IMG/VR virus record: IMGVR_UViG_3300046507_000878
Location: 1 to 60,561 of that record
Strand: one strand, 5' to 3'
Source of the DNA: a virus
Length of the DNA stretch: 60,561 nt
Made by a program: the position numbers and the translations under genes
Shown here: positions 1-60,561 of the stretch, piece after piece
Layout of the letters: each line of letters starts with the position of its first letter
Numbering within the stretch: the first letter of the stretch is position 1
The notes under the pieces: generated by a model
Seen by the model: the letters and a program-made list of their open reading frames with translations, nothing else
Told to the model about the DNA's origin: nothing
Database searches by the model: none

Positions 1-1116
1 CTATCCGGCGATTTCGCTGATATCCAGGTCGGGTACCGCCTCGGACCAGACCACTTCCGCGTGATCTTTTTGGTAGTTTTTGGTCATCTCCTCGCTCGCG
101 TGGCCAGCAATCTTTTGCCCATCCTTTCCGGCTTTCTTGTACAGGTGCAGTGACAGCGCTCTGACTTCATGAAAGCCCGGCATCTCCTCTTCCTTCCATC
201 CCTTGTAGCAATCCGCCGCCTCCCGTGCTTCCTTGAAAGCCCTGGTCAGATACCGTTCCTCAATCTTGGTCCAGTGCTCTTTCGTTTCAGCCTGCTTCTG
301 TTTCTTTCGCTCCGGCCGCCGGTGGATAAGAAACGGCGAGACGATGTTGTCTCGGCAGTGGCTGATGACCCGCTGAAGCTCTGGTGTGACTTTGAACCGG
401 ATCCATGCCATGTCCGAAGCTTTGGCATTCTTCTGCTGGACAACGTAGAGGTATCCATCCTTCACGTCTTCGAACTTCATGGACAGAATGTCGGTTCGCC
501 GCTGCGCGGTAATCAGCGCAAGATCAATTGCGTTCTGCAGCCAAGTGGGCGATTTCTCCCGGATGGCTTTCAGGCCTTCGACGGTGTGACGCTTGCGGGC
601 TTTCTTCTCGATCCGGCTGATCGTGCTCATTGCCGGGTTGTCGGGGCACAACCCCTTCGCTGCGGCGTGGTTGAATATGTCGATCAGCAGCGCGCGGCAC
701 TGGTTGGCCGTACGAGGTGTGGCCGAGTCCAACAGTTCAGCGATCATGCGAATCGTGATCTGGTCAATCGCTTTTCCCTCGAACGCCTTGCGGAAGCGGC
801 GGAAGTGGACGGCGTAGAGGCCGAGCGTTCCCGCTGAAAGCTCACGGGGAGGCAGCACCTTTTCTTCGTACTGGGTCAGGAACGCGGTGAACAGCTCGGC
901 AGATTCGCCCATCACAGAACCAACCAGGTCGGCGCCCTGCATGAAGGCGAGGTTCAATTGCTTGGCCGCGTCTACCGCTTTGACTCGATCGGCTCCGAAC
1001 GGAAACCATTTCCCGTCAGTTGGCCTGCGGTACCGGTATGTCCCGCGCCGATCATCCAGGTAGAGGTTCGGCGGCAGGCCTCTGTTCGACTTGTTGCGCG
1101 GCCTTGGGACCATCAT
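1..1116 (-). CDS. int: Tyrosine-type phage integrase
   Basis: 371 aa, close to the usual length of lambda-type integrases. The N-terminus looks like an arm-type DNA-binding domain (about residues 10-60), followed by a core-binding region and a catalytic domain. The catalytic set is readable: Arg206/207 in TAQRRTDIL, Lys229, His316 and Arg319 in HEVR, His339 in GHAS and the nucleophile Tyr348. It should catalyse integration and excision of this prophage. It overlaps the excisionase-like gene upstream by 4 bp, so the two are translationally coupled. The window begins exactly at its stop codon, so the left attachment site is outside. A tRNA-Thr fragment at 55,000-55,048 is the best candidate for the other end. 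Confidence 0.95.
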   Translation of the reverse strand: MMVPRPRNKSNRGLPPNLYLDDRRGTYRYRRPTDGKWFPFGADRVKAVDAAKQLNLAFMQGADLVGSVMGESAELFTAFLTQYEEKVLPPRELSAGTLGLYAVHFRRFRKAFEGKAIDQITIRMIAELLDSATPRTANQCRALLIDIFNHAAAKGLCPDNPAMSTISRIEKKARKRHTVEGLKAIREKSPTWLQNAIDLALITAQRRTDILSMKFEDVKDGYLYVVQQKNAKASDMAWIRFKVTPELQRVISHCRDNIVSPFLIHRRPERKKQKQAETKEHWTKIEERYLTRAFKEAREAADCYKGWKEEEMPGFHEVRALSLHLYKKAGKDGQKIAGHASEEMTKNYQKDHAEVVWSEAVPDLDISEIAG

Positions 1117-1325
1117 GCAGCTCCTTTCAATACCATCGCTACGAGCTCGTTGCCGGCGGACTTGTTGAAGGCCGCCAAATCGATATACCAGAGTTTCCCG
1201 ATCTGTTCGCCCGGAAGCTTGCCGTCACGGATGTAGTTGCGGATCGCCTGGGAGCAGGGTGGTGTACCGTTTTCTCCCCAGCGCCGGCGGCGGAATTCGC
1301 TGATCTTGATCAGTTCGCGCTTCAT
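1113..1325 (-). CDS. Excisionase-like DNA-binding protein
   Basis: 70 aa, basic, with the pattern of small winged-helix excisionases: a short helix (KISEFRRRRWG), a turn rich in Gly, Thr and Pro, then IRNYIRDGKLPGEQIGKLWYID, which matches the recognition helix and wing of Xis-type proteins. Its stop overlaps the integrase start (ATGA). By family knowledge it would bend DNA at attL/attR and bias the integrase towards excision. The family call rests on size, motif and position. Confidence 0.8.
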   Translation of the reverse strand: MKRELIKISEFRRRRWGENGTPPCSQAIRNYIRDGKLPGEQIGKLWYIDLAAFNKSAGNELVAMVLKGAA

Positions 1326-1474
1326 ATGGGCTACCTCTGTGCGGGGTCAGTTTGTGGGGTTTTTTTTGATAGATATAAATCGCTGAGACATAAGCGTTTC
1401 CTGCCCGCAGTCGAATACGGGATGTAGTTGCAGATGATGTAACCGCTCGTCGGAACCCGAGCACTATCAAGAGG

Positions 1475-1498
1475 TTGGCTACTCAATGGGATAGCCAA
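1475..1498. repeat. Short inverted repeat upstream of the 1513 gene
   Basis: TTGGCTA and TAGCCAA form a 7-bp perfect inverted repeat with a 10-base loop just before the ribosome site of the next gene. It could be an operator or an mRNA hairpin. The 1326-1512 gap between the divergent excisionase gene and this gene must contain both promoters. Confidence 0.4.
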
Positions 1499-1512
1499 AG
1501 GAAATGGAATTT

Positions 1513-1731
1513 ATGCGACCGAAAGTTTGTGATGCACCCAACGCGCTCGACCTCGTCAAAGAACTAGACGACGCAACCGAGCAAATGATGGCCCTGGGCG
1601 TGGACCAGGTCGGCAGTCTGGAGTGGCAGGAAGCCTTTGATCGACAGCAGCGCGCCTTCCGAAGTTGGCGCGACTACCTGTATCTCAAAGCAGATGAAAA
1701 GCCCCCCGCAAAACTCCTCAGTATTGCTTGA
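1513..1731 (+). CDS. Hypothetical phage protein, 72 aa
   Basis: A small acidic-to-neutral helical protein without a motif I recognise. An ATG at 1504 is in frame, but AAGGA sits directly against it. The ATG at 1513 has the same AAGGA at about 9 bases and is preferred. It is the only plus-strand gene in the integrase end and stands divergent to int/xis. Confidence 0.5.
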   Translation: MRPKVCDAPNALDLVKELDDATEQMMALGVDQVGSLEWQEAFDRQQRAFRSWRDYLYLKADEKPPAKLLSIA

Positions 1732-1776
1732 TCGCCCGCCGTACACCGGCAGGCATGTGGATAGATGGGGAAGGGT

Positions 1777-1965
1777 TTAGGGGTACTGGCGTTTGATGCG
1801 GTCGGCGATGGCTTCGAGATTTTCAGCCATGTAGCCCATGTCGTTGTTGTCGCGCCGGGAGACTACGCCGGAACGCTGGACGTTGCGCCCGGAGAGCAGC
1901 CAGGCCGCTAGAAGGATCAGCGCCGCTTCGAGGCGTCGACGCAGGAAGCCGGTGCGCGGGATCAT
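1777..1965 (-). CDS. Small hypothetical protein, possible membrane segment
   Basis: 62 aa. Residues about 12-26 are hydrophobic (LEAALILLAAWLL) after an Arg-rich start, suggesting one N-terminal membrane helix or signal anchor, followed by a polar tail. Its start overlaps the stop of the upstream gene (ATGA at 1962-1965), so it is the last gene of a three-gene minus-strand operon. Confidence 0.55.
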   Translation of the reverse strand: MIPRTGFLRRRLEAALILLAAWLLSGRNVQRSGVVSRRDNNDMGYMAENLEAIADRIKRQYP

Positions 1966-2336
1966 AGAAGGTCGGCTCCTGCTTCCAACAGCGCGTCCCG
2001 ATCCGCTCGAACCCGGTCAAGTTCAGCCTTGAGCTCGTTGCGCTCCCTGATCAGACATTTGATCGCGGTCGAGATGTTCGCGTGGCCGAGGGAGAGGGTG
2101 ATTGCCTGCGCCTCCTCGAAAAGGTGGACCTTCTGTTCTCGTTCTTCAGCTGCCCGGGCGGCCAGCTCATTCGCCCGGATCTTGAGACAGCGCTTGCAGG
2201 TCACATAACGCCAATCACCCGTAAGCTGCTCGTCTTCCATCGCGCCCTCCGTTCCGCACCACACGTGCTCCGGTGGGTCTTGGTCGGCCCCGGTTCCGCC
2301 ATCCCATGGGTAGAGGTGAACGACGCGCTTGCTCAT
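1962..2336 (-). CDS. Hypothetical phage protein with CxxC and coiled coil
   Basis: 124 aa from the ATG at 2336, which has an excellent AAGGAGG site; the longer upstream reading has none. The N-terminal half carries VVHLYPWDGG, a WCG and CKRCLKI with a possible metal-binding Cys pair. The C-terminal half (about residues 60-124) is a Glu/Arg/Leu-rich coiled coil. Pseudomonas prophages often carry proteins of this shape near the integrase; the function is unknown. It is coupled on both sides by ATGA overlaps. Confidence 0.7.
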   Translation of the reverse strand: MSKRVVHLYPWDGGTGADQDPPEHVWCGTEGAMEDEQLTGDWRYVTCKRCLKIRANELAARAAEEREQKVHLFEEAQAITLSLGHANISTAIKCLIRERNELKAELDRVRADRDALLEAGADLL

Positions 2337-2485
2337 GCCGCCTCCTTGCCGCGCTGCCACCAGATCCAGGCAGATGCGATTCTCGGCAATGAATAGCTGC
2401 TGCCCAGCCTTTGTGATCTGATGCGCTCGACAGTTTCGTCGATGTAATCGGCGTAGGCCTGTTCGAATTGGTCTCTGCTTTCCAT
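2333..2485 (-). CDS. Small hypothetical phage protein, 50 aa
   Basis: Reads MESRDQFEQAYADY at its start and ends WQRGKEAA. Pseudomonas and coliphage early regions commonly carry short proteins beginning in this way and containing a W-x-x-W-Q-x-x segment. An ATG six bases upstream is in frame, but GGAG lies 8 bases from the ATG at 2485, so that start is chosen. The stop overlaps the next start (ATGA). It is the first gene of the 2485-1777 operon. Confidence 0.65.
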   Translation of the reverse strand: MESRDQFEQAYADYIDETVERIRSQRLGSSYSLPRIASAWIWWQRGKEAA

Positions 2486-2799
2486 GGGCATAGCTCCGCC
2501 TCGCCGCATACGCAGCAGGCAATAGGGATAGGGTGGGGAAGAACTGGCGGCGGCGTTTTTGATACCGCTCTAACCCAATCAGGTTACTTTTCGAGATGTA
2601 ACCTCTGGAGGTTACTTTGGGGTTGGTCAGGTTTTGTGGGAGCGTGATATTTTACGATCCCATTCGGCTTCCTCCCTCGCGGAGAGGGTGGTAAACCCCA
2701 TTCCGTTGGCTGGAAGGTTGGCGTTGCTCGCAACGCAATCGGTCGTATAACATCAGCAGAGGAATGCACAAATGGACAACTGGATAGTTGGAAATAATT
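2486..2799. promoter_or_regulatory. Divergent intergenic region with AGGTTAC half-sites
   Basis: No gene is seen. AGGTTAC at 2581-2587 and GTAACCT at 2598-2604 form an inverted repeat, and a third AGGTTAC follows at 2609-2615. Three half-sites in 35 bases look like an operator. A second hairpin, GCGTTG-CTCG-CAACGC, lies near 2722-2737. The region separates the minus-strand operon ending at 1777 from the plus-strand pair starting at 2800, so it should hold both promoters. Confidence 0.4.
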
Positions 2800-3186
2800 A
2801 TGGTTGATCATAAAGTCACGATTGGTGGTTACACGGTCGTCTGCTCAGGTGTGCTTGTAATACCGGTTGGCACTCCTGACGTTTCAATAGAGTTTGGTGG
2901 TCTTAGATTTGCTTTTGAATTTATCTCTGACGATCAAGGGCCCGGCCTTTATATAAAAGGGCAGAACAAAACGCTGTCGGTAAACGTCAAAAACTACACC
3001 TTCGAAAACTCAGTCGGCGGGAGAGGCAAGACCAACGAGTTCATGAAAGTTGGACTGTATGGAGGGTTGACTCTTTATCTATCATTTGTGATATCCACGA
3101 GGAAAAACAAGTCCAGGATTTTGACATATACATTTGCATCGCTCCCCAAGTCAGAATCGCTGACTGATGGTGACACGGATGATTAA
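2800..3186 (+). CDS. Hypothetical beta-rich protein (possibly DUF6864-like)
   Basis: 128 aa from the ATG at 2800; a TTG at 2788 is in frame but has no better ribosome site. The sequence alternates hydrophobic and polar residues (VTIGGYTVVCSGVLVIP) and looks like a small all-beta domain, with no signal peptide. It resembles proteins I recall under DUF6864, but I am not sure. It is clearly more AT-rich than the neighbours and overlaps the next gene by 20 bp, so the two form a cargo pair. Confidence 0.6.
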   Translation: MVDHKVTIGGYTVVCSGVLVIPVGTPDVSIEFGGLRFAFEFISDDQGPGLYIKGQNKTLSVNVKNYTFENSVGGRGKTNEFMKVGLYGGLTLYLSFVISTRKNKSRILTYTFASLPKSESLTDGDTDD

Positions 3187-3556
3187 TGATGATAGTGGCG
3201 ATCATGTCGATGCAATGGAAGTCAAGCCTAGCCCCCAGAATAGAGTAGATACACTAGAGAAGGTCGAGAGACAGACTAAGCGTTCTTGGATATCTTCAAT
3301 GATGATGTCACCGTTCTCCGCCGTTATTGGTAAAGGTGATGAAGCTAAAGACTCGGTTGTGTGGTACGTCATAACTAGAGTACTAAGATTGGCAACGGCA
3401 GTGCTGCTGTTTTTCTTTGGCGTCGATTTGTATTATCACCAAGGAGACAACCTAATGAGTATTCTCAAAGAGGCCTGGAATGTTTTTGTTCCTATTATTA
3501 CGCTAGCAATGGGCTACCTTTTCGGTAAGCAAAACAAGATGTCCACCGGCGAATGA
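3167..3556 (+). CDS. Membrane protein with two transmembrane helices
   Basis: 129 aa. A polar N-terminal half of about 70 residues is followed by two predicted membrane helices, about residues 77-93 (TRVLRLATAVLLFFFGVDL) and 104-121 (WNVFVPIITLAMGYLFG). An internal ATG at 3179 gives an alternative start. It overlaps the 2800 gene, and both are AT-rich. A soluble beta protein plus a membrane partner, expressed apart from the early operon, would suit a lysogenic conversion or superinfection-exclusion role, but that is inference. Confidence 0.6.
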   Translation: MVTRMINDDSGDHVDAMEVKPSPQNRVDTLEKVERQTKRSWISSMMMSPFSAVIGKGDEAKDSVVWYVITRVLRLATAVLLFFFGVDLYYHQGDNLMSILKEAWNVFVPIITLAMGYLFGKQNKMSTGE

Positions 3557-3558
3557 GT

Positions 3559-4284
3559 TCATAGATGCAATTCTTTCTGCCGTTCGCGCTCCCAAATGGA
3601 AGCGCTGTTGTACGCTTCGATCCGGTCTGCGATCACGTTGGCGCGCTGGCCGGCGGTAGGCGGCGCGTACATTCCGAACCTGCTGATGCTTCCGCCGTTT
3701 ACCGCAGCGTTCGTCGAGTCGGCGGAGGCGAGAGGCAGGCGCTGGAAGATCGCGGGGTCGAGCATTCGTAAACCGTGCAGCCGACAGGATGGCCGGCCCT
3801 GGTCGTCACAGATGGCGTCCATCGCGACGCCCATCCGCTTCCACCATGATCCTGTGCCGGGTGTCGCCCATTGCCCAGAACTGCCCAGAGCCACAGTTCG
3901 CCAGCACCGCGCTAGACGTTGTAAACGTTCAAGCGACTCGTGCAGGTGCCATACAGGCACGCCCCGCAACTCTTCTGGCCACTGCCGAACGAGACTGTCG
4001 TTCGCGTCTTCGTCACCGTCGATCACATCAGGAATGAGCGCCCAAGTGAAACCGGGGTGTCGATGCCAGTCTTCGACCCACCGTGTGTAACCGTCGACGT
4101 CTACCTGGCCGCCTTTCTTCCACACGGTGAACGCGCCATTGTCGAAAACAAATGACTTGCATACATCAGCCACGATCCCAAGATCATCTTTGCGGGGGAA
4201 GGGCACCAGCGCGTGGCGCCCGGCCAAGAACTTCGCAGCGTCCTCACGTTTTCCGCCGACCGGCGTGCCGTGGTAATGGATCAT
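3559..4284 (-). CDS. Transglycosylase-like protein (TGT/DpdA-related)
   Basis: 241 aa. Three blocks parallel tRNA-guanine transglycosylase and phage DpdA proteins in order: FVFDNGAFTVW near residues 45-55 (compare the DSGGF nucleophile-side motif of TGT), ALIPDVIDGDED near 81-92, and HGLRMLDP then LASADSTNAAVNG near 170-195 (compare the second Asp region of TGT). DpdA enzymes insert 7-deazaguanine bases into phage DNA and so block restriction. No preQ0 synthesis genes are seen here; the host could supply the base. It sits beside two DNA methyltransferase genes and two PAPS-reductase-like genes. A related enzyme acting on another substrate is possible. Confidence 0.55.
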   Translation of the reverse strand: MIHYHGTPVGGKREDAAKFLAGRHALVPFPRKDDLGIVADVCKSFVFDNGAFTVWKKGGQVDVDGYTRWVEDWHRHPGFTWALIPDVIDGDEDANDSLVRQWPEELRGVPVWHLHESLERLQRLARCWRTVALGSSGQWATPGTGSWWKRMGVAMDAICDDQGRPSCRLHGLRMLDPAIFQRLPLASADSTNAAVNGGSISRFGMYAPPTAGQRANVIADRIEAYNSASIWERERQKELHL

Positions 4285-4526
4285 CCGCTCAGCCTCACGG
4301 TTTCAATCTCGACGCCCTGGTGCGTTGCGATGATTGTCTGATCGCCGCCAAGGGTGTCGGACAGGTGGTCCGCAATCTGCTCATGCCAGCCGGTTTTAAT
4401 CAGTGCCGTCGCCGACTTGATGTGCTCGACGTGGATCATCGCTGACGACTTAATTCCGAGCCGGTAGACAATCATGTCGCCGTCGGCGGGGCAGACGGCC
4501 GCAAAGGTGTGCCGGTAGGTGTTCAT
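4281..4526 (-). CDS. Hypothetical protein, 81 aa
   Basis: A compact mixed alpha/beta sequence (MIVYRLGIKSS, IHVEHIKSATALI) with no recognised motif. Its stop overlaps the start of the transglycosylase-like gene by ATGA, so it is probably co-translated with it and may assist it. The start has a GAGGATC ribosome site in a leader that resembles those of the 6908 and 8369 genes. Confidence 0.6.
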   Translation of the reverse strand: MNTYRHTFAAVCPADGDMIVYRLGIKSSAMIHVEHIKSATALIKTGWHEQIADHLSDTLGGDQTIIATHQGVEIETVRLSG

Positions 4527-4581
4527 GCTGATCCTCGTCAGTTACGGCTATATTCAGTTGACCGAAAAGAGGGCGGTAGTT

Positions 4582-4818
4582 ATGCAATGCAGAATCTGCG
4601 GTGTAGAGACGAATGACATTGACTCTGGAGATGATTACGAGGAGTACGCTTGCCCCGATTGCGGGCCCTACAAGGTCACCCGCACGGCCATTGCTACTAT
4701 GGACAACCACGGTGTTCGTCTAGATGTCGCACTGACAAGACGATGGTTGTCCCAGCAGACCCCAGAGTTCATCCCAACTATCGATTCAGAATTGGCTATG
4801 CGGTTGTCCACTACCTAA
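4582..4818 (+). CDS. Zinc-ribbon protein, 78 aa
   Basis: Two Cys pairs, CRIC at residues 3-6 and CPDC at about 26-29, with an acidic stretch between them, fit a small zinc ribbon. The second half (VALTRRWLSQQ) is helical. An in-frame upstream ATG at 4519 exists, but the ATG at 4582 begins the conserved-looking part. It is convergent with the cytosine methyltransferase (4-bp overlap of the 3' ends) and is one of the plus-strand genes alternating with the minus-strand modification genes. Confidence 0.65.
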   Translation: MQCRICGVETNDIDSGDDYEEYACPDCGPYKVTRTAIATMDNHGVRLDVALTRRWLSQQTPEFIPTIDSELAMRLSTT

Positions 4819-6908
4819 GCCGCGACGGCCTGGCGTTGAGCTGCGCGCCATGGGTCATTGGCGCGGGCGAGGGCGGCCATCGGCGGCGGGCTTACGCTGT
4901 TGCCGCACATGTGGACCTGCTCGGTCTTCGTGAACGGCTTGCCGTCGGCGCCGTGCGTGATGATGTAGTCCGGCGGGAAGCCTTGCGCCCGGTAAAGTTC
5001 GGCCGGTTGCAGCATCCTCAGCCGGATATCGACGATCACATAGGGCGTTCCCTTGACCATGACGGTGACCAGGCCAAGCCGGTCCTTGGTGGTGATCGTG
5101 GGCGCCGGCTGATCGCAGGTGCTCATGTTCTCTGTGCCGTAGTAGCTGATCAGGAACGCAGCAACCCGCAGCGCGCCTTCTTCATGCTCAGGCGAAAGCT
5201 CAAAGCTGACCAGCGAACTCTTTCCTCCACCTCCGGCAGTGATCGTCGGAGATGGGTCGGTCAGTGCCTGACCGACGCTGGCGCCGAATTGCCGTTCCAT
5301 GAAGGCAGTCATCAGGCCGTGGTGCGTGCCGCCGGCGCTAACGGTGTGCAGGGGTCCATCCACCGCTCGGGCGTCACAGTTGCCGCGCAGGTGCAGCAGA
5401 CTCGCCGTTACCAGTTGCTGCTGACTGCCGGTATTCGTCACCGTGGTCATCGGGTCGTCGAGGCTTTTCGCATCGGTGGTGTTGAAGCCGCCGTTCATCT
5501 GCGCCATGAACGCAGTTGCCATGCCCATGGCGTGCGCCGCACCGGCGGGCCGCTGGTAGTTACCTCCGCTGGTGATTGTGGGAAGCGGCTCGTCCAACGC
5601 TTTGCCTTCGTCGTTGAACCGGAACTTGACCAGGTGCGCTGCTGCCAGCGCGTGCTTCACGCCGCCGGCGACTACCGTTCCGAGAGGCTGATCCATATCC
5701 TGTGTGCGCGGCTGCTGGCCTTCGCGTTCACCGTAACCGGTTTGCACGAGGGTAGGGCTGATCAATGTCAGTTCGCCGCGGTTGGCGCACGTCACGGTCG
5801 GCAGAGGTTCGAGCGGATTGTTGATCCGGGCGCTGCCCTGGTCCGTTGCTGGCGCGATCACTGGGCTGACGACAGAGAACGAACCGCCTTTCGGGTACGA
5901 CGTCACTGTGCGCAGCGGCTCATCCATTGACTGCACAGTCTCGGTCGACCAGTTTGCAATCGGCACGATGAAGGGGGCAGGGTTGTCGATAACGAACTTC
6001 TTCATGCCCTTGGCGATACGGCGCTTGGTGGCGTCGGCCAGTTCTTCCTTCCTGCCGAAAATGCTCTTGCCCAGGTCGCTGAAGTCGATGCACTCGGCAG
6101 CGGTGCGGTATTTCTGCTGGCCTTTGGCGGGCTTCTTGGCGTGTGTCGGCTCTGGCCACACAATCGGCTGACCGTCGCGGCGAGCAATCATGAATAGGCG
6201 CTCCCGACTGGTCGGCGCGCCAAAATCGCAGGCCTTAATGACACGCCACTCGACCGCGTAGCCCATGCCTTCCAGCAGATGTACGAAACGGCGCCAAGTG
6301 GTGCCGCGGCGCTTCGGATCAGGAACCAGAAACTGCTGGCTGACCGGGACAACCTCGCCAGGTGCGGCGACTACCTTCTCGATGACTTCCTTCCCCTTGG
6401 CGTTCAGTACGGTCACCAGCTTGATGGCCCGGCCGCTTTCCTGGTCGCGCTTGGCGATCAGCGGGCCCCACTGCAGGATCTGCTTCACGTTTTCCAGGCT
6501 GATGACGCGGGGCTTCTTCTTGCCTCCCCACTTCAAACCAATCCACGACAGGTTGCGGATCTCGCGCTTGCGCGGCTGACCGCCTGCTGCCTGGCTGTGA
6601 TGCGTGCAATCCGGCGACATGTGGAACCAGCCCACCGCTTTACCGCCGCACTCCGTATCCGGATCACCCTCGAACACGTCGGTGGTAAAGTGCTTGGCTC
6701 CAGGGTGGTTGATGGTGTGCATGCTTATCGCTTTGGCGCTGTGGTTTTTTGCCACGCTCACCTTACGGCCCAAGCCCATTTCCAGCCCGGTGCCCGCACC
6801 GCCACCGCCGCAGAAGAAGTCCACGACGATTTCATCGTCTTGCGGGTCGAAGCCAAGGCCGTACTGAGTTTTGAAATCGAACAGATGTTTCTTATGATGG
6901 GCGGACAT
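4815..6908 (-). CDS. dcm: DNA C5-cytosine methyltransferase
   Basis: 697 aa. Motif I is FFCGGGGAGTG at 31-41 (AdoMet binding). The catalytic Cys is Cys101 in SPDC, an insertion relative to the usual PC that is common in this large phage subfamily. Motif VI is ENV at 139-141, motif VIII is FGAPTSRERLF near 230-240, and the C-terminal motif is GNSVSPPP. Between VIII and the C-terminal motifs lie about eight copies of a P-x-x-T-(V/I)-(T/S/V) unit, which lengthen the target-recognition region. The expected role is self-methylation of phage DNA against host restriction. The leader has an AAGGATC ribosome site. Confidence 0.92.
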   Translation of the reverse strand: MSAHHKKHLFDFKTQYGLGFDPQDDEIVVDFFCGGGGAGTGLEMGLGRKVSVAKNHSAKAISMHTINHPGAKHFTTDVFEGDPDTECGGKAVGWFHMSPDCTHHSQAAGGQPRKREIRNLSWIGLKWGGKKKPRVISLENVKQILQWGPLIAKRDQESGRAIKLVTVLNAKGKEVIEKVVAAPGEVVPVSQQFLVPDPKRRGTTWRRFVHLLEGMGYAVEWRVIKACDFGAPTSRERLFMIARRDGQPIVWPEPTHAKKPAKGQQKYRTAAECIDFSDLGKSIFGRKEELADATKRRIAKGMKKFVIDNPAPFIVPIANWSTETVQSMDEPLRTVTSYPKGGSFSVVSPVIAPATDQGSARINNPLEPLPTVTCANRGELTLISPTLVQTGYGEREGQQPRTQDMDQPLGTVVAGGVKHALAAAHLVKFRFNDEGKALDEPLPTITSGGNYQRPAGAAHAMGMATAFMAQMNGGFNTTDAKSLDDPMTTVTNTGSQQQLVTASLLHLRGNCDARAVDGPLHTVSAGGTHHGLMTAFMERQFGASVGQALTDPSPTITAGGGGKSSLVSFELSPEHEEGALRVAAFLISYYGTENMSTCDQPAPTITTKDRLGLVTVMVKGTPYVIVDIRLRMLQPAELYRAQGFPPDYIITHGADGKPFTKTEQVHMCGNSVSPPPMAALARANDPWRAAQRQAVAA

Positions 6909-6951
6909 AGGGGATCCTTGCCGGTATAGTTCCGGTATGTGTTAGGGAGTA

Positions 6952-7497
6952 ATGGACTTGATTGGATGGTTGCAACATTTTGTTCTCTGGATTGAGTCTC
7001 ATCCCGGCGTTGCGTCTTGGGTGCAAGCCTTCGGCTCATTTGTGGCGATCGTTGCAGCATTTATGATCGGTAATAAACAAATGGCTTTGCAGGTCAAACA
7101 AAAAAAATCAGAGGACAATCAAAAACTACAGGCTATATATGCGGTAGTGACTAATGCGTATACAACTGTCGGTGAGCTTCAGTTTGTTATTAGTAATGAC
7201 ATCTCTCCCGCTGCCTTTAGGAGCGATTGGCATTCATTGCACGGCCCTCTGATCGAAGCCTCTTATGAGTCTCTGCGGAAAATACCTACCCATGAATTTG
7301 GTTCTTACGATCTAGTTTATGCATTCAATGGGCTGCTGAGTGCTGTAACTAATATAAGGGGTAGGGTTATTATTGCGTTGGGCGCAACCGCTTTTTATGA
7401 GCAAGAAATGGGATATATGTTTGAAGAGGTTAAGGTGCAGGCTGATATGTTGGAATATCACTGGAAGCAATTTAGGTCTGCTTGTTCTATAACCTAG
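6952..7497 (+). CDS. Membrane-anchored hypothetical protein, 181 aa
   Basis: One N-terminal membrane segment at about residues 26-41 (FGSFVAIVAAFMIGN), then a basic coiled stretch (MALQVKQKKSEDNQKL) and a soluble domain of about 130 residues, probably helical and cytoplasmic. No family is recognised. Its base composition is more AT-rich than the genes on either side. It is transcribed against them and is likely an independently expressed cargo gene. Confidence 0.65.
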   Translation: MDLIGWLQHFVLWIESHPGVASWVQAFGSFVAIVAAFMIGNKQMALQVKQKKSEDNQKLQAIYAVVTNAYTTVGELQFVISNDISPAAFRSDWHSLHGPLIEASYESLRKIPTHEFGSYDLVYAFNGLLSAVTNIRGRVIIALGATAFYEQEMGYMFEEVKVQADMLEYHWKQFRSACSIT

Positions 7498-7499
7498 TT

Positions 7500-15472: not shown

Positions 15473-15585
15473 GCTGCATTGGAATGTCGGTCCTGACCAA
15501 GATGCCTAACTACGTCCGCCCGTTCGCATACAAACAGTTGGCCTGGATCAGCTTTTTTCATGGGGCGCCGACATTCCGATGCAGC
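15473..15585. repeat. 18-bp inverted repeat around a 77-bp spacer
   Basis: GCTGCATTGGAATGTCGG at 15,473-15,490 pairs with CCGACATTCCGATGCAGC at 15,568-15,585 (17 of 18). It lies in a gene-free stretch of about 290 bp (15,440-15,726) upstream of the 15,439 gene. The core GCTGCATTGG appears again at 16,784-16,793. It could fold as a long stem in the leftward transcript. Confidence 0.55.
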
Positions 15586-15726
15586 CTCTTTCGAGGTGAT
15601 CGGGAAGGTCTCCAACCTTCTGACGGGGACTCTGATTGTTTACATTGCCGTAGGCCCGTGAAGCGGCAATTCCGGTGAGGCTGACGCCATCCCGCTGCCC
15701 ACTCGCTGAATGGGCAGAAGTGATGC

Positions 15727-15876
15727 TCACCGGCTGAACCGGAACCACATCACCATGCCCAGGAGCAGGCCAGACAGAACGCCTACCAGGTAGGCAATGG
15801 ATACGATGTGTATAGCGCTGGCGGCGACGAGAAGAGCGAAGCCGAGCAGGAGAACGGCAAGTAGGCGGCTGATCAC
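15727..15876 (-). CDS. Small hydrophobic membrane protein, 49 aa
   Basis: GTG start overlapping the stop of the TAXI-type gene by GTGA. Almost the whole chain is hydrophobic, with two membrane segments (LLAVLLLGFALLVAAS, IAYLVGVLSGLLLGMV) and a basic end. Co-translation suggests a partner of the secreted binding protein, but this is inference. Confidence 0.6.
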   Translation of the reverse strand: MISRLLAVLLLGFALLVAASAIHIVSIAYLVGVLSGLLLGMVMWFRFSR

Positions 15877-16757
15877 CGCACCACCTTCACAACACTGTTG
15901 ATCCCCTTGTCGACTGCGCGGCGAACCTTTTTCGCTTCTTCCGGCTGCATGCTTTTCAGGTAATCATTGTGGAACACGATCTGAGCGCGCAGGCAGTAGG
16001 TGTCAGGCTTGCCCATGGTCGATGTTTCCAGGCCGCTCTGGCCTTCCTTGTCGACGGCGCAGTGCGTATACAGCGGATTGTTGTTGGCGTCCTTGGCATC
16101 CTCGAACGAGTTGTCGTTCACCTCGCCGATCATGATCTGCTTACTGAAGTCGGCAGTGATGTCGCTCGGGATCTTCCCGGACCGGCCGATGTACAGCATT
16201 CCGGCGATTTCAATCCGGACACCAGCCTTAGTCACGTAGCCCTGGGCGACTGCTTCAGCAGCGCTGTACCAATCATCAAACTCGACGATGCGCGCGCCTT
16301 CGTAGTCCTTGTCAGTCTTGATCCAATTTCGCACCGTCACTAGGGCACCGGAGCCAGACACAGCGGCGAACGCATACTTGGCGGCAACGCTGTCTTTTTC
16401 CATCTTGCCGAAGTCATCGACACCGGCCTTGCCGTGCAGCCAGTAGATGACCTCCTGATGCGCATCGCTGACCTTCAGGTCGGCAGGCATCGACAGGCTG
16501 ATGACCGCGTCGTTCTGGATTACCGCGATGTCACAGGCGCCGTCCTTCAGCTTCTCGGCGTTCTCGACTGATCCGCCGGTGTTGACCACCTTCACCTCGC
16601 CGCCGTCTTGCTTGGCGATCGTGTTACCGATGCTGGTGCCGAGGCTTTCGTAGAAGCCGCCTTCGCCCCCGGTGCAGAAGCGCAGGGTAGGCGGTGCCGC
16701 GCTGGCGACAGCTGAAACACTCAGCAGTACGGCCAGCAGTAACGCTTTTGATTTCAT
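15873..16757 (-). CDS. TAXI-family solute-binding protein
   Basis: 294 aa with a clear signal peptide (MKSKALLLAVLLSVSAVASA, cut before AP). The mature start (LRFCTGGEGGFYESLGTSIG) matches the glycine-rich opening of TAXI-type TRAP transporter periplasmic binding proteins, which bind small organic anions. NTGGSVENAEKL and CDIAVIQNDA follow the family pattern. The membrane permease subunits are absent, so transport by this protein alone is not possible. It could feed a host transporter or sequester a ligand. Such a cargo gene in a phage early operon is unusual. GAGGAA lies before the ATG. Confidence 0.75.
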   Translation of the reverse strand: MKSKALLLAVLLSVSAVASAAPPTLRFCTGGEGGFYESLGTSIGNTIAKQDGGEVKVVNTGGSVENAEKLKDGACDIAVIQNDAVISLSMPADLKVSDAHQEVIYWLHGKAGVDDFGKMEKDSVAAKYAFAAVSGSGALVTVRNWIKTDKDYEGARIVEFDDWYSAAEAVAQGYVTKAGVRIEIAGMLYIGRSGKIPSDITADFSKQIMIGEVNDNSFEDAKDANNNPLYTHCAVDKEGQSGLETSTMGKPDTYCLRAQIVFHNDYLKSMQPEEAKKVRRAVDKGINSVVKVVR

Positions 16758-16780
16758 GGGTGTTCCTCAGGTTGGGGGAT

Positions 16781-16810
16781 TTCCCAATGCAGCCTGTTGG
16801 CAAGCTGCAT
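16781..16810. repeat. Leader hairpin with GCTGCATTGG core
   Basis: ATGCAGC and GCTGCAT form an inverted repeat with a 10-base loop between the 16,836 and 15,873 genes. The minus-strand text GCTGCATTGG is shared with the repeat at 15,473. Confidence 0.45.
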
Positions 16811-16835
16811 CAGTGAAATGTCCGCGCAGGCTGGG

Positions 16836-17105
16836 TCAGTCTTCTTCCGCATCGAGCATCTTTTCGATGTCTGCCGCTGCGGGCTTCTTCCAGTTCTTGA
16901 TCTGGCCTGTTTCCAGATCGATATCCAGCATCACGTAGTCGCCGTAGTGATCGCCGGGAAAGAAGTCAGGCACGTAGCCTTCAAAGCTTCCAACTGCATC
17001 GCCCTGCGCATCGACCAAGCCTGCGGTGAATCGGTCGCTTACCTTGAGTTGCAACTTGAGCAAGGTCACATCGACCTGGACTGTTTTCTTCTGGTTTATT
17101 TGCAT
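16836..17105 (-). CDS. Hypothetical phage protein, 89 aa
   Basis: The start at 17,105 follows CCGGAGTC; the longer open frame to 17,336 has no ribosome site and runs over the promoter. The sequence is acidic and beta-like (TVQVDVTLLKLQLKVS, YGDYVMLDIDLETGQI). It is the first gene of the leftward operon from the PL-like promoter, so it is the earliest product, in the place of lambda N. I see no arginine-rich N-like motif. Confidence 0.65.
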   Translation of the reverse strand: MQINQKKTVQVDVTLLKLQLKVSDRFTAGLVDAQGDAVGSFEGYVPDFFPGDHYGDYVMLDIDLETGQIKNWKKPAAADIEKMLDAEED

Positions 17106-17336
17106 GCTGCTGACTCCGGTTGATTTCCCGTCTGGCCCTGTCGCCAAGGCCAGCCAGTGAAATCTGTTTTGGTATCGCTTCAGCAAACGGGCCTGCCGAC
17201 ATGTCGAGCAGGGGAGCAAGCTGTATTGCGTACTGTTCCCTGAACTCAATTGCCGTTCGGCGTCAGGGTCTGTCTTCTGGTTTTTAAAGAGCGGCGCGGC
17301 TTTCGCTGCTGGCCGATTATGTGTCGGCATGGGCAA

Positions 17337-17365
17337 AATATAGGTCTACACATATTTGGTGTCAA
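17337..17365 (-). promoter_or_regulatory. PL-like leftward early promoter
   Basis: On the minus strand TTGACA (17,360-17,365), a 17-bp spacer and TATATT (17,337-17,342) make a near-perfect sigma-70 promoter reading towards 17,105. The spacer edge reads AGGTCTAC on the plus strand, close to the AGGTATACC half of the CI operator palindrome at 18,548, which suggests repression by CI. Confidence 0.75.
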
Positions 17366-17398
17366 TGGGTAATCCCATAAAATTAATCGGAGGCGATA

Positions 17399-17420
17399 AA
17401 AAGCCCGCACAAGCGGGCTT
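17399..17420 (-). terminator. Intrinsic terminator after DUF1654 gene
   Basis: AAGCCCGC and GCGGGCTT with a 4-base loop, followed by TTTTT on the minus strand, directly after the DUF1654 stop codon. It separates that transcript from the PL promoter. Confidence 0.75.
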
Positions 17421-17423
17421 CAG

Positions 17424-17675
17424 TCAGATGTCGATATACCTCTTCCAGCCAATACGCACGCACCCTGGTTCCAAGCGTTCGACGGTTATCCCGTCGGTTT
17501 CGTCCAGCTCTCGCAAAACCCTGTCCCAGGCTTCGGGAGATTCTTCCTCGCGCCTTGAGACGTTCGCGGCCTGGTACTTCTGGACCTTGGGATCTGAAAC
17601 GATTTGCTGAATGCGACGTCCCACTTTTTCGTAGGAACTGGGCTCGTAGATGGTGCTGGCACTGGTAGGGGTCAT
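17424..17675 (-). CDS. DUF1654 family protein
   Basis: 83 aa from the ATG at 17,675, which has AAGGAGG; the open frame further upstream is not translated as judged by that site. The block SSYEKVGRRIQQIVSDP...SPEAWDRVLRELDETDGI...VRIGW fits DUF1654, a short pseudomonad family found in prophages and of unknown function. It lies between PL and cI, the place of rexAB in lambda. A LexA box at 17,696-17,711 sits 20 bp upstream, so it should be DNA-damage inducible and silent in the uninduced lysogen. Confidence 0.8.
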   Translation of the reverse strand: MTPTSASTIYEPSSYEKVGRRIQQIVSDPKVQKYQAANVSRREEESPEAWDRVLRELDETDGITVERLEPGCVRIGWKRYIDI

Positions 17676-17695
17676 GTCATCCTCCTTGGTTAATG

Positions 17696-17711
17696 CTGTA
17701 CGAATATACAG
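17696..17711 (-). promoter_or_regulatory. LexA (SOS) box of the DUF1654 gene
   Basis: CTGT-ACGAATAT-ACAG is a perfect CTGT-N8-ACAG LexA palindrome. TATATT inside it on the minus strand could be the -10 element, so LexA binding would block transcription directly. Confidence 0.8.
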
Positions 17712-17799
17712 TAATGACCTTGTACGAAATCGGCAACGCCCTACCGTGCTCTTGTTCGAAATGTGTAAACTTTTCAGGCAGGTCTTTCTTTTTTTGGAC

Positions 17800-17825
17800 A
17801 AAAAAAAGCCCGCTGGTAGGCGGGC
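17800..17825 (-). terminator. Intrinsic terminator after cI
   Basis: GCCCGC (17,808-17,813) and GCGGGC (17,820-17,825) with a 6-base loop and eight T on the minus strand. It ends the cI transcript before the SOS-controlled gene, so the two are independent units. Confidence 0.8.
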
Positions 17826-17855
17826 CGGTCTGTCGATGATCGATCTAATCTGACG

Positions 17856-18509
17856 TCAAAGTTTACCCGTCATGCGGACGGCCACTCCAATGATCCGACA
17901 GTTTTCATCGCACTCGACCATCTTGTAGTCCGGGTTCAAAGGTTTCAAATACCGAATCCCTCCGTCCTCTACGAGCTTTTTGAAAGTCGCCTCGTTGCTG
18001 GCGGGAAGCTTGGCTATCACCAGCTTTCCTGGCTTCACGTCGGCTTCGGTGTCGACAAGGATCATCATTCCTTCGGGAACGCTTGTCCCCGATGGGGCAG
18101 TCATTGAATCGCCTTTTACTTCAAGCCAAAACGCAGGGCCTTTCGAGTCGTAATCAGACAATTCATATCGATCAGAGAAGCCGTCCGGGTATGGCTGAAC
18201 TGCCTCCTCCCAGGAACCGGCGGAGACCCAGCTGATGACAGGATAGCGATAGAGCATCTCAGGCTGGACTACGGACTTGACGTTCGATGGCTCAACAGGC
18301 TCTGAGATCATCTGACCAGCTCCGCTTTCTATCCATATCGCAGAAACCCCACAGGCTTTTGCGATGGAAGCGTTGTAAGAGGAGCGGGCGGATCGACCCC
18401 TTTCGAGGTCCGATATCGATGCCTGGTCGATGCCGACCAGTTTCGCTAATTGCGCTTGGGTGAGGCCGGCGTGGCGCCGTGCGGCCTTGATGCGTTCTTT
18501 ATATTCCAT
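17856..18509 (-). CDS. cI: CI-type repressor with S24 autocleavage domain
   Basis: 217 aa. The N-terminal helix-turn-helix spans about residues 5-60 (LTQAQLAKLVGIDQASISDLERG). The C-terminal LexA/S24 peptidase domain has the Ala97-Gly98 cleavage site in VSAGS, the nucleophile Ser135 in GDSM and the general base Lys177 or 178. RecA-stimulated cleavage would induce the prophage. The GGGAG before the ATG has no spacing, and the predicted PRM start site falls on or next to the ATG, so the mRNA may be leaderless, as for lambda PRM. It is divergent to cro. Confidence 0.92.
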   Translation of the reverse strand: MEYKERIKAARRHAGLTQAQLAKLVGIDQASISDLERGRSARSSYNASIAKACGVSAIWIESGAGQMISEPVEPSNVKSVVQPEMLYRYPVISWVSAGSWEEAVQPYPDGFSDRYELSDYDSKGPAFWLEVKGDSMTAPSGTSVPEGMMILVDTEADVKPGKLVIAKLPASNEATFKKLVEDGGIRYLKPLNPDYKMVECDENCRIIGVAVRMTGKL

Positions 18510-18516
18510 CTCCCGA

Positions 18517-18545
18517 TTATTACTGGTGCTCCCATATCGTTGCAA
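18517..18545 (-). promoter_or_regulatory. PRM-like promoter of cI
   Basis: On the minus strand TTGCAA (18,540-18,545), a 17-bp spacer and TAATAA (18,517-18,522). Seven bases separate the -10 from the A of the cI ATG. Confidence 0.65.
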
Positions 18546-18574
18546 AGAGGTATACCTATGCTCTACGATATGGG
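18531..18574. promoter_or_regulatory. Nested palindromic operator of the cI/cro switch
   Basis: CCCATATCGT (18,531-18,540) and ACGATATGGG (18,565-18,574) are perfect inverted arms. The perfect palindrome AGGTATACCT (18,548-18,557) sits between them, and all three share the same centre (between 18,552 and 18,553). This symmetric array of sites is the likely target of CI and Cro. Confidence 0.75.
18540..18569 (+). promoter_or_regulatory. PR-like promoter of cro
   Basis: TTGCAA (18,540-18,545) and TACGAT (18,564-18,569) with an 18-bp spacer. TTGCAA is self-complementary, so the same hexamer is the -35 element of both PR and PRM. Confidence 0.55.
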
Positions 18575-18596
18575 TATTCACATACGGAGGGGCAGC

Positions 18597-18812
18597 ATGA
18601 ACACCATCTTTAAGGACCTCGTTGCCCACTTCGGGACGCAAGAGGTCACCGCCGAGAAGCTGAAGGTCGATCAAAGCACGGTTTCTGGCTGGGTCCGAGG
18701 TAAGCACGGTATGTCTCCTGTTATTGCCAAGCGGGCTGAAGATTTGACTGCCGGGGCATTCAAAAAAGAAGCCCTATGTCCCGCTTTTCCATGGGCCGAA
18801 ATGGTGGCCTGA
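18597..18812 (+). CDS. cro: Cro-like repressor (YdaS-type)
   Basis: 71 aa. The helix-turn-helix is FGTQEVTAEKLKVDQSTVSGWVRGKHGMSPVIAKRAEDLT (residues about 12-51), typical of YdaS/Cro antirepressor-type proteins. GGAGG lies 6 bases before the ATG. It is the first gene of the rightward early operon and should favour the lytic path by binding the operator array at 18,531-18,574. Confidence 0.85.
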   Translation: MNTIFKDLVAHFGTQEVTAEKLKVDQSTVSGWVRGKHGMSPVIAKRAEDLTAGAFKKEALCPAFPWAEMVA

Positions 18813-18900
18813 GCCGACATCCGTGTCGTTCTGATCCTTGAGAAACATTTTGCAATGCGTGGTGGCAGAGCGCCACGCGAGAAACGATGAGGTTTTCGCA

Positions 18901-19332
18901 ATGGAACATTTTGAGAGAACGCTGCACCGCGAAGTGAAAGCTGATGGCGGTACCGCACTGGCGAAACGTATGGGGGTGAACGAGACGCGCCTGCTGGACT
19001 GCGCCAACCCTAACCGCGAAGCGCACCGGATGAATCTGGAGATGTTCGGACAGGTCCTCACGCATCTTTCAGAAGAGTCCCGCGCAATCGTGCTGGCCTC
19101 GCTGCTGGATGAGTTTGGCTATTCGCTCGTGAAGAAGGAAGTGGCTGCCGTGAAGACCCTGCCTGCTGCTTTGGCCTTCGTGGGAAAGGAGTTCGCTGAT
19201 CTGACCCTCGCTGTGCACAACGCCCTGGAAGACGGTCACGTCACGCAGATTGAAAAGGCCGCGATCTGTAAAGAAATCGCGCATGTGCGCCGCGAGATCG
19301 ATGCCATTGAGGCATCGGTGAAGGTCGCCTGA
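18901..19332 (+). CDS. CII-family phage regulatory protein
   Basis: 143 aa from the ATG at 18,901 (GAGG at 9 bases). The N-terminal block GGTALAKRMGVNETRLLDCANPNREAHRMNLEMF is the phage_CP76/CII-type domain common in pseudomonad prophages; the rest is helical. By analogy it activates lysogenic promoters. It is followed by an intrinsic terminator. Confidence 0.75.
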   Translation: MEHFERTLHREVKADGGTALAKRMGVNETRLLDCANPNREAHRMNLEMFGQVLTHLSEESRAIVLASLLDEFGYSLVKKEVAAVKTLPAALAFVGKEFADLTLAVHNALEDGHVTQIEKAAICKEIAHVRREIDAIEASVKVA

Positions 19333-19348
19333 ATCGCAGGCAATAAAA

Positions 19349-19370
19349 AAGCCGGTGGCTAGACCGGCTT
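19349..19370 (+). terminator. Intrinsic hairpin after the CII-type gene
   Basis: AAGCCGG (19,349-19,355) and CCGGCTT (19,364-19,370) with an 8-base loop and a weak T-tract. A tR1-like early terminator that would limit replication gene expression. Confidence 0.6.
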
Positions 19371-19397
19371 CTTCAACAACACTTGTGAGGTCCGATT

Positions 19398-20138
19398 ATG
19401 CATACCCAGGCCACTCAGAGCAATAGCCCGCCTGATCCGTCAGTTTTCCAAGTTCATCAAACCCTGTCGCGTCAGGTAATGTCGTCCCGCGAGATCGCCG
19501 AGCTGACAGGCAAGGCGCACAAGCACGTTCTCGTAGACATCCGCTCGATGCTGGCCGAGCTCGAAATTGACTCAGCCGAGTTTTCGGCCCAGTACAAGGA
19601 CGGCACCGGCCGCAGCCTTCCATGCTTCAACCTTGATCGCGAACTGACCGACACGCTGTTGACCGGCTACAGCGCCAAGATGCGACTGGCTGTCGTGCGC
19701 CGCTGGCGAGAGCTGGAAGAGCAGGCCGCACCGCGCATCCCCGCGAACTACGCCGAGGCCCTGCAACTGGCCGCCGACCAAGCCCGCGAGAACAGCCGGT
19801 TGCTCGGCGTGATAGAGCTTCAGGCACCGAAGGTAGCCGCCATTAAGCGCTTGGCCGCCGCCGAGGGGGCGATCTGCATCACGGATGCCGCCAAACAGCT
19901 CGGCATACCACCGCACAAGCTCTTCGACTGGATGGAGCAGAACCGCTGGATATTCCGTCGTGGCGGGTCTAAGCGCTGGATCGCCATGCAGCCTCGCATT
20001 CAGTCGGGCTACCTCAAACACAAGGTGACCGCGCTCAAGCCCGACATCGAAACCGGTATCGAGCGTGCTGCGATGCAGCCACTGGTAACTCCCAAGGGTC
20101 TGACCCGCCTTGCTGAAATCTTTCAGGAGCGCGCGTGA
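19398..20138 (+). CDS. Rha/KilAC antirepressor-type regulator
   Basis: 246 aa. The N-terminal Rha-type domain (about residues 15-110) reads VMSSREIAELTGKAHKHVLVDIRSML...CFNLDRELTDTLLTGYSAKMRLAVVRRWRELE. The C-terminal KilAC/ANT domain (about 150-225) reads AICITDAAKQLGIPPHKLFDWMEQNRWIFRRGG. Such proteins work as antirepressors or early regulators. The stop overlaps the next start (TGATG). Confidence 0.85.
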   Translation: MHTQATQSNSPPDPSVFQVHQTLSRQVMSSREIAELTGKAHKHVLVDIRSMLAELEIDSAEFSAQYKDGTGRSLPCFNLDRELTDTLLTGYSAKMRLAVVRRWRELEEQAAPRIPANYAEALQLAADQARENSRLLGVIELQAPKVAAIKRLAAAEGAICITDAAKQLGIPPHKLFDWMEQNRWIFRRGGSKRWIAMQPRIQSGYLKHKVTALKPDIETGIERAAMQPLVTPKGLTRLAEIFQERA

Positions 20139-20887
20139 TGGCTGGCGATTGGATCAAGTTCGAGCTCACCACCTTGGACAAGCCAGAGGTTTGTCAGATC
20201 GCAGACGCGGCGAATATCGACCCAGACGCAGCTGTCGGCAAGCTGATGCGCGTATGGGGCTGGTTCGACCAACAGACAGAAAAAGGTAACGCTCCGAGCG
20301 TTAGCAAAAAGTTACTCGACCGGATGGTGGGCGTTACCGGTTTCTGCGATCACATGAAATCGGTCGGTTGGATGGCCGAGGCTGATGGTGTGATAAGCCT
20401 GCCTCACTTCGAACGACACAATGGCAAGACCGCAAAAAACAGGCTTCTCACGGCCAAGCGCGTTGCGAACCACAAATCTGCTAACGCCAAAGGTAACGCT
20501 TCAACCGTCAGCGATGCGTTACCTAAAGAAGATGTAGAGAAGAATAAAGAACCTCCCTCTGCGCGTGATGCGAAAGATCCTCGCATGCCAAGCGAGATGA
20601 CACTCACATGGACGCCGGACCCCAAAATTCTGAAGACCTACGCGCTGCATCAGAGCGTGGCCATCGACTTGTTCACGGACAACGTCCTGAAGGCTTTCAC
20701 CGGGCATTACGAACCCAAGGGCCAGGTCAACACTGAGGCCGAATGGGTAAGCATGCTGGTCAAGTGGGTTCGTAACGACATCAACCGCGCGGCCGCCTCG
20801 AACGTCAAGCCATTTGCTCCTCGGCAGTCGTCCCAAGATTTCAACGACGACGACACCGACTGGAATGACCTGGGAGTGAGCCAATGA
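20138..20887 (+). CDS. Replication protein with DnaT-like domain
   Basis: 249 aa; AGGAG lies 8 bases before the ATG at 20,138. The N-terminal part (WIKFELTTLDKPEVCQIADAANI...LMRVWGWFDQ) is the winged-helix type seen in phage replication initiators. The C-terminal part (about 150-215; TWTPDPKILKTYALHQSVAIDLF...WVSMLVKWVRND) fits the DnaT ssDNA-binding domain. It probably binds the phage origin or ssDNA and hands over to the P-like helicase loader next to it. Iterated GTTACC words in its own coding region (around 20,286-20,520) are a possible origin signal, but this is weak. Confidence 0.75.
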   Translation: MAGDWIKFELTTLDKPEVCQIADAANIDPDAAVGKLMRVWGWFDQQTEKGNAPSVSKKLLDRMVGVTGFCDHMKSVGWMAEADGVISLPHFERHNGKTAKNRLLTAKRVANHKSANAKGNASTVSDALPKEDVEKNKEPPSARDAKDPRMPSEMTLTWTPDPKILKTYALHQSVAIDLFTDNVLKAFTGHYEPKGQVNTEAEWVSMLVKWVRNDINRAAASNVKPFAPRQSSQDFNDDDTDWNDLGVSQ

Positions 20888-21576
20888 ATAGGGTTGCGAC
20901 CGTCACGTCTGGGTTGTGGGCCAAGGTTCAGTCGGGGCAGTACATCGCGAAGGATGAAGCGCTTCCTGCAGGCGTTCAGGCAGAGCTCAACCGGGAAACC
21001 GCCGTGGTGATCAACGGCCTATTCCGCCAGTTGCGAGCCATCTTCCCGGCGTGGAAGCAGGCTTGGCCGGACATGGCGTCGTACAAGGCCGCGAAGAAGG
21101 AGTGGCTGCAAGCGTTTCTCGAGGCCGGGCTGCGCAGCCTAGATCAGCTGAAGTTCGGCCTGATGGGCGCGCGCCAGTCCGGTAAGGACTTCATCCCGGC
21201 CCCAGGGGTTTTCATCGGCTGGTGCACACCGACTGCTGAGATGCTGGGCTTGCCAACCCTTGAGGCTGCCCATCGCGAGGCTTGCCGCAATGCCCATCCG
21301 TGCATGGCGGGGCAGGGCAAGTGGAGTCATGACGCGGTCTGGCACACCGCGCAAGAGTGCGGCTTCGAGAACCTGAACAAGCTTCAGACGCCGCTCAGCC
21401 TAAAGCTGTTCGAGCGCAACTACGCGATCACCGTGCGCCGGCTGATCGAAGGCCTGCCGCTGAAGAAGATGCCCTTGGCTTTGCCCGCTGAGGTTGCTGC
21501 CCGCCGCACGCCTGAAGTTGGCAACAGCGCCTTGGCCAAGATTCGCGCCATGCGTGCGGGTGGCCATCATGCGTAA
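20884..21576 (+). CDS. P: Lambda P-like replication protein
   Basis: 230 aa. The blocks VINGLFRQLRAIFPAWKQAWPD and ARQSGKDFIPAPGVFIGWCTPTAEMLGLPTLEAAHREA match the replication protein P family, which recruits the host DnaB helicase to the initiator. ATGA overlap with the upstream initiator gene. Confidence 0.85.
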   Translation: MNRVATVTSGLWAKVQSGQYIAKDEALPAGVQAELNRETAVVINGLFRQLRAIFPAWKQAWPDMASYKAAKKEWLQAFLEAGLRSLDQLKFGLMGARQSGKDFIPAPGVFIGWCTPTAEMLGLPTLEAAHREACRNAHPCMAGQGKWSHDAVWHTAQECGFENLNKLQTPLSLKLFERNYAITVRRLIEGLPLKKMPLALPAEVAARRTPEVGNSALAKIRAMRAGGHHA

Positions 21577-21769
21577 CCAGATGCTCGCACCACCAGTTAC
21601 GAGCAATTACCAGTTCGCCGTGTACAGCGGCGCTTACAAGTTCGACCTCACAGCTGAGCCCGAACAGCCTCAGGCGCTATTCGCCGATCAGGAAATAGCG
21701 AAGGCCTATGCCACCGGCAAGTGGCCGACCACCTACGAAGTGATTGACCTCTGGGAGACCTACCCATGA
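21569..21769 (+). CDS. Hypothetical phage protein, 66 aa
   Basis: Overlaps the end of the P-like gene by 8 bp in another frame. Reads FAVYSGAYKFDLTAEPEQPQALF and ends WETYP. Acidic, no motif. It belongs to the run of overlapping nin-region-type genes. Confidence 0.65.
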   Translation: MRNQMLAPPVTSNYQFAVYSGAYKFDLTAEPEQPQALFADQEIAKAYATGKWPTTYEVIDLWETYP

Positions 21770-21879
21770 AGACACTGTTCGCGCTGATCAGCGTGGCTCG
21801 CTGCGCCTGCTCTTTGATGCAGTGCGCCTATTCGCACCAGGTTCCGCCGGCTGAATACCAGTTTGGGGGTGCGTTGTGA
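21766..21879 (+). CDS. Small Cys-rich protein, 37 aa
   Basis: ATGA-coupled to the gene before and GTGA-coupled to the gene after. Reads MKTLFALISVARCACSLMQC at the start, a short signal-like or membrane segment with three Cys. Tight coupling on both sides supports translation. Confidence 0.5.
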   Translation: MKTLFALISVARCACSLMQCAYSHQVPPAEYQFGGAL

Positions 21880-22106
21880 ATTCGCATGTCACGCACACAA
21901 ACACGACCACCCTCAAAGCAACCGTCTCCGAAAGCGAGATAAACGAAGCGCTCTGTGTCCTGCTGGCGAAAAAGCATGGCTACAGCTTGGACAGTGAAAA
22001 CGTCCGCTATCGGGGCTGGCACAGCACTAAAACTTACAACGCCATTCTTTCCCATGTCTGGGAAGTTGAGGTGATTGTCGATCACTCCCGGGAGACCAGT
22101 GCATGA
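21876..22106 (+). CDS. Hypothetical phage protein, 76 aa
   Basis: GTG start within the previous stop (GTGA). SESEINEALCVLLAKKHGYSLDSENVRYRG has the look of small nin-region proteins. No domain recognised. The stop overlaps the next ATG. Confidence 0.6.
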   Translation: MNSHVTHTNTTTLKATVSESEINEALCVLLAKKHGYSLDSENVRYRGWHSTKTYNAILSHVWEVEVIVDHSRETSA

Positions 22107-22405
22107 GGCAATCCAAGCTGACCAAGGCCGCTCGCGGTCGTGACTGCCAGGTGCGCGTACCGGGCGTTTGCAATGGCAACCCGGAAACCACCGTGTTGGC
22201 GCATTTTCGCCTGAGCGGGACTCGCTGCGGCGCCGGTTTGAAGCCGCACGACTTGCAGGCGGCTTGGGCATGCTCCGCCTGTCATGACGCGGTGGACTCG
22301 CGCAGCAAGACTGAATTCAGCCGCGACGAGATCCGCGTGATGCACATGGAAGGCGTCGTGCGCACCATCGACATTCTGATCAGCGAAGGGAAGGTGGCAG
22401 CGTGA
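22103..22405 (+). CDS. YbcO/DUF1364-type nuclease
   Basis: 100 aa. RGRDCQVRVPGVCNGNPETTVLAHFRLSGT and WACSACHDAVD match the YbcO family of small metal-dependent nucleases found in lambdoid nin regions. The Cys pairs (C-x-x-C and C-x-x-C-H) give a zinc site. It probably acts with the RusA gene that follows by ATGA-type overlap in recombination or Holliday-junction processing. Confidence 0.8.
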   Translation: MRQSKLTKAARGRDCQVRVPGVCNGNPETTVLAHFRLSGTRCGAGLKPHDLQAAWACSACHDAVDSRSKTEFSRDEIRVMHMEGVVRTIDILISEGKVAA

Positions 22406-22764
22406 CTGACCTGATTCTCCCTTGGCCGCCGAAGACGCTGAGTCCGAACGCGCGCACGCACTGGGCGACTAAGAGCCGGGCGGCGAAAGCCTACCGGCAG
22501 GCCTGCTTTCTGCTGTGTCGTGATGCTGGTTTGCCAGTCCCAGTTGGCCGGGCGCTGCTGGCCATCGAGTTCATCCCACCGGACCGCCGCCGACGTGACG
22601 ACGACAACTGCATTGCATCCTTCAAGTCAGGCCGTGACGGCGTGGCCCAGGCGCTGGGAATCGACGACAGCCGATTTGTCACCCAGACCCAGATCAGTGC
22701 CGAGACGGTAAAAGGGGGCGCCGTGCGTGTTCGCATCTCCGATTACCTGGAGGACAAAGCATGA
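22402..22764 (+). CDS. rusA: RusA-type Holliday junction resolvase
   Basis: 120 aa, the usual size. LPWPPKTLSPNARTHWATKSRAAKAYR opens the RusA fold, and the acidic catalytic group lies in RRRDDDNCIASFKSGRDGVAQALGIDDSRF (Asp66-68, Lys75, Asp79, Asp88/89). It resolves junctions in replicating phage DNA before packaging. Coupled to the genes on both sides. Confidence 0.92.
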   Translation: MTDLILPWPPKTLSPNARTHWATKSRAAKAYRQACFLLCRDAGLPVPVGRALLAIEFIPPDRRRRDDDNCIASFKSGRDGVAQALGIDDSRFVTQTQISAETVKGGAVRVRISDYLEDKA

Positions 22765-24050
22765 GTACCGCTGCCGTGAAAATCACCGATCCTGAAATCA
22801 AGCGACAAGCCTCCGGAACAGTTCGGGATCTGCGCGACGTTGATAATAAAGGACTGTACCTGCGTTTCGGGCACGACCGGACGCGCCCGGTTTGGTATCT
22901 GGTCCGCAAGCGCCGCTGGAGCCGGATCGGTGCATTTCCCGATCTGAACACCAAGCAAGTCGTCGCGGCGCTGCCCTGTATCCGGCTGCGAGTTGAAGAG
23001 GGTGCGCGCACGGCGCTGTCGAAGTGGGAAACCACCGGTGAGCTGCTGGACTGGTACGCCGACCGCATGTCGAAGGACCGCAACCTGTCTGCCAAGCGCA
23101 AGAAAACCGGAGCCTCGGCCATCAAATGCCACTTGGGCCCGCGTCTGGGTGACACACGCCTGATCGACATCACCAAGGCCACTCTGGACACCGAACTGAT
23201 GTGGCCGCTGCAGGAAACGCTTTCCATCGATTACGTGCGGCTGGTGTTCCAGTTGCTGGCGCTGGCGTTCCGCCAGGCATATCGGCTGGGCCTGATTACG
23301 GCCAACCCGATGAAGGACATCAAGTTCAGCGACTTCTCTAAGGCCCGGGTCGGCATCAAGCCGTCGAGGCTGCGCGGTGTCCAGCTCTCTGATCTGCTGG
23401 CGCAGCTGTCGAACGTGTTCGAGACCAATCCCAAGGACGCCATGTTGGCGCTGCTAATGCTCTGCCACGGCACGCGCATCGGTGAAAGCCGGTTGGCGCA
23501 GTGGCCACACATGGCTCTGAGCGAGCGCGAATGGTTCCTTCCAGCAGCCGACACGAAGACCCGCGTCGAGCATCACCTGCCACTGACCGAGCAGGTCTGC
23601 GCCATCTTAATCCGCTACCGCGAATGGCAACACGCGAACGGCTACGACGGCCAGTACCTGTTCCCGGCCCGCAACGGCAAGCCCCTGAGCGAAGGCCAGG
23701 CCAGCGCCGTCTTTGCTCGCCTGGGCGGTGGTGAGTGGACAAGCCATGACCTGCGCAAAGTGGCGCGCACCGGCTGGGCAGACATCGGCATTGACCATCT
23801 GATCGGCGAGCTGCTGATCAACCACGCCATGGGCCACAACGTGAAGGTGTACATCCAGTCGGACGTGATGAGCCGCAAGCGTGATGCCTTGGAACGCTGG
23901 CACGCACTGTTAGATAGAAAGGGGCTGAACCTCATCCATAAGTTGACAGAGGATAGATTCGGAGATTCTGGTAATCCTCTGGAAGCCACGGCAAATAAGG
24001 GCTGCGAGTCTTCCCGCGAATCAACCATAGGCGAGGTTTCAAAATGGTAG
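22761..24050 (+). CDS. Second tyrosine recombinase
   Basis: 429 aa with a complete catalytic set: Arg239 in CHGTRIGESRLAQW, Lys266 in DTKTR, His329 and Arg332 in SHDLRK, His355/359 in NHAMGHN and Tyr364 in VYIQ. It is unlike the integrase at 1-1116 and has a SAM-like core-binding domain at about residues 92-185. It is ATGA-coupled to rusA in the early operon, so it is made during replication. Roles could be dimer or concatemer resolution, or a second integration specificity. Confidence 0.9.
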   Translation: MSTAAVKITDPEIKRQASGTVRDLRDVDNKGLYLRFGHDRTRPVWYLVRKRRWSRIGAFPDLNTKQVVAALPCIRLRVEEGARTALSKWETTGELLDWYADRMSKDRNLSAKRKKTGASAIKCHLGPRLGDTRLIDITKATLDTELMWPLQETLSIDYVRLVFQLLALAFRQAYRLGLITANPMKDIKFSDFSKARVGIKPSRLRGVQLSDLLAQLSNVFETNPKDAMLALLMLCHGTRIGESRLAQWPHMALSEREWFLPAADTKTRVEHHLPLTEQVCAILIRYREWQHANGYDGQYLFPARNGKPLSEGQASAVFARLGGGEWTSHDLRKVARTGWADIGIDHLIGELLINHAMGHNVKVYIQSDVMSRKRDALERWHALLDRKGLNLIHKLTEDRFGDSGNPLEATANKGCESSRESTIGEVSKW

Positions 24051-24235
24051 AAACCATCGTTTGCCCGAGCTTCAGGGTCGCTAAGGCGCTGGCGCGCTTG
24101 AGCACTTTCTATGCGATCTGGGATAAGAACCAGCGCCACCAGTTCGCCCCGATCCGGAGCACTGCTCTTTTCGCCAAGGCTCAAGGTCTGGTTATCCATG
24201 ACCGGACGCTCAATTTTGATCAGGGGAGGTTTTGA
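24044..24235 (+). CDS. Small hypothetical protein, 63 aa
   Basis: Overlaps the recombinase end by 7 bp. Basic, aromatic-rich (ALARLSTFYAIWDKNQRHQFAPIR). No recognised family. Its place before a CxxCxGxG protein is common in Pseudomonas prophages. Confidence 0.55.
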   Translation: MVETIVCPSFRVAKALARLSTFYAIWDKNQRHQFAPIRSTALFAKAQGLVIHDRTLNFDQGRF

Positions 24236-24236
24236 G

Positions 24237-24554
24237 ATGCTAAAGAAGAGCCATGGCCCTGCCTTCCGGAAGGAATTGAAGCCGTTGATGGAATGCGCCG
24301 CCTGCCGTGGCACCGGCGTCATCAGGGGCGTGTTTCACCAGCTCGACTGCACCAACTGCCACGGATCCGGCTGGGTCTGCCAAGCGACCGGCGATGCGTT
24401 GCAGCTCGAGGACCTAGTGCCGCAGCTGAACATGAAGCTGCGCAACATGACCGCCGAATTGAACCGTGCTCGCCATGCTCAGGGCGGCGCGCATGAGCAG
24501 TACGAACAGAACAACCGCCGGGGCGCTGGCGGGTCGAATTACACCGGGGACTGA
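24237..24554 (+). CDS. Zinc-finger protein with CxxCxGxG motifs
   Basis: 105 aa from the ATG at 24,237 (GGGGAGG upstream). Two DnaJ-type motifs, CAACRGTG and CTNCHGSG, make one zinc finger in residues 20-45. The tail is a short coiled coil and a Gly/Asn-rich end. It probably binds nucleic acid or protein; the exact role in the phage is unknown. Confidence 0.7.
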   Translation: MLKKSHGPAFRKELKPLMECAACRGTGVIRGVFHQLDCTNCHGSGWVCQATGDALQLEDLVPQLNMKLRNMTAELNRARHAQGGAHEQYEQNNRRGAGGSNYTGD

Positions 24555-24563
24555 GGGCACATC

Positions 24564-25253
24564 ATGATTTATCAAAGCGTTTCGAGTGCTGTTGTGTCTG
24601 CTCTCGCGGCTGAGGCCAAGAGTGGGGCCAAGGGGCAGGCTTGGCAGAAGCTGTACAGCTCCGTGGAAGAGGAAGGCGGCGACCTTTCAACGCTGGCACG
24701 CCGTAGTGGCGGCAGTCTGGATCGCGACCACGTCGACTACTGGATTGCTGCGCGTCTTCACCACCTTCTGACCCCTCGCCACTGGCACGCCCTTGTGGCG
24801 AAGTACTCCACGCACAAGGGGAAGAAGGTCGAGGCAATCAGCCTGCTCAAGGCCGTCATCGCGACGCCTGCGCCTGCCGTGTTTCTGTACAAGGCCGTTA
24901 CCGCATGGGCTATTCCCAAATTGCCAGGTGCAAGGCCAAAGCGAGCTACCTCAGTCTCGGTGGAAATCCCGCTTGATGCGCCCGATTGGCGCCGCGAGGC
25001 GATGGTCAGCGCAGCTGTTGCAGCGGGCAAGGCTTCGCTGCGCACTGCTGAGTCGCGATCCGCCGACATGATCGTGCTGCCGGACAGCTTCTACGACATG
25101 AATACATGGGACCTGGACGCGGCAGGTGAGTCGACTCGCCGCCGTTGGCGTGCTGGTATCAATGAAAAGCTCGATGGCATGGTTGACGAAGCATTGGCGC
25201 ACGCTGAGCAGATCCTCCGTGCCGAAGGTGTTTTATCTGAAGTCGCCGCGTGA
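24564..25253 (+). CDS. Hypothetical protein, possible late-gene antiterminator
   Basis: 229 aa. The N-terminal part is helical (VSSAVVSALAAEAKSGAKGQAWQKLY), then HVDYWIAARLHHLLTPRHWHALVAKYSTHKGKKVEAI. It is the last sizeable gene of the early rightward operon before the lysis genes, the place where lambda Q lies, and the late operon contains many terminators that need an antiterminator. No direct Q signature is readable, so this is by position only. Confidence 0.5.
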   Translation: MIYQSVSSAVVSALAAEAKSGAKGQAWQKLYSSVEEEGGDLSTLARRSGGSLDRDHVDYWIAARLHHLLTPRHWHALVAKYSTHKGKKVEAISLLKAVIATPAPAVFLYKAVTAWAIPKLPGARPKRATSVSVEIPLDAPDWRREAMVSAAVAAGKASLRTAESRSADMIVLPDSFYDMNTWDLDAAGESTRRRWRAGINEKLDGMVDEALAHAEQILRAEGVLSEVAA

Positions 25254-25387
25254 TTCACAGTTGACATTGGTGAGCGACTGAGCGAAATTATCTCCATCCT
25301 GTCATTCCTGCGTGTGTAGGACTGCTTCGCGAGCCTCGCCAGAGAAAACTGCCGGGGCTTCGTCATATCTGGCTATTGGAGACTGAT

Positions 25388-25606
25388 ATGACGAGAGCAC
25401 AACGACGACACGACACCCGCCGCATCAAGTCGAAATTCCACCATTCTCAAAATACGAAGTCATGGGAAACGTCCGCACGGGATGCTGGCGTATTCGCCAA
25501 TCACGGTAAGGTCTGTTCCTGCTGGATGTGTTGCAACCCTCGCAAGCTGGGCTTGTTAACGCTTCAGGAACAGCGAACGGACTCAACCAGCGATTGGACT
25601 GATTGA
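25388..25606 (+). CDS. Small protein with CSCWMCCNPRK motif, 72 aa
   Basis: GGAG precedes the ATG at 25,388. Very basic start (TRAQRRHDTRRIKSKFHH) and NHGKVCSCWMCCNPRKLG near the end. Short bacterial and phage proteins carrying CSCxMCxNPRK are widespread but of unknown function; the Cys group probably binds zinc. Convergent with the 25,611 gene. Confidence 0.65.
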   Translation: MTRAQRRHDTRRIKSKFHHSQNTKSWETSARDAGVFANHGKVCSCWMCCNPRKLGLLTLQEQRTDSTSDWTD

Positions 25607-25610
25607 TCGA

Positions 25611-25904
25611 TCACTGACCCGGTTCGTCTTCAAATTCCAGCTCGGCTCCCATCTGGCGCATTTGGCCGTACAGGGCTTCGAGGTGATCAGGAGGAAGGGT
25701 CAACCTGGCCGCGATGAAAAACAGCATCTGAGCGCTGACCTCGCGCGGTTTTGCACCTCCAGTGTATTTGCGCCACTGGCGACCATCCGACAGGCCCGCG
25801 ATATCGGCCATGTCATTTCCAGTCTTGTTCAACTTCGCCTTGAGTGCTTCCAGATCGGCAGTGCTCGGCGGTGCGTAGTGTTTGATAATTTTCATATAAG
25901 CCAT
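25611..25904 (-). CDS. Helix-turn-helix-like protein, 97 aa
   Basis: Residues about 15-60 (ADLEALKAKLNKTGNDMADIAGLSDGRQWRKYTGG) resemble an Xre-type helix-turn-helix of a small regulator. MKIIKHY at 25,895 is an alternative start; neither start has a good ribosome site. An intrinsic terminator lies only 6 bp upstream (25,910-25,933), so it must be read by leakage through it or from a promoter hidden in the hairpin. It may regulate the palindromic operator at 26,217-26,233. Confidence 0.6.
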   Translation of the reverse strand: MAYMKIIKHYAPPSTADLEALKAKLNKTGNDMADIAGLSDGRQWRKYTGGAKPREVSAQMLFFIAARLTLPPDHLEALYGQMRQMGAELEFEDEPGQ

Positions 25905-25909
25905 ATGAG

Positions 25910-25933
25910 AAAGCCCCGCTTTCGCGGGGCTTT
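25910..25933. terminator. Strong bidirectional intrinsic terminator
   Basis: AAAGCCCCGC (25,910-25,919) and GCGGGGCTTT (25,924-25,933) with a 4-base loop. Between the stop of the 26,157 gene and the start of the 25,904 gene on the same strand, so it is an attenuator for the latter. Confidence 0.75.
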
Positions 25934-25938
25934 TGAAT

Positions 25939-26157
25939 TCAGGAGAGATATTTGGTGAGTGCTAGTGTGGCTGCGGCTACTGCACCTACCAAGCCGGAGG
26001 CAATCGCTACCGGATACCAGAAGATTTCCCAGCTCAGCTTGTGAGCCTCATTTCTGAATTTGATGGTCTCAGCGTTTAGCTTGCTGGTCTCTGCCATCAG
26101 CTTCGCGATCTCGGAGTGAATCTTTTCGAGTTCGGCGGTGGTCATTTCGATGCTCAT
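25939..26157 (-). CDS. Small coiled-coil membrane protein, 72 aa
   Basis: The ATG at 26,157 follows GGGGAAGAACAG. Heptad-like KIHSEIAKLMAETSKLNAETIKFRNEAHKL (about residues 10-40) is followed by one membrane helix (YPVAIASGLVGAVAAATLALT). It has its own near-consensus promoter and operator and lies against the late operon, so it is likely expressed in the lysogen. A role in lysis control or superinfection exclusion is possible. Confidence 0.7.
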   Translation of the reverse strand: MSIEMTTAELEKIHSEIAKLMAETSKLNAETIKFRNEAHKLSWEIFWYPVAIASGLVGAVAAATLALTKYLS

Positions 26158-26212
26158 CTGTTCTTCCCCTTGGGGTTGTCGGGCCGGGCGATATGCGCTT
26201 CCCATGTGTTTT

Positions 26213-26241
26213 ATAGTAGGCCCATTGGGCCTAATCGTCAA
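26213..26241 (-). promoter_or_regulatory. Promoter with palindromic operator for the 26,157 gene
   Basis: On the minus strand TTGACG (26,236-26,241), a 17-bp spacer and TACTAT (26,213-26,218). The spacer is filled by the perfect palindrome TAGGCCCA-T-TGGGCCTA (26,217-26,233), a textbook repressor site. Confidence 0.75.
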
Positions 26242-26422
26242 GTCTTTGTGAAAGGTTTTTGTAGGACGCCATAGCTAGGGTGGGCCTTCGGGCAAGGCCT
26301 GGACGTCGATAGCCGGAAGTGCGGCGTACGGAAACAACACCGGCAGTCGAAGAGCCCAGACCTCATGCTATGCAGGGCGGCTTCGGCAGGCAGCGTGGGA
26401 AGACACGCAACCCAATTACGAG

Positions 26423-26446
26423 CCTCGGCATTTGCCGGGGTTTTTT
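26423..26446 (+). terminator. Intrinsic terminator ahead of the lysis genes (tR'-like)
   Basis: CCTCGGCA (26,423-26,430) and TGCCGGGG (26,433-26,440) followed by six T. The stem includes one G-T pair and the tight TT turn probably opens to a 4-base loop. Confidence 0.7.
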
Positions 26447-26542
26447 GTTTTCAGCCCCGCCACACCCATCGCTCCGAGCTGGGAGTGCTGCGGGGCTGAT
26501 TCATTCCCGCTCCCCAAAAGGGAGGGCAGTCGGATCAACCAA

Positions 26543-26860
26543 ATGCCTGAGAAAAATCCTGACTTCTGGGCGCAGGTCTGGCTCGTCCTCAGTACACCGC
26601 TCTGGCAAGGAGCGATCATGGCCACAACCATTTCCCTATTGCGCGTGCTCTACGAAGGCAAAGAAGCCAACAAATGGCGCGTGGTGTTGGAGGCATTGAT
26701 CTGCGGCGCGCTGAGCCTGTCGGCCAGTAGCGTCATTGAATGGATGGCTTGGCCGTCCAGCCTGTCTGTCGCGGCCGGCGGCACTATCGGGTTCATCGGC
26801 GTGACTGCGATCCGCGAGTTGATCATCAGGTTCCTCGGACGTAAGGCGGACTCAGCATGA
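26543..26860 (+). CDS. Holin, lambda family 3-type
   Basis: 105 aa. FWAQVWLVLSTPLWQGAIMATTISLLRVLYEGK and LEALICGALSLSASSVIEWM, then IGFIGVTAIRELIIRFLGRK give three membrane segments in the pattern of the phage_holin_3 (lambda-family) proteins. It forms the pore that times lysis. Its start at 26,543 follows GGATCAACCAA; its stop overlaps Rz by ATGA. Confidence 0.85.
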   Translation: MPEKNPDFWAQVWLVLSTPLWQGAIMATTISLLRVLYEGKEANKWRVVLEALICGALSLSASSVIEWMAWPSSLSVAAGGTIGFIGVTAIRELIIRFLGRKADSA

Positions 26861-27243
26861 AAGCAATCGCCACTGCACTGATCATCGCCTTGGTTGCGCT
26901 GCTGCTGGTTGGTATCCAGCAGTACCGTGTTATCGCGCTGCGCGGTGAGGTAGCGATCGAGACCAAGGCAAAGACCGACGCGCTTGCCGCCAACGTCGAA
27001 AGCCAAGCCACGATCACCACCCTGCGTGCCGAGGCTGCACGAAACATTGCCTACCAGGCTGACCTCAATAACCGGCTCAAAGCCAGCGAACAGAAAGCTC
27101 TGAAGGCGAGGAAAGACTTTGAAAAGCTCAAGCGTGAGAGCCCGGCTGTTCGTAAGTGGGCTGATCAGCCTTTGCCTGACGGCCTGCGCGGCAAGCCAGC
27201 CAGCATCGGTAAAGACAACAACGGTAAGGCTCGAACCCCCTGA
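26857..27243 (+). CDS. Rz: Rz inner-membrane spanin subunit
   Basis: 128 aa. One N-terminal membrane anchor (TALIIALVALLLVGIQQYRV) and a periplasmic coiled coil to residue 105, as expected for an i-spanin. The outer-membrane partner Rz1 is encoded inside its 3' end in another frame. The complex fuses inner and outer membranes at the last step of lysis. The endolysin itself lies far away at 52,324. Confidence 0.85.
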   Translation: MKAIATALIIALVALLLVGIQQYRVIALRGEVAIETKAKTDALAANVESQATITTLRAEAARNIAYQADLNNRLKASEQKALKARKDFEKLKRESPAVRKWADQPLPDGLRGKPASIGKDNNGKARTP

Positions 27244-27391
27244 GCTTGTCCCGTGCGAGCGCATCAGCGACAGCGATGATGACCTTGCCCTGAACGGTGA
27301 CCTCTGGGCATTAAAGGACCGGGCGGTGAATCTGCTCGACACCTGCGCCGATCAGGTCGACGCCCAGATCCAGCGCAGCAAAAGCAAATGA
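27119..27391 (+). CDS. Rz1: Rz1-like outer-membrane spanin lipoprotein
   Basis: 90 aa, starting within Rz (+1 frame) and extending 148 bp past it. A signal peptide ends in the lipobox LTAC, followed by a Pro/Ser-containing segment. A TTG start at 27,119 has AGGAAAGACT before it; a GTG at 27,134 is an alternative that leaves a shorter, more usual signal. The mature part has a longer acidic C-terminus than lambda Rz1. Confidence 0.8.
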   Translation: MKSSSVRARLFVSGLISLCLTACAASQPASVKTTTVRLEPPELVPCERISDSDDDLALNGDLWALKDRAVNLLDTCADQVDAQIQRSKSK

Positions 27392-27516
27392 AGAAGTCTT
27401 GGTGCGTGACAGTGCCAGGCTATCCGCCTTTCCCCATGATCTTGCAGGATGACGCTGACCAAGCGAGAGCGTTGGCTGTGGCCCGGCTCACATGGCCGAC
27501 CTGCACAGTTGAGTGA
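27388..27516 (+). CDS. Small conserved-looking phage protein, 42 aa
   Basis: ATGA-coupled to Rz1. Reads KKSWCVTVPGYPPFPMIL and ends RLTWPTCTVE. Short proteins of this type follow Rz1 in several Pseudomonas phages; the function is not known. Confidence 0.6.
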   Translation: MKKSWCVTVPGYPPFPMILQDDADQARALAVARLTWPTCTVE

Positions 27517-27521
27517 ATCTT

Positions 27522-28028
27522 ATGACCCAGGTAATCGAGATCGTTGTTATTGGCGCTACTGGCGCTGGCAAGTCGCACGTTTTAGAAGTCATTGACCGAG
27601 CCCTTCACTCCGAATACGGCCAGCATGTGCAGGTCGCGTCTCACGAGCTCTCTATCGAACGCTTCATGGGTTCGCCTAGCAGCAAGCCGAGCGTATCCGA
27701 CACCATCTTCAGCTTGCGTGAACAGAGCTCAGCCCCAACCAGAAAGGTTGATGACCTCAAGGTCAGCATCGACACTTCCGAAGTGACTTCTGCGTTAAAC
27801 AAGATTGAAGCTATCCAGGGTGAAGCGATTGCTTTCACACTGGATAGCCTTGAGTCTGCGATTCGCTCGACTACCGATCTATTGAACGATCACGCGGTTT
27901 TCCTTGCTGAAAGCAATCTGAGCAATGTCCAGCGTGACGGCATGAGGTTCGTTGGTGAGAAGCTGAACAGTCACCTGAACCGTTTGCTGGCGGCACAGCT
28001 TGATCGCTTCGCGTCGGCATCCACCTGA
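27522..28028 (+). CDS. P-loop protein, 168 aa
   Basis: Starts with beta strand plus Walker A: EIVVIGATGAGKSHV (GATGAGKS at about residues 11-18). No clear Walker B follows, and the rest is helical. It could be a degenerate NTPase. It lies between the lysis genes and the HNH nuclease, and its stop meets the next ATG. The in-frame GTG at 27,513 is less likely than the ATG at 27,522. Confidence 0.65.
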   Translation: MTQVIEIVVIGATGAGKSHVLEVIDRALHSEYGQHVQVASHELSIERFMGSPSSKPSVSDTIFSLREQSSAPTRKVDDLKVSIDTSEVTSALNKIEAIQGEAIAFTLDSLESAIRSTTDLLNDHAVFLAESNLSNVQRDGMRFVGEKLNSHLNRLLAAQLDRFASAST

Positions 28029-28393
28029 TGCCGCTCCGACCTCAGAAGCCCTGCAACGCCCAAGGCTGCAACACGCTCACCCGCAACGCGCGGTACTGTG
28101 ATGAGCATGCTCACCTTGCCAAGCCGTGGTCGACTCGTAACGGTTCCGGTCGTGGTGGCAGGCCGTGGCGAAGACTGCGTGACCAGGTACTGAAGCGCGA
28201 CCATTACATCTGCCAATGCGATGAGTGCAAATCGCTCGACCGAATCCGACCGGCGCATGAGGTGGACCATATCGTTCCGCTTGCGCAGGGTGGGACCGAC
28301 ACACCGTCGAACCTGCGCGCGATCAATCACGATTGCCACGAGGCGAAGACCAAACGAGAGGCGCGCTTCGGCTCCGGCGGGAAACCGTCGTAA
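28028..28393 (+). CDS. HNH endonuclease
   Basis: 121 aa. Zinc-binding Cys pairs (CNAQGC, CDEH; CQCDEC) and the HNH core EVDHIVPLAQGGTDTPSNLRAINHDCHEAKT. HNH proteins of this size just before terS are needed with the terminase for cos cleavage in HK97-like phages. The gene abuts the presumed cos region. Confidence 0.9.
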   Translation: MPLRPQKPCNAQGCNTLTRNARYCDEHAHLAKPWSTRNGSGRGGRPWRRLRDQVLKRDHYICQCDECKSLDRIRPAHEVDHIVPLAQGGTDTPSNLRAINHDCHEAKTKREARFGSGGKPS

Positions 28394-28575
28394 CCCGAAG
28401 GGTCCCAACCTCTGGTCCGCAGCCCGACGGAAATATGGCGCAGCTCGCACCGATACGGTGCGATAGGTACTGCCTATGGTGGGGGGCGGTCCAAAAGTTA
28501 GGGGCTATTCATGCGGACACCGTCCCCCGAACCTGATTTTCACACCCGCGAAATTAAAAGTTCAGGAGTTGCGCG
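28394..28575. other. Candidate cos/packaging region
   Basis: 182 bp without a gene between the HNH gene and terS, with TGGGGGGCGGTCC at about 28,480-28,492 and purine-rich blocks, as around cos sites of HNH/P27-type phages. The exact nick positions cannot be read from the sequence alone. Confidence 0.5.
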
Positions 28576-29064
28576 ATGGGAGGCACCGCCACGGTCGCCG
28601 GCCGTGGTCGCAAACCCAAGCCGACGGCCAAAAAAGCGTTGGCCGGAAACCCAGGCAAACGGGCGTTGAATACGGCTGAACCTAAATTCTCTGAGGTAAC
28701 CAAGGACATCGATCCACCGGAGTGGCTGAGTGATCGCGCCGCCACAATGTGGAAAATGTTGGTGCCTGAATTGTTGCGGGAGCACGTCATCGCGCTTACC
28801 GATCTGCACAACGTCGAGGCGTTTTGCACGGCCTACGACAAGTGGCGCATGGCCGAAGAAGCGGTGCAAAAGTTTGGCATCGTGGTCTCATCGTCCCAAG
28901 GCAGTCCGATGAAGAATCCAGCGCTGACCGCAGCCAATGAATCAATGCGGCAGATGGTGACGTTCGGCTCCATGCTCGGACTGGATCCCGCAAGCCGCTC
29001 ACGCATCATCGGAGGGAACAAAGAGAAAGCCACAAACGAATTTGCCCAACTACTGAGCTCATAA
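28576..29064 (+). CDS. terS: Terminase small subunit, P27 family
   Basis: 162 aa. GRGRKPKPTAKKALAGNPGKRALN at the start, PPEWLSDRAATMWKMLVPELLREHVI in the middle and MLGLDPASRSRI near the end are the P27-family pattern. It recognises the packaging site and recruits TerL, which starts one base after its stop codon. Confidence 0.92.
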   Translation: MGGTATVAGRGRKPKPTAKKALAGNPGKRALNTAEPKFSEVTKDIDPPEWLSDRAATMWKMLVPELLREHVIALTDLHNVEAFCTAYDKWRMAEEAVQKFGIVVSSSQGSPMKNPALTAANESMRQMVTFGSMLGLDPASRSRIIGGNKEKATNEFAQLLSS

Positions 29065-30792
29065 ATGACCAAAGCCCTGCACCCCAACGTCGACAGGGCG
29101 ATGGCGTGGGGTAGGTCTGTGCTCAGGGGGAAAGTGCCCGCCTGCCGCTACATTCACCAAGCCATACAGCGGCACTTCGACGACCTTGCTGCCAGCCGCA
29201 AACGCGGATATAGGTTCAAGTTCGACCCGGCCAAGGCTGAGAAAAAGCTGAAGCTGATTCAGCTCCTGCCGCACACCAAAGGCGAATGGGCATTCAAGCG
29301 TCAGCTCATCACGCTTGAGCCGTGGCAGCTATTTGGGATGGCCGTCACCTTCGGCTGGGTGAAGAAGAAGGGCGGGCACCGCCGGTTCCGCGAAAGCTAC
29401 TGGGAGGTGCCGCGCAAGAACGGCAAGTCGGTGATTGCGGCTGGCGTGGGCATCAGCATGTTCGTTGCCGATGGTGAATTCGGCGCTGAGGTCTATGCTG
29501 GAGCTACCACCGAGAAGCAGGCGTGGGAGGTGTTCCGCCCGGCCAAACTGATGGTGAGCAAGTCGCCCATGTTGATTCAGGCGGCCGGCATCGAGGTTAA
29601 CGCCTCGAACATGAACATACCATCGGACTTCAGCCGGTTCGAGCCGCTGATTGGTGACCCCGGCGATGGTGCTTCACCTAGTTGCGCGATAGTCGACGAG
29701 TACCATGAACATCGTTCCTCTGCGCAGTACGACACCATGCTGACTGGCATGGGTGCAAGACGACAACCGTTGATGTTCATCATCACAACGTCAGGCGCGG
29801 ATATAGAGGGCCCTTGCTACGACAAGCGCCGCCAGGTCATCGAAATGCTCGAGGGCACGGTGCCCGATGACGAGTTGTTTGGATGGATCTGGACCCTGGA
29901 TGAAGGGGACGACTGGACCGATCCAAAGATGCTGGCCAAGGCCAACCCAAATCATGGCGTCTCGGTGTTCCAAGAGTACTTGGAGAGCCAGCAGGCCAGG
30001 GCGATTCGTTCGGCGCGCTTTACCAACACTTTCAAAACCAAGCATCTGAATTTGTGGGTGAGTGCGAAGTCCGGCTTCTTCAACATGGAAAGCTGGAAAT
30101 CTTGCGAAGACACCTCGCTGACCTTGGACCAGTTCGCGGGGCAAGAGTGGATCGCCGGCTTCGACTTGGCGCGCAAGCTCGATATGAACTCACGCGCTCG
30201 TTTGTTTTGGCGAGTCATTGATGGGCGGATTCACTACTACAGCGTCGGCCCAAAGTTTTGGGTTCCCGAGGACACAGCTTTTAATAGTGACAACAAGCGC
30301 ATGAGCGAGCGGTTCCAAGCCTGGATCAACTCCCAGCATCTCGATGTCACCGAAGGTGCCGAAGTCGATTATCGAGAAATCCTCGAAGACACCAAAGAAG
30401 CCAATCACCACGCGCCGCTCCGAGAATCACCAATCGACCCATTCGGCGCCACGGGATTGAGCCATGAGCTCGACGATGAGGGGTTCAGTCCGATCACGAT
30501 CACCCAGAACTACACCAACATGTCTGACCCGATGAAGGAGCTCGAAGCGGCGATCGAGTCGGGACGCTTCCATCATGACGGAAACCCGATCATGACCTGG
30601 TGCGTGGCGAATGTGGTCGGCAAAAACCTACCGGGCAACAACGACGTCGTCCGGCCAATCAAACAGGGCGACGACAACAAGATAGATGGCGCAGTGGCGC
30701 TGATTATGGCGATCGGTCGAGTGCTCATTGATGCAGCACAAAACACGACCGACTCATTCATGGACTCAATTCGGAATCCGATCATCGCATGA
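29065..30792 (+). CDS. terL: Terminase large subunit
   Basis: 575 aa. Walker A-like PRKNGKS at residues 116-122, Walker [11 protein letters not shown] near 210-219 and the nuclease-domain Asp in [12 protein letters not shown] near 368. The HK97/P27-type motor both cuts and translocates DNA. Its stop overlaps the next start (ATGA). Confidence 0.95.
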
Positions 30793-30953
30793 GCTTGCCA
30801 CTAGCGTTTTTTATCCTCACAGCATTGGGCGGGTTTGGCCTGCTGGTCAGTGGCGTGTTCACGCTGCTCGGCGCCGGCTGGGCATTGATCGCCGCCGCAG
30901 CATCGCTGTTCATGATTTCCGGCTTCATCAAGAAGGGACTGGCAGGTGAATAA
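30789..30953 (+). CDS. Small membrane protein, 54 aa
   Basis: Two hydrophobic helices ([22 protein letters not shown] and [19 protein letters not shown]) and a Lys-Lys end. It lies between terL and portal with overlaps on both sides. Small two-helix proteins are common here in HK97-like phages; the role is unknown. Confidence 0.65.
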
Positions 30954-32247
30954 ATCTCTTTCGCTGGTTCTCGGCAGGGCTGCATCCAAGCCGATGAAGT
31001 CGCTCGGCGACTGGACCGGAAAGGCCATACGCCTGAGCGACGGAGGCTTCTGGGAATCTTGGCTTGGTGGGCAGTCAAGTTCCGGCAAGGCGGTAAACGT
31101 GGACAATGTGATGCGACTGTCCACTGTCTGGGCTTGCGTACGCATTATTTCGACTTCTGTTGCTGGGTTACCGCTGGGAATTTATCGGCGTAAGGGCGAT
31201 GGCGATCGTGAAGATGCGCGCGATTTTTCGTTGTATGACGTCATCCACAACAGCCCCAATGAGGACATGACTGCGTTTCAGTTCTGGCAGGCAGTGGTTT
31301 CTTCAATGTTGCTTTGGGGCAATGCGTACTGCGAGATTCACCGCTCTGGAACTCGCGTAATCGCGCTGGACTTCCTGATGCCTTCCCGCGTCGATCTTGA
31401 GGTGGACGACGATGGGCGTCTGGAATATTGGTACCGCCCGAAGAAAGGCGCCCGCAGGCAGATTGCTCGAGTAGATATGCTGCATATTCCGGCGTTTAGC
31501 ATAGATGGTCGGGTCGGGATGTCGGCGATCCGATTCGGTGCAGACGTGTTCGGTTCGGCGATGTCTGCCGATGATGCGGCGAATGGCACCTTCAAGAACG
31601 GGTTGCTGCCGACGGTCGCTTTCAGCGTTGATCGCATCCTCAAGCCCGATCAGCGCGACGAGTTCCGCGAATACGTAAAAACCGTCTCCGGCGCCATGAA
31701 CGCAGGTAAATCCCCGGTACTTGAGCAAGGTGTGAAAGCTGAAACCATCGGGATCAACCCGGTTGATGCGCAGTTGCTGGAGTCGCGGGGACATAGCATC
31801 GAGGAAATCTGCCGGTGGTTCGGCGTTCCCCCCTGGATGGTGGGCAAGACCGACGCGGGCAGCAATTGGGGGACCGGGCTTGAGCAGCAGATGATTGCCT
31901 TCCTGACCTTCTGTATCAGCTCTGTCACCAGTCAGATCCAGCAATGCGTCAACAAGAGGCTGTTGAGTCCGGTTGATCGGCGCACGTATTACTCTGAGTT
32001 CTCTCTGGAAGCCTTCCTGAAAGCCGACAGCACCGGGCGCGCAGAGTGGTATAGCAAAATGACGCAGAACGGGATCATGACCCGTGACGAATGCCGCGTT
32101 AAGGAAAATCTCCCGCGCCACGGCGGCAATGCTTCGGTCCTCACCGTGCAGACCAACCTGGCGCCAATTGATCAACTCGGCCAGTCAAATGATGGGCAGG
32201 CCGCCCAAGCAGCCCTCAAAAACTGGCTTGGCCAGACGCAGGAGTAA
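30946..32247 (+). CDS. Portal protein, HK97 family
   Basis: 433 aa, GTG start. DNVMRLSTVWACVRIISTSVAGLPLGIYRR, NEDMTAFQFWQAVVSSMLLWGNAYCEI and RWFGVPPWMVGKTDAGSNWGTGLEQQ are hallmark phage_portal blocks. It forms the dodecameric channel at the head vertex. Confidence 0.95.
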   Translation: MNKSLSLVLGRAASKPMKSLGDWTGKAIRLSDGGFWESWLGGQSSSGKAVNVDNVMRLSTVWACVRIISTSVAGLPLGIYRRKGDGDREDARDFSLYDVIHNSPNEDMTAFQFWQAVVSSMLLWGNAYCEIHRSGTRVIALDFLMPSRVDLEVDDDGRLEYWYRPKKGARRQIARVDMLHIPAFSIDGRVGMSAIRFGADVFGSAMSADDAANGTFKNGLLPTVAFSVDRILKPDQRDEFREYVKTVSGAMNAGKSPVLEQGVKAETIGINPVDAQLLESRGHSIEEICRWFGVPPWMVGKTDAGSNWGTGLEQQMIAFLTFCISSVTSQIQQCVNKRLLSPVDRRTYYSEFSLEAFLKADSTGRAEWYSKMTQNGIMTRDECRVKENLPRHGGNASVLTVQTNLAPIDQLGQSNDGQAAQAALKNWLGQTQE

Positions 32248-32249
32248 CC

Positions 32250-33113
32250 ATGCCTCTGAATGTGAAAGCGCGCAGTTTTAACTGTGAGCTCAGCCCGCGT
32301 GCGCTCGATCTTTGGAACCCTGACCTGCGCGCGGCGCTGGAGGCAGGGACCAACACTATCACCATGTACGGAGTGATCGGCGAGGACTGGTATGGCGAGG
32401 GCGTCACCCTGAAGCGCGTCGACGCTGCATTGCGGGCCATCGGCGACAATCCGCTCACCGTCTATATCAACTCCCCGGGTGGTGACATGTTCGAAGGCAT
32501 CGCGATTTACAACCGCCTGCTCGAGCATTCACAGGAGGTGACGGTCAAGGTTCTCGGTCTTGCCGCTTCGGCAGCCTCCGTCATTGCCATGGCTGGCGCC
32601 AAGCGTGAGGTTGCCAAGACTGCATTCCTGATGATCCACAATTGTTGGACCTACTTTGCCGGCAACCGTCATGCGATCCGCGAACTGGCAGACACGATGG
32701 AAGAGTTCGACCGCGCCATGATCAGCCTGTATGCGGATACCAGCGGCCTGGATGAAGCTGCAGTGGAAAAGATGCTCGACGCGGAGACTTACATGAACGG
32801 ATCGAACGCCGTCGAGAAAGGTTTCGCTACCGGCCTGATCTCTGCTGAAGAGGTTGAGCAGGCTCCGAGCGAGGACGGATCTCAGGCGCATTCGGCCCGC
32901 AAGCTCGACGCGGCGCTGGCCAAATCCGGCATGTCCCGGAGCGAGCGCCGCAAGCTAATTTCTGAAATCAAGACCAGCACGCCTAAAGCTGCTGGCGGCG
33001 ACACGCCTCGCGCTGTCGTGCCGGGCATGCCTAGCGCTGCCCTTGATGTATCCGCGTTTGAGGAAACCGCAAACCAGGCGTCGGCGCTCCGGGGACTTAT
33101 CCCAAGCTGCTAA
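32250..33113 (+). CDS. ClpP-like prohead protease
   Basis: 287 aa. VYINSPGGDMFEGIAIYN, GLAASAASVIAMAG (catalytic Ser107) and FLMIHNCW (His130) give the S14/ClpP fold, with an Asp about 50 residues later. It cleaves the delta domain of the capsid protein during head maturation. The C-terminal 90 residues are an Ala/Ser-rich extension that may act as scaffold. Confidence 0.92.
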   Translation: MPLNVKARSFNCELSPRALDLWNPDLRAALEAGTNTITMYGVIGEDWYGEGVTLKRVDAALRAIGDNPLTVYINSPGGDMFEGIAIYNRLLEHSQEVTVKVLGLAASAASVIAMAGAKREVAKTAFLMIHNCWTYFAGNRHAIRELADTMEEFDRAMISLYADTSGLDEAAVEKMLDAETYMNGSNAVEKGFATGLISAEEVEQAPSEDGSQAHSARKLDAALAKSGMSRSERRKLISEIKTSTPKAAGGDTPRAVVPGMPSAALDVSAFEETANQASALRGLIPSC

Positions 33114-33139
33114 ACGGCTGACACCGCCACTGATCATCG

Positions 33140-33161
33140 ACCGCCCAATTGGCGGTTTTTT
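33140..33161 (+). terminator. Intrinsic terminator between protease and capsid genes
   Basis: ACCGCC (33,140-33,145) and GGCGGT (33,151-33,156) with a 5-base loop and six T. Confidence 0.7.
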
Positions 33162-33182
33162 CATTTCTGAAAGGACAAAACC

Positions 33183-34391
33183 ATGCCTCAAGATCTTTCT
33201 GCAATCGAAGCCTCGCAGAAGCAAACCCAAGCCGATCTGAAAGCCGTCGGCGATCAGATCAAAACCTACGCAGAGCGCACCGAGAAGGAAATCAAGGCCT
33301 CGGGCGAAATGCAGGCTGAAACCCGCACCAAGGTGGATGAACTTCTGAATAAGCAGGGCGAGCTCCAGGCTCGTATGCTTGAGGCTGAGCAAAAGCTGCT
33401 CAACGCAAACTCCGGTCGTGATCGTGGTGAGCGGCAGCAATCAGCGGGTGAGCTGGTAGTGGCCAGCGAGCAGATGCAGGACGTCAATGCCTCATTTCGT
33501 GGCTCCCGCCGGGTCTCTGTGCCGCGCGCCGCTATCACGTCCGTACCGGCCTCCGGTGGTTCTCTGGTTGCGCCTGATCGTCGGCAGGAAATCATCATGC
33601 CGCCTGAACGCCGCCTGACGATTCGGGACCTGATCGCACCAGGTACGACCACCAGCAACTCGTACGAGTACGTTCGCGAGACCGGTTTTACCAACAACGC
33701 CAAGTCCGTAGCAGAGAACACGGCAAAGCCGTATTCCGAACTCACGTTCGAACTGGTGAATGCGCCTGTCCGCACCCTGGCGCACCTGTTCAAAGCGAGT
33801 CGTCAGATCCTCGACGATGCCGCTGCGTTGCAGAGCTACATCGATGCCCGTGCACGCTACGGTCTGCTGACGGTTGAAGAAGTCCAGCTGCTGTACGGAA
33901 ACGGCACCGGTGCCAACCTGCAAGGGCTGATGACACTGGCCGAAGCCTACGCCGCGCCAGCAGGTATCGTCGTGGCTGGCGAACAGCGTATCGACCGCAT
34001 CCGCTTGGCACTCCTGCAAGCGGAATTGTCCGAATTCCCAGCCGACGGCATCGTTCTGAACCCGATCGATTGGGCGGCCATCGAGCTGACCAAAGATGGG
34101 GAAGGTCGCTACATCGTGGGTCAGCCGCAGGAGGGTACCGCCGCTCGTTTGTGGAATCGCCCGGTCGTTTCGACTCAGGCCATGCAGCAGGACGACTTCC
34201 TCACCGGTGCTTTCCGCTTGGGCGCGCAGATCCTCGACCGCATGGAGATCGAAATCCTGATCTCGACCGAGAACGCCGACGATTTCGAAAAGAACATGGT
34301 CACCATCCGCGCGGAAGAGCGTCTGGCATTCGCCGTGTATCGTCCAGAAGCGTTCGTCACCGGCTCGCTGACCGAAGCGGCTGGCGGCTAA
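33183..34391 (+). CDS. Major capsid protein, HK97 fold
   Basis: 402 aa. Residues 1-110 form a coiled-coil delta/scaffold domain (AIEASQKQTQADLKAVGDQIKT...). The mature part begins near residue 115 and shows HK97 features: the N-arm, RLTIRDLIAPGTTTSNSYEYVRETGF and the A-domain EFPADGIVLNPIDWAAIELTKD. The neighbouring ClpP-like protease should remove the delta domain. Confidence 0.95.
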   Translation: MPQDLSAIEASQKQTQADLKAVGDQIKTYAERTEKEIKASGEMQAETRTKVDELLNKQGELQARMLEAEQKLLNANSGRDRGERQQSAGELVVASEQMQDVNASFRGSRRVSVPRAAITSVPASGGSLVAPDRRQEIIMPPERRLTIRDLIAPGTTTSNSYEYVRETGFTNNAKSVAENTAKPYSELTFELVNAPVRTLAHLFKASRQILDDAAALQSYIDARARYGLLTVEEVQLLYGNGTGANLQGLMTLAEAYAAPAGIVVAGEQRIDRIRLALLQAELSEFPADGIVLNPIDWAAIELTKDGEGRYIVGQPQEGTAARLWNRPVVSTQAMQQDDFLTGAFRLGAQILDRMEIEILISTENADDFEKNMVTIRAEERLAFAVYRPEAFVTGSLTEAAGG

Positions 34392-34400
34392 CCCAACCAC

Positions 34401-34424
34401 AAAGGCGCCCATGTGGCGCCTTTT
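34401..34424 (+). terminator. Intrinsic terminator after the capsid gene
   Basis: AAAGGCGCC (34,401-34,409) and GGCGCCTTT (34,415-34,423) with a 5-base loop and a short T-tract. Confidence 0.7.
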
Positions 34425-34437
34425 GGAGAACCTGTTT

Positions 34438-34683
34438 ATGGCTACTGATACCGAAGAAAAGAAAGCGGCCGCCCGTCGCCCCGTTGCCAAGCCCGAGGAC
34501 GAGACGAAAAGTCAGTCCGCAGGGGAGCAGACGGTCACGACAGTCGAAGTCTTTCCGCTGCGTTCGTACCAGGACGAGGGCGAGATTAAGCGCCGAGGTG
34601 GGCCCGGCTACAGCGTTCCCAAACGTCATGCCGACCAACTGATCCTTGCCGGCCTGGCTGCGGACAAAAATCCAAAGGCCTGA
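34438..34683 (+). CDS. Small head-region protein, 81 aa
   Basis: Starts at 34,438 after TGGAG. Charged, low-complexity first half (TDTEEKKAAARRPVAKPEDETK), then a small folded part (YSVPKRHADQLILAGLA). Short proteins like this follow the capsid gene in many Pseudomonas siphophages. The last residues match the ending style of the 35,356 protein. Confidence 0.7.
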   Translation: MATDTEEKKAAARRPVAKPEDETKSQSAGEQTVTTVEVFPLRSYQDEGEIKRRGGPGYSVPKRHADQLILAGLAADKNPKA

Positions 34684-34684
34684 C

Positions 34685-35026
34685 ATGAACGCCATTCCTA
34701 CTGAGCAGGGCATGCAGCACCTGCGCGCTGACGATGATGACCGCGATTACGTGGAGTTGCTCCTGTCCGCCGCCGAGGATAGCGCCGCGCAGTTCATGAA
34801 TCGCCAGTTCTACGCGGACGCTGATTCATTGGGAGAAGCCGTATTGGATGGAACGGCCGGCGCTGATCCGATCGTGATCAACCCATCTGTCCGGGCAGCC
34901 TGCTTGCTCATCTTGGGCAGCCTTTACTCGAACCGGGAGGACGTGGTGGTTGGTGCTGGCTCAAACGAATTGCCACTCGGATCTCGGTCGCTGCTCACAC
35001 CGTATCGAATCGGGATGGGTGTCTGA
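34685..35026 (+). CDS. Head-tail connector protein (gp6-like)
   Basis: 113 aa. QGMQHLRADDDDRDYVELLLSAAEDSAAQFMNRQFY and VRAACLLILGSLYSNRED are the HK97 gp6/connector family blocks, a four-helix adaptor that docks under the portal. The stop overlaps the next start. Confidence 0.9.
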   Translation: MNAIPTEQGMQHLRADDDDRDYVELLLSAAEDSAAQFMNRQFYADADSLGEAVLDGTAGADPIVINPSVRAACLLILGSLYSNREDVVVGAGSNELPLGSRSLLTPYRIGMGV

Positions 35027-35346
35027 TGAGGGCCGGGGGACTACGGCATCATCTCATGCGCCAAGCTGTTGCCCGGTCGCCAAACGGTTCCGGCGGTTTC
35101 GTTGAGGGTTGGGAAGATGTCGGAAAGCTATGGGCTGAAATTACCCTACCAACCGGGCGTACTGCTCCCGTTGCCGAGTCGATTTCAGCCGTTGTCACCG
35201 CTGAGATCAGAATCAGGACAAAGACGGATGTTCTGGCGGGGCAGCGGCTTGTCGGTAAAGCGGTGACCTATCTCATCGAAGCCGTTTTGCAAGATAACGA
35301 TCTGAGCATGACGCGGCTTCTCTGTTCAAATGTTCCGAACCCATAG
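35026..35346 (+). CDS. Head closure protein
   Basis: 106 aa. GGLRHHLMRQAVARSPNGSGGFVEGWEDVGKLWAEI fits the head-tail joining family (SPP1 gp16 / HK97 gp7-like), a beta-barrel stopper of the connector. Confidence 0.85.
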   Translation: MRAGGLRHHLMRQAVARSPNGSGGFVEGWEDVGKLWAEITLPTGRTAPVAESISAVVTAEIRIRTKTDVLAGQRLVGKAVTYLIEAVLQDNDLSMTRLLCSNVPNP

Positions 35347-35355
35347 GGGTATCAG

Positions 35356-35526
35356 ATGAAAGTAGTTGCCAAAGCAAATCTTTCTGGCGCTGTCGGCGAT
35401 CGTGTGCCTGGCGAGGAGTTCACGGTTGACGCTAAGACTGCCGACGACCTTGTTGGTCGCGGGCTGGTTGAAAAAGTAGAGCAGCCGAAGGAAACCAAGC
35501 CCGAGAAAACCCAAGAGAAGGGGTGA
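35356..35526 (+). CDS. Small hypothetical protein, 56 aa
   Basis: KVVAKANLSGAVGDRVPGEEFTVD with a Lys/Glu-rich tail. It is short enough to be overlooked; the start is clear and the gene fills the gap between the closure and the gp10-like genes. It resembles small proteins with a KVxAxxxLxG-type opening seen near connectors. Confidence 0.7.
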   Translation: MKVVAKANLSGAVGDRVPGEEFTVDAKTADDLVGRGLVEKVEQPKETKPEKTQEKG

Positions 35527-35528
35527 TC

Positions 35529-36020
35529 ATGGCGCGGCGATCCCGCCTCTCCGGCGATTTCAAGTTGCGAAAGACTCTTCGCGCAATTCACCAAACCATG
35601 GACAACCACCTAAAACCTGCCATGGAACAGGCCGGACAGCGAGTGTTGGCCACGATGAAAGAATTGGTGCCGCGCGATACTGGTGAGGCTGCTGCTGCGC
35701 TTTCCGTTTTCGTTTCCCGAAGTGGTTTGAACGCTGAAATCGGACTCCGCGGGAAAAAGAATTATCGGCGCTTTTTCTACCTTCGGTTTCTTGAGTACGG
35801 AACGAAGGGATATATCGGCGGCAAACGGGCGGGAAACCGCAATCAACGAGACACCGTAAAAACTGACGGCTCTCATTGGTTCGGCAAACACCCGGACATT
35901 CCCGCACGTCCGGCCCATCCATGGTTGCGGCCTGCCTACCAGGTAAACCGGGAGTTGGTCTTAGCTGACATCAGCGCCGCCGTGAATGAAACGTTGAGGA
36001 GGGCCACCAGCGATGCCTGA
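35529..36020 (+). CDS. HK97 gp10-type tail completion protein
   Basis: 163 aa from the ATG at 35,529. VLATMKELVPRDTGEAAAALSV, RRFFYLRFLEYGTKG and PARPAHPWLRPAY are the gp10/minor tail protein pattern (the FxExGT box). It terminates or attaches the tail tube at the head-proximal end. Confidence 0.9.
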   Translation: MARRSRLSGDFKLRKTLRAIHQTMDNHLKPAMEQAGQRVLATMKELVPRDTGEAAAALSVFVSRSGLNAEIGLRGKKNYRRFFYLRFLEYGTKGYIGGKRAGNRNQRDTVKTDGSHWFGKHPDIPARPAHPWLRPAYQVNRELVLADISAAVNETLRRATSDA

Positions 36021-36399
36021 TCCTTCGGTGGCCCTGCAGCAGGCGCTATACGAGCGCTTGACTGCTGAAGTTTCCGCTCCCGTCTACGACGGGGCGCCCA
36101 TGGATTCGCCAATGCCGTACGTTTCGATTGATCGCGAAATCGCCACGAACGAGCGGCCCATCGCAGGACGCAAGCGTGAGTCACGGCTGATTTATCTGAG
36201 CGTTTGGTCGGATACTCATGGCCAAGCTGAGGCCAAACGCATTGTTGGGCAGGTCGTCGATGCCTTGGATGAGCGTCCTATGGCACTGGCCGTCGGCCGA
36301 GCCGTATCTGTCCGCGTTATTCAATCAGGAACCCAGCGAGAGCCAGATGGGGTCACTTATCAGGGCTCTGTGACCGTTCGCGTGATCACCACTCACTAA
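36013..36399 (+). CDS. DUF3168-type tail terminator protein
   Basis: 128 aa. PSVALQQALYERLTAEVSAPVYDGAPMDSPMPYVSID and LSVWSDTHGQAEAKRIVGQVVDAL match DUF3168 (lambda U-like terminator family). It overlaps the gp10-type gene by 8 bp. Confidence 0.88.
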   Translation: MPDPSVALQQALYERLTAEVSAPVYDGAPMDSPMPYVSIDREIATNERPIAGRKRESRLIYLSVWSDTHGQAEAKRIVGQVVDALDERPMALAVGRAVSVRVIQSGTQREPDGVTYQGSVTVRVITTH

Positions 36400-36444
36400 C
36401 CCAGCCGATTTTGGCTTATCCAATGCGCCTTTGGAGGACTACCC

Positions 36445-36942
36445 ATGGCCGATGACAATCTGAACACAGCCGCCGGCTGCCGAATCTCGATTGGCGGCAA
36501 AACTGCTGCGACAACTGAGACCGAGTTCAAAGCTGACACCTATGTCGAGATCGGCGAGATCGAAGACCTCGGTGAGTTTGGCGACACGTTCAGCTCCGTT
36601 ACGTTTACCTCTCTGCGTGACGGTCGCGTTCGCAAGTACAAGGGCACGGCCGATGCCGGCGACATGACCTTGGCTGTAGGTCTGGACAATGGTGACGCTG
36701 GCCAGAACGCGGTGAAGACTGCACACAAAGATCGAAGCAAGGGTGACTACAACTTCAAAATCACTCTGAACGATGGCGATCCAGCGGCAACCCCGGCGAT
36801 TCTTCCTACCACGTACTACTACCGTGGGAAGGTCATGAACAACACCGTGGCTGCAGGTGCGGCCGACAACGTGGTGCGCCGCAACATTACCATCGGCATC
36901 AACTCGGATGTGTTGGAAATTGCAGCTGGTCCAGCCGTCTGA
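36445..36942 (+). CDS. Major tail tube protein
   Basis: 165 aa, beta-rich. CRISIGGKTAATTETEF, DTYVEIGEIEDLGEFGDTFSSVTFTSLRDGRVRKYKG is the opening of the lambda V-type tube subunits in Pseudomonas siphophages. No Ig-like extra domain. Confidence 0.9.
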   Translation: MADDNLNTAAGCRISIGGKTAATTETEFKADTYVEIGEIEDLGEFGDTFSSVTFTSLRDGRVRKYKGTADAGDMTLAVGLDNGDAGQNAVKTAHKDRSKGDYNFKITLNDGDPAATPAILPTTYYYRGKVMNNTVAAGAADNVVRRNITIGINSDVLEIAAGPAV

Positions 36943-36950
36943 GGTGATGC

Positions 36951-37262
36951 ATGAGCAAAACTCTTCATGGACACATTGACGTTGTCGTTGGCGACGTCAC
37001 CTACGAGCTTCGTCCGACGCTGGCGGCTGTTCGGGCGATTGAGTCGCGCCTGAACGGCCTGCGCGGTGCGTCCGCTGCGCTGCATGCGGTAAGTGTCGAC
37101 GCCGCCGCGATTGTGATCGCCGCTGGCGCGAATCTGGCCGGTGATAAGACGGAAGGGCTTCCTGAGGCCGTCTGGCAACACGGCGTCGCTGAGCTCACAC
37201 CGCGACTGATTGAATTCCTCGGCGCGCTGTACAACCCGCGCGGCGGCAAGCCGGGAAAGTAG
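36951..37262 (+). CDS. G: Tail assembly chaperone G-like (GTA gp11 type)
   Basis: 103 aa. YELRPTLAAVRAIESRLNGL and an Ala-rich helical body fit the GTA_gp11/lambda G group. The last codons are GGA AAG TAG, and the heptamer GGGAAAG at 37,253-37,259 ends exactly at the stop, so a fraction of ribosomes is expected to slip to -1 and make the longer GT protein. Confidence 0.85.
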   Translation: MSKTLHGHIDVVVGDVTYELRPTLAAVRAIESRLNGLRGASAALHAVSVDAAAIVIAAGANLAGDKTEGLPEAVWQHGVAELTPRLIEFLGALYNPRGGKPGK

Positions 37263-37525
37263 CAGCCGAGGGCATCAGCGCCGTAGAGGAAGGGAGCTAC
37301 GTCGATCGGTTGTACTCGGTGGCCACCGGCTGGCTCGGCTGGACTCCTGATGTTGCTTGGCATACGCCTCTCCCTGAGTTGTTCATTGCGATGGACGCGA
37401 AGATTGAATGGGCGCGTATGACAAGCCCCTTTGCTAGTGCTTCAACGCAACCCCCACCACCGCAGAAGCCTGTCGATGTGGCGCAAAAGCTGCGCGCCGC
37501 ACTCACGGGTCGGCGCAACGGCTGA
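36951..37525 (+). CDS. GT: Frameshift product GT (G-like fused to T-like)
   Basis: Slippage by -1 at GGGAAAG reads 103 G residues and then VAAEGISAVEEGSYVDRLYSV... for a further 88 residues to the stop at 37,525, giving 191 aa. The -1 frame has no stop before that point, although its first ATG-like start is absent, so the T-like part is expected only as a fusion. The T part ends in a Pro-rich and basic tail. As in lambda, GT probably binds the tape measure protein while G binds the tube. Join coordinates are 36951..37259 and 37259..37525. Confidence 0.8.
37253..37259 (+). promoter_or_regulatory. -1 programmed frameshift heptamer GGGAAAG
   Basis: Same slippery heptamer as in lambda G/T, in frame as G GGA AAG, directly followed by TAG. 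Confidence 0.85.
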
Positions 37526-37549
37526 TATTTTTGATTGGAGGACCGATAG

Positions 37550-40500
37550 GTGGCTGATTCTGACGTCCAAGGCATGCTCGTTCGGATTGAGGCCACTACC
37601 GCGCAACTGCGGCAAGAGCTTTCTCGGTCGGAAAGTGCTGTTGCCAGCACGGCTCAAAAGATTGATCGCAGTCTTGCAGACGTTGATGGTGCTTTTGATC
37701 GGCTGAACAGCAGCGCAGATAAAGTTGGCGAAACCGTTTCATCGACTTTCGAGAAGATCGGCGCGGGTAACATTGCGGCTGCTGGATCGATTGCCGGCTT
37801 GGTAGCACTCACCAGCAGTACGATTGACTACGCACGCGAGGTTAAAAATCTTGCACAGCTTTCAAATACTTCCGTCGAGGACTTTCAGCGCCTGGCATAC
37901 GGTGCAAAATCGGTCGGCGTTGAGCAAGAAAAACTTTCTGACATCCTGAAGGACACTAACGACCGCGTCGGCGAGTTCCTCCAGCGTGGCAGCGGTGAAA
38001 TGGCCGACTTCTTCAAGGAGATTGCGCCTCAGATCGGGGTAACTGCGGGGCAGTTCGCGAATCTATCTGGTCCCCAGGCCTTGCAGCTGTACTACACCTC
38101 TCTGGAAAAGGCGGGGCTGAACCAACAGCAAGTCACGACTTATATGGAATCGATGGCTGACGAGGCGACCGCCCTAATTCCATTGCTTCGGAATAACGGC
38201 AAAGAGTTTCAGGCTCTGGGAGACCAGGCTGAAAACACTGGTTCTGTAATTTCGGAGTTCAACATCAACCGCCTGGTGACTGCCGGGCAGGCGATCGCAG
38301 GGCTTAAGGCGACCTTTGCGGGTGTGACGAACCAAATCACCGTCGGCCTTCTACCGAGCATCGAACAGGCTACTGATAGCCTGCAAAAAATGCGGGATAA
38401 CGGTGGTGCGAAGCAGCTCGGCGAAACGATAAGTTTCCTCGCAGAAAACGTCGACGTACTGGTGGCTGCACTGGGCGGGAAGCTGGCAGCCGCATTTGCG
38501 AAGTTCGCGATTGATGCTGTGACGTCTGCTGGCTTGGCTACCAAGGCCATGCTGACCAACATCGCGGCGACGAAAGCGTCGGCCATCGCGAAAGCGGAGG
38601 AGACAGCAGCTTCGGCCAGTTCGGCCGCAGCCAAGCTCAAAGAGTCGGTCGCTGCTTACAGTGCTGCACAGGCGATCGAGGCAGAGGCTGCTGCACGCCT
38701 TGCGAGCCTACAGGTGGCGCAACAGCAGATCGGTTATCAGGCAAGGCTTGCAGTCGGTACCGCAGAGGAGGCTCGCTTCTCGGCAGCGCTGGCGGCCATT
38801 GAACGTGACCTGGCTGCCGCAAAGGCTGCGGCGGCCACTGCTTCGAACCAGCTCGCTGCGGCGACTGCTGCTTCCAGTGCGGCGATGGCCCGCGATACTG
38901 CCGCTACAACTGCAAACGCGGCTGCGCAGACACAGGCAGCGGCGGCGAAGAATGTTCTGGCCCGCGCGGGTGCCTCTCTGTTGTCGCTGCTGGGCGGCCC
39001 TGCCGGTATTGCCGCGCTCGCGATAGGCGTCGGCGTCGCGTTCCTAACGATGGGGTCGCACGCCCAAGCGGCGCGTGCGGACATCAACGACCTGAAACGG
39101 TCGGTGGAAGAAGTCCGCAAGGAGTTCAATCAGCTCACGCGGGACCAGCAGCAAGGCGCTCTGGTTCGTGTAACCGATCAGCAGAAGGACTCAGCGAAGC
39201 GCGCAAGTGATGCTTTCGGTGATTTGCGAACCTCGATGCAACGGGCCTTGGTTGGTCCGCGCTCAAGCGAGACAGGATCGAAACAGTTCACCGCGCTGGC
39301 TGACAGCCTCGACAAGGCCAGATCAGCCGGTACGCCATTGTCGGACACCATCCTGCAAGTCGGCAAACAACTGAACATTCCTCAGTCCACTCTGGATGGC
39401 TGGGTGAAGCAGGCCGACAGCGTCAGCAGCCTTGATGTAGAAACCAAGCTGCTGACAGAGCGTCAGGAGATGTATCGCAAGCAATTGGACGGCAGCACCA
39501 AGTCGACCACGGGAAAGACCGACGCTGATATTGCCGCGGAGAACGCGGCGAAAAACTACCAGCAGACCTTGGACAAACAGCTCAACACGCTGAAAGACAA
39601 GACCAAGCTGGAGGAAGCTGACCGGTTTATCACCGAAAACAAAATTGATCCCCAGAGCGACTTGGCGAAGCAGATCCGCGAAACAGCCAAGGCCTTCGAT
39701 GCTCAGAAGCAAGCCGACAAGGATGCCACTGATGCCACTCAGAAGAGCAAGGAGGCGCAGAGCAAGCTAGAACAGCAGCTCAAGGCGTCCGCTGACGGTT
39801 ATGCGAAGTTAAAAGAGCAATTTGACCCAATTGGCGCGGCAGCAGATGAGCAAGCGAAGAAGATCGCCGAACTTCGGTTGCTGTACCAGAACGGAAAGGT
39901 TTCGACGGAAGAGTACGGCCAAGGCCTCGACTGGCTGCAGAAGCAATACGACAAAGCTGTTGCTTCTGCCAACGGCCTGGCTGAAGCGCTGAAATATGAA
40001 GCTGATTTGCAGCGGCAACTGGCCAATGCGCAAGCTTCCTACGACCAATTAGCCGCATCGGTCGGGATGGGCAGCAAGGAGTCCGAAAGGGCCCAGGCAC
40101 GCCTCGCGCTGGAAAGGGAAACCAACGACAAGGTCCTGAGCCTGCGCACGGAGTTGGCCACGGCCACCACGGACAAGCAGCAAAAAGAGCTGGAGAATCA
40201 GATTGCGCTGACGCAGAAGTATGGTGCGTTGCAGGTCGACGCAATGGTGGAAGGCTATCAGAAAGTCGATGAGGCGCAGGGCGACTGGAGGCTGGGGGCG
40301 AGGTCAGCATTTCAGGACTACGCCGATGCTGCTAGTGATGTTGCCGGACAAACAAAATCTGCGTTCACTTCGGCGTTCAGCTCCATGGATGACGCCATCG
40401 ATACCTTTGTGACAACAGGTAAATTCAGCTTCAGTGATTTCACCCGCTCGATCTTGGCCGACATGGCCAAAATCGCTGCGCGGCAAGCGTCGAGCTCTTT

Positions 40501-41038
40501 GCTCAGTTCATTGTTCGGGGCGGGGCTGAACTACTTCACCGGCGGCGGTAACGGATTGGCGGCCGGGTCTGCAGGGGCTACCTCCTCGAATCTGGGCGCC
40601 TCCCAAGCGGGTTACTCGTCAAGCTACTTTCCACAGGCCGACGGTGGCGCCTGGCTCAATGGCGTACAGATGTTTGCCAGTGGCGCGGCCTTCGCCAACG
40701 GCATTGTAAACACGCCAACGGCGTTCGGTATGGCTGGAGGCGGCACTGGAGTCATGGGCGAGGCCGGGCCCGAGGCGATCATGCCTTTGGTGCGAGCTTC
40801 GGACGGGTCCCTAGGCGTGCGTATGGTTGGTGGGGCTCCCGCCAGCGGAACGGTAGTGCAGGTCGACGCGCCAATGTACCTCACGGTGCCGGATCGAAGT
40901 TCCGAGGGGATGGAGCTAGACCCCGCTGCGCTTCAACAAAACATGCAGAAGCAAATGGTGGCCACTGCTCAAAAGGCGATTGCGGATTCCTGGCGTCCCG
41001 GCGGTACCAGCCACCGAAACAGTATCGGGAGAGGCTGA
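37550..41038 (+). CDS. Tail tape measure protein
   Basis: 1162 aa, GTG start after TTGGAGGAC. Long Ala/Gln-rich coiled coils, a hydrophobic patch near residues 475-505 (LLSLLGGPAGIAALAIGVGVAFLTMGS), and a lambda-type C-terminal domain with a Ser/Gly-rich end. Length sets tail length; at about 0.15 nm per residue a tail of roughly 170 nm is expected. Sits directly behind the G/GT genes. Confidence 0.95.
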   Translation: MADSDVQGMLVRIEATTAQLRQELSRSESAVASTAQKIDRSLADVDGAFDRLNSSADKVGETVSSTFEKIGAGNIAAAGSIAGLVALTSSTIDYAREVKNLAQLSNTSVEDFQRLAYGAKSVGVEQEKLSDILKDTNDRVGEFLQRGSGEMADFFKEIAPQIGVTAGQFANLSGPQALQLYYTSLEKAGLNQQQVTTYMESMADEATALIPLLRNNGKEFQALGDQAENTGSVISEFNINRLVTAGQAIAGLKATFAGVTNQITVGLLPSIEQATDSLQKMRDNGGAKQLGETISFLAENVDVLVAALGGKLAAAFAKFAIDAVTSAGLATKAMLTNIAATKASAIAKAEETAASASSAAAKLKESVAAYSAAQAIEAEAAARLASLQVAQQQIGYQARLAVGTAEEARFSAALAAIERDLAAAKAAAATASNQLAAATAASSAAMARDTAATTANAAAQTQAAAAKNVLARAGASLLSLLGGPAGIAALAIGVGVAFLTMGSHAQAARADINDLKRSVEEVRKEFNQLTRDQQQGALVRVTDQQKDSAKRASDAFGDLRTSMQRALVGPRSSETGSKQFTALADSLDKARSAGTPLSDTILQVGKQLNIPQSTLDGWVKQADSVSSLDVETKLLTERQEMYRKQLDGSTKSTTGKTDADIAAENAAKNYQQTLDKQLNTLKDKTKLEEADRFITENKIDPQSDLAKQIRETAKAFDAQKQADKDATDATQKSKEAQSKLEQQLKASADGYAKLKEQFDPIGAAADEQAKKIAELRLLYQNGKVSTEEYGQGLDWLQKQYDKAVASANGLAEALKYEADLQRQLANAQASYDQLAASVGMGSKESERAQARLALERETNDKVLSLRTELATATTDKQQKELENQIALTQKYGALQVDAMVEGYQKVDEAQGDWRLGARSAFQDYADAASDVAGQTKSAFTSAFSSMDDAIDTFVTTGKFSFSDFTRSILADMAKIAARQASSSLLSSLFGAGLNYFTGGGNGLAAGSAGATSSNLGASQAGYSSSYFPQADGGAWLNGVQMFASGAAFANGIVNTPTAFGMAGGGTGVMGEAGPEAIMPLVRASDGSLGVRMVGGAPASGTVVQVDAPMYLTVPDRSSEGMELDPAALQQNMQKQMVATAQKAIADSWRPGGTSHRNSIGRG

Positions 41039-41376
41039 TGGCTATTGAGACGTTCACCTGGTCGCCCGACGACGAGCCCAGCAGCGACAACACCCTCAAG
41101 ACAAGGAAGTCTCAATTCGGCGACGGCTATGTTCAGGCTTCAACTGATGGACCAAATAGCGAGCAAGAAAGCTGGGATTTGACCTTTGGGGGGGCAAGCG
41201 ATGAGGTTGTCCCCATTCTCGCCTTTATACGGCGGCATGCTGGTGCCAAGTCGTTTCTCTGGACTACGCCTGAGGGTGTGCTGGGGATGTACCGCTGCGA
41301 GACATTCCGGCAGCAGCGGAAGCCCGGCGGCATCGTTGCGCTCACGGCAACCTTTGAAAGGGCGTACCACCCATGA
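41038..41376 (+). CDS. M: Minor tail protein M-like
   Basis: 112 aa. ETFTWSPDDEPSSDNTLKTRKSQFGDGYVQ and FLWTTPEGVLGMYRCETF match the phage_min_tail/lambda M family. It belongs to the tail-tip assembly set M-L-K-I-J. Confidence 0.9.
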   Translation: MAIETFTWSPDDEPSSDNTLKTRKSQFGDGYVQASTDGPNSEQESWDLTFGGASDEVVPILAFIRRHAGAKSFLWTTPEGVLGMYRCETFRQQRKPGGIVALTATFERAYHP

Positions 41377-42122
41377 GCTTGATTACCAAACTGCAGCAGT
41401 TAGAGCCTGGTGCAGACATTCTTCTTTTTGAACTGGATGGGTCCGACTACGGAGCCGATGTACTGCGTTTCCACGGCCATGCGATCCCGTACACCGCGGC
41501 AGAGCTGCTCGCCGCTGGCGCCGATGCCGACCAAATGCCCGCAAAGTCGATTTGGTGGCAGGGCGATGAATATGGCGCCTGGCCAATGCAGATCGACGGC
41601 ATCGAGGCGAACGGCGACGGTACCGCAGTGCGTCCCACGTTGTCAGTTGGCAACGTGAACGGGCGCATCACCGCGCTCTGCTTGGCATTCGAGGATATGC
41701 TCGAATTCAAGCTGACCATGCGTCACACGCTGGGCACCTACATTGACGCCGAAAACTTCTCTGCTGGAAATCCAGAGGCAGACCCAACTCAAGAATCCAT
41801 CGAGGTCTGGTATCTGGACCAGAAAACTTCTGAGAACGGCTCGTCGGTGTCATGGGAGCTTGCGAGTCCTGGAGACGTTGGCGGCGAATCCATTGGCCGG
41901 CAGATGACCACGCTGTGTCACTGGTGCCTTACCGGCGGATATCGCGGCCCGAACTGCGGCTACGTCGGACCATACCGGGACAAAGACGGAAACCTGACTG
42001 ACGATCCAGAGAAGGACGAATGTGATGCCACCCTCGGGCACGGCTGCGTGCCACGTTTCGGGGACGGAAATCAGCTTCCTTTCGGTGGTTTTCCTGCCGT
42101 ATCCCTGATCGCCCGGAGCTGA
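41373..42122 (+). CDS. L: Minor tail protein L-like
   Basis: 249 aa. Contains the iron-sulfur Cys set of lambda L: CHWC, GPNCGY, DECDATLGHGC. It caps the tail-tip complex between M and J. A decayed second copy of this protein is present at 59,300-59,895. Confidence 0.92.
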   Translation: MSLITKLQQLEPGADILLFELDGSDYGADVLRFHGHAIPYTAAELLAAGADADQMPAKSIWWQGDEYGAWPMQIDGIEANGDGTAVRPTLSVGNVNGRITALCLAFEDMLEFKLTMRHTLGTYIDAENFSAGNPEADPTQESIEVWYLDQKTSENGSSVSWELASPGDVGGESIGRQMTTLCHWCLTGGYRGPNCGYVGPYRDKDGNLTDDPEKDECDATLGHGCVPRFGDGNQLPFGGFPAVSLIARS

Positions 42123-42124
42123 CC

Positions 42125-42883
42125 ATGCTGAAGCACATATTGAAGGCGGTGCAGACTCATGCCGCCGCCGAATACCCGCGGGAGTGTTGCGGCCTGCTGA
42201 TCAGCATCGGTCGCAAGCAACAGTACGTTCTGTGCGCCAATACGGCGACCGATCCCAAAGAAGAGTTCCGGATTGCTCCGGAAGATTACGCCGCGGCTGA
42301 AGACCAGGGCGAAGTGATCGGCATCATTCACTCGCACCCGGACGCGACAAGCAGGCCTTCGCCGCGCGATCTGGCAATGTGCGAAGCGACTGAACTGCCT
42401 TGGCATATCCTGAGCTGGCCCGAAGGCGACCTGCGCACGATTGTCCCGACGGGGCACACGCCCTTACTCGGTCGTCCGTTCGTGCACGGTGCCTGGGATT
42501 GCTGGCAGGTCTGCGCTGACTGGTACAAGCGCGAATGGGGGTTGGAGTTTGAAGCCTTCAAGCGCGATGACGGGTGGTGGGAGCGGGCCGACGGCCCGAG
42601 CCTGTACGAGCAGGCCTACGAGGCCGCCGGCTTCGAGCGGGTCGGCACGCCACAGCGCGGTGACATGATTGTGATGGAGGTCGGGCGCACCAAACACCCG
42701 AATCACGCTGGCATCTACCTCGGCGCCGATCCTGCGCTGCCCGGCGAGTCAACGGCAGTTCACGGCGCAGGTCCATTCCTGCTGCATCACATGTATGGCA
42801 AGCCTTCCGAGATCATCGTGTTCGGTGGTCCTTGGCATGACCGAGCACGCCTTATTCTCAGGCACCACGACGCGAAACAGTGA
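42125..42883 (+). CDS. K: Tail assembly protein K-like (MPN + NlpC/P60)
   Basis: 252 aa. N-terminal JAB/MPN metalloprotease with Glu20, HSHP (His69, His71) and Asp82. C-terminal NlpC/P60 peptidase with Cys126 in WDCWQV and His in HPNHAGIYLG. Same two-domain design as lambda K; needed for tail-tip maturation. Confidence 0.93.
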   Translation: MLKHILKAVQTHAAAEYPRECCGLLISIGRKQQYVLCANTATDPKEEFRIAPEDYAAAEDQGEVIGIIHSHPDATSRPSPRDLAMCEATELPWHILSWPEGDLRTIVPTGHTPLLGRPFVHGAWDCWQVCADWYKREWGLEFEAFKRDDGWWERADGPSLYEQAYEAAGFERVGTPQRGDMIVMEVGRTKHPNHAGIYLGADPALPGESTAVHGAGPFLLHHMYGKPSEIIVFGGPWHDRARLILRHHDAKQ

Positions 42884-42900
42884 GCGGCGAGGCCGCATAG

Positions 42901-43164
42901 GTGAGCCAAATGAAGGATTTATCGGAATGGCTGACCGAGCAAAACTTGGCTGATCTTGCTCGGTTCGCGAGTAGACCGCCCGAAGAACTCAGAAAGGTCA
43001 TCGTGACGGATGTCATGACTGAGGCGGCCATGGATTACATCCAAAGCTTGTATGATCCGCTGCTGTCGACCCACCTCTTAGAAGAGGTTTTCCGGATTAT
43101 GGCAGTTCTTCAGCCAAAGGATCAGGCAGGGAGAGCAGCGACTCTTTCACTTTCTCAGAGATAA
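42901..43164 (+). CDS. Doubtful hypothetical ORF, 87 aa
   Basis: GTG start right after a GCGGC-GAG-GCCGC hairpin. The sequence is helical and plausible as protein, but its last 68 bp lie antisense to the HEPN-motif gene and no strong ribosome site precedes it. It may be a cargo gene in the K-I gap or a chance frame. Confidence 0.35.
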   Translation: MSQMKDLSEWLTEQNLADLARFASRPPEELRKVIVTDVMTEAAMDYIQSLYDPLLSTHLLEEVFRIMAVLQPKDQAGRAATLSLSQR

Positions 43165-43717
43165 CATCCATTCGCGCAAGTACCTCTGCAACGGCTTCAG
43201 GCGGTACATCAGGATGCTGTATCAGGCCCGCAAATAAGCTTAGCGCCGAGAAGGTGGTAATCAGTCCAATCGATAGTTGCTTGAGGCTGTGGAGCGTAAA
43301 TTCCTTTATAACCTGAGAGTCGTCCGTGTTTCGCCGCATGACGTTTGACGCTTGAGCCGATTCTCTACCCTCGGGGGAGGGGTACCATTGCCAGTGAGCG
43401 ACTTCATTCCGGAGCAGTGATAGCTTGCGGTACTCCCCAATGGCGGTGCCCAGGCGTGCGTTCAGCTCGCTGCTGATCGACGGTTGTTTTGCCTTGGCAA
43501 GATCTATGATGGCTTTAGTCATTCCCCCAGCTTTCAGATTTAGCGATTGCACTAAGATGTAAGCAGTATCAACTGAGACCCCGGCCAGCGCGACAAACAA
43601 GTCAAGTAGCGGCTGGTCACAAAGAGCGTGGTTGATGACAACCTGCCCGATTTCCTGCTTCATTGCGTCGCTAGGCCCGGCTCTGTAGCCCCACTCTCCA
43701 GACTTTCCATTACTCAC
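43097..43717 (-). CDS. HEPN-motif protein in the tail operon (candidate defence)
   Basis: 206 aa, GTG start with AGGAGG 5 bases before. The all-helical protein carries RNEVAH at residues 103-108, the R-x4-H signature of HEPN ribonuclease domains, in the usual context LSLLRNEVAHWQW. HEPN RNases act in abortive infection and toxin systems. It is the only minus-strand gene within the late operon, so it is expressed independently, probably in the lysogen. No antitoxin gene is next to it, unless the ORF at 42,901 plays that part. A structural HEPN without RNase activity is possible. Confidence 0.65.
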   Translation of the reverse strand: MSNGKSGEWGYRAGPSDAMKQEIGQVVINHALCDQPLLDLFVALAGVSVDTAYILVQSLNLKAGGMTKAIIDLAKAKQPSISSELNARLGTAIGEYRKLSLLRNEVAHWQWYPSPEGRESAQASNVMRRNTDDSQVIKEFTLHSLKQLSIGLITTFSALSLFAGLIQHPDVPPEAVAEVLARMDVISEKVKESLLSLPDPLAEELP

Positions 43718-43895
43718 ATTGACCTCCTAGGTCATATTGCCCCGGTCCATGGGCTTGCAGGCAACGGCCGTGGCGATTCGTTGGAGGCGAAAAGCTACTA
43801 CGCCGTGTACCACCGCTGTTACTGATCGTTTGTCCAGCGCTGGATGGGTAGACAGGCCGGTGATACGCTCAGCCCTTTCTTGTTGAGGGATCATC

Positions 43896-44243
43896 ATGCG
43901 GGTGTTGGCAGGGGCTATGGCTGTAATGTTACTGGCGGGATGTGCGAAGTCCATAACGGAACTGCGTCAGGCTGGGCCCGAGGCGAGGTTGTACTCCAGT
44001 AAGTCGGTGGACGATGTATCCAAATGTATTGTTTTTGCGTGGCAAGGGTTCACATCTTATGGGGACCACCTTGAAGTATTCATGCTGCCGAGTCGGGGCG
44101 GAGGTTCTACCGTATTCACCCGCCAGAACCAGTTCGTGGTTGATGTCGATCCAACTCAAGGGCGGACGCAAGTACTCTTTTTTCAGAGCGGCGATGGCAA
44201 CATGAGCCGAACTCTGCTCGGAAATGTTAAGTCGTGTCTTTAA
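43896..44243 (+). CDS. Phage-encoded lipoprotein, 115 aa
   Basis: Signal peptide with lipobox LLAGC at residues 12-16. Mature part of about 100 residues, beta-rich (HLEVFMLPSRGGGSTVFTRQNQFVVDVD). Between tail genes K and I, as is the next lipoprotein. In other phages outer-membrane lipoproteins of this size (such as T5 Llp) mask the receptor and block superinfection; whether this one does so is not known. Confidence 0.7.
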   Translation: MRVLAGAMAVMLLAGCAKSITELRQAGPEARLYSSKSVDDVSKCIVFAWQGFTSYGDHLEVFMLPSRGGGSTVFTRQNQFVVDVDPTQGRTQVLFFQSGDGNMSRTLLGNVKSCL

Positions 44244-44283
44244 ACAGTCTCAGAGACTCTGTCTTTCAATGTGAGGGATCATC

Positions 44284-44715
44284 ATGCGAATTCTGATTGG
44301 GGCACTTGCTGTTGCCCTGCTGACAGGTTGCGGTACTACGCCGGTATCATCAAAGGATGCGAAACCTGTCCCGGCAAACCGAATACTCGGATTTCAGTCA
44401 TCTGTGAAAGATGGCGGTACCGTCGTGGTCACGCGTGATAACGGCTGGACAGCCGGGGGCGGTTGTTATGTAGCCTTGTTGGTTGACGGTCATGTCGCTG
44501 CGCGGGTTGGTACCGGTGAGGTCGTTCGACTTCAATTAACGCCTGGCCGCCACATCGTCGGCATGTCTGGTGACTCTGAAGGTGGCGGGCTGTGTGGTAT
44601 GCAGGTGGGGCAGCCAGTCAAAGAGTCTGCAGCGGAAATAAAGCCAAGAGAAACCCAGAAGTATCGAATATCAGGTGATACAAATGGGTTAGACCTCCGG
44701 CCCACGTCACTTTGA
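44284..44715 (+). CDS. Second phage-encoded lipoprotein, 143 aa
   Basis: Lipobox LLTGC at residues 12-16 after MRILIGALAVA. The mature part is Gly-rich beta (GGGCYVALLVDGHVAARVGTGEVVRLQLTPGRHIVGM), like DUF2846-type or PEGA-like small lipoproteins. Its signal peptide closely resembles that of the 43,896 gene, which suggests duplication. Followed by an intrinsic terminator. Confidence 0.75.
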   Translation: MRILIGALAVALLTGCGTTPVSSKDAKPVPANRILGFQSSVKDGGTVVVTRDNGWTAGGGCYVALLVDGHVAARVGTGEVVRLQLTPGRHIVGMSGDSEGGGLCGMQVGQPVKESAAEIKPRETQKYRISGDTNGLDLRPTSL

Positions 44716-44727
44716 TCCAATTTTAAG

Positions 44728-44748
44728 CCGCCTTCGGGCGGTTTTTTT
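44728..44748 (+). terminator. Intrinsic terminator before gene I
   Basis: CCGCC-TTCG-GGCGG (44,728-44,741) followed by seven T; a UUCG tetraloop makes it very stable. Confidence 0.85.
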
Positions 44749-44760
44749 ATGGGGAAGAAA

Positions 44761-45369
44761 ATGTCAGGTCTTGCAATCCAGTACACGCCCCGAACCATTA
44801 TTGAACTCGGTAGCATCCTTGGAAGAAAGTTCTTTCGAAGCATGCCGTTCCAGCTTGATACAGGGAGTGCTTGGGAAGTGTTTCGTGCCTTGAAGTCTGC
44901 CGTCCCCGGATTTTCCGTAGAAATCTTGAGGTTGCAGAGGCTTGGGATGGAGTTCGCCATCTTCCGGAATGGCGAGAACGTAGGGTCTGAAAATTTCGAC
45001 TTGGGCGGTACTAGAACGCTTCGTATCGTCCCGGTAATCAAAGGCGGAAAACGTGCCGGAGCCCTGCAGACGATCATCGGTGTGGTCCTCATAATCGCGG
45101 GCTATGCGCTCTCGGGGTTTACAGGTGGCGCCAGTATGTCGCTTGTAGCACCCGGGGTAGCACTCGCCGCCGGCGGTGTAATCCAAATGCTCAGCCCTCA
45201 AGCTTCAGGCCTGAAGCAGAGTGCTTCGCCCGACAACTTGCCCTCATATGCCTTCGGCAGCGCCAAAAACACCGTGGCGAGCGGAAACCCCGTCCCGATC
45301 TGCATAGGCGAACGCCGGTGGGGCGGAGCGATCATTTCCGCTTCGATTCTCGCGGAAGACAAAACCTGA
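44761..45369 (+). CDS. I: Tail assembly protein I-like
   Basis: 202 aa from the ATG at 44,761 (GGGGAAG before). TRTLRIVPVIKGGKRAGALQTIIGVVLIIAGYALSG and the glycine-rich membrane-like centre fit lambda tail assembly protein I. Required with K for tail-tip assembly. Separated from K by the accessory genes. Confidence 0.9.
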   Translation: MSGLAIQYTPRTIIELGSILGRKFFRSMPFQLDTGSAWEVFRALKSAVPGFSVEILRLQRLGMEFAIFRNGENVGSENFDLGGTRTLRIVPVIKGGKRAGALQTIIGVVLIIAGYALSGFTGGASMSLVAPGVALAAGGVIQMLSPQASGLKQSASPDNLPSYAFGSAKNTVASGNPVPICIGERRWGGAIISASILAEDKT

Positions 45370-45432
45370 TTAGTTGCAATGTTGACCCAATTGGGGTATT
45401 TTTCAGGAAGAGTGGACATTTTAGTAAGCAGG

Positions 45433-45454
45433 GCGCCTTGAGGGCGCTTTTTTT
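45433..45454 (+). terminator. Intrinsic terminator after gene I
   Basis: GCGCC-TTGAG-GGCGC followed by seven T. Confidence 0.75.
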
Positions 45455-45566
45455 GTGCCCGCAATAATCTCAAATGGTCGGGAAACCGACCGATAAAATC
45501 CCAGATGATCACTTGGTCATCCGGGCAATAGAAGCCTCGGACGCGCTCGCGCACCGGGGTTTTTTT
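45455..45566 (+). ncRNA. Possible small RNA ending in a second terminator
   Basis: The 313-bp stretch 45,370-45,682 has no convincing gene. Between the terminator at 45,433-45,454 and a second one at 45,535-45,566 (CCTCGG...CCGGGG stem with an inner GCGC-TC-GCGC, then seven T) lies a 110-base segment with a hairpin GATGA/TCATC. Two terminators so close together without an ORF between them could bracket a small RNA; no promoter is evident. Confidence 0.3.
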
Positions 45567-45682
45567 GTGCCCAAGAATCCCGTCCGGGATACCGTGCAGG
45601 CTAGGTTCGCTACCGAAAAGGGTCGGTTTCGCTCCGCCTACGCCTCTGCCTGCACACCTCATTTAGGCGGAAGGAGCTGCAA

Positions 45683-46198
45683 ATGAACAATATCATTCCA
45701 TTCAATTATCAGGGTCAGGCCGTCCGCTTCAATAGCGACGGCTGGATCAATGCCACGGAAGTGGCAAAACGCTTTGGAAAGAAGCCAGTTGATTGGCTCA
45801 GGCTACCAGCAAGTGACCGCTATATCGCGGCTTTAGCTAAAGCCCTGCACATCGAAGCCAAAGTGGGATTATCTCACTTTGGTCTGGTTGCTTCTGAACG
45901 GGGCGGTAAAACTCCGGGGACTTGGCTTCATCCCAAGCTGGCAGTTCCATTTGCGCGCTGGCTCGATGATGATTTCGCCGTATGGTGCGACCTTCATATT
46001 GATGCCCTGTTGCACGGCGAATTGAACGAAAGGGAGCAGTTCGAGCGCGCGTGTCGCGCTCTGGATAACGCGCAACGGCTTGCAAGCCTCAACGGTAAAG
46101 AGCTTTCAAAGTTTCGCTGGAAAAAGCCGGGGCTGGTCCACCAGATTGACTACTGGCGAGATCAGTTGCAGATGACTCTCGGCCTTGAGGTCGCCTAA
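45683..46198 (+). CDS. KilA-N domain protein
   Basis: 171 aa. FNSDGWINATEVAKRFGKKPVDWLRLPASDRYI...GTWLHPKLAVPFARWLDDDFAVWCDLHIDALLHG is the KilA-N DNA-binding domain; a coiled stretch follows. KilA-N genes in the tail operon are recurrent cargo in lambda-like Pseudomonas phages. It is flanked by intrinsic terminators on both sides, so it is an insertable cassette. Likely a DNA-binding regulator or host-takeover factor. Confidence 0.85.
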   Translation: MNNIIPFNYQGQAVRFNSDGWINATEVAKRFGKKPVDWLRLPASDRYIAALAKALHIEAKVGLSHFGLVASERGGKTPGTWLHPKLAVPFARWLDDDFAVWCDLHIDALLHGELNEREQFERACRALDNAQRLASLNGKELSKFRWKKPGLVHQIDYWRDQLQMTLGLEVA

Positions 46199-46218
46199 TC
46201 GAGCGAAAACATACAGTG

Positions 46219-46240
46219 CCCGCCTTGAGCGGGTTTTTTT
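46219..46240 (+). terminator. Intrinsic terminator before gene J
   Basis: CCCGC-CTTGA-GCGGG (46,219-46,233) followed by seven T, then ATGCCTGGAGAAAA, which is the ribosome site of J. Confidence 0.85.
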
Positions 46241-46256
46241 ATGCCTGGAGAAAAGC

Positions 46257-49200
46257 ATGGGCGCAGCTGAAAAGATCGACATCATCGGCGCCAAGGGCGG
46301 CAGCAGCAATCCGAAAACGCCGATCGAGGCGACGGATAGCCTGCGCTCAACCAACTTGGCCAAGATCCTGATCGCTGTGGGCGAGGGTGAATTCGATGGC
46401 GTGCCCACTGCGGCAGACATCTATCTCGACAACACGCCGATCAACGACTCTAGCGGCAACGTCAACTTCCCGAATGTTAAGTGGGACTGGCGACCTGGTT
46501 CCGTTGAGCAGGATTACATCCCAGGCATTCCCTCGGTAGAAAACGAGACGACCATCAACGTCGAGCTGCGCAGCGATACCGCGTGGGTTCGATCCATCAC
46601 AAACACTCAGTTGTCGGCGGTGCGCATCCGCTTCGCATGGCCCGCACTTCAGCAGCAGGACGACGATGGCAACGTCGGCGGTTACCGAATCGAGTATGCA
46701 GTCGACATCGCCACCGATGGCGGCGCTTACCAGCAGGTGCTGGACGAGGCTGTGGACGGGAAGACGACTACCCGCTATGAGCGGTCACGGCGTATCGATT
46801 TGCCGCCGGCGACCTCGGGCTGGCAGATCCGCGCGCGCCGGCTGACGCCGAACCAGAACACCAACAGAGTCGCGGACACGATGCTGGTGGCAGGCCTGAC
46901 CGAGGTCATCGATGAGAAATTGCGCTACCCGAACACGGCGCTGTTCTACATTGAGTTCGATGCCGAGCAGTTCAGCAATATCCCAGTCGTCACCATCAAG
47001 TGCAAAGCGCGCAAGTGGCAGGTACCGAGCAACTACGATCCAGTGGCACGCAGCTATACCGGGGTGTGGGATGGAACATTCAAGCAGGCCTGGACGAATA
47101 ACCCGGCGTGGGTGACCTACGGGATCTGCACCGTTGACCGGTTCGGACTGGGCAAACGCATCAAGCCCTTCATGGTCGACAAGTGGGAGCTCTATCGGAT
47201 CGCGCAGTACTGCGATCAGCTGGTGAGTAACGGCGCAGGCGCGCAAGAACCGCGGTTCCTCTGTGACATGAACCTGCAGGGCAAGGCCGAGGCCTGGACC
47301 CTGCTGCGCGATATCTCGGCGATTTACCGAGGCATGACCTACTGGGCGCAGGGCCAACTCGTCATGCAGGCCGATATGCCGCGCGCGCAGGATTTCGACT
47401 ACGTGTTCACCCGGGCCAACGTGATCGGCGGCGAGTTTGACTACGGCAGCGCCTCGGCGAAGACCCGCTACACCCGCGCAATCGTCAGCTACGACAATCC
47501 TGCGAACAACTACGACACCGATGTGACCGCCTATGCCGACTTGGCATTGCAGCGGCGACTGGGTGATACACCGGTCGAGATAAGCGCAATAGGCTGCACT
47601 CGCGCGTCTGAAGCGCAGCGCCGCGGGAAGTGGGCGGTGATGAGCAACAACCAAGACCGGACTGTAACGTTCAAGACCGGCATGGAGGGGGCAATTCCGC
47701 TACCTGGCTACATCATCCCGATTGCTGACTCACTGCTGGCCGGGCGAGAAATCGGCGGGCGCATCTCAGCCGCTGCCGGACGCGTTGTGACGCTCGACCG
47801 TGACACGCTGGCCAAGGCCGGTGACCGAATGATTATCAACCTGCCCAGCGGCACGGCCGAGGGACGTACTATTCAATCGGTGGCTGGGCGCGCGATCACG
47901 GTGACAACGGCCTACGGCGAAACCCCGACGCCCCAACTGCAATGGGCGCTTGATGCCGACGATTTGGCAATCCCGCTTTATCGCGTGCTGAGCACCAAGC
48001 GGACCACCGAGGGCGACTACGAAATCTCCGCCTTGCAGTTCGAGCCGGGCAAGTTCGCATTCATCGACACCGGTGCGCGTCTCGAAGAACGGCCAATCAG
48101 CGTCATCCCGATCACCGTTGTTCCGGCGCCGGCAAGCGTCACGCTGACGTCGACCACTGCCATCGCCCAAGGCCTCGCAGTCACGACGATGACGATCACC
48201 TGGCCTGCCGTAAACGGTGCGGTCGGCTATGACATTGAGTGGCGGAAGGACAATGGCAACTGGATCAAGGTGCAGCGCACTGGGTCGACCAGCGTGGACA
48301 TCATCGGTATCTACTCCGGGGCCTACCTTGCCCGGGTGCGCGCTGTCAGTGCCTACGACATCTCGTCGATCTGGCGCTCCTCGATCCTGACCCAGCTCAA
48401 TGGCAAGGAAGGATCGCCACCAGCGGTTACATCGCTCACAGCCACTTCTTTGATCTTCGGCATCGGCCTGAAGTGGACTTTCCCACCTGGTGCGGAAGAT
48501 ACCCAGCGGACAGAGATCTGGTATGCCCCGACAAACAACTTCGACGGCAAGACCAAACTCACCGATCTGGCTTACCCGCAATCGGAATACGTGCTGCAGA
48601 GCCTTCTGGCTGGCACGACGTTCTTCTTCTGGGCACGTCTGGTAGACCGGACCGGCAACATCGGCCCGTTTTATCCAGTGTTGAATGGCGTCTTGGGGCA
48701 GGCCAGCTCGGAAGCCGGGCCAATACTTGAGTTGATCGCCGGGCAGATCACTGAGACTGAGTTGGGCCAGCATCTGGCAGACCGCATCGATCTGATTGAC
48801 GGCAATGGCCCGGGCTCAGTGAACGAGCGCATAGGTGAACTGCAGGACGAGATCGGAAACATCGTCGATGCGTTGATCTACGTGCCGACTGATGCCTACG
48901 TGCGCGATAACACCGTGCGGGTGGGTGACAACCTGTGGACCGCGATTGCCGATGTCCCGGCGGCGGCCGATGGGTCGAACGGCCCACCGAACCCGGCGTA
49001 CTGGGTCAACAGCGGACAGTCAATCAGAACGGCGAATGCGCTGGCTGCGCAGGTGACAAAGAACACCGCCGACATCGCGACCGTCGACGGCAAAACCACC
49101 GTCACCGCTTCGCAGCTTCAAGCGGTGCAGGCGTCCTACCGGGACGATAACGGGGAAGGTGAACTGGCGGATGCGCTGAAGGGCTGGAACTCCACGGCCA

Positions 49201-49910
49201 GCTATGCCCAGGAAGTGAAGACCCGGGCTGAGGAAGACTTCGCACAAGCTCAGCGCACCACTGCGCTCGATGCCAGGGTAGGCACCAGCGAGTCGCGGAT
49301 CACGACTGTCGAAACCACAGTGGCGACGAACCAGTCGGCCACCAGCACCGCGATTCAGCAGGTACAGGCGTCGGTGGCCAGTGCGAACAGCGCGATTGGT
49401 CAGAACGGGGCGGCCATTCAGCAGAATTCGGCGGCCATTCAACAGACGGCCACCGCCTACGCGGATACAGCTGGCAAGCTCTCGGCCATGTGGTCGGTCA
49501 AGCTGCAGGTCAATTCGAATGGGCAGTATGTCGCTGCGGGCATCGGTCTCGGTATCGAGAACACCGGCGCAGGGCTGCAAAGCCAGTTCATCGTCTCGGC
49601 CGATCGCTTCGCCGTGGTCAATACGATCGCCGGCGGGGCGCTGGCGGTTCCGTTCGCAGTGCAGGGCGGGCAGGTCTTCATCAACCAGGCGTTCATTCAG
49701 GACGGCACCATCACCAACGCCAAAATTGGCAGCTATATCAGCTCCACAAACTACGTGGCCGGGCAGTCGGGATGGATCCTGAACAAAGACGGCACCCTGG
49801 AGATCAACGGCGTCATTCCGGGGCAAGGGCGGCTGGTGATCAACTCGCAGAACGTCTCTGTTTACGACGTGAACAACGTCTTGCGAGTCCGGCTCGGGTA
49901 TCTGGGGTAG
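46257..49910 (+). CDS. J: Host specificity protein J
   Basis: 1217 aa from the ATG at 46,257; the open frame upstream overlaps the KilA-N gene and terminator and is not real. The N-terminal hub domain (AEKIDIIGAKGGSSNPKTPIEATDSLRSTNLAKILIAVGEGEFDG), the tail-hub middle and a fibronectin type III domain (about 620-710) are lambda J-like. The C-terminal third is coiled coil (VTKNTADIATVDGKTTVTASQLQAVQASY) with a DUF1983-type end. It is the receptor-binding tip. A fragment of a related J lies at 59,896-60,277. Confidence 0.95.
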   Translation: MGAAEKIDIIGAKGGSSNPKTPIEATDSLRSTNLAKILIAVGEGEFDGVPTAADIYLDNTPINDSSGNVNFPNVKWDWRPGSVEQDYIPGIPSVENETTINVELRSDTAWVRSITNTQLSAVRIRFAWPALQQQDDDGNVGGYRIEYAVDIATDGGAYQQVLDEAVDGKTTTRYERSRRIDLPPATSGWQIRARRLTPNQNTNRVADTMLVAGLTEVIDEKLRYPNTALFYIEFDAEQFSNIPVVTIKCKARKWQVPSNYDPVARSYTGVWDGTFKQAWTNNPAWVTYGICTVDRFGLGKRIKPFMVDKWELYRIAQYCDQLVSNGAGAQEPRFLCDMNLQGKAEAWTLLRDISAIYRGMTYWAQGQLVMQADMPRAQDFDYVFTRANVIGGEFDYGSASAKTRYTRAIVSYDNPANNYDTDVTAYADLALQRRLGDTPVEISAIGCTRASEAQRRGKWAVMSNNQDRTVTFKTGMEGAIPLPGYIIPIADSLLAGREIGGRISAAAGRVVTLDRDTLAKAGDRMIINLPSGTAEGRTIQSVAGRAITVTTAYGETPTPQLQWALDADDLAIPLYRVLSTKRTTEGDYEISALQFEPGKFAFIDTGARLEERPISVIPITVVPAPASVTLTSTTAIAQGLAVTTMTITWPAVNGAVGYDIEWRKDNGNWIKVQRTGSTSVDIIGIYSGAYLARVRAVSAYDISSIWRSSILTQLNGKEGSPPAVTSLTATSLIFGIGLKWTFPPGAEDTQRTEIWYAPTNNFDGKTKLTDLAYPQSEYVLQSLLAGTTFFFWARLVDRTGNIGPFYPVLNGVLGQASSEAGPILELIAGQITETELGQHLADRIDLIDGNGPGSVNERIGELQDEIGNIVDALIYVPTDAYVRDNTVRVGDNLWTAIADVPAAADGSNGPPNPAYWVNSGQSIRTANALAAQVTKNTADIATVDGKTTVTASQLQAVQASYRDDNGEGELADALKGWNSTASYAQEVKTRAEEDFAQAQRTTALDARVGTSESRITTVETTVATNQSATSTAIQQVQASVASANSAIGQNGAAIQQNSAAIQQTATAYADTAGKLSAMWSVKLQVNSNGQYVAAGIGLGIENTGAGLQSQFIVSADRFAVVNTIAGGALAVPFAVQGGQVFINQAFIQDGTITNAKIGSYISSTNYVAGQSGWILNKDGTLEINGVIPGQGRLVINSQNVSVYDVNNVLRVRLGYLG

Positions 49911-49913
49911 ACC

Positions 49914-50240
49914 ATGGCTTATGGAATGCGGGCATGGGGCGCAGACGGTGCGCTCCAGCTGGATGAAAACTCGTTCACTATGAGGATTGCCGCTTCATAT
50001 CTGGTGACGTTTAACACACCGACAAAAACATCACAGGTCTTTGCGGCTCCCGGCTGCAACACTTCTAATGCCGTGGCAGTGCTTTTGCCAGTAGGCGTCT
50101 ATGACCAGACCGCTCGGCAGCACAAGGCGATCTTGGCCGATGATGGGACGGTGACGGTTTACAACTACCTGACCGACAACCTTGCGATTAACAACGTGTC
50201 GAGCGGCACCATGCGACTCATGATCGTGAGGTTTAGATGA
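49914..50240 (+). CDS. Tail tip accessory protein, 108 aa
   Basis: MAYGMRAWGADGALQLDENSFTM then a compact beta domain (YLVTFNTPTKTSQVFAAPGC). The first 35 residues match the start of the next protein in pattern (xYG...LD...IAS), so the two are paralogues. It probably decorates the tip of J. Confidence 0.7.
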   Translation: MAYGMRAWGADGALQLDENSFTMRIAASYLVTFNTPTKTSQVFAAPGCNTSNAVAVLLPVGVYDQTARQHKAILADDGTVTVYNYLTDNLAINNVSSGTMRLMIVRFR

Positions 50241-50929
50241 GTTACGGCCTTGAATTCACCAATACCAGCGGGGTCGTTACTCTAGATTCTGAGTTTGGGC
50301 GTATGTGCGTTATTGCTTCGGGCAATCTGAACAATAACGGCAGCTCGGATCGCAACTCAACGAACTCATTCGGTAGGACGATCACGACGCAGGAGCCGCC
50401 GTTGATCTTTATCAAGCCAACCAATGCGAACAATGGTTGGGCTACAAGCTTGAGCGCCTATGTACCCATCGGGTCGCCGGGAGCATGGACCGGATTCAAC
50501 ATCATTTCCACATACGTTCAGTCGCCAATTTTCGGTGTGGGGGAGTGGTTCGCCTGCCAGTTCGGCGGGATCGCCTCTAGCTCCTATGGCATGAGGCTGT
50601 GGGATGGTGCTGGGGCGGTTCTTTTTGATTCCGGAACACCTGCTGCCAACTTCACAAGGGCTGCGCAGAACTGGACTTTCGCAAAGATTGAGAACACGCC
50701 TACCGGAAGTCTTAGGCGGTACTACACGACGCCTTTCAGCTTCACTGCCGGCGAATTCCAGATGGTTAACCAGTTCGGGATTAACCTGATCGCAAACGAC
50801 AACGTAGGGCGTCGGATAGCCTCATGGTGGGACTGGCCGACAAACACGCTATGGGCGGTAACGGAAGGGTTTAGCAACCCTATCGATTTTCAAGTGCCTG
50901 CGCTGTTCGCTAAAAAAACCGCCAATTAA
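50237..50929 (+). CDS. Tail tip/fibre-type protein, 230 aa
   Basis: MSYGLEFTNTSGVVTLDSEFGRMCVIASGNL shares its opening with the 49,914 protein. The rest is beta-rich with many Trp and Asn (GAWTGFNIISTYV, SSYGMRLWDGAG), as in receptor-binding tip proteins of pseudomonad siphophages. ATGA-coupled to the gene before. Confidence 0.7.
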   Translation: MSYGLEFTNTSGVVTLDSEFGRMCVIASGNLNNNGSSDRNSTNSFGRTITTQEPPLIFIKPTNANNGWATSLSAYVPIGSPGAWTGFNIISTYVQSPIFGVGEWFACQFGGIASSSYGMRLWDGAGAVLFDSGTPAANFTRAAQNWTFAKIENTPTGSLRRYYTTPFSFTAGEFQMVNQFGINLIANDNVGRRIASWWDWPTNTLWAVTEGFSNPIDFQVPALFAKKTAN

Positions 50930-50942
50930 GAGAGAAAACACT

Positions 50943-51902
50943 ATGCCCTGGTACAGAGCCGGGACGGTTTCTGTCGTCCAAAATTCGAACGCCGTTACGG
51001 GTTCTGGAACATCGTTTATTGCAAACTCCCGCGTTGGCGATGCCTTTCTCGGCCCAGATGGTCGCTGGTATGAGGTCACGAATATTGCGAGCGACACAGC
51101 GATGTCGATCTCGCCGAATTATCAAGGGCCGACCAATAACGCCGGCGCCTATGCCCTGGCCCCGTTGCAGGGCTACGTCAAGGCTTCTGCCGACGCCCTG
51201 CGCGCGCTCGTCAACACCTACGGCGACAAGCTGGCCGCGTTGGGCACGACCGGCAACTACGACATCTTGCCGGTCGTGAAGGGCGGTACCGGCGCTAACA
51301 GTGCACCGCAAGCAGCGATCAACCTCGGGCTGGGGCAAGCAGGCCTTAAGAACGTAGCGAATACATGGACGCCAGCGCAGACTTTTAGTACGCCGCCACT
51401 CCTCGCAGGAGCCTATGGTGGGATTCAGATATCCAACAATGCCGGCCTTCAACTCTCGCAACTGACCATGGACTGGGGCGGCGCGGTGACCACGCTGTAC
51501 CTGGACTTCTATTACAACATGGTCTTCAGGAATAGCTCGAATGGCTACCCCGTGATTGCCACGTTTACGCCGTCGGGTAACTTCGAGCTGAAAGGGTTTA
51601 TCAAGCAGGGCGAACAGGCTCCTGCGATCAAGCAAAAACTTCTCACCGGCGTCTGCTCTTCCGCCGGCGCGGGAGGTGTGGCGCCGGTCGCTCACGGACT
51701 GACCTCTTCAAAAATTCTCGGCGTCCAAGCGCTGGTGCAAACGGCAGATACCAATCAGTTCATCGGGCCTGGCAGCGACTTTGCCGGCTACACCTTCAGC
51801 TTTATTTTTGGCGGAACCAACATCAACGTAATTAATGGACTGACGAACTTCGGGAACCTCGCCGGTAAGCCTTTTCGCCTTCTTGTGACCTATACGGAGT
51901 AA
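50943..51902 (+). CDS. Tail fibre protein
   Basis: 319 aa. The N-terminal part (MPWYRAGTVSVVQNSNAVTGSGTSFI...GDAFLGPDGRWYEVTNIASDTAMSISPNYQG) is a virion-attachment domain frequent in siphophage fibres. VKGGTGANSAPQAAINLGLGQAGLKN is the classic fibre repeat, and the C-terminal beta domain would bind the receptor. Its stop overlaps the next gene (TAATG). Confidence 0.88.
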   Translation: MPWYRAGTVSVVQNSNAVTGSGTSFIANSRVGDAFLGPDGRWYEVTNIASDTAMSISPNYQGPTNNAGAYALAPLQGYVKASADALRALVNTYGDKLAALGTTGNYDILPVVKGGTGANSAPQAAINLGLGQAGLKNVANTWTPAQTFSTPPLLAGAYGGIQISNNAGLQLSQLTMDWGGAVTTLYLDFYYNMVFRNSSNGYPVIATFTPSGNFELKGFIKQGEQAPAIKQKLLTGVCSSAGAGGVAPVAHGLTSSKILGVQALVQTADTNQFIGPGSDFAGYTFSFIFGGTNINVINGLTNFGNLAGKPFRLLVTYTE

Positions 51903-51907
51903 TGACG

Positions 51908-52264
51908 ATGCAAGAATTCAAAGCAACTACAGCGCCAGGCTCATCCTGGACTCGCTGCGCACGCATGGTGCTGGAGAACCCGCGGGATCTGCCGGCCGCT
52001 ATGACCTTCGTTGAAGACCGCATCATCAACCTCGAAGGCGGAAGTGAGATCTCCATCGCCGCGGGCAATATCACCATTTCTCTGGACGGGATCATGGGCG
52101 AGGTGTTCGACCTGATTGATCCGGCCACTGGCGTGAAAATGGGAAGCATGACTTACGACCAGGCTTACCGCGCTTTCTACAGCGCTTACATCGCCGCTGG
52201 CATCAGGCGTGAACAAGAGAAAGCTGCTGCTGAGCTGGCCGCGCAAAACACCGTATCCGACTGA
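51908..52264 (+). CDS. Hypothetical fibre-associated protein, 118 aa
   Basis: MQEFKATTAPGSSWTRCARMVLENPRDLPAAMTFVEDR starts a family often next to tail fibres, perhaps an assembly factor. SISLDGIMGEVFDLID-like strands lie in the middle and a helical end (AAGIRREQEKAAAELA). An ATG at 51,902 in the TAATG overlap is an alternative start. Confidence 0.65.
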   Translation: MQEFKATTAPGSSWTRCARMVLENPRDLPAAMTFVEDRIINLEGGSEISIAAGNITISLDGIMGEVFDLIDPATGVKMGSMTYDQAYRAFYSAYIAAGIRREQEKAAAELAAQNTVSD

Positions 52265-52283
52265 CCGCTACTGAGCGAGCCAG

Positions 52284-52308
52284 CCCGCCATCGAGCGGGT
52301 ATTTTTTT
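52284..52308 (+). terminator. Intrinsic terminator before the endolysin
   Basis: CCCGC (52,284-52,288) and GCGGG (52,295-52,299) with a 6-base loop and seven T, then GCCTGGAGAAA, the same ribosome-site context as before gene J. Confidence 0.75.
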
Positions 52309-52323
52309 GCCTGGAGAAATGTG

Positions 52324-52749
52324 ATGGACGTAACTGATAAAGATCGCGATGTGCTGGCACGCACGCTGTGGGGCGAAGCGCGAGGAGAAGGGCTTGCAGG
52401 GATGGTGGCGGTGGCCTGGTCGATCCGCAACCGGGTAGACGACGGCAAGGATAAATCGTGGTGGGGCGAGGGCTACGCCGGTGTGTGCCAAAAGCCATAC
52501 CAGTTCAGCTGCTGGAACAAGAACGACCCGAACTATCCGTTTCTGAGCGGCGCGAAGCCGATCCCGGCGGCAGAGTTCACGATGTGCCGTCTTGCGGCTG
52601 AGCAGGTCATCGGCGGACTGAAGCCTGACCCCACCGGCGGCGCGACCCACTATTACGCGACCTCCATGCCGAAGCCACCAGCCTGGGCTGCCAAGGCGAA
52701 GCAGACGCTGAAATTCGGGCACCACATCTTCTTCCGGGACGTGCCATGA
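52324..52749 (+). CDS. SleB-like cell-wall hydrolase (endolysin)
   Basis: 141 aa. TDKDRDVLARTLWGEARGEGLAGMVAVAWSIRNRVDDGK is the Hydrolase_2/SleB core with the catalytic Glu in WGEARGE; SCWNKNDPNYPF and GATHYYATSMPKPPAW follow. It should degrade peptidoglycan after the holin opens the membrane. Placed at the far end of the late operon, 25 kb from the holin, as in many Pseudomonas siphophages. Confidence 0.9.
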   Translation: MDVTDKDRDVLARTLWGEARGEGLAGMVAVAWSIRNRVDDGKDKSWWGEGYAGVCQKPYQFSCWNKNDPNYPFLSGAKPIPAAEFTMCRLAAEQVIGGLKPDPTGGATHYYATSMPKPPAWAAKAKQTLKFGHHIFFRDVP

Positions 52750-52856
52750 CTGAAGCCCAGATCAAGCTAACCGGCGCCGCTGTGATTGCTGTCGCGTTGT
52801 TCCTTGCCGGCGGCGCAGTCGCGTTGTTCTGGCAGGCGCGCCGGGATTACTGCTGA
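52746..52856 (+). CDS. Small membrane protein, 36 aa
   Basis: ATGA-coupled to the endolysin. One membrane helix (TGAAVIAVALFLAGGAVALFW) and a basic end. It could be a short anti-holin-like or pinholin-like factor, which is inference from its place. Confidence 0.5.
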   Translation: MTEAQIKLTGAAVIAVALFLAGGAVALFWQARRDYC

Positions 52857-52904
52857 TCAAGCAGCCCTAAAAGCAACGCAGGCCTACATCCGAGATGATT
52901 GCCG

Positions 52905-53063
52905 TTAAATGAACCCAAACTTCCTCAGCCATGGAGGGCCGACGATGGCAAGGAAGGCCACAACGCCGATTACGTACAACCATTTGTGATTGGCCTTCGG
53001 AACTAGGCGCAGCAGTACGCACCAGATGATCAGGACTGCTAGAATTGCGATGAAATAACCCAT
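52905..53063 (-). CDS. Small two-helix membrane protein, 52 aa
   Basis: GAGG lies 8 bases before the ATG at 53,063. Two hydrophobic segments (YFIAILAVLIIWCVLLRL and WLYVIGVVAFLAIVGPPWL) joined by a basic loop. It is convergent with the late operon and probably expressed separately. Confidence 0.6.
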   Translation of the reverse strand: MGYFIAILAVLIIWCVLLRLVPKANHKWLYVIGVVAFLAIVGPPWLRKFGFI

Positions 53064-53135
53064 CTATACAACCTCGAAGATACTCAGGAACGCCCTGAGG
53101 TAATGTTTGTATAAACGGTTGTTTTTCAAAAACCT

Positions 53136-53843
53136 TTAGCGGAATTCAGATTTTTTTCTCTCGATCAGATGCGGCCCCTGATTCCGCACATTACCCACAT
53201 CCTTGCTCACCTCGAACCAGGTGAATTCCTCGGTCGGCCTGCAGCACATTTTGGCGATCTCAGCAGCGCGTTCCGGCGTGGTGTCGGGATCTACCCATTC
53301 ACGGGCGTGCTCCGGGCTCAACACCACAGGGCGGCGGTCGTGGATATCCACCATCCCTTGATCTGAGTCGGATGTGATAATCACAAATCCGTCTTGCGGA
53401 TCCTGCTCCAACCCTCGATGCACTTCAGCGAGCGCGGCGAAGAACATCGGGCCTTCCTCCAGCAGCCTGATGAAATACGGCTGCTTCTTCTTCGGGTCGC
53501 CCGAATCTTTTACCCATTCAAACCAGCCGTTTGCCGGTGCCAGTGCGCGTCCATTCGGCCATAGCTGTTTGAAAAACTTCCCTGTCATCACCGTCTCGAC
53601 CCTGGCATTGATCGGGGCAGGACGCTTTCCTTCACCTTTCGCCCAGAACGGCGACCATCCCCACTTAACCTTGTCGACGCTCAGTCCTTCGGCGGTTGGT
53701 CGGATAATCTCTACGCGTGTGCTTGGCGCCACGTTGTAGCGCTCGATAGGCCAGAGGTCATAGCCGTTGATGATCAGCTGCTGGGGCGCCAGTTCCTTGA
53801 GGTAATGGTCCATCGGTTCATAGATTGAGTAGCGTCCGCACAT
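53136..53843 (-). CDS. yedK: SRAP peptidase YedK/HMCES
   Basis: 235 aa from MCGRYSIYEP, so Cys2 becomes the N-terminal nucleophile after Met removal. RYNVAPSTRVEIIRP, GWSPFWAKGEGKRPAPINAR, NGWFEWV (catalytic Glu) and the His near the C-terminus (SPEHAREW) complete the SRAP set. HMCES-type proteins crosslink to abasic sites in ssDNA and protect them. A LexA box lies 60 bp upstream. The long ORF to 54,167 is an artefact because it has no initiation site before this ATG. Confidence 0.92.
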   Translation of the reverse strand: MCGRYSIYEPMDHYLKELAPQQLIINGYDLWPIERYNVAPSTRVEIIRPTAEGLSVDKVKWGWSPFWAKGEGKRPAPINARVETVMTGKFFKQLWPNGRALAPANGWFEWVKDSGDPKKKQPYFIRLLEEGPMFFAALAEVHRGLEQDPQDGFVIITSDSDQGMVDIHDRRPVVLSPEHAREWVDPDTTPERAAEIAKMCCRPTEEFTWFEVSKDVGNVRNQGPHLIERKKSEFR

Positions 53844-53903
53844 GCTGTCACCTGTCGAAAATCCGCTTATACAGTGTTGACCACACAAGCTCCGCTTAGT
53901 TAA

Positions 53904-53919
53904 CTGTACGCATATACAG
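53904..53919. promoter_or_regulatory. LexA (SOS) box between yedK and the UmuD'-like unit
   Basis: CTGT-ACGCATAT-ACAG, a perfect CTGT-N8-ACAG palindrome in the divergent intergenic region, so it can control both sides. Confidence 0.85.
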
Positions 53920-54027
53920 TATCGAGCGACAACCATGCATTTCCTTGTAACCCCTCGCCGACGCCTTGGCGTGGCACTGACTGCGAAAGAGGTCAGAGAC
54001 GCCACTCCTATAAAGGGTGACGTGCAG

Positions 54028-54228
54028 ATGAATGAGTCAGGCAACAGCACCCTGGGCCGCGGAACGGTCGAGGCATTCATCATGAGGACAGGAGCCGGAC
54101 CAGAAATCCTCCCACGCTTGCTGGACGCCAAAGTCACCGGCCTCGGGACGACGGGCCTGAACATCACCGGTGTCGAAGAGGTGGACGGGGCTTTCTATTT
54201 TCAGTCGTGGTGGTGCCGCTTTGTGTAA
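54028..54228 (+). CDS. Hypothetical protein, 66 aa
   Basis: Start at 54,028 (GGGTGAC upstream) preferred; an ATG at 53,935 is in frame. Reads GRGTVEAFIMRTGAGPEILPRLLDAKVTGLGTTGLNITGVEEVDGAFYFQSWWCRFV. Small proteins of this kind accompany the UmuD-like gene in pseudomonad phages. It should be SOS-induced with it. Confidence 0.55.
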   Translation: MNESGNSTLGRGTVEAFIMRTGAGPEILPRLLDAKVTGLGTTGLNITGVEEVDGAFYFQSWWCRFV

Positions 54229-54239
54229 GGGAGCCAAGC

Positions 54240-54578
54240 ATGCTTGAAGACCAGGCCAAGATATCCCTTGATGCGCTGCTCAACATCCGGGCGCCCGGTA
54301 CCTACCTGATAAAGGTCGACGGCGACAGCATGGAAGGTGCGGGCATTTTCTCTGGGGACATCCTGATCGTGGACAAGGGTCTGGACCCAGTCGACGGAAA
54401 CGTCGTCATTGCACTGATCGACCGTGAACCGACGGTGAAGTACCTGACCTTTACGGCCGGTATGCCGGTGCTCCGATCTGCCAACCCGAAATACCCCCCG
54501 CGCTTCATCCTGGAGAACAACGAATTCGAGGTATGGGGCGTGGTCACCTACAGTATCCGGGACCACGACAGGAACTGA
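54240..54578 (+). CDS. UmuD'-like S24 peptidase domain (HumD-like)
   Basis: 112 aa. TYLIKVDGDSMEGAGIFSGDILIVD gives the Ser30 nucleophile and DREPTVKYL the Lys67 base of S24 peptidases. The chain begins where processed UmuD' begins, with no cleavage site, so it is a pre-activated UmuD' form like phage P1 HumD. It could bind host UmuC and promote polymerase V-type mutagenesis. No umuC is seen in the window. AAGGGAG lies before the start; SOS control is expected. Confidence 0.8.
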   Translation: MLEDQAKISLDALLNIRAPGTYLIKVDGDSMEGAGIFSGDILIVDKGLDPVDGNVVIALIDREPTVKYLTFTAGMPVLRSANPKYPPRFILENNEFEVWGVVTYSIRDHDRN

Positions 54579-54580
54579 GC

Positions 54581-54844
54581 ATGGTCGTCAAAGAGAGGGA
54601 ACTGAAGATCTGGCCCGGCCTGCTCGATCATGAGGCGAGGCGAGAGTGCGCGATCGAGCATTGGGCGGGCGAGCTTGGCGGGCACGCGGTGGCGCTCGGC
54701 AGGCTAGGAATCATCGATGCGGAAGAACTTCGGCAAATGCTGGAGCTGGCCGACTCAGCCTACAGCCATGTGGTCGAGGAGTTACTGACCAGGGAGTGGC
54801 TGCATGTGAAGGCGGCGAACAAACTTGAGAACGGGTATGGGTGA
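54581..54844 (+). CDS. Hypothetical phage protein, 87 aa
   Basis: LKIWPGLLDHEARRECAIEHWAGELGGHAVALGRLGIIDAEELRQMLELADSAYSHVVEELL, an all-helical acidic protein. Pseudomonas prophages often end with a gene like this next to the UmuD-like gene. It is the last gene before the attachment site. Confidence 0.65.
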   Translation: MVVKERELKIWPGLLDHEARRECAIEHWAGELGGHAVALGRLGIIDAEELRQMLELADSAYSHVVEELLTREWLHVKAANKLENGYG

Positions 54845-54999
54845 ACGTTGGCGGGTGCCGGATAAAGGGTAGCGCCGAGCGGTTCGGGCGGGTGTGGATA
54901 ACTCGGTCGGGAGTTAGTCCACTCGTTTGAATTGTACGCAGAATTGTACGTTAAGCAGAAAAACGAAAGGCTTGCATCGCTGCAAGCCTTTGTTTTATC
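54845..54999. other. Gene-free right end with tRNA terminator
   Basis: Between the last phage gene and the tRNA fragment. The repeat words GAATTGTACG occur twice (about 54,927-54,950). The hairpin AAAGGCTTGCA-TCGC-TGCAAGCCTTT (54,966-54,991), with TTTTT on the minus strand, would be the terminator of the tRNA. No gene is seen between 54,845 and 55,244. Confidence 0.55.
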
Positions 55000-55048
55000 T
55001 GGTGCCGGCACCAGGAGTCGAACCCGGGACCTACTGATTACAAGTCAG
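55000..55048 (-). other. tRNA-Thr(TGT) 3' fragment, likely attachment site
   Basis: Minus strand: anticodon stem-loop CTGACTTGTAATCAG, variable loop, T-arm with GGTTCGA, acceptor 3' strand GCCGGCA and CCA end. The 5' half (D-arm and 5' acceptor) is absent; similarity stops at 55,048. This 49-bp piece is the typical core of tRNA-targeted phage integration and probably marks attR of the prophage. The complete tRNA would be on the other side of a second element. Confidence 0.8.
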
Positions 55049-55244
55049 GCGCCCGGCTTTTGAAATGCGTGCCTGTCATAGGGGAAGTGAAACAGGTGTG
55101 GTCAACGCTGCTTTTCATTCAGCTGAAGCGCCGTTAAGCGGGCAACGCTGCCGGCCCGCGAGGCGTGCAGGCAGTGATTTCCCGATGGCAAATCGCCCTT
55201 GTCGTATGCAAATATGGTCAATTCTCAGACAGGGAGGTAAGCAC

Positions 55245-56432
55245 GTGTACTTGAAATCGTTGTCATATCATGAGCACCAACACACTCCAACGCATTGGGC
55301 TCTCACGCGAGTCAACTTCGGGCATATAACACTGCTTGTAGGGAAAAACTCCAGCGGCAAGAGCAGGGTTCTGAACGTAATTTCAGCACTCGCGGGGATG
55401 ATCGCAGGTCGAATGGGAGGTTTCCAGAGCGGTACGTGGGAAGCTAATTTCACAAGGCCAAAAGGCGAAGCTGACGAAAAGCAATTTTATAGTGTCTCGA
55501 TTGTTGACGGTCGGGTAGAAAGTGAGGTTTTTCGAATAAAAAACGAAACCGTGATGAGACGCGAAGAGACTGGTGACGGCTTCGTGATTAGGCGCAATAC
55601 AGACAAAAGGGTGCAGTATAAAGTCGATGTGAATCAGCTAATGTCTGTAGTCAGAAGTGATGCCTATCAGCATCCCCAGTTTGATTATTTGAAGAAGTGG
55701 GCAAGGTCAACATGCATCTACCGATTTGGCTCTGAACTAGGCAAGCAAAGCTTCAGCGCCTCCTTGGCGCCGACGCCCGATCCCACTGCTGTTCTTGAAG
55801 TGAGTGCATTAGTCGACAGCGCCAGCCAAGTGTTTGGTAACACTTATACCCGATTTCAGGCGGACTACCGCAACGCGGTGGTGGATGACATGAATTCTAT
55901 AGGGTATGACGTCGACGACGTCAGGTTAGCTCCGTTTGCTGGCTTCATTGTAAATGGTAGCTCCCCGATGGCGCTTGCCATAAAGGAAAGAGCTGTAAGC
56001 TGCTATGTAACGCAAGATTCTATGTCCCAAGGGATGTATAGAGCCTTGGCTATTATTGTGCAGTTTAACGCCAACATTTTCTGGACAAGAAATAGCATGG
56101 TGGGTCGTGAGCCAAAGCTCGGTGACAGCCCACTAATCTTAATTGATGACATCGGCGAAGGGCTGGATCATGAGCGCTCTCGAAAGCTGATCAATTTGCT
56201 GATGGATAGGGCGTTGGAGCATAAGATACAGTTGGTGATGTCCACCAACGATCGTTACGTTATGAACTATGTATCTTTGGAATATTGGGCTGTCCTTCAG
56301 CGCAAAGGTTCGGTAGTCCACGCCATTGATCACGCCAACTCGAAAGAAGTGTTCGAAGAGTTTTCATACTCAGGTTTGAGTAATTTTGATTTTTTCTTTG
56401 GGGAGCACTACTCCAAGGAAAATGCAGAATGA
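55245..56432 (+). CDS. OLD/AAA15-type ATPase, candidate defence gene A
   Basis: 395 aa from the GTG at 55,245, which has AGGGAGG 7 bases before; the open frame from 55,065 has no such site. Walker A GKNSSGKS at 33-40, an SQGMYRALAI signature-like segment near 262, Walker B LILIDDIGEG at 297-306 and STND at 337-340. It is an ABC/SMC-like ATPase of the AAA15/AAA21 group. OLD proteins carry a C-terminal TOPRIM nuclease; this one stops before that point, and the partner gene downstream supplies a TOPRIM-like domain. Low GC and the 4-bp overlap with the next gene mark a transferred two-gene cassette. Confidence 0.85.
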   Translation: MYLKSLSYHEHQHTPTHWALTRVNFGHITLLVGKNSSGKSRVLNVISALAGMIAGRMGGFQSGTWEANFTRPKGEADEKQFYSVSIVDGRVESEVFRIKNETVMRREETGDGFVIRRNTDKRVQYKVDVNQLMSVVRSDAYQHPQFDYLKKWARSTCIYRFGSELGKQSFSASLAPTPDPTAVLEVSALVDSASQVFGNTYTRFQADYRNAVVDDMNSIGYDVDDVRLAPFAGFIVNGSSPMALAIKERAVSCYVTQDSMSQGMYRALAIIVQFNANIFWTRNSMVGREPKLGDSPLILIDDIGEGLDHERSRKLINLLMDRALEHKIQLVMSTNDRYVMNYVSLEYWAVLQRKGSVVHAIDHANSKEVFEEFSYSGLSNFDFFFGEHYSKENAE

Positions 56433-57160
56433 AGAAAATTGCCATATTTGTTGAAGGTCAGACCGAGCTTCATTTTGTGCATAGACTGGTAACTGAAATT
56501 GCGGGCTATGGCGTTGCCAGAGTAGATCTTTGGCTACACCGTGGGGGTGTTTTTAGCCCGATTAGAAGTGAGGGTCCTCCTGAAGAATTCGCAGACGTGT
56601 TAGTCATGATCGTAAATTGTGGCGGTGACGCTTCTGTTAAAAGTTCGATCCTTGAGCGCCGAGAGCTTTTAGCCGCTAAAGGTTATACAGTAATTATGGG
56701 GCTCTTAGATCTTTTCCCGAAAACCCTAGAAGAGAAAGATCGATTTGAAGCCGGGTTGGCTAAAGGCCTGGAGTTCCCCGGACAAACAATCAAGATATTT
56801 CTCGCAATCGCTGAAGTTGAGGCTTGGTTTCTGAGTGAGTCTACACATTTTGAGCGGGTCGACTCGGCATTAAGCCTTGATCGTATTAGGGCGGAAATCG
56901 GTTTTGATCCAGCTAGTCCGACGATCGAGAATGACGTTCCGCATCCTGCCACTAAGCTGAAGCAAATTTATGCCTTGGTCAATAGACCTTATCGCAAACG
57001 GGAAGCAGAAACTCATAGTATGGTTTCGCATTTGGATTTTGATGAGATATATACCACCGTCAGGTCAGTTTCGGGGTCGTTGGATGCCTTCATATCGTGC
57101 TTGGAAAGCGCTATTTGGGTGCCCAAGGCAGAGAGTGCCTGCGCTGTCGCAGCGGTCTAG
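56429..57160 (+). CDS. DUF4276-type protein, candidate defence gene B
   Basis: 243 aa, starting by ATGA overlap with the ATPase gene. The opening MKKIAIFVEGQTELHFVHRL has the EGQTE motif (Glu9, Glu13) of the TOPRIM-like DUF4276/RloB/DUF4435 group, and IAEVEAWFLSE (about residues 130-140) is the usual second block. In PARIS the ATPase AriA works with a TOPRIM-type AriB; here the gene order ATPase then DUF4276 is analogous. A nuclease or sensor effector acting on infection is the best guess. Confidence 0.75.
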   Translation: MKKIAIFVEGQTELHFVHRLVTEIAGYGVARVDLWLHRGGVFSPIRSEGPPEEFADVLVMIVNCGGDASVKSSILERRELLAAKGYTVIMGLLDLFPKTLEEKDRFEAGLAKGLEFPGQTIKIFLAIAEVEAWFLSESTHFERVDSALSLDRIRAEIGFDPASPTIENDVPHPATKLKQIYALVNRPYRKREAETHSMVSHLDFDEIYTTVRSVSGSLDAFISCLESAIWVPKAESACAVAAV

Positions 57161-57326
57161 CACGAGCCGTGGCGAAACCGGGAATAAGAACGCCGGAGGC
57201 GTGCGCAAAACCTCCGCTGGAGACCGCGTGTTTTCGTTTGCAAAATCACAAGAAAGGCGGTGTTTTGCTGCAGTGATTAGGGGCGATTTTCGTTGCGCAT
57301 CAAGGGGTTGGGCACCTACGGGGCCC
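57161..57326. other. Gene-free stretch before the tRNA-Pro fragment
   Basis: 166 bp. GCCGGAGGCGTGCGC and ACCTCCGCTGGAG words are seen but no stable terminator is clear. Nothing coding is recognised. Confidence 0.4.
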
Positions 57327-57374
57327 AGCATGGGGTGCTAGGGGTCGAGTGTTCGAATCACTCCGTCCCGACCA
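57327..57374 (+). other. tRNA-Pro(GGG) 3' fragment
   Basis: Plus strand: anticodon stem-loop AGC-ATGGGGT-GCT with anticodon GGG, then a T-arm with GTTCGAATC and an acceptor end TCCCGACCA. The 5' half is missing; the bases before 57,327 (GGGGCCC) do not continue a tRNA. A second tRNA-type attachment scar, of the opposite orientation to the tRNA-Thr piece. Confidence 0.75.
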
Positions 57375-57390
57375 TATTTTTCAATGACTT

Positions 57391-57408
57391 AGCCACCTTC
57401 GGGTGGCT
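57391..57408 (+). terminator. Hairpin after the tRNA-Pro fragment
   Basis: AGCCACC-TTCG-GGTGGCT followed by TTGTTGTTT; the likely original tRNA terminator. Confidence 0.65.
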
Positions 57409-57420
57409 TTGTTGTTTCTG

Positions 57421-57582
57421 AGTCAGTGCAACGCGCAGGGCGAGCGCCCCTACAAGGTCAACCCGTTCACATGCCCGACCTACGCTGATGGCTTGGAACA
57501 GCAGATCTGAGCGCCCAACGGTGAGCCGGACAAGACACAAGGCAATGACCACGCGAACGACGCGGGCGGCTACTTCATCTAA
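57421..57582 (+). pseudogene. Terminase large subunit C-terminal remnant
   Basis: Read in frame with one internal stop (TGA near 57,508), the text gives PYKVNPFTCPTYADGLEQQI then APNGEPDKTQGNDHANDAGGYFI and a stop. This ending (DHANDAGGYFI) is typical of one TerL family, different from the intact TerL here. All upstream parts are lost. Confidence 0.6.
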
Positions 57583-57632
57583 AAAAGTTTTTCCGGTCCT
57601 CAAACCGCCTGCCTCAAACTTGGATACGGCCG

Positions 57633-58492
57633 ATGACCAACGACGTTTCCTTCAAGCGGCCCGAGTACATCGAGGCGCTGGACCGCTGGATGACCGTTCG
57701 GGACGTTTGCGCCGGCCAGCACCGCGTCGTGGACCGGCTGCCCTACATCAACCGCCACGACAAAACCGAAGAGAATATCGAGCGCAACAAGTCGTACCGC
57801 GAGCGCGCCGTCTACAAGAACGCCACCGGGCATACGGATTGGTCAGCGGCGGAGCGTGATCGCGTTAACGGGGCGATTCGGCAGGGCTTCTATGAAGGGC
57901 AAACCAGCTTTCAGGTGATCCGCAAGATACGGGGCATCAAAGCGGCAGCCTATAGCGACGGCAGCCTCACTACGACCAGTTGCAACGCAAGCACAGTTGT
58001 GCACACAGCCGTTCAGCACGTTGGTCTCAAGCGCGGATGGAGACGATCAAGGAGAATACCGACGTTGTGTCCGAGATCGAGATGGTCGCCACTCTGGACA
58101 GCAAGACGAGCCAGCAATGCAGGTTGGACAAGCGCCGGTTTCCTGTCGACTCAGGGCCAAGGCCGCCATTTCACCCAAATTGCCGGACAACCTTCGTCCC
58201 AGTGACGAAGCTGACGAAGCTTCTGAGCAAGGATGCCACGCGCGCCTTTGTGGGGCCGGGCGGTGGTGCCCAGGTCGCTGCCGACCTTAGCTATTAAGAT
58301 TGGCTCAAGCTACAGCCGTCTGCTTTTCAGGATCAGCCACTTGGCCCGACTCGGGCAAAGTTGTTCAGTGAAGGCAGTTTAATGCTCAAGCGCTTTTCTG
58401 AGCTTCAACTCGATCGGAATTTTCATCCGCTGACGCTCGACCAGATGAAAGCGTTAGAACCGCTCACATTTGAACGAGCCGGATTGGCTTGA
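57633..58492 (+). pseudogene. Portal/MuF head protein fusion remnant
   Basis: MTNDVSFKRPEYIEALDRWMTVRDVCAG... is the start of a DUF4055-type portal protein. At residue 68 it switches to a MuF-like minor head protein (AAERDRVNGAIRQGFYEGQTSFQVIRKIRG), so a deletion has joined two genes. A frameshift near 58,020, a stop at 58,295 and another shift near 58,380 follow, while the MuF pattern can still be traced (METIKENTDVVSEIEMVATLDSKTSQQC, then DWLKLQPSAFQDQPLGPTRAKLF). It is debris of a second phage. Confidence 0.7.
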
Positions 58493-58543
58493 ATTCGTTG
58501 CTTGCTTCGTTATGGTGTCTACCACACAAATGGGGAGTCATCC

Positions 58544-59209
58544 ATGCACCTGAGCAAACCATCCATCCCATATTTGACGGACGAAATCATAGGCACTGAT
58601 GAGGGGTGTGGAATTTTTATCCCTGCCAACCGGATGCTGTACCAATTCGTCAGGAACAACCCGAGCAATACCGACAAGGCGCAAATTGCTTCTAAGGCAT
58701 TGATCATCGGACGTAGCCTTTCTGCATCCGCAGAGCGGAGGACACCCAGTGAAGAGGACCCTGTCGGCGGTACTGCAAATTTCTATGACTTGCTTGGCCA
58801 GACCGTGGCCGACTCGATGGTGAGTGAACTGCTCGATATGTTGGATGGAAATCTTGAGCTCTCTTCTGTGCTGGTCGGTGACGTTGTCAAGGTTCACGCT
58901 TTCTTGTGCGAGGCGATTACCAAAATCACCAATAAAGATTGCAGCAGTTTTTCGTCGAAGTATCTCCATTTTCATCGGCCAAAGCTTTTCCCGATGATGG
59001 ATTCCAGAGCTCGAACAGCTTTGAAATGGGTTGCGAATGAACAGGACTGGGTTTTCGCATATACGACTGCCGGCAAGTCGGAAAATTACAGAGCCTATGT
59101 TGATCACTTCTTAAGGGCTCGAGGACTGTTTCAGGAGGAATTAGGCCGATCATTGAGCTTGAGACAAATGGATAACATCCTTCTGAACCGATTCGATCTA
59201 GATATTTAA
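58544..59209 (+). CDS. Intact hypothetical gene inside phage debris, 221 aa
   Basis: The ATG at 58,544 follows GGGGAG. Helical with a conserved-looking core SSKYLHFHRPKLFPMMDSRARTALKW (about residues 143-168), a pattern of unassigned bacterial families (similar to DUF6308) that I recall only loosely. No membrane segment. It is complete while every phage gene around it is broken, and it is followed by a terminator, so it is a cargo gene that has been kept. Confidence 0.65.
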   Translation: MHLSKPSIPYLTDEIIGTDEGCGIFIPANRMLYQFVRNNPSNTDKAQIASKALIIGRSLSASAERRTPSEEDPVGGTANFYDLLGQTVADSMVSELLDMLDGNLELSSVLVGDVVKVHAFLCEAITKITNKDCSSFSSKYLHFHRPKLFPMMDSRARTALKWVANEQDWVFAYTTAGKSENYRAYVDHFLRARGLFQEELGRSLSLRQMDNILLNRFDLDI

Positions 59210-59224
59210 AACCCTCAACTTAAC

Positions 59225-59244
59225 CCGCCCCGGCGGTTTTTTTT
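59225..59244 (+). terminator. Intrinsic terminator after the 58,544 gene
   Basis: CCGCC...GGCGG with a short turn, then eight T and ATGCCC, the same terminator/leader style as before genes I and J of the intact prophage. Confidence 0.65.
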
Positions 59245-59299
59245 ATGCCCGTAAGGCGCGCGGACCAAACTCAAGGGGTGCATCACTGTCCAGAAGAAA

Positions 59300-59895
59300 A
59301 CACCATCGACCTGGATAACCCCGGAAATCAACGCGGCCATTGAGAAAGCTGCTGATGCATCGGTGGCCGGTCTGAAAACCAAAAATGCTGAGCTGCTGGG
59401 CAATCCGTCGCTGATGGTTGGCAACGTCACCGGATTCATCAGCGCTCTGTGCCTTGGATTCGAGGACCCGGTTGGTGCGAAGCTCACGCGACGTCGGACT
59501 TTGCGCCGTTACCTCGATGCGGTGAACTTCCCGGGTGGCGATGCCGAAGCAGATCCCGACGAAGAGTTTTAACCGGGCATCTGGTCCATCGAGCAGAGGC
59601 TGGGCGAGGACAAGACCAAGGTTGGGTTCTCCCTAGCGTCGCCGATCAACCCGAACAACTAGCAGCTGCCCGCCCGGCAGATCGTCACGAACTGCTGTCG
59701 GTGGTTGTCGATTGGCGGTTACCGCGGGCCGTACTGCGGTTACACCGGCGGGCCGGTGGCGACTGCTGACGACATCATCACCACGGATACGGTGACCGAA
59801 TGTGCAGCGGTACGCTGAAGGGGTGCAAATTCCGTTTCGGCGAGACAGGCCAACTACGTTTCGGCTCGTTCCCATCGGATGGGAGGGTCGGATGA
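59300..59895 (+). pseudogene. Minor tail protein L remnant
   Basis: LLGNPSLMVGNVTGFISALCLGFEDPVGAKLTRRRTLRRYLDAVNFPGGDAEADP aligns by eye with residues about 90-137 of the intact L protein at 41,373-42,122. Stops follow at 59,570 and 59,660, and the C-terminal Cys region (GGYRGPYCGYTGG) is still visible. N-terminal part lost. Confidence 0.75.
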
Positions 59896-60277
59896 AAATC
59901 ACCAAGGCATTTCTCGCGTGGTCACCGTAGCCACGTCGTTGTCGGCCATCCCTGTCGCCCAGTCAGTGTTCGCGATCGAGAGCCTTACCCTGGCCGCGCA
60001 GAACTACCACGTCATGTCAGTCGCCGAGAATTTTAGCGACACCGAGATGAAGTACGACAGTACGGCGGTGAAGCACGTAGCGGGCAAGTTCGCCGCGATC
60101 CACAACGGCGCACAGATCGTCCTCCCAACTAATGGCTTGTGGATGCTGCCGTTCTCATGCCCGATCAAGGCTTTCCGGTTTTCTTCTGTGATACCCCGCC
60201 GTACGAAGCTGACGGCCAAAAAAGTGCTTTACGTCGTAAACTCTAGCGGGAGTGGTAGATTCGACTTTCGGAAATGA
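59896..60277 (+). pseudogene. Host specificity protein J remnant
   Basis: VVTVATSLSAIPVAQSVFAIESLTLAAQNYHVMSVAENFSDTEMKYDSTAVKHVAGKFAAIHNGAQI corresponds to the J segment that in the intact protein reads ...DDLAIPLYRVLSTKRTTEGDYEISALQFEPGKFAFIDTGARL. No start or end of J remains; the last 50 residues to 60,277 are unrelated to J. Confidence 0.6.
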
Positions 60278-60561
60278 GGAGCGGGAAGTTGTTGAGGGAA
60301 GACGATCATTTGGGCCCGGTGCTTCGGCGCGCATTCCGCCGTGTCGACGGTGTGACGATGTATGTGTTTATCACTGCCTGGCTGCTTCGGCCGGTTTGGC
60401 AATGGCTCGTGGGCGATTGGCAAGGTTGGGCGTTTGTAGTGCTTGCGTCACTGATGTGTTTAATGAATGTTTTTATTTACGTCATGCTCGGGCTATCACG
60501 CTTGCCAGGGCTGCTTACCGCCCTGTGTATATTCGCCATGAACATCCGTTTCTTCGTATGA
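60274..60561 (+). CDS. Small membrane protein, 95 aa
   Basis: MRSGKLLREDDHLGPVLRRAFRRVDG then three hydrophobic segments: VTMYVFITAWLLRPVWQWLV, WAFVVLASLMCLMNVFIYVML and LLTALCIFAMNIRFFV. It ends at the very last base of the window. It overlaps the remnant before it by 4 bp. It may be the first host gene after the debris or a phage-borne membrane protein; I do not recognise it. Confidence 0.5.
   Translation: MRSGKLLREDDHLGPVLRRAFRRVDGVTMYVFITAWLLRPVWQWLVGDWQGWAFVVLASLMCLMNVFIYVMLGLSRLPGLLTALCIFAMNIRFFV

Follow-up and report, generated by a model that had tools for sequence, protein, structure and literature searches.

A HEPN-like gene antisense to the tail operon of a Pseudomonas prophage and its overlapping sense partner as a candidate defence/counter-defence pair

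In Staphylococcus aureus prophages, the HEPN RNase Tha is triggered by minor tail proteins and is blocked by Ith, the product of a small overlapping antisense gene (PMC11087260). In the Pseudomonas aeruginosa phage JBD26, a defence gene (tab) is accompanied by an antidote gene on the sense strand (anti-tab), and this pair has been shown to work (PMC10884400). A third pair, Tai/Ati of phi80 and its relatives, consists of a defence gene that lies antisense within the Q-controlled late operon and a late counter-defence gene (PMC11364771); like the other two, it was shown to combine defence with self-protection. Here we describe a locus of comparable layout in the tail operon encoded by IMG/VR record IMGVR_UViG_3300046507_000878, the 60,561 nucleotides of which (positions 1 to 60,561) are referred to as the window. 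On balance we favour the reading that the locus is a prophage defence/counter-defence pair, in which a HEPN effector and a late partner would work like Tha/Ith and Tab/anti-Tab; defence, RNase activity and inhibition are proposed here because the published systems share the same layout. The features of the locus are as follows.

42125-42883, plus strand: homologue of tail gene K (JAB and NlpC/P60), the left border of the slot
42910-43164, plus strand: partner gene, 84 aa from ATG 42910 (87 aa from GTG 42901), pI of about 4.8, phrog_25599
43097-43164: convergent 3' overlap of the partner and the HEPN-like gene, 68 nt
43097-43717, minus strand: HEPN-like protein of 206 aa, putative RNase effector, phrog_26374
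43394-43411, minus strand: RNEVAH, codons 103-108 of the HEPN-like gene
43721-43733, minus strand: GACCTAGGAGGTC, a Shine-Dalgarno sequence within a short inverted repeat
43739-43774, minus strand: leader hairpin with the invariant loop GCCTGCAAGCCC, supported by covariation
43794-43837, minus strand: promoter-like conserved upstream region, with CTGGACAAACGATCAGTAAC at 43818-43837 and GTAGTAGC at 43794-43801
43896-44243, plus strand: lipoprotein-like gene, phrog_914
44284-44715, plus strand: lipoprotein gene, phrog_890
44749-45369, plus strand: homologue of tail gene I, the right border of the slot

The minus-strand frame is a real gene. A sequence-only reading of the window had pointed to it as a HEPN-motif gene with its own ribosome site, and it indeed starts with GTG downstream of an AGGAGG; its reading frame is under purifying selection, with a dN/dS as low as that of the partner, and its product falls into a phrog annotated without a function. 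That reading had also placed two lipoprotein genes beside it, which is what we find, and had called it the only minus-strand gene in 26 kb of late genes. By a rough GC3-based call there is no other credible minus-strand gene between about 28.5 and 52.7 kb, but this span amounts to about 24 kb.

HEPN RNases carry an R-x4-6-H motif in which the arginine is followed by a polar residue. Residues 103-108 of the protein do read RNEVAH, as had been noted, and R-x4-H alone would be weak evidence, because it arises by chance in 14% of the sequences obtained when the protein is shuffled at constant composition (R[NDH]xxxH arises in 1.4%). We count the motif as real because it is invariant in homologues, the very point on which the sequence-only reading had said that it could be refuted: Arg-103, His-108, Trp-109, and Trp-111 are unchanged across 21 homologues from two subfamilies, at identities down to 21%. 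Of these 21, 19 make up the set without the second subfamily; the eighteen that join the window's own protein in it come from viral contigs, are at least 34% identical, and all keep Arg-103, Asn-104, Ala-107, His-108, Trp-109, and Trp-111. In the second subfamily, which is 21-24% identical, the motif is RHKIVHWQW, with the Arg, the His, and both Trp residues kept. Across homologues the residue after the arginine is Asn or His (R-[NH]-x3-H-W-x-W), so that a conserved R-x4-6-H with a polar residue in this place, of the type RNEVAH or RHKIVH, is found in 21 sequences. Tha has the R-N-x3-H form of the motif as well (R265NSIMH270).

The AlphaFold2 model of the protein (pLDDT 85) has a helical core and one beta hairpin, at residues 120-141, so that the earlier description of it as all-helical is nearly right; the motif lies at the end of the helix spanning residues 83-108, and the hairpin comes after it. 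Among the weak VIA fold matches are the HEPN chain of Csm6 (Z 6.7) and HepT (Z 6.0), RNases with which the protein shares the R-x4-6-H motif. Because unrelated helical bundles are also among the matches and score alike, the model is compatible with a HEPN fold but is not diagnostic; further, the locus differs from HepT and Csm6 in having no nucleotidyltransferase or CARF partner. Foldseek returned no PDB match at E<=0.001 and a single unnamed phage protein in BFVD (5e-4), and a profile search of the PDB gave no related entry. The Pfam, NCBIfam, and PADLOC HMMs produced chance-level matches only, none of them to HEPN, and hhalign detected no relation to AbiU2-type proteins (HEPN_AbiU2; probability 0.5%) or to another RNxxxH protein, so that neither HMM libraries nor profile comparison assign the 206-aa protein to a named HEPN family. 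By the same method no sequence relation was detected between the HEPN-like protein and Tha-1 (probability 0.4%) or between the partner and Ith-1 (0.1%), and we therefore describe the pair as one that may work like Tha/Ith and not as a member of that system. By analogy, the HEPN-like protein is probably an RNA-cutting defence protein.

The convergent frame on the plus strand, 42901-43164, which had been suggested as a possible antidote, is also a real gene under purifying selection (dN/dS of about 0.12 outside the overlap). The start conserved in its homologues is probably the ATG at 42910, 27 nt downstream of the K stop codon, and not the GTG at 42901. A single-sequence AlphaFold2 model of the partner was uninformative (pLDDT 53). 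As in Tha/Ith, this small convergent gene overlaps the 3' end of the HEPN gene, by 68 nt here and by 64 nt in tha-1/ith-1 of 80alpha. We note that an inverted repeat, GCGGC-N3-GCCGC (42884-42900 in the window), recurs between the K stop codon and the partner start at many loci, and that the deposited annotation of phage D14C (BK061477; L020 in our set) omits the partner at 6420-6659 and lists a wrong-strand ORF instead.

The two genes are tightly linked. In IMG/VR, the convergent partner is present in 46 of 48 contigs that encode the HEPN-like protein; one of the two exceptions ends at the gene, and in the other (L226, the same contig as L019) the HEPN homologue lies away from any tail operon, beside a terminase-like gene, and has no recognisable partner. 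Conversely, 38 of 40 partner-encoding contigs have the HEPN gene, and of 50,697 phage records, three carry it and these three alone have the partner. The pair is found in the K-I, M-L (for example, in phages D14C and PP9W2), and I-J gaps of the tail operon and moves between them as one unit; in each gap the partner is sense and the HEPN gene antisense, without exception. By hhalign, the partners that go with one HEPN subfamily are related to those of the other (probability 87.6%, E 3.5e-6), and HEPN distances correlate with partner distances (Mantel rho 0.53, p 0.003) but not clearly with K distances (rho 0.22, p 0.12). The HEPN proteins have a mean identity of 47% and the partners 67%, a difference that would fit diversification of a sensing surface alongside a constant site for the inhibitor. 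Two contigs hold orphan partners without the HEPN gene (L166, 3004-3267; L172, 606-902), and L172 retains a C-terminal remnant of the HEPN gene within the overlap; orphan inhibitors are likewise known from Tha/Ith, where Ith-2 is a reported evasion factor (PMC11087260). Linkage, 3' overlap, purifying selection, joint transfer, and orphans together strengthen the antidote suggestion, and, by analogy with these systems, the partner is probably the inhibitor, or off-switch, of the HEPN-like protein. One contig with the HEPN pair, leader, and Pseudomonas-type tail operon (L142) comes from a metagenome-assembled genome labelled Methylotenera and is probably a misbinned Pseudomonas prophage contig.

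The nearly obligate linkage would also suit an addiction toxin-antitoxin pair, in which the partner acts as a constitutive antitoxin, any production of the HEPN protein is toxic, and phage defence is secondary; toxins of the HEPN kind that have a small partner are common, and HepT/MntA is among the weak fold matches. We consider this improbable. The two genes are convergent, whereas toxin and antitoxin of a type II operon are co-transcribed, and the partner follows K at a distance of 24-27 nt in the tail operon, which is late and should be silent in the lysogen, the wrong place for an antitoxin that is needed there.

Under the defence/counter-defence reading, the lysogen would produce the HEPN-like protein by way of the promoter and leader that belong to its gene. 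The protein would remain inactive until it is triggered by a late (structural) product that an incoming phage makes, whereupon it would cut RNA via Arg-103 and His-108 and abort the infection. Upon induction of the prophage, transcription of the late operon would read on from K into the gene for the 84-aa partner, the partner protein would bind and block the HEPN-like protein, and head-on transcription may also reduce the HEPN mRNA; with the effector blocked, the resident prophage could complete its own tails. When 80alpha ith-1 was placed under the late promoter, it acted too late (PMC11087260), so that an inhibitor encoded in a late operon would require the trigger to be late as well, the simplest candidate being a tail protein. 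The arrangement differs from that of Tha/Ith, in which tha belongs to the cI operon and ith is read from a separate promoter; in the present locus it is the HEPN gene that comes with a leader of its own, and the partner is part of the tail operon. Further, Tha is a protein of 301 aa with a large N-terminal region. With Tab/anti-Tab the locus shares a Pseudomonas host, a defence gene that lies on the minus strand within a late operon and has a promoter of its own (the promoter here being suggested by the conserved upstream region), and a sense partner immediately after a late gene, but Tab is an 83-aa, non-HEPN tape-measure binder encoded between terminase genes, and size and motif differ. Tai/Ati likewise combines an antisense defence gene with a counter-defence gene in the late operon, although the proteins and the position are others, and some partners in the slot described below are themselves similar to J fragments.

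The HEPN genes are immediately preceded by a leader of the layout CCCAGTCCTT-GCCTGCAAGCCC-AAGGACTGGG. Most copies have a second hairpin (GCGCC-AATTTC-GGCGC), and the Shine-Dalgarno sequence follows the hairpin(s) within GACCT(A)GGAGGTC; the leader of the window (43718-43783) is a variant without the second hairpin. Helix 1 shows 25 double-change cells compared with 8.2 in shuffles (0/500), and no Rfam family matches the leader. The 19-mer of the loop has exact matches in at least 119 IMG/VR stretches, and, of 299 Pseudomonas genomes, 60 contain the leader according to a covariance model, which found it in none of the 273 other Gammaproteobacteria sampled. At about 50 loci an additional region is conserved upstream ((C/G)TG(T/G)A...CAGTAAC, 17-18 nt, TAGTAGC), which is presumably the promoter; at other loci the leader comes right behind a different antisense gene, with no gap after its stop codon. 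The CTG-N10-CAG within this region resembles a LexA/SOS box, but 12 of 51 copies have GTG as the left half, and we therefore do not claim this reading.

In all 114 testable IMG/VR contigs the leader runs antisense to tail genes; K and I are both seen as its flanking genes in 72 and one of them in most others, and nearly all copies lie between K and I. The sequence-only reading mentioned neither the leader nor this slot. Behind it lies exchangeable cargo of at least 20 unrelated protein families, mostly of 60-95 aa, in addition to both HEPN subfamilies; the cargo includes a NucS-type (NucS_C) nuclease (L058, 12319 onward) and a protein with a DTGA motif seen by eye (L029 and L104), which may be an aspartic, retropepsin-like protease. 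A role for the small cargo as SOS antirepressors, as in Gifsy phages, was dropped, as no link to repressors was found. Most cargo families have a sense-strand ORF of their own 24-27 nt past the K stop codon (87 of 97 called), and these cargo-specific ORFs abut or overlap the 3' end of their cargo. Among 79 distinct partners, 24 resemble parts of the tail-tip protein J at E<=0.01, compared with 0-1 of the shuffled controls, 1 of 90 cargo proteins, and 0 of 15 HEPN partners. Examples of J-like ORFs after K (up to 53% over 30 aa) are those of L071, L098, L107, L085, and L138, among others, and one partner matches Pfam Phage_Tail_Tip at E 6.8e-4, slightly under the cut-off.

Because they lie in the tail operon, and because those of other cargo families resemble J, the partners could instead be tail or virion components that are carried along, with the HEPN gene being an independent superinfection or lysogenic-conversion gene. 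This, too, is unlikely in our view: the HEPN partners are not J-like, and a change of cargo brings a change of partner, the two also relocating together to other gaps. A further alternative, that the main role of the antisense unit is to regulate the tail operon, through antisense transcription or the leader RNA, with the protein mattering little, would agree with the antisense orientation of every testable leader copy but is very unlikely given that the cargo proteins are diverse and conserved and that the HEPN frame is under purifying selection.

Returning to defence and counter-defence, we tentatively propose that the K-I gap of Pseudomonas lambdoid prophages may be a standard slot for antisense defence genes that use one shared leader and each face a counter-defence gene in the tail operon, many of these being decoys that imitate the piece of J attacked by the small cargo, and that the HEPN pair may be the enzymatic member. 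The notion that the J-like partners of non-HEPN cargo are possible decoys is extrapolated from Tai, for which escape mutations map to the C-terminus of J (PMC11364771), and it makes a direct, testable prediction of the binding target of the small defence proteins. A literature search, which covered few subscription journals, did not find this HEPN family, its inhibitor, the leader, or the K-I slot. If the proposal is right, it would add a HEPN effector to the small number of known prophage defences whose off-switch is an overlapping, late-read gene, and it would give a Pseudomonas-specific site, with the leader as a searchable mark, and dozens of candidate defence/counter-defence pairs. Finally, we note that a stretch further along the window (45594-45668, plus strand) is a near-threshold match to the Rfam int-alpA RNA (34.9 bits against a gathering score of 35.8) and directly precedes a KilA-N/ORF11CD3 gene that sits between I and J.
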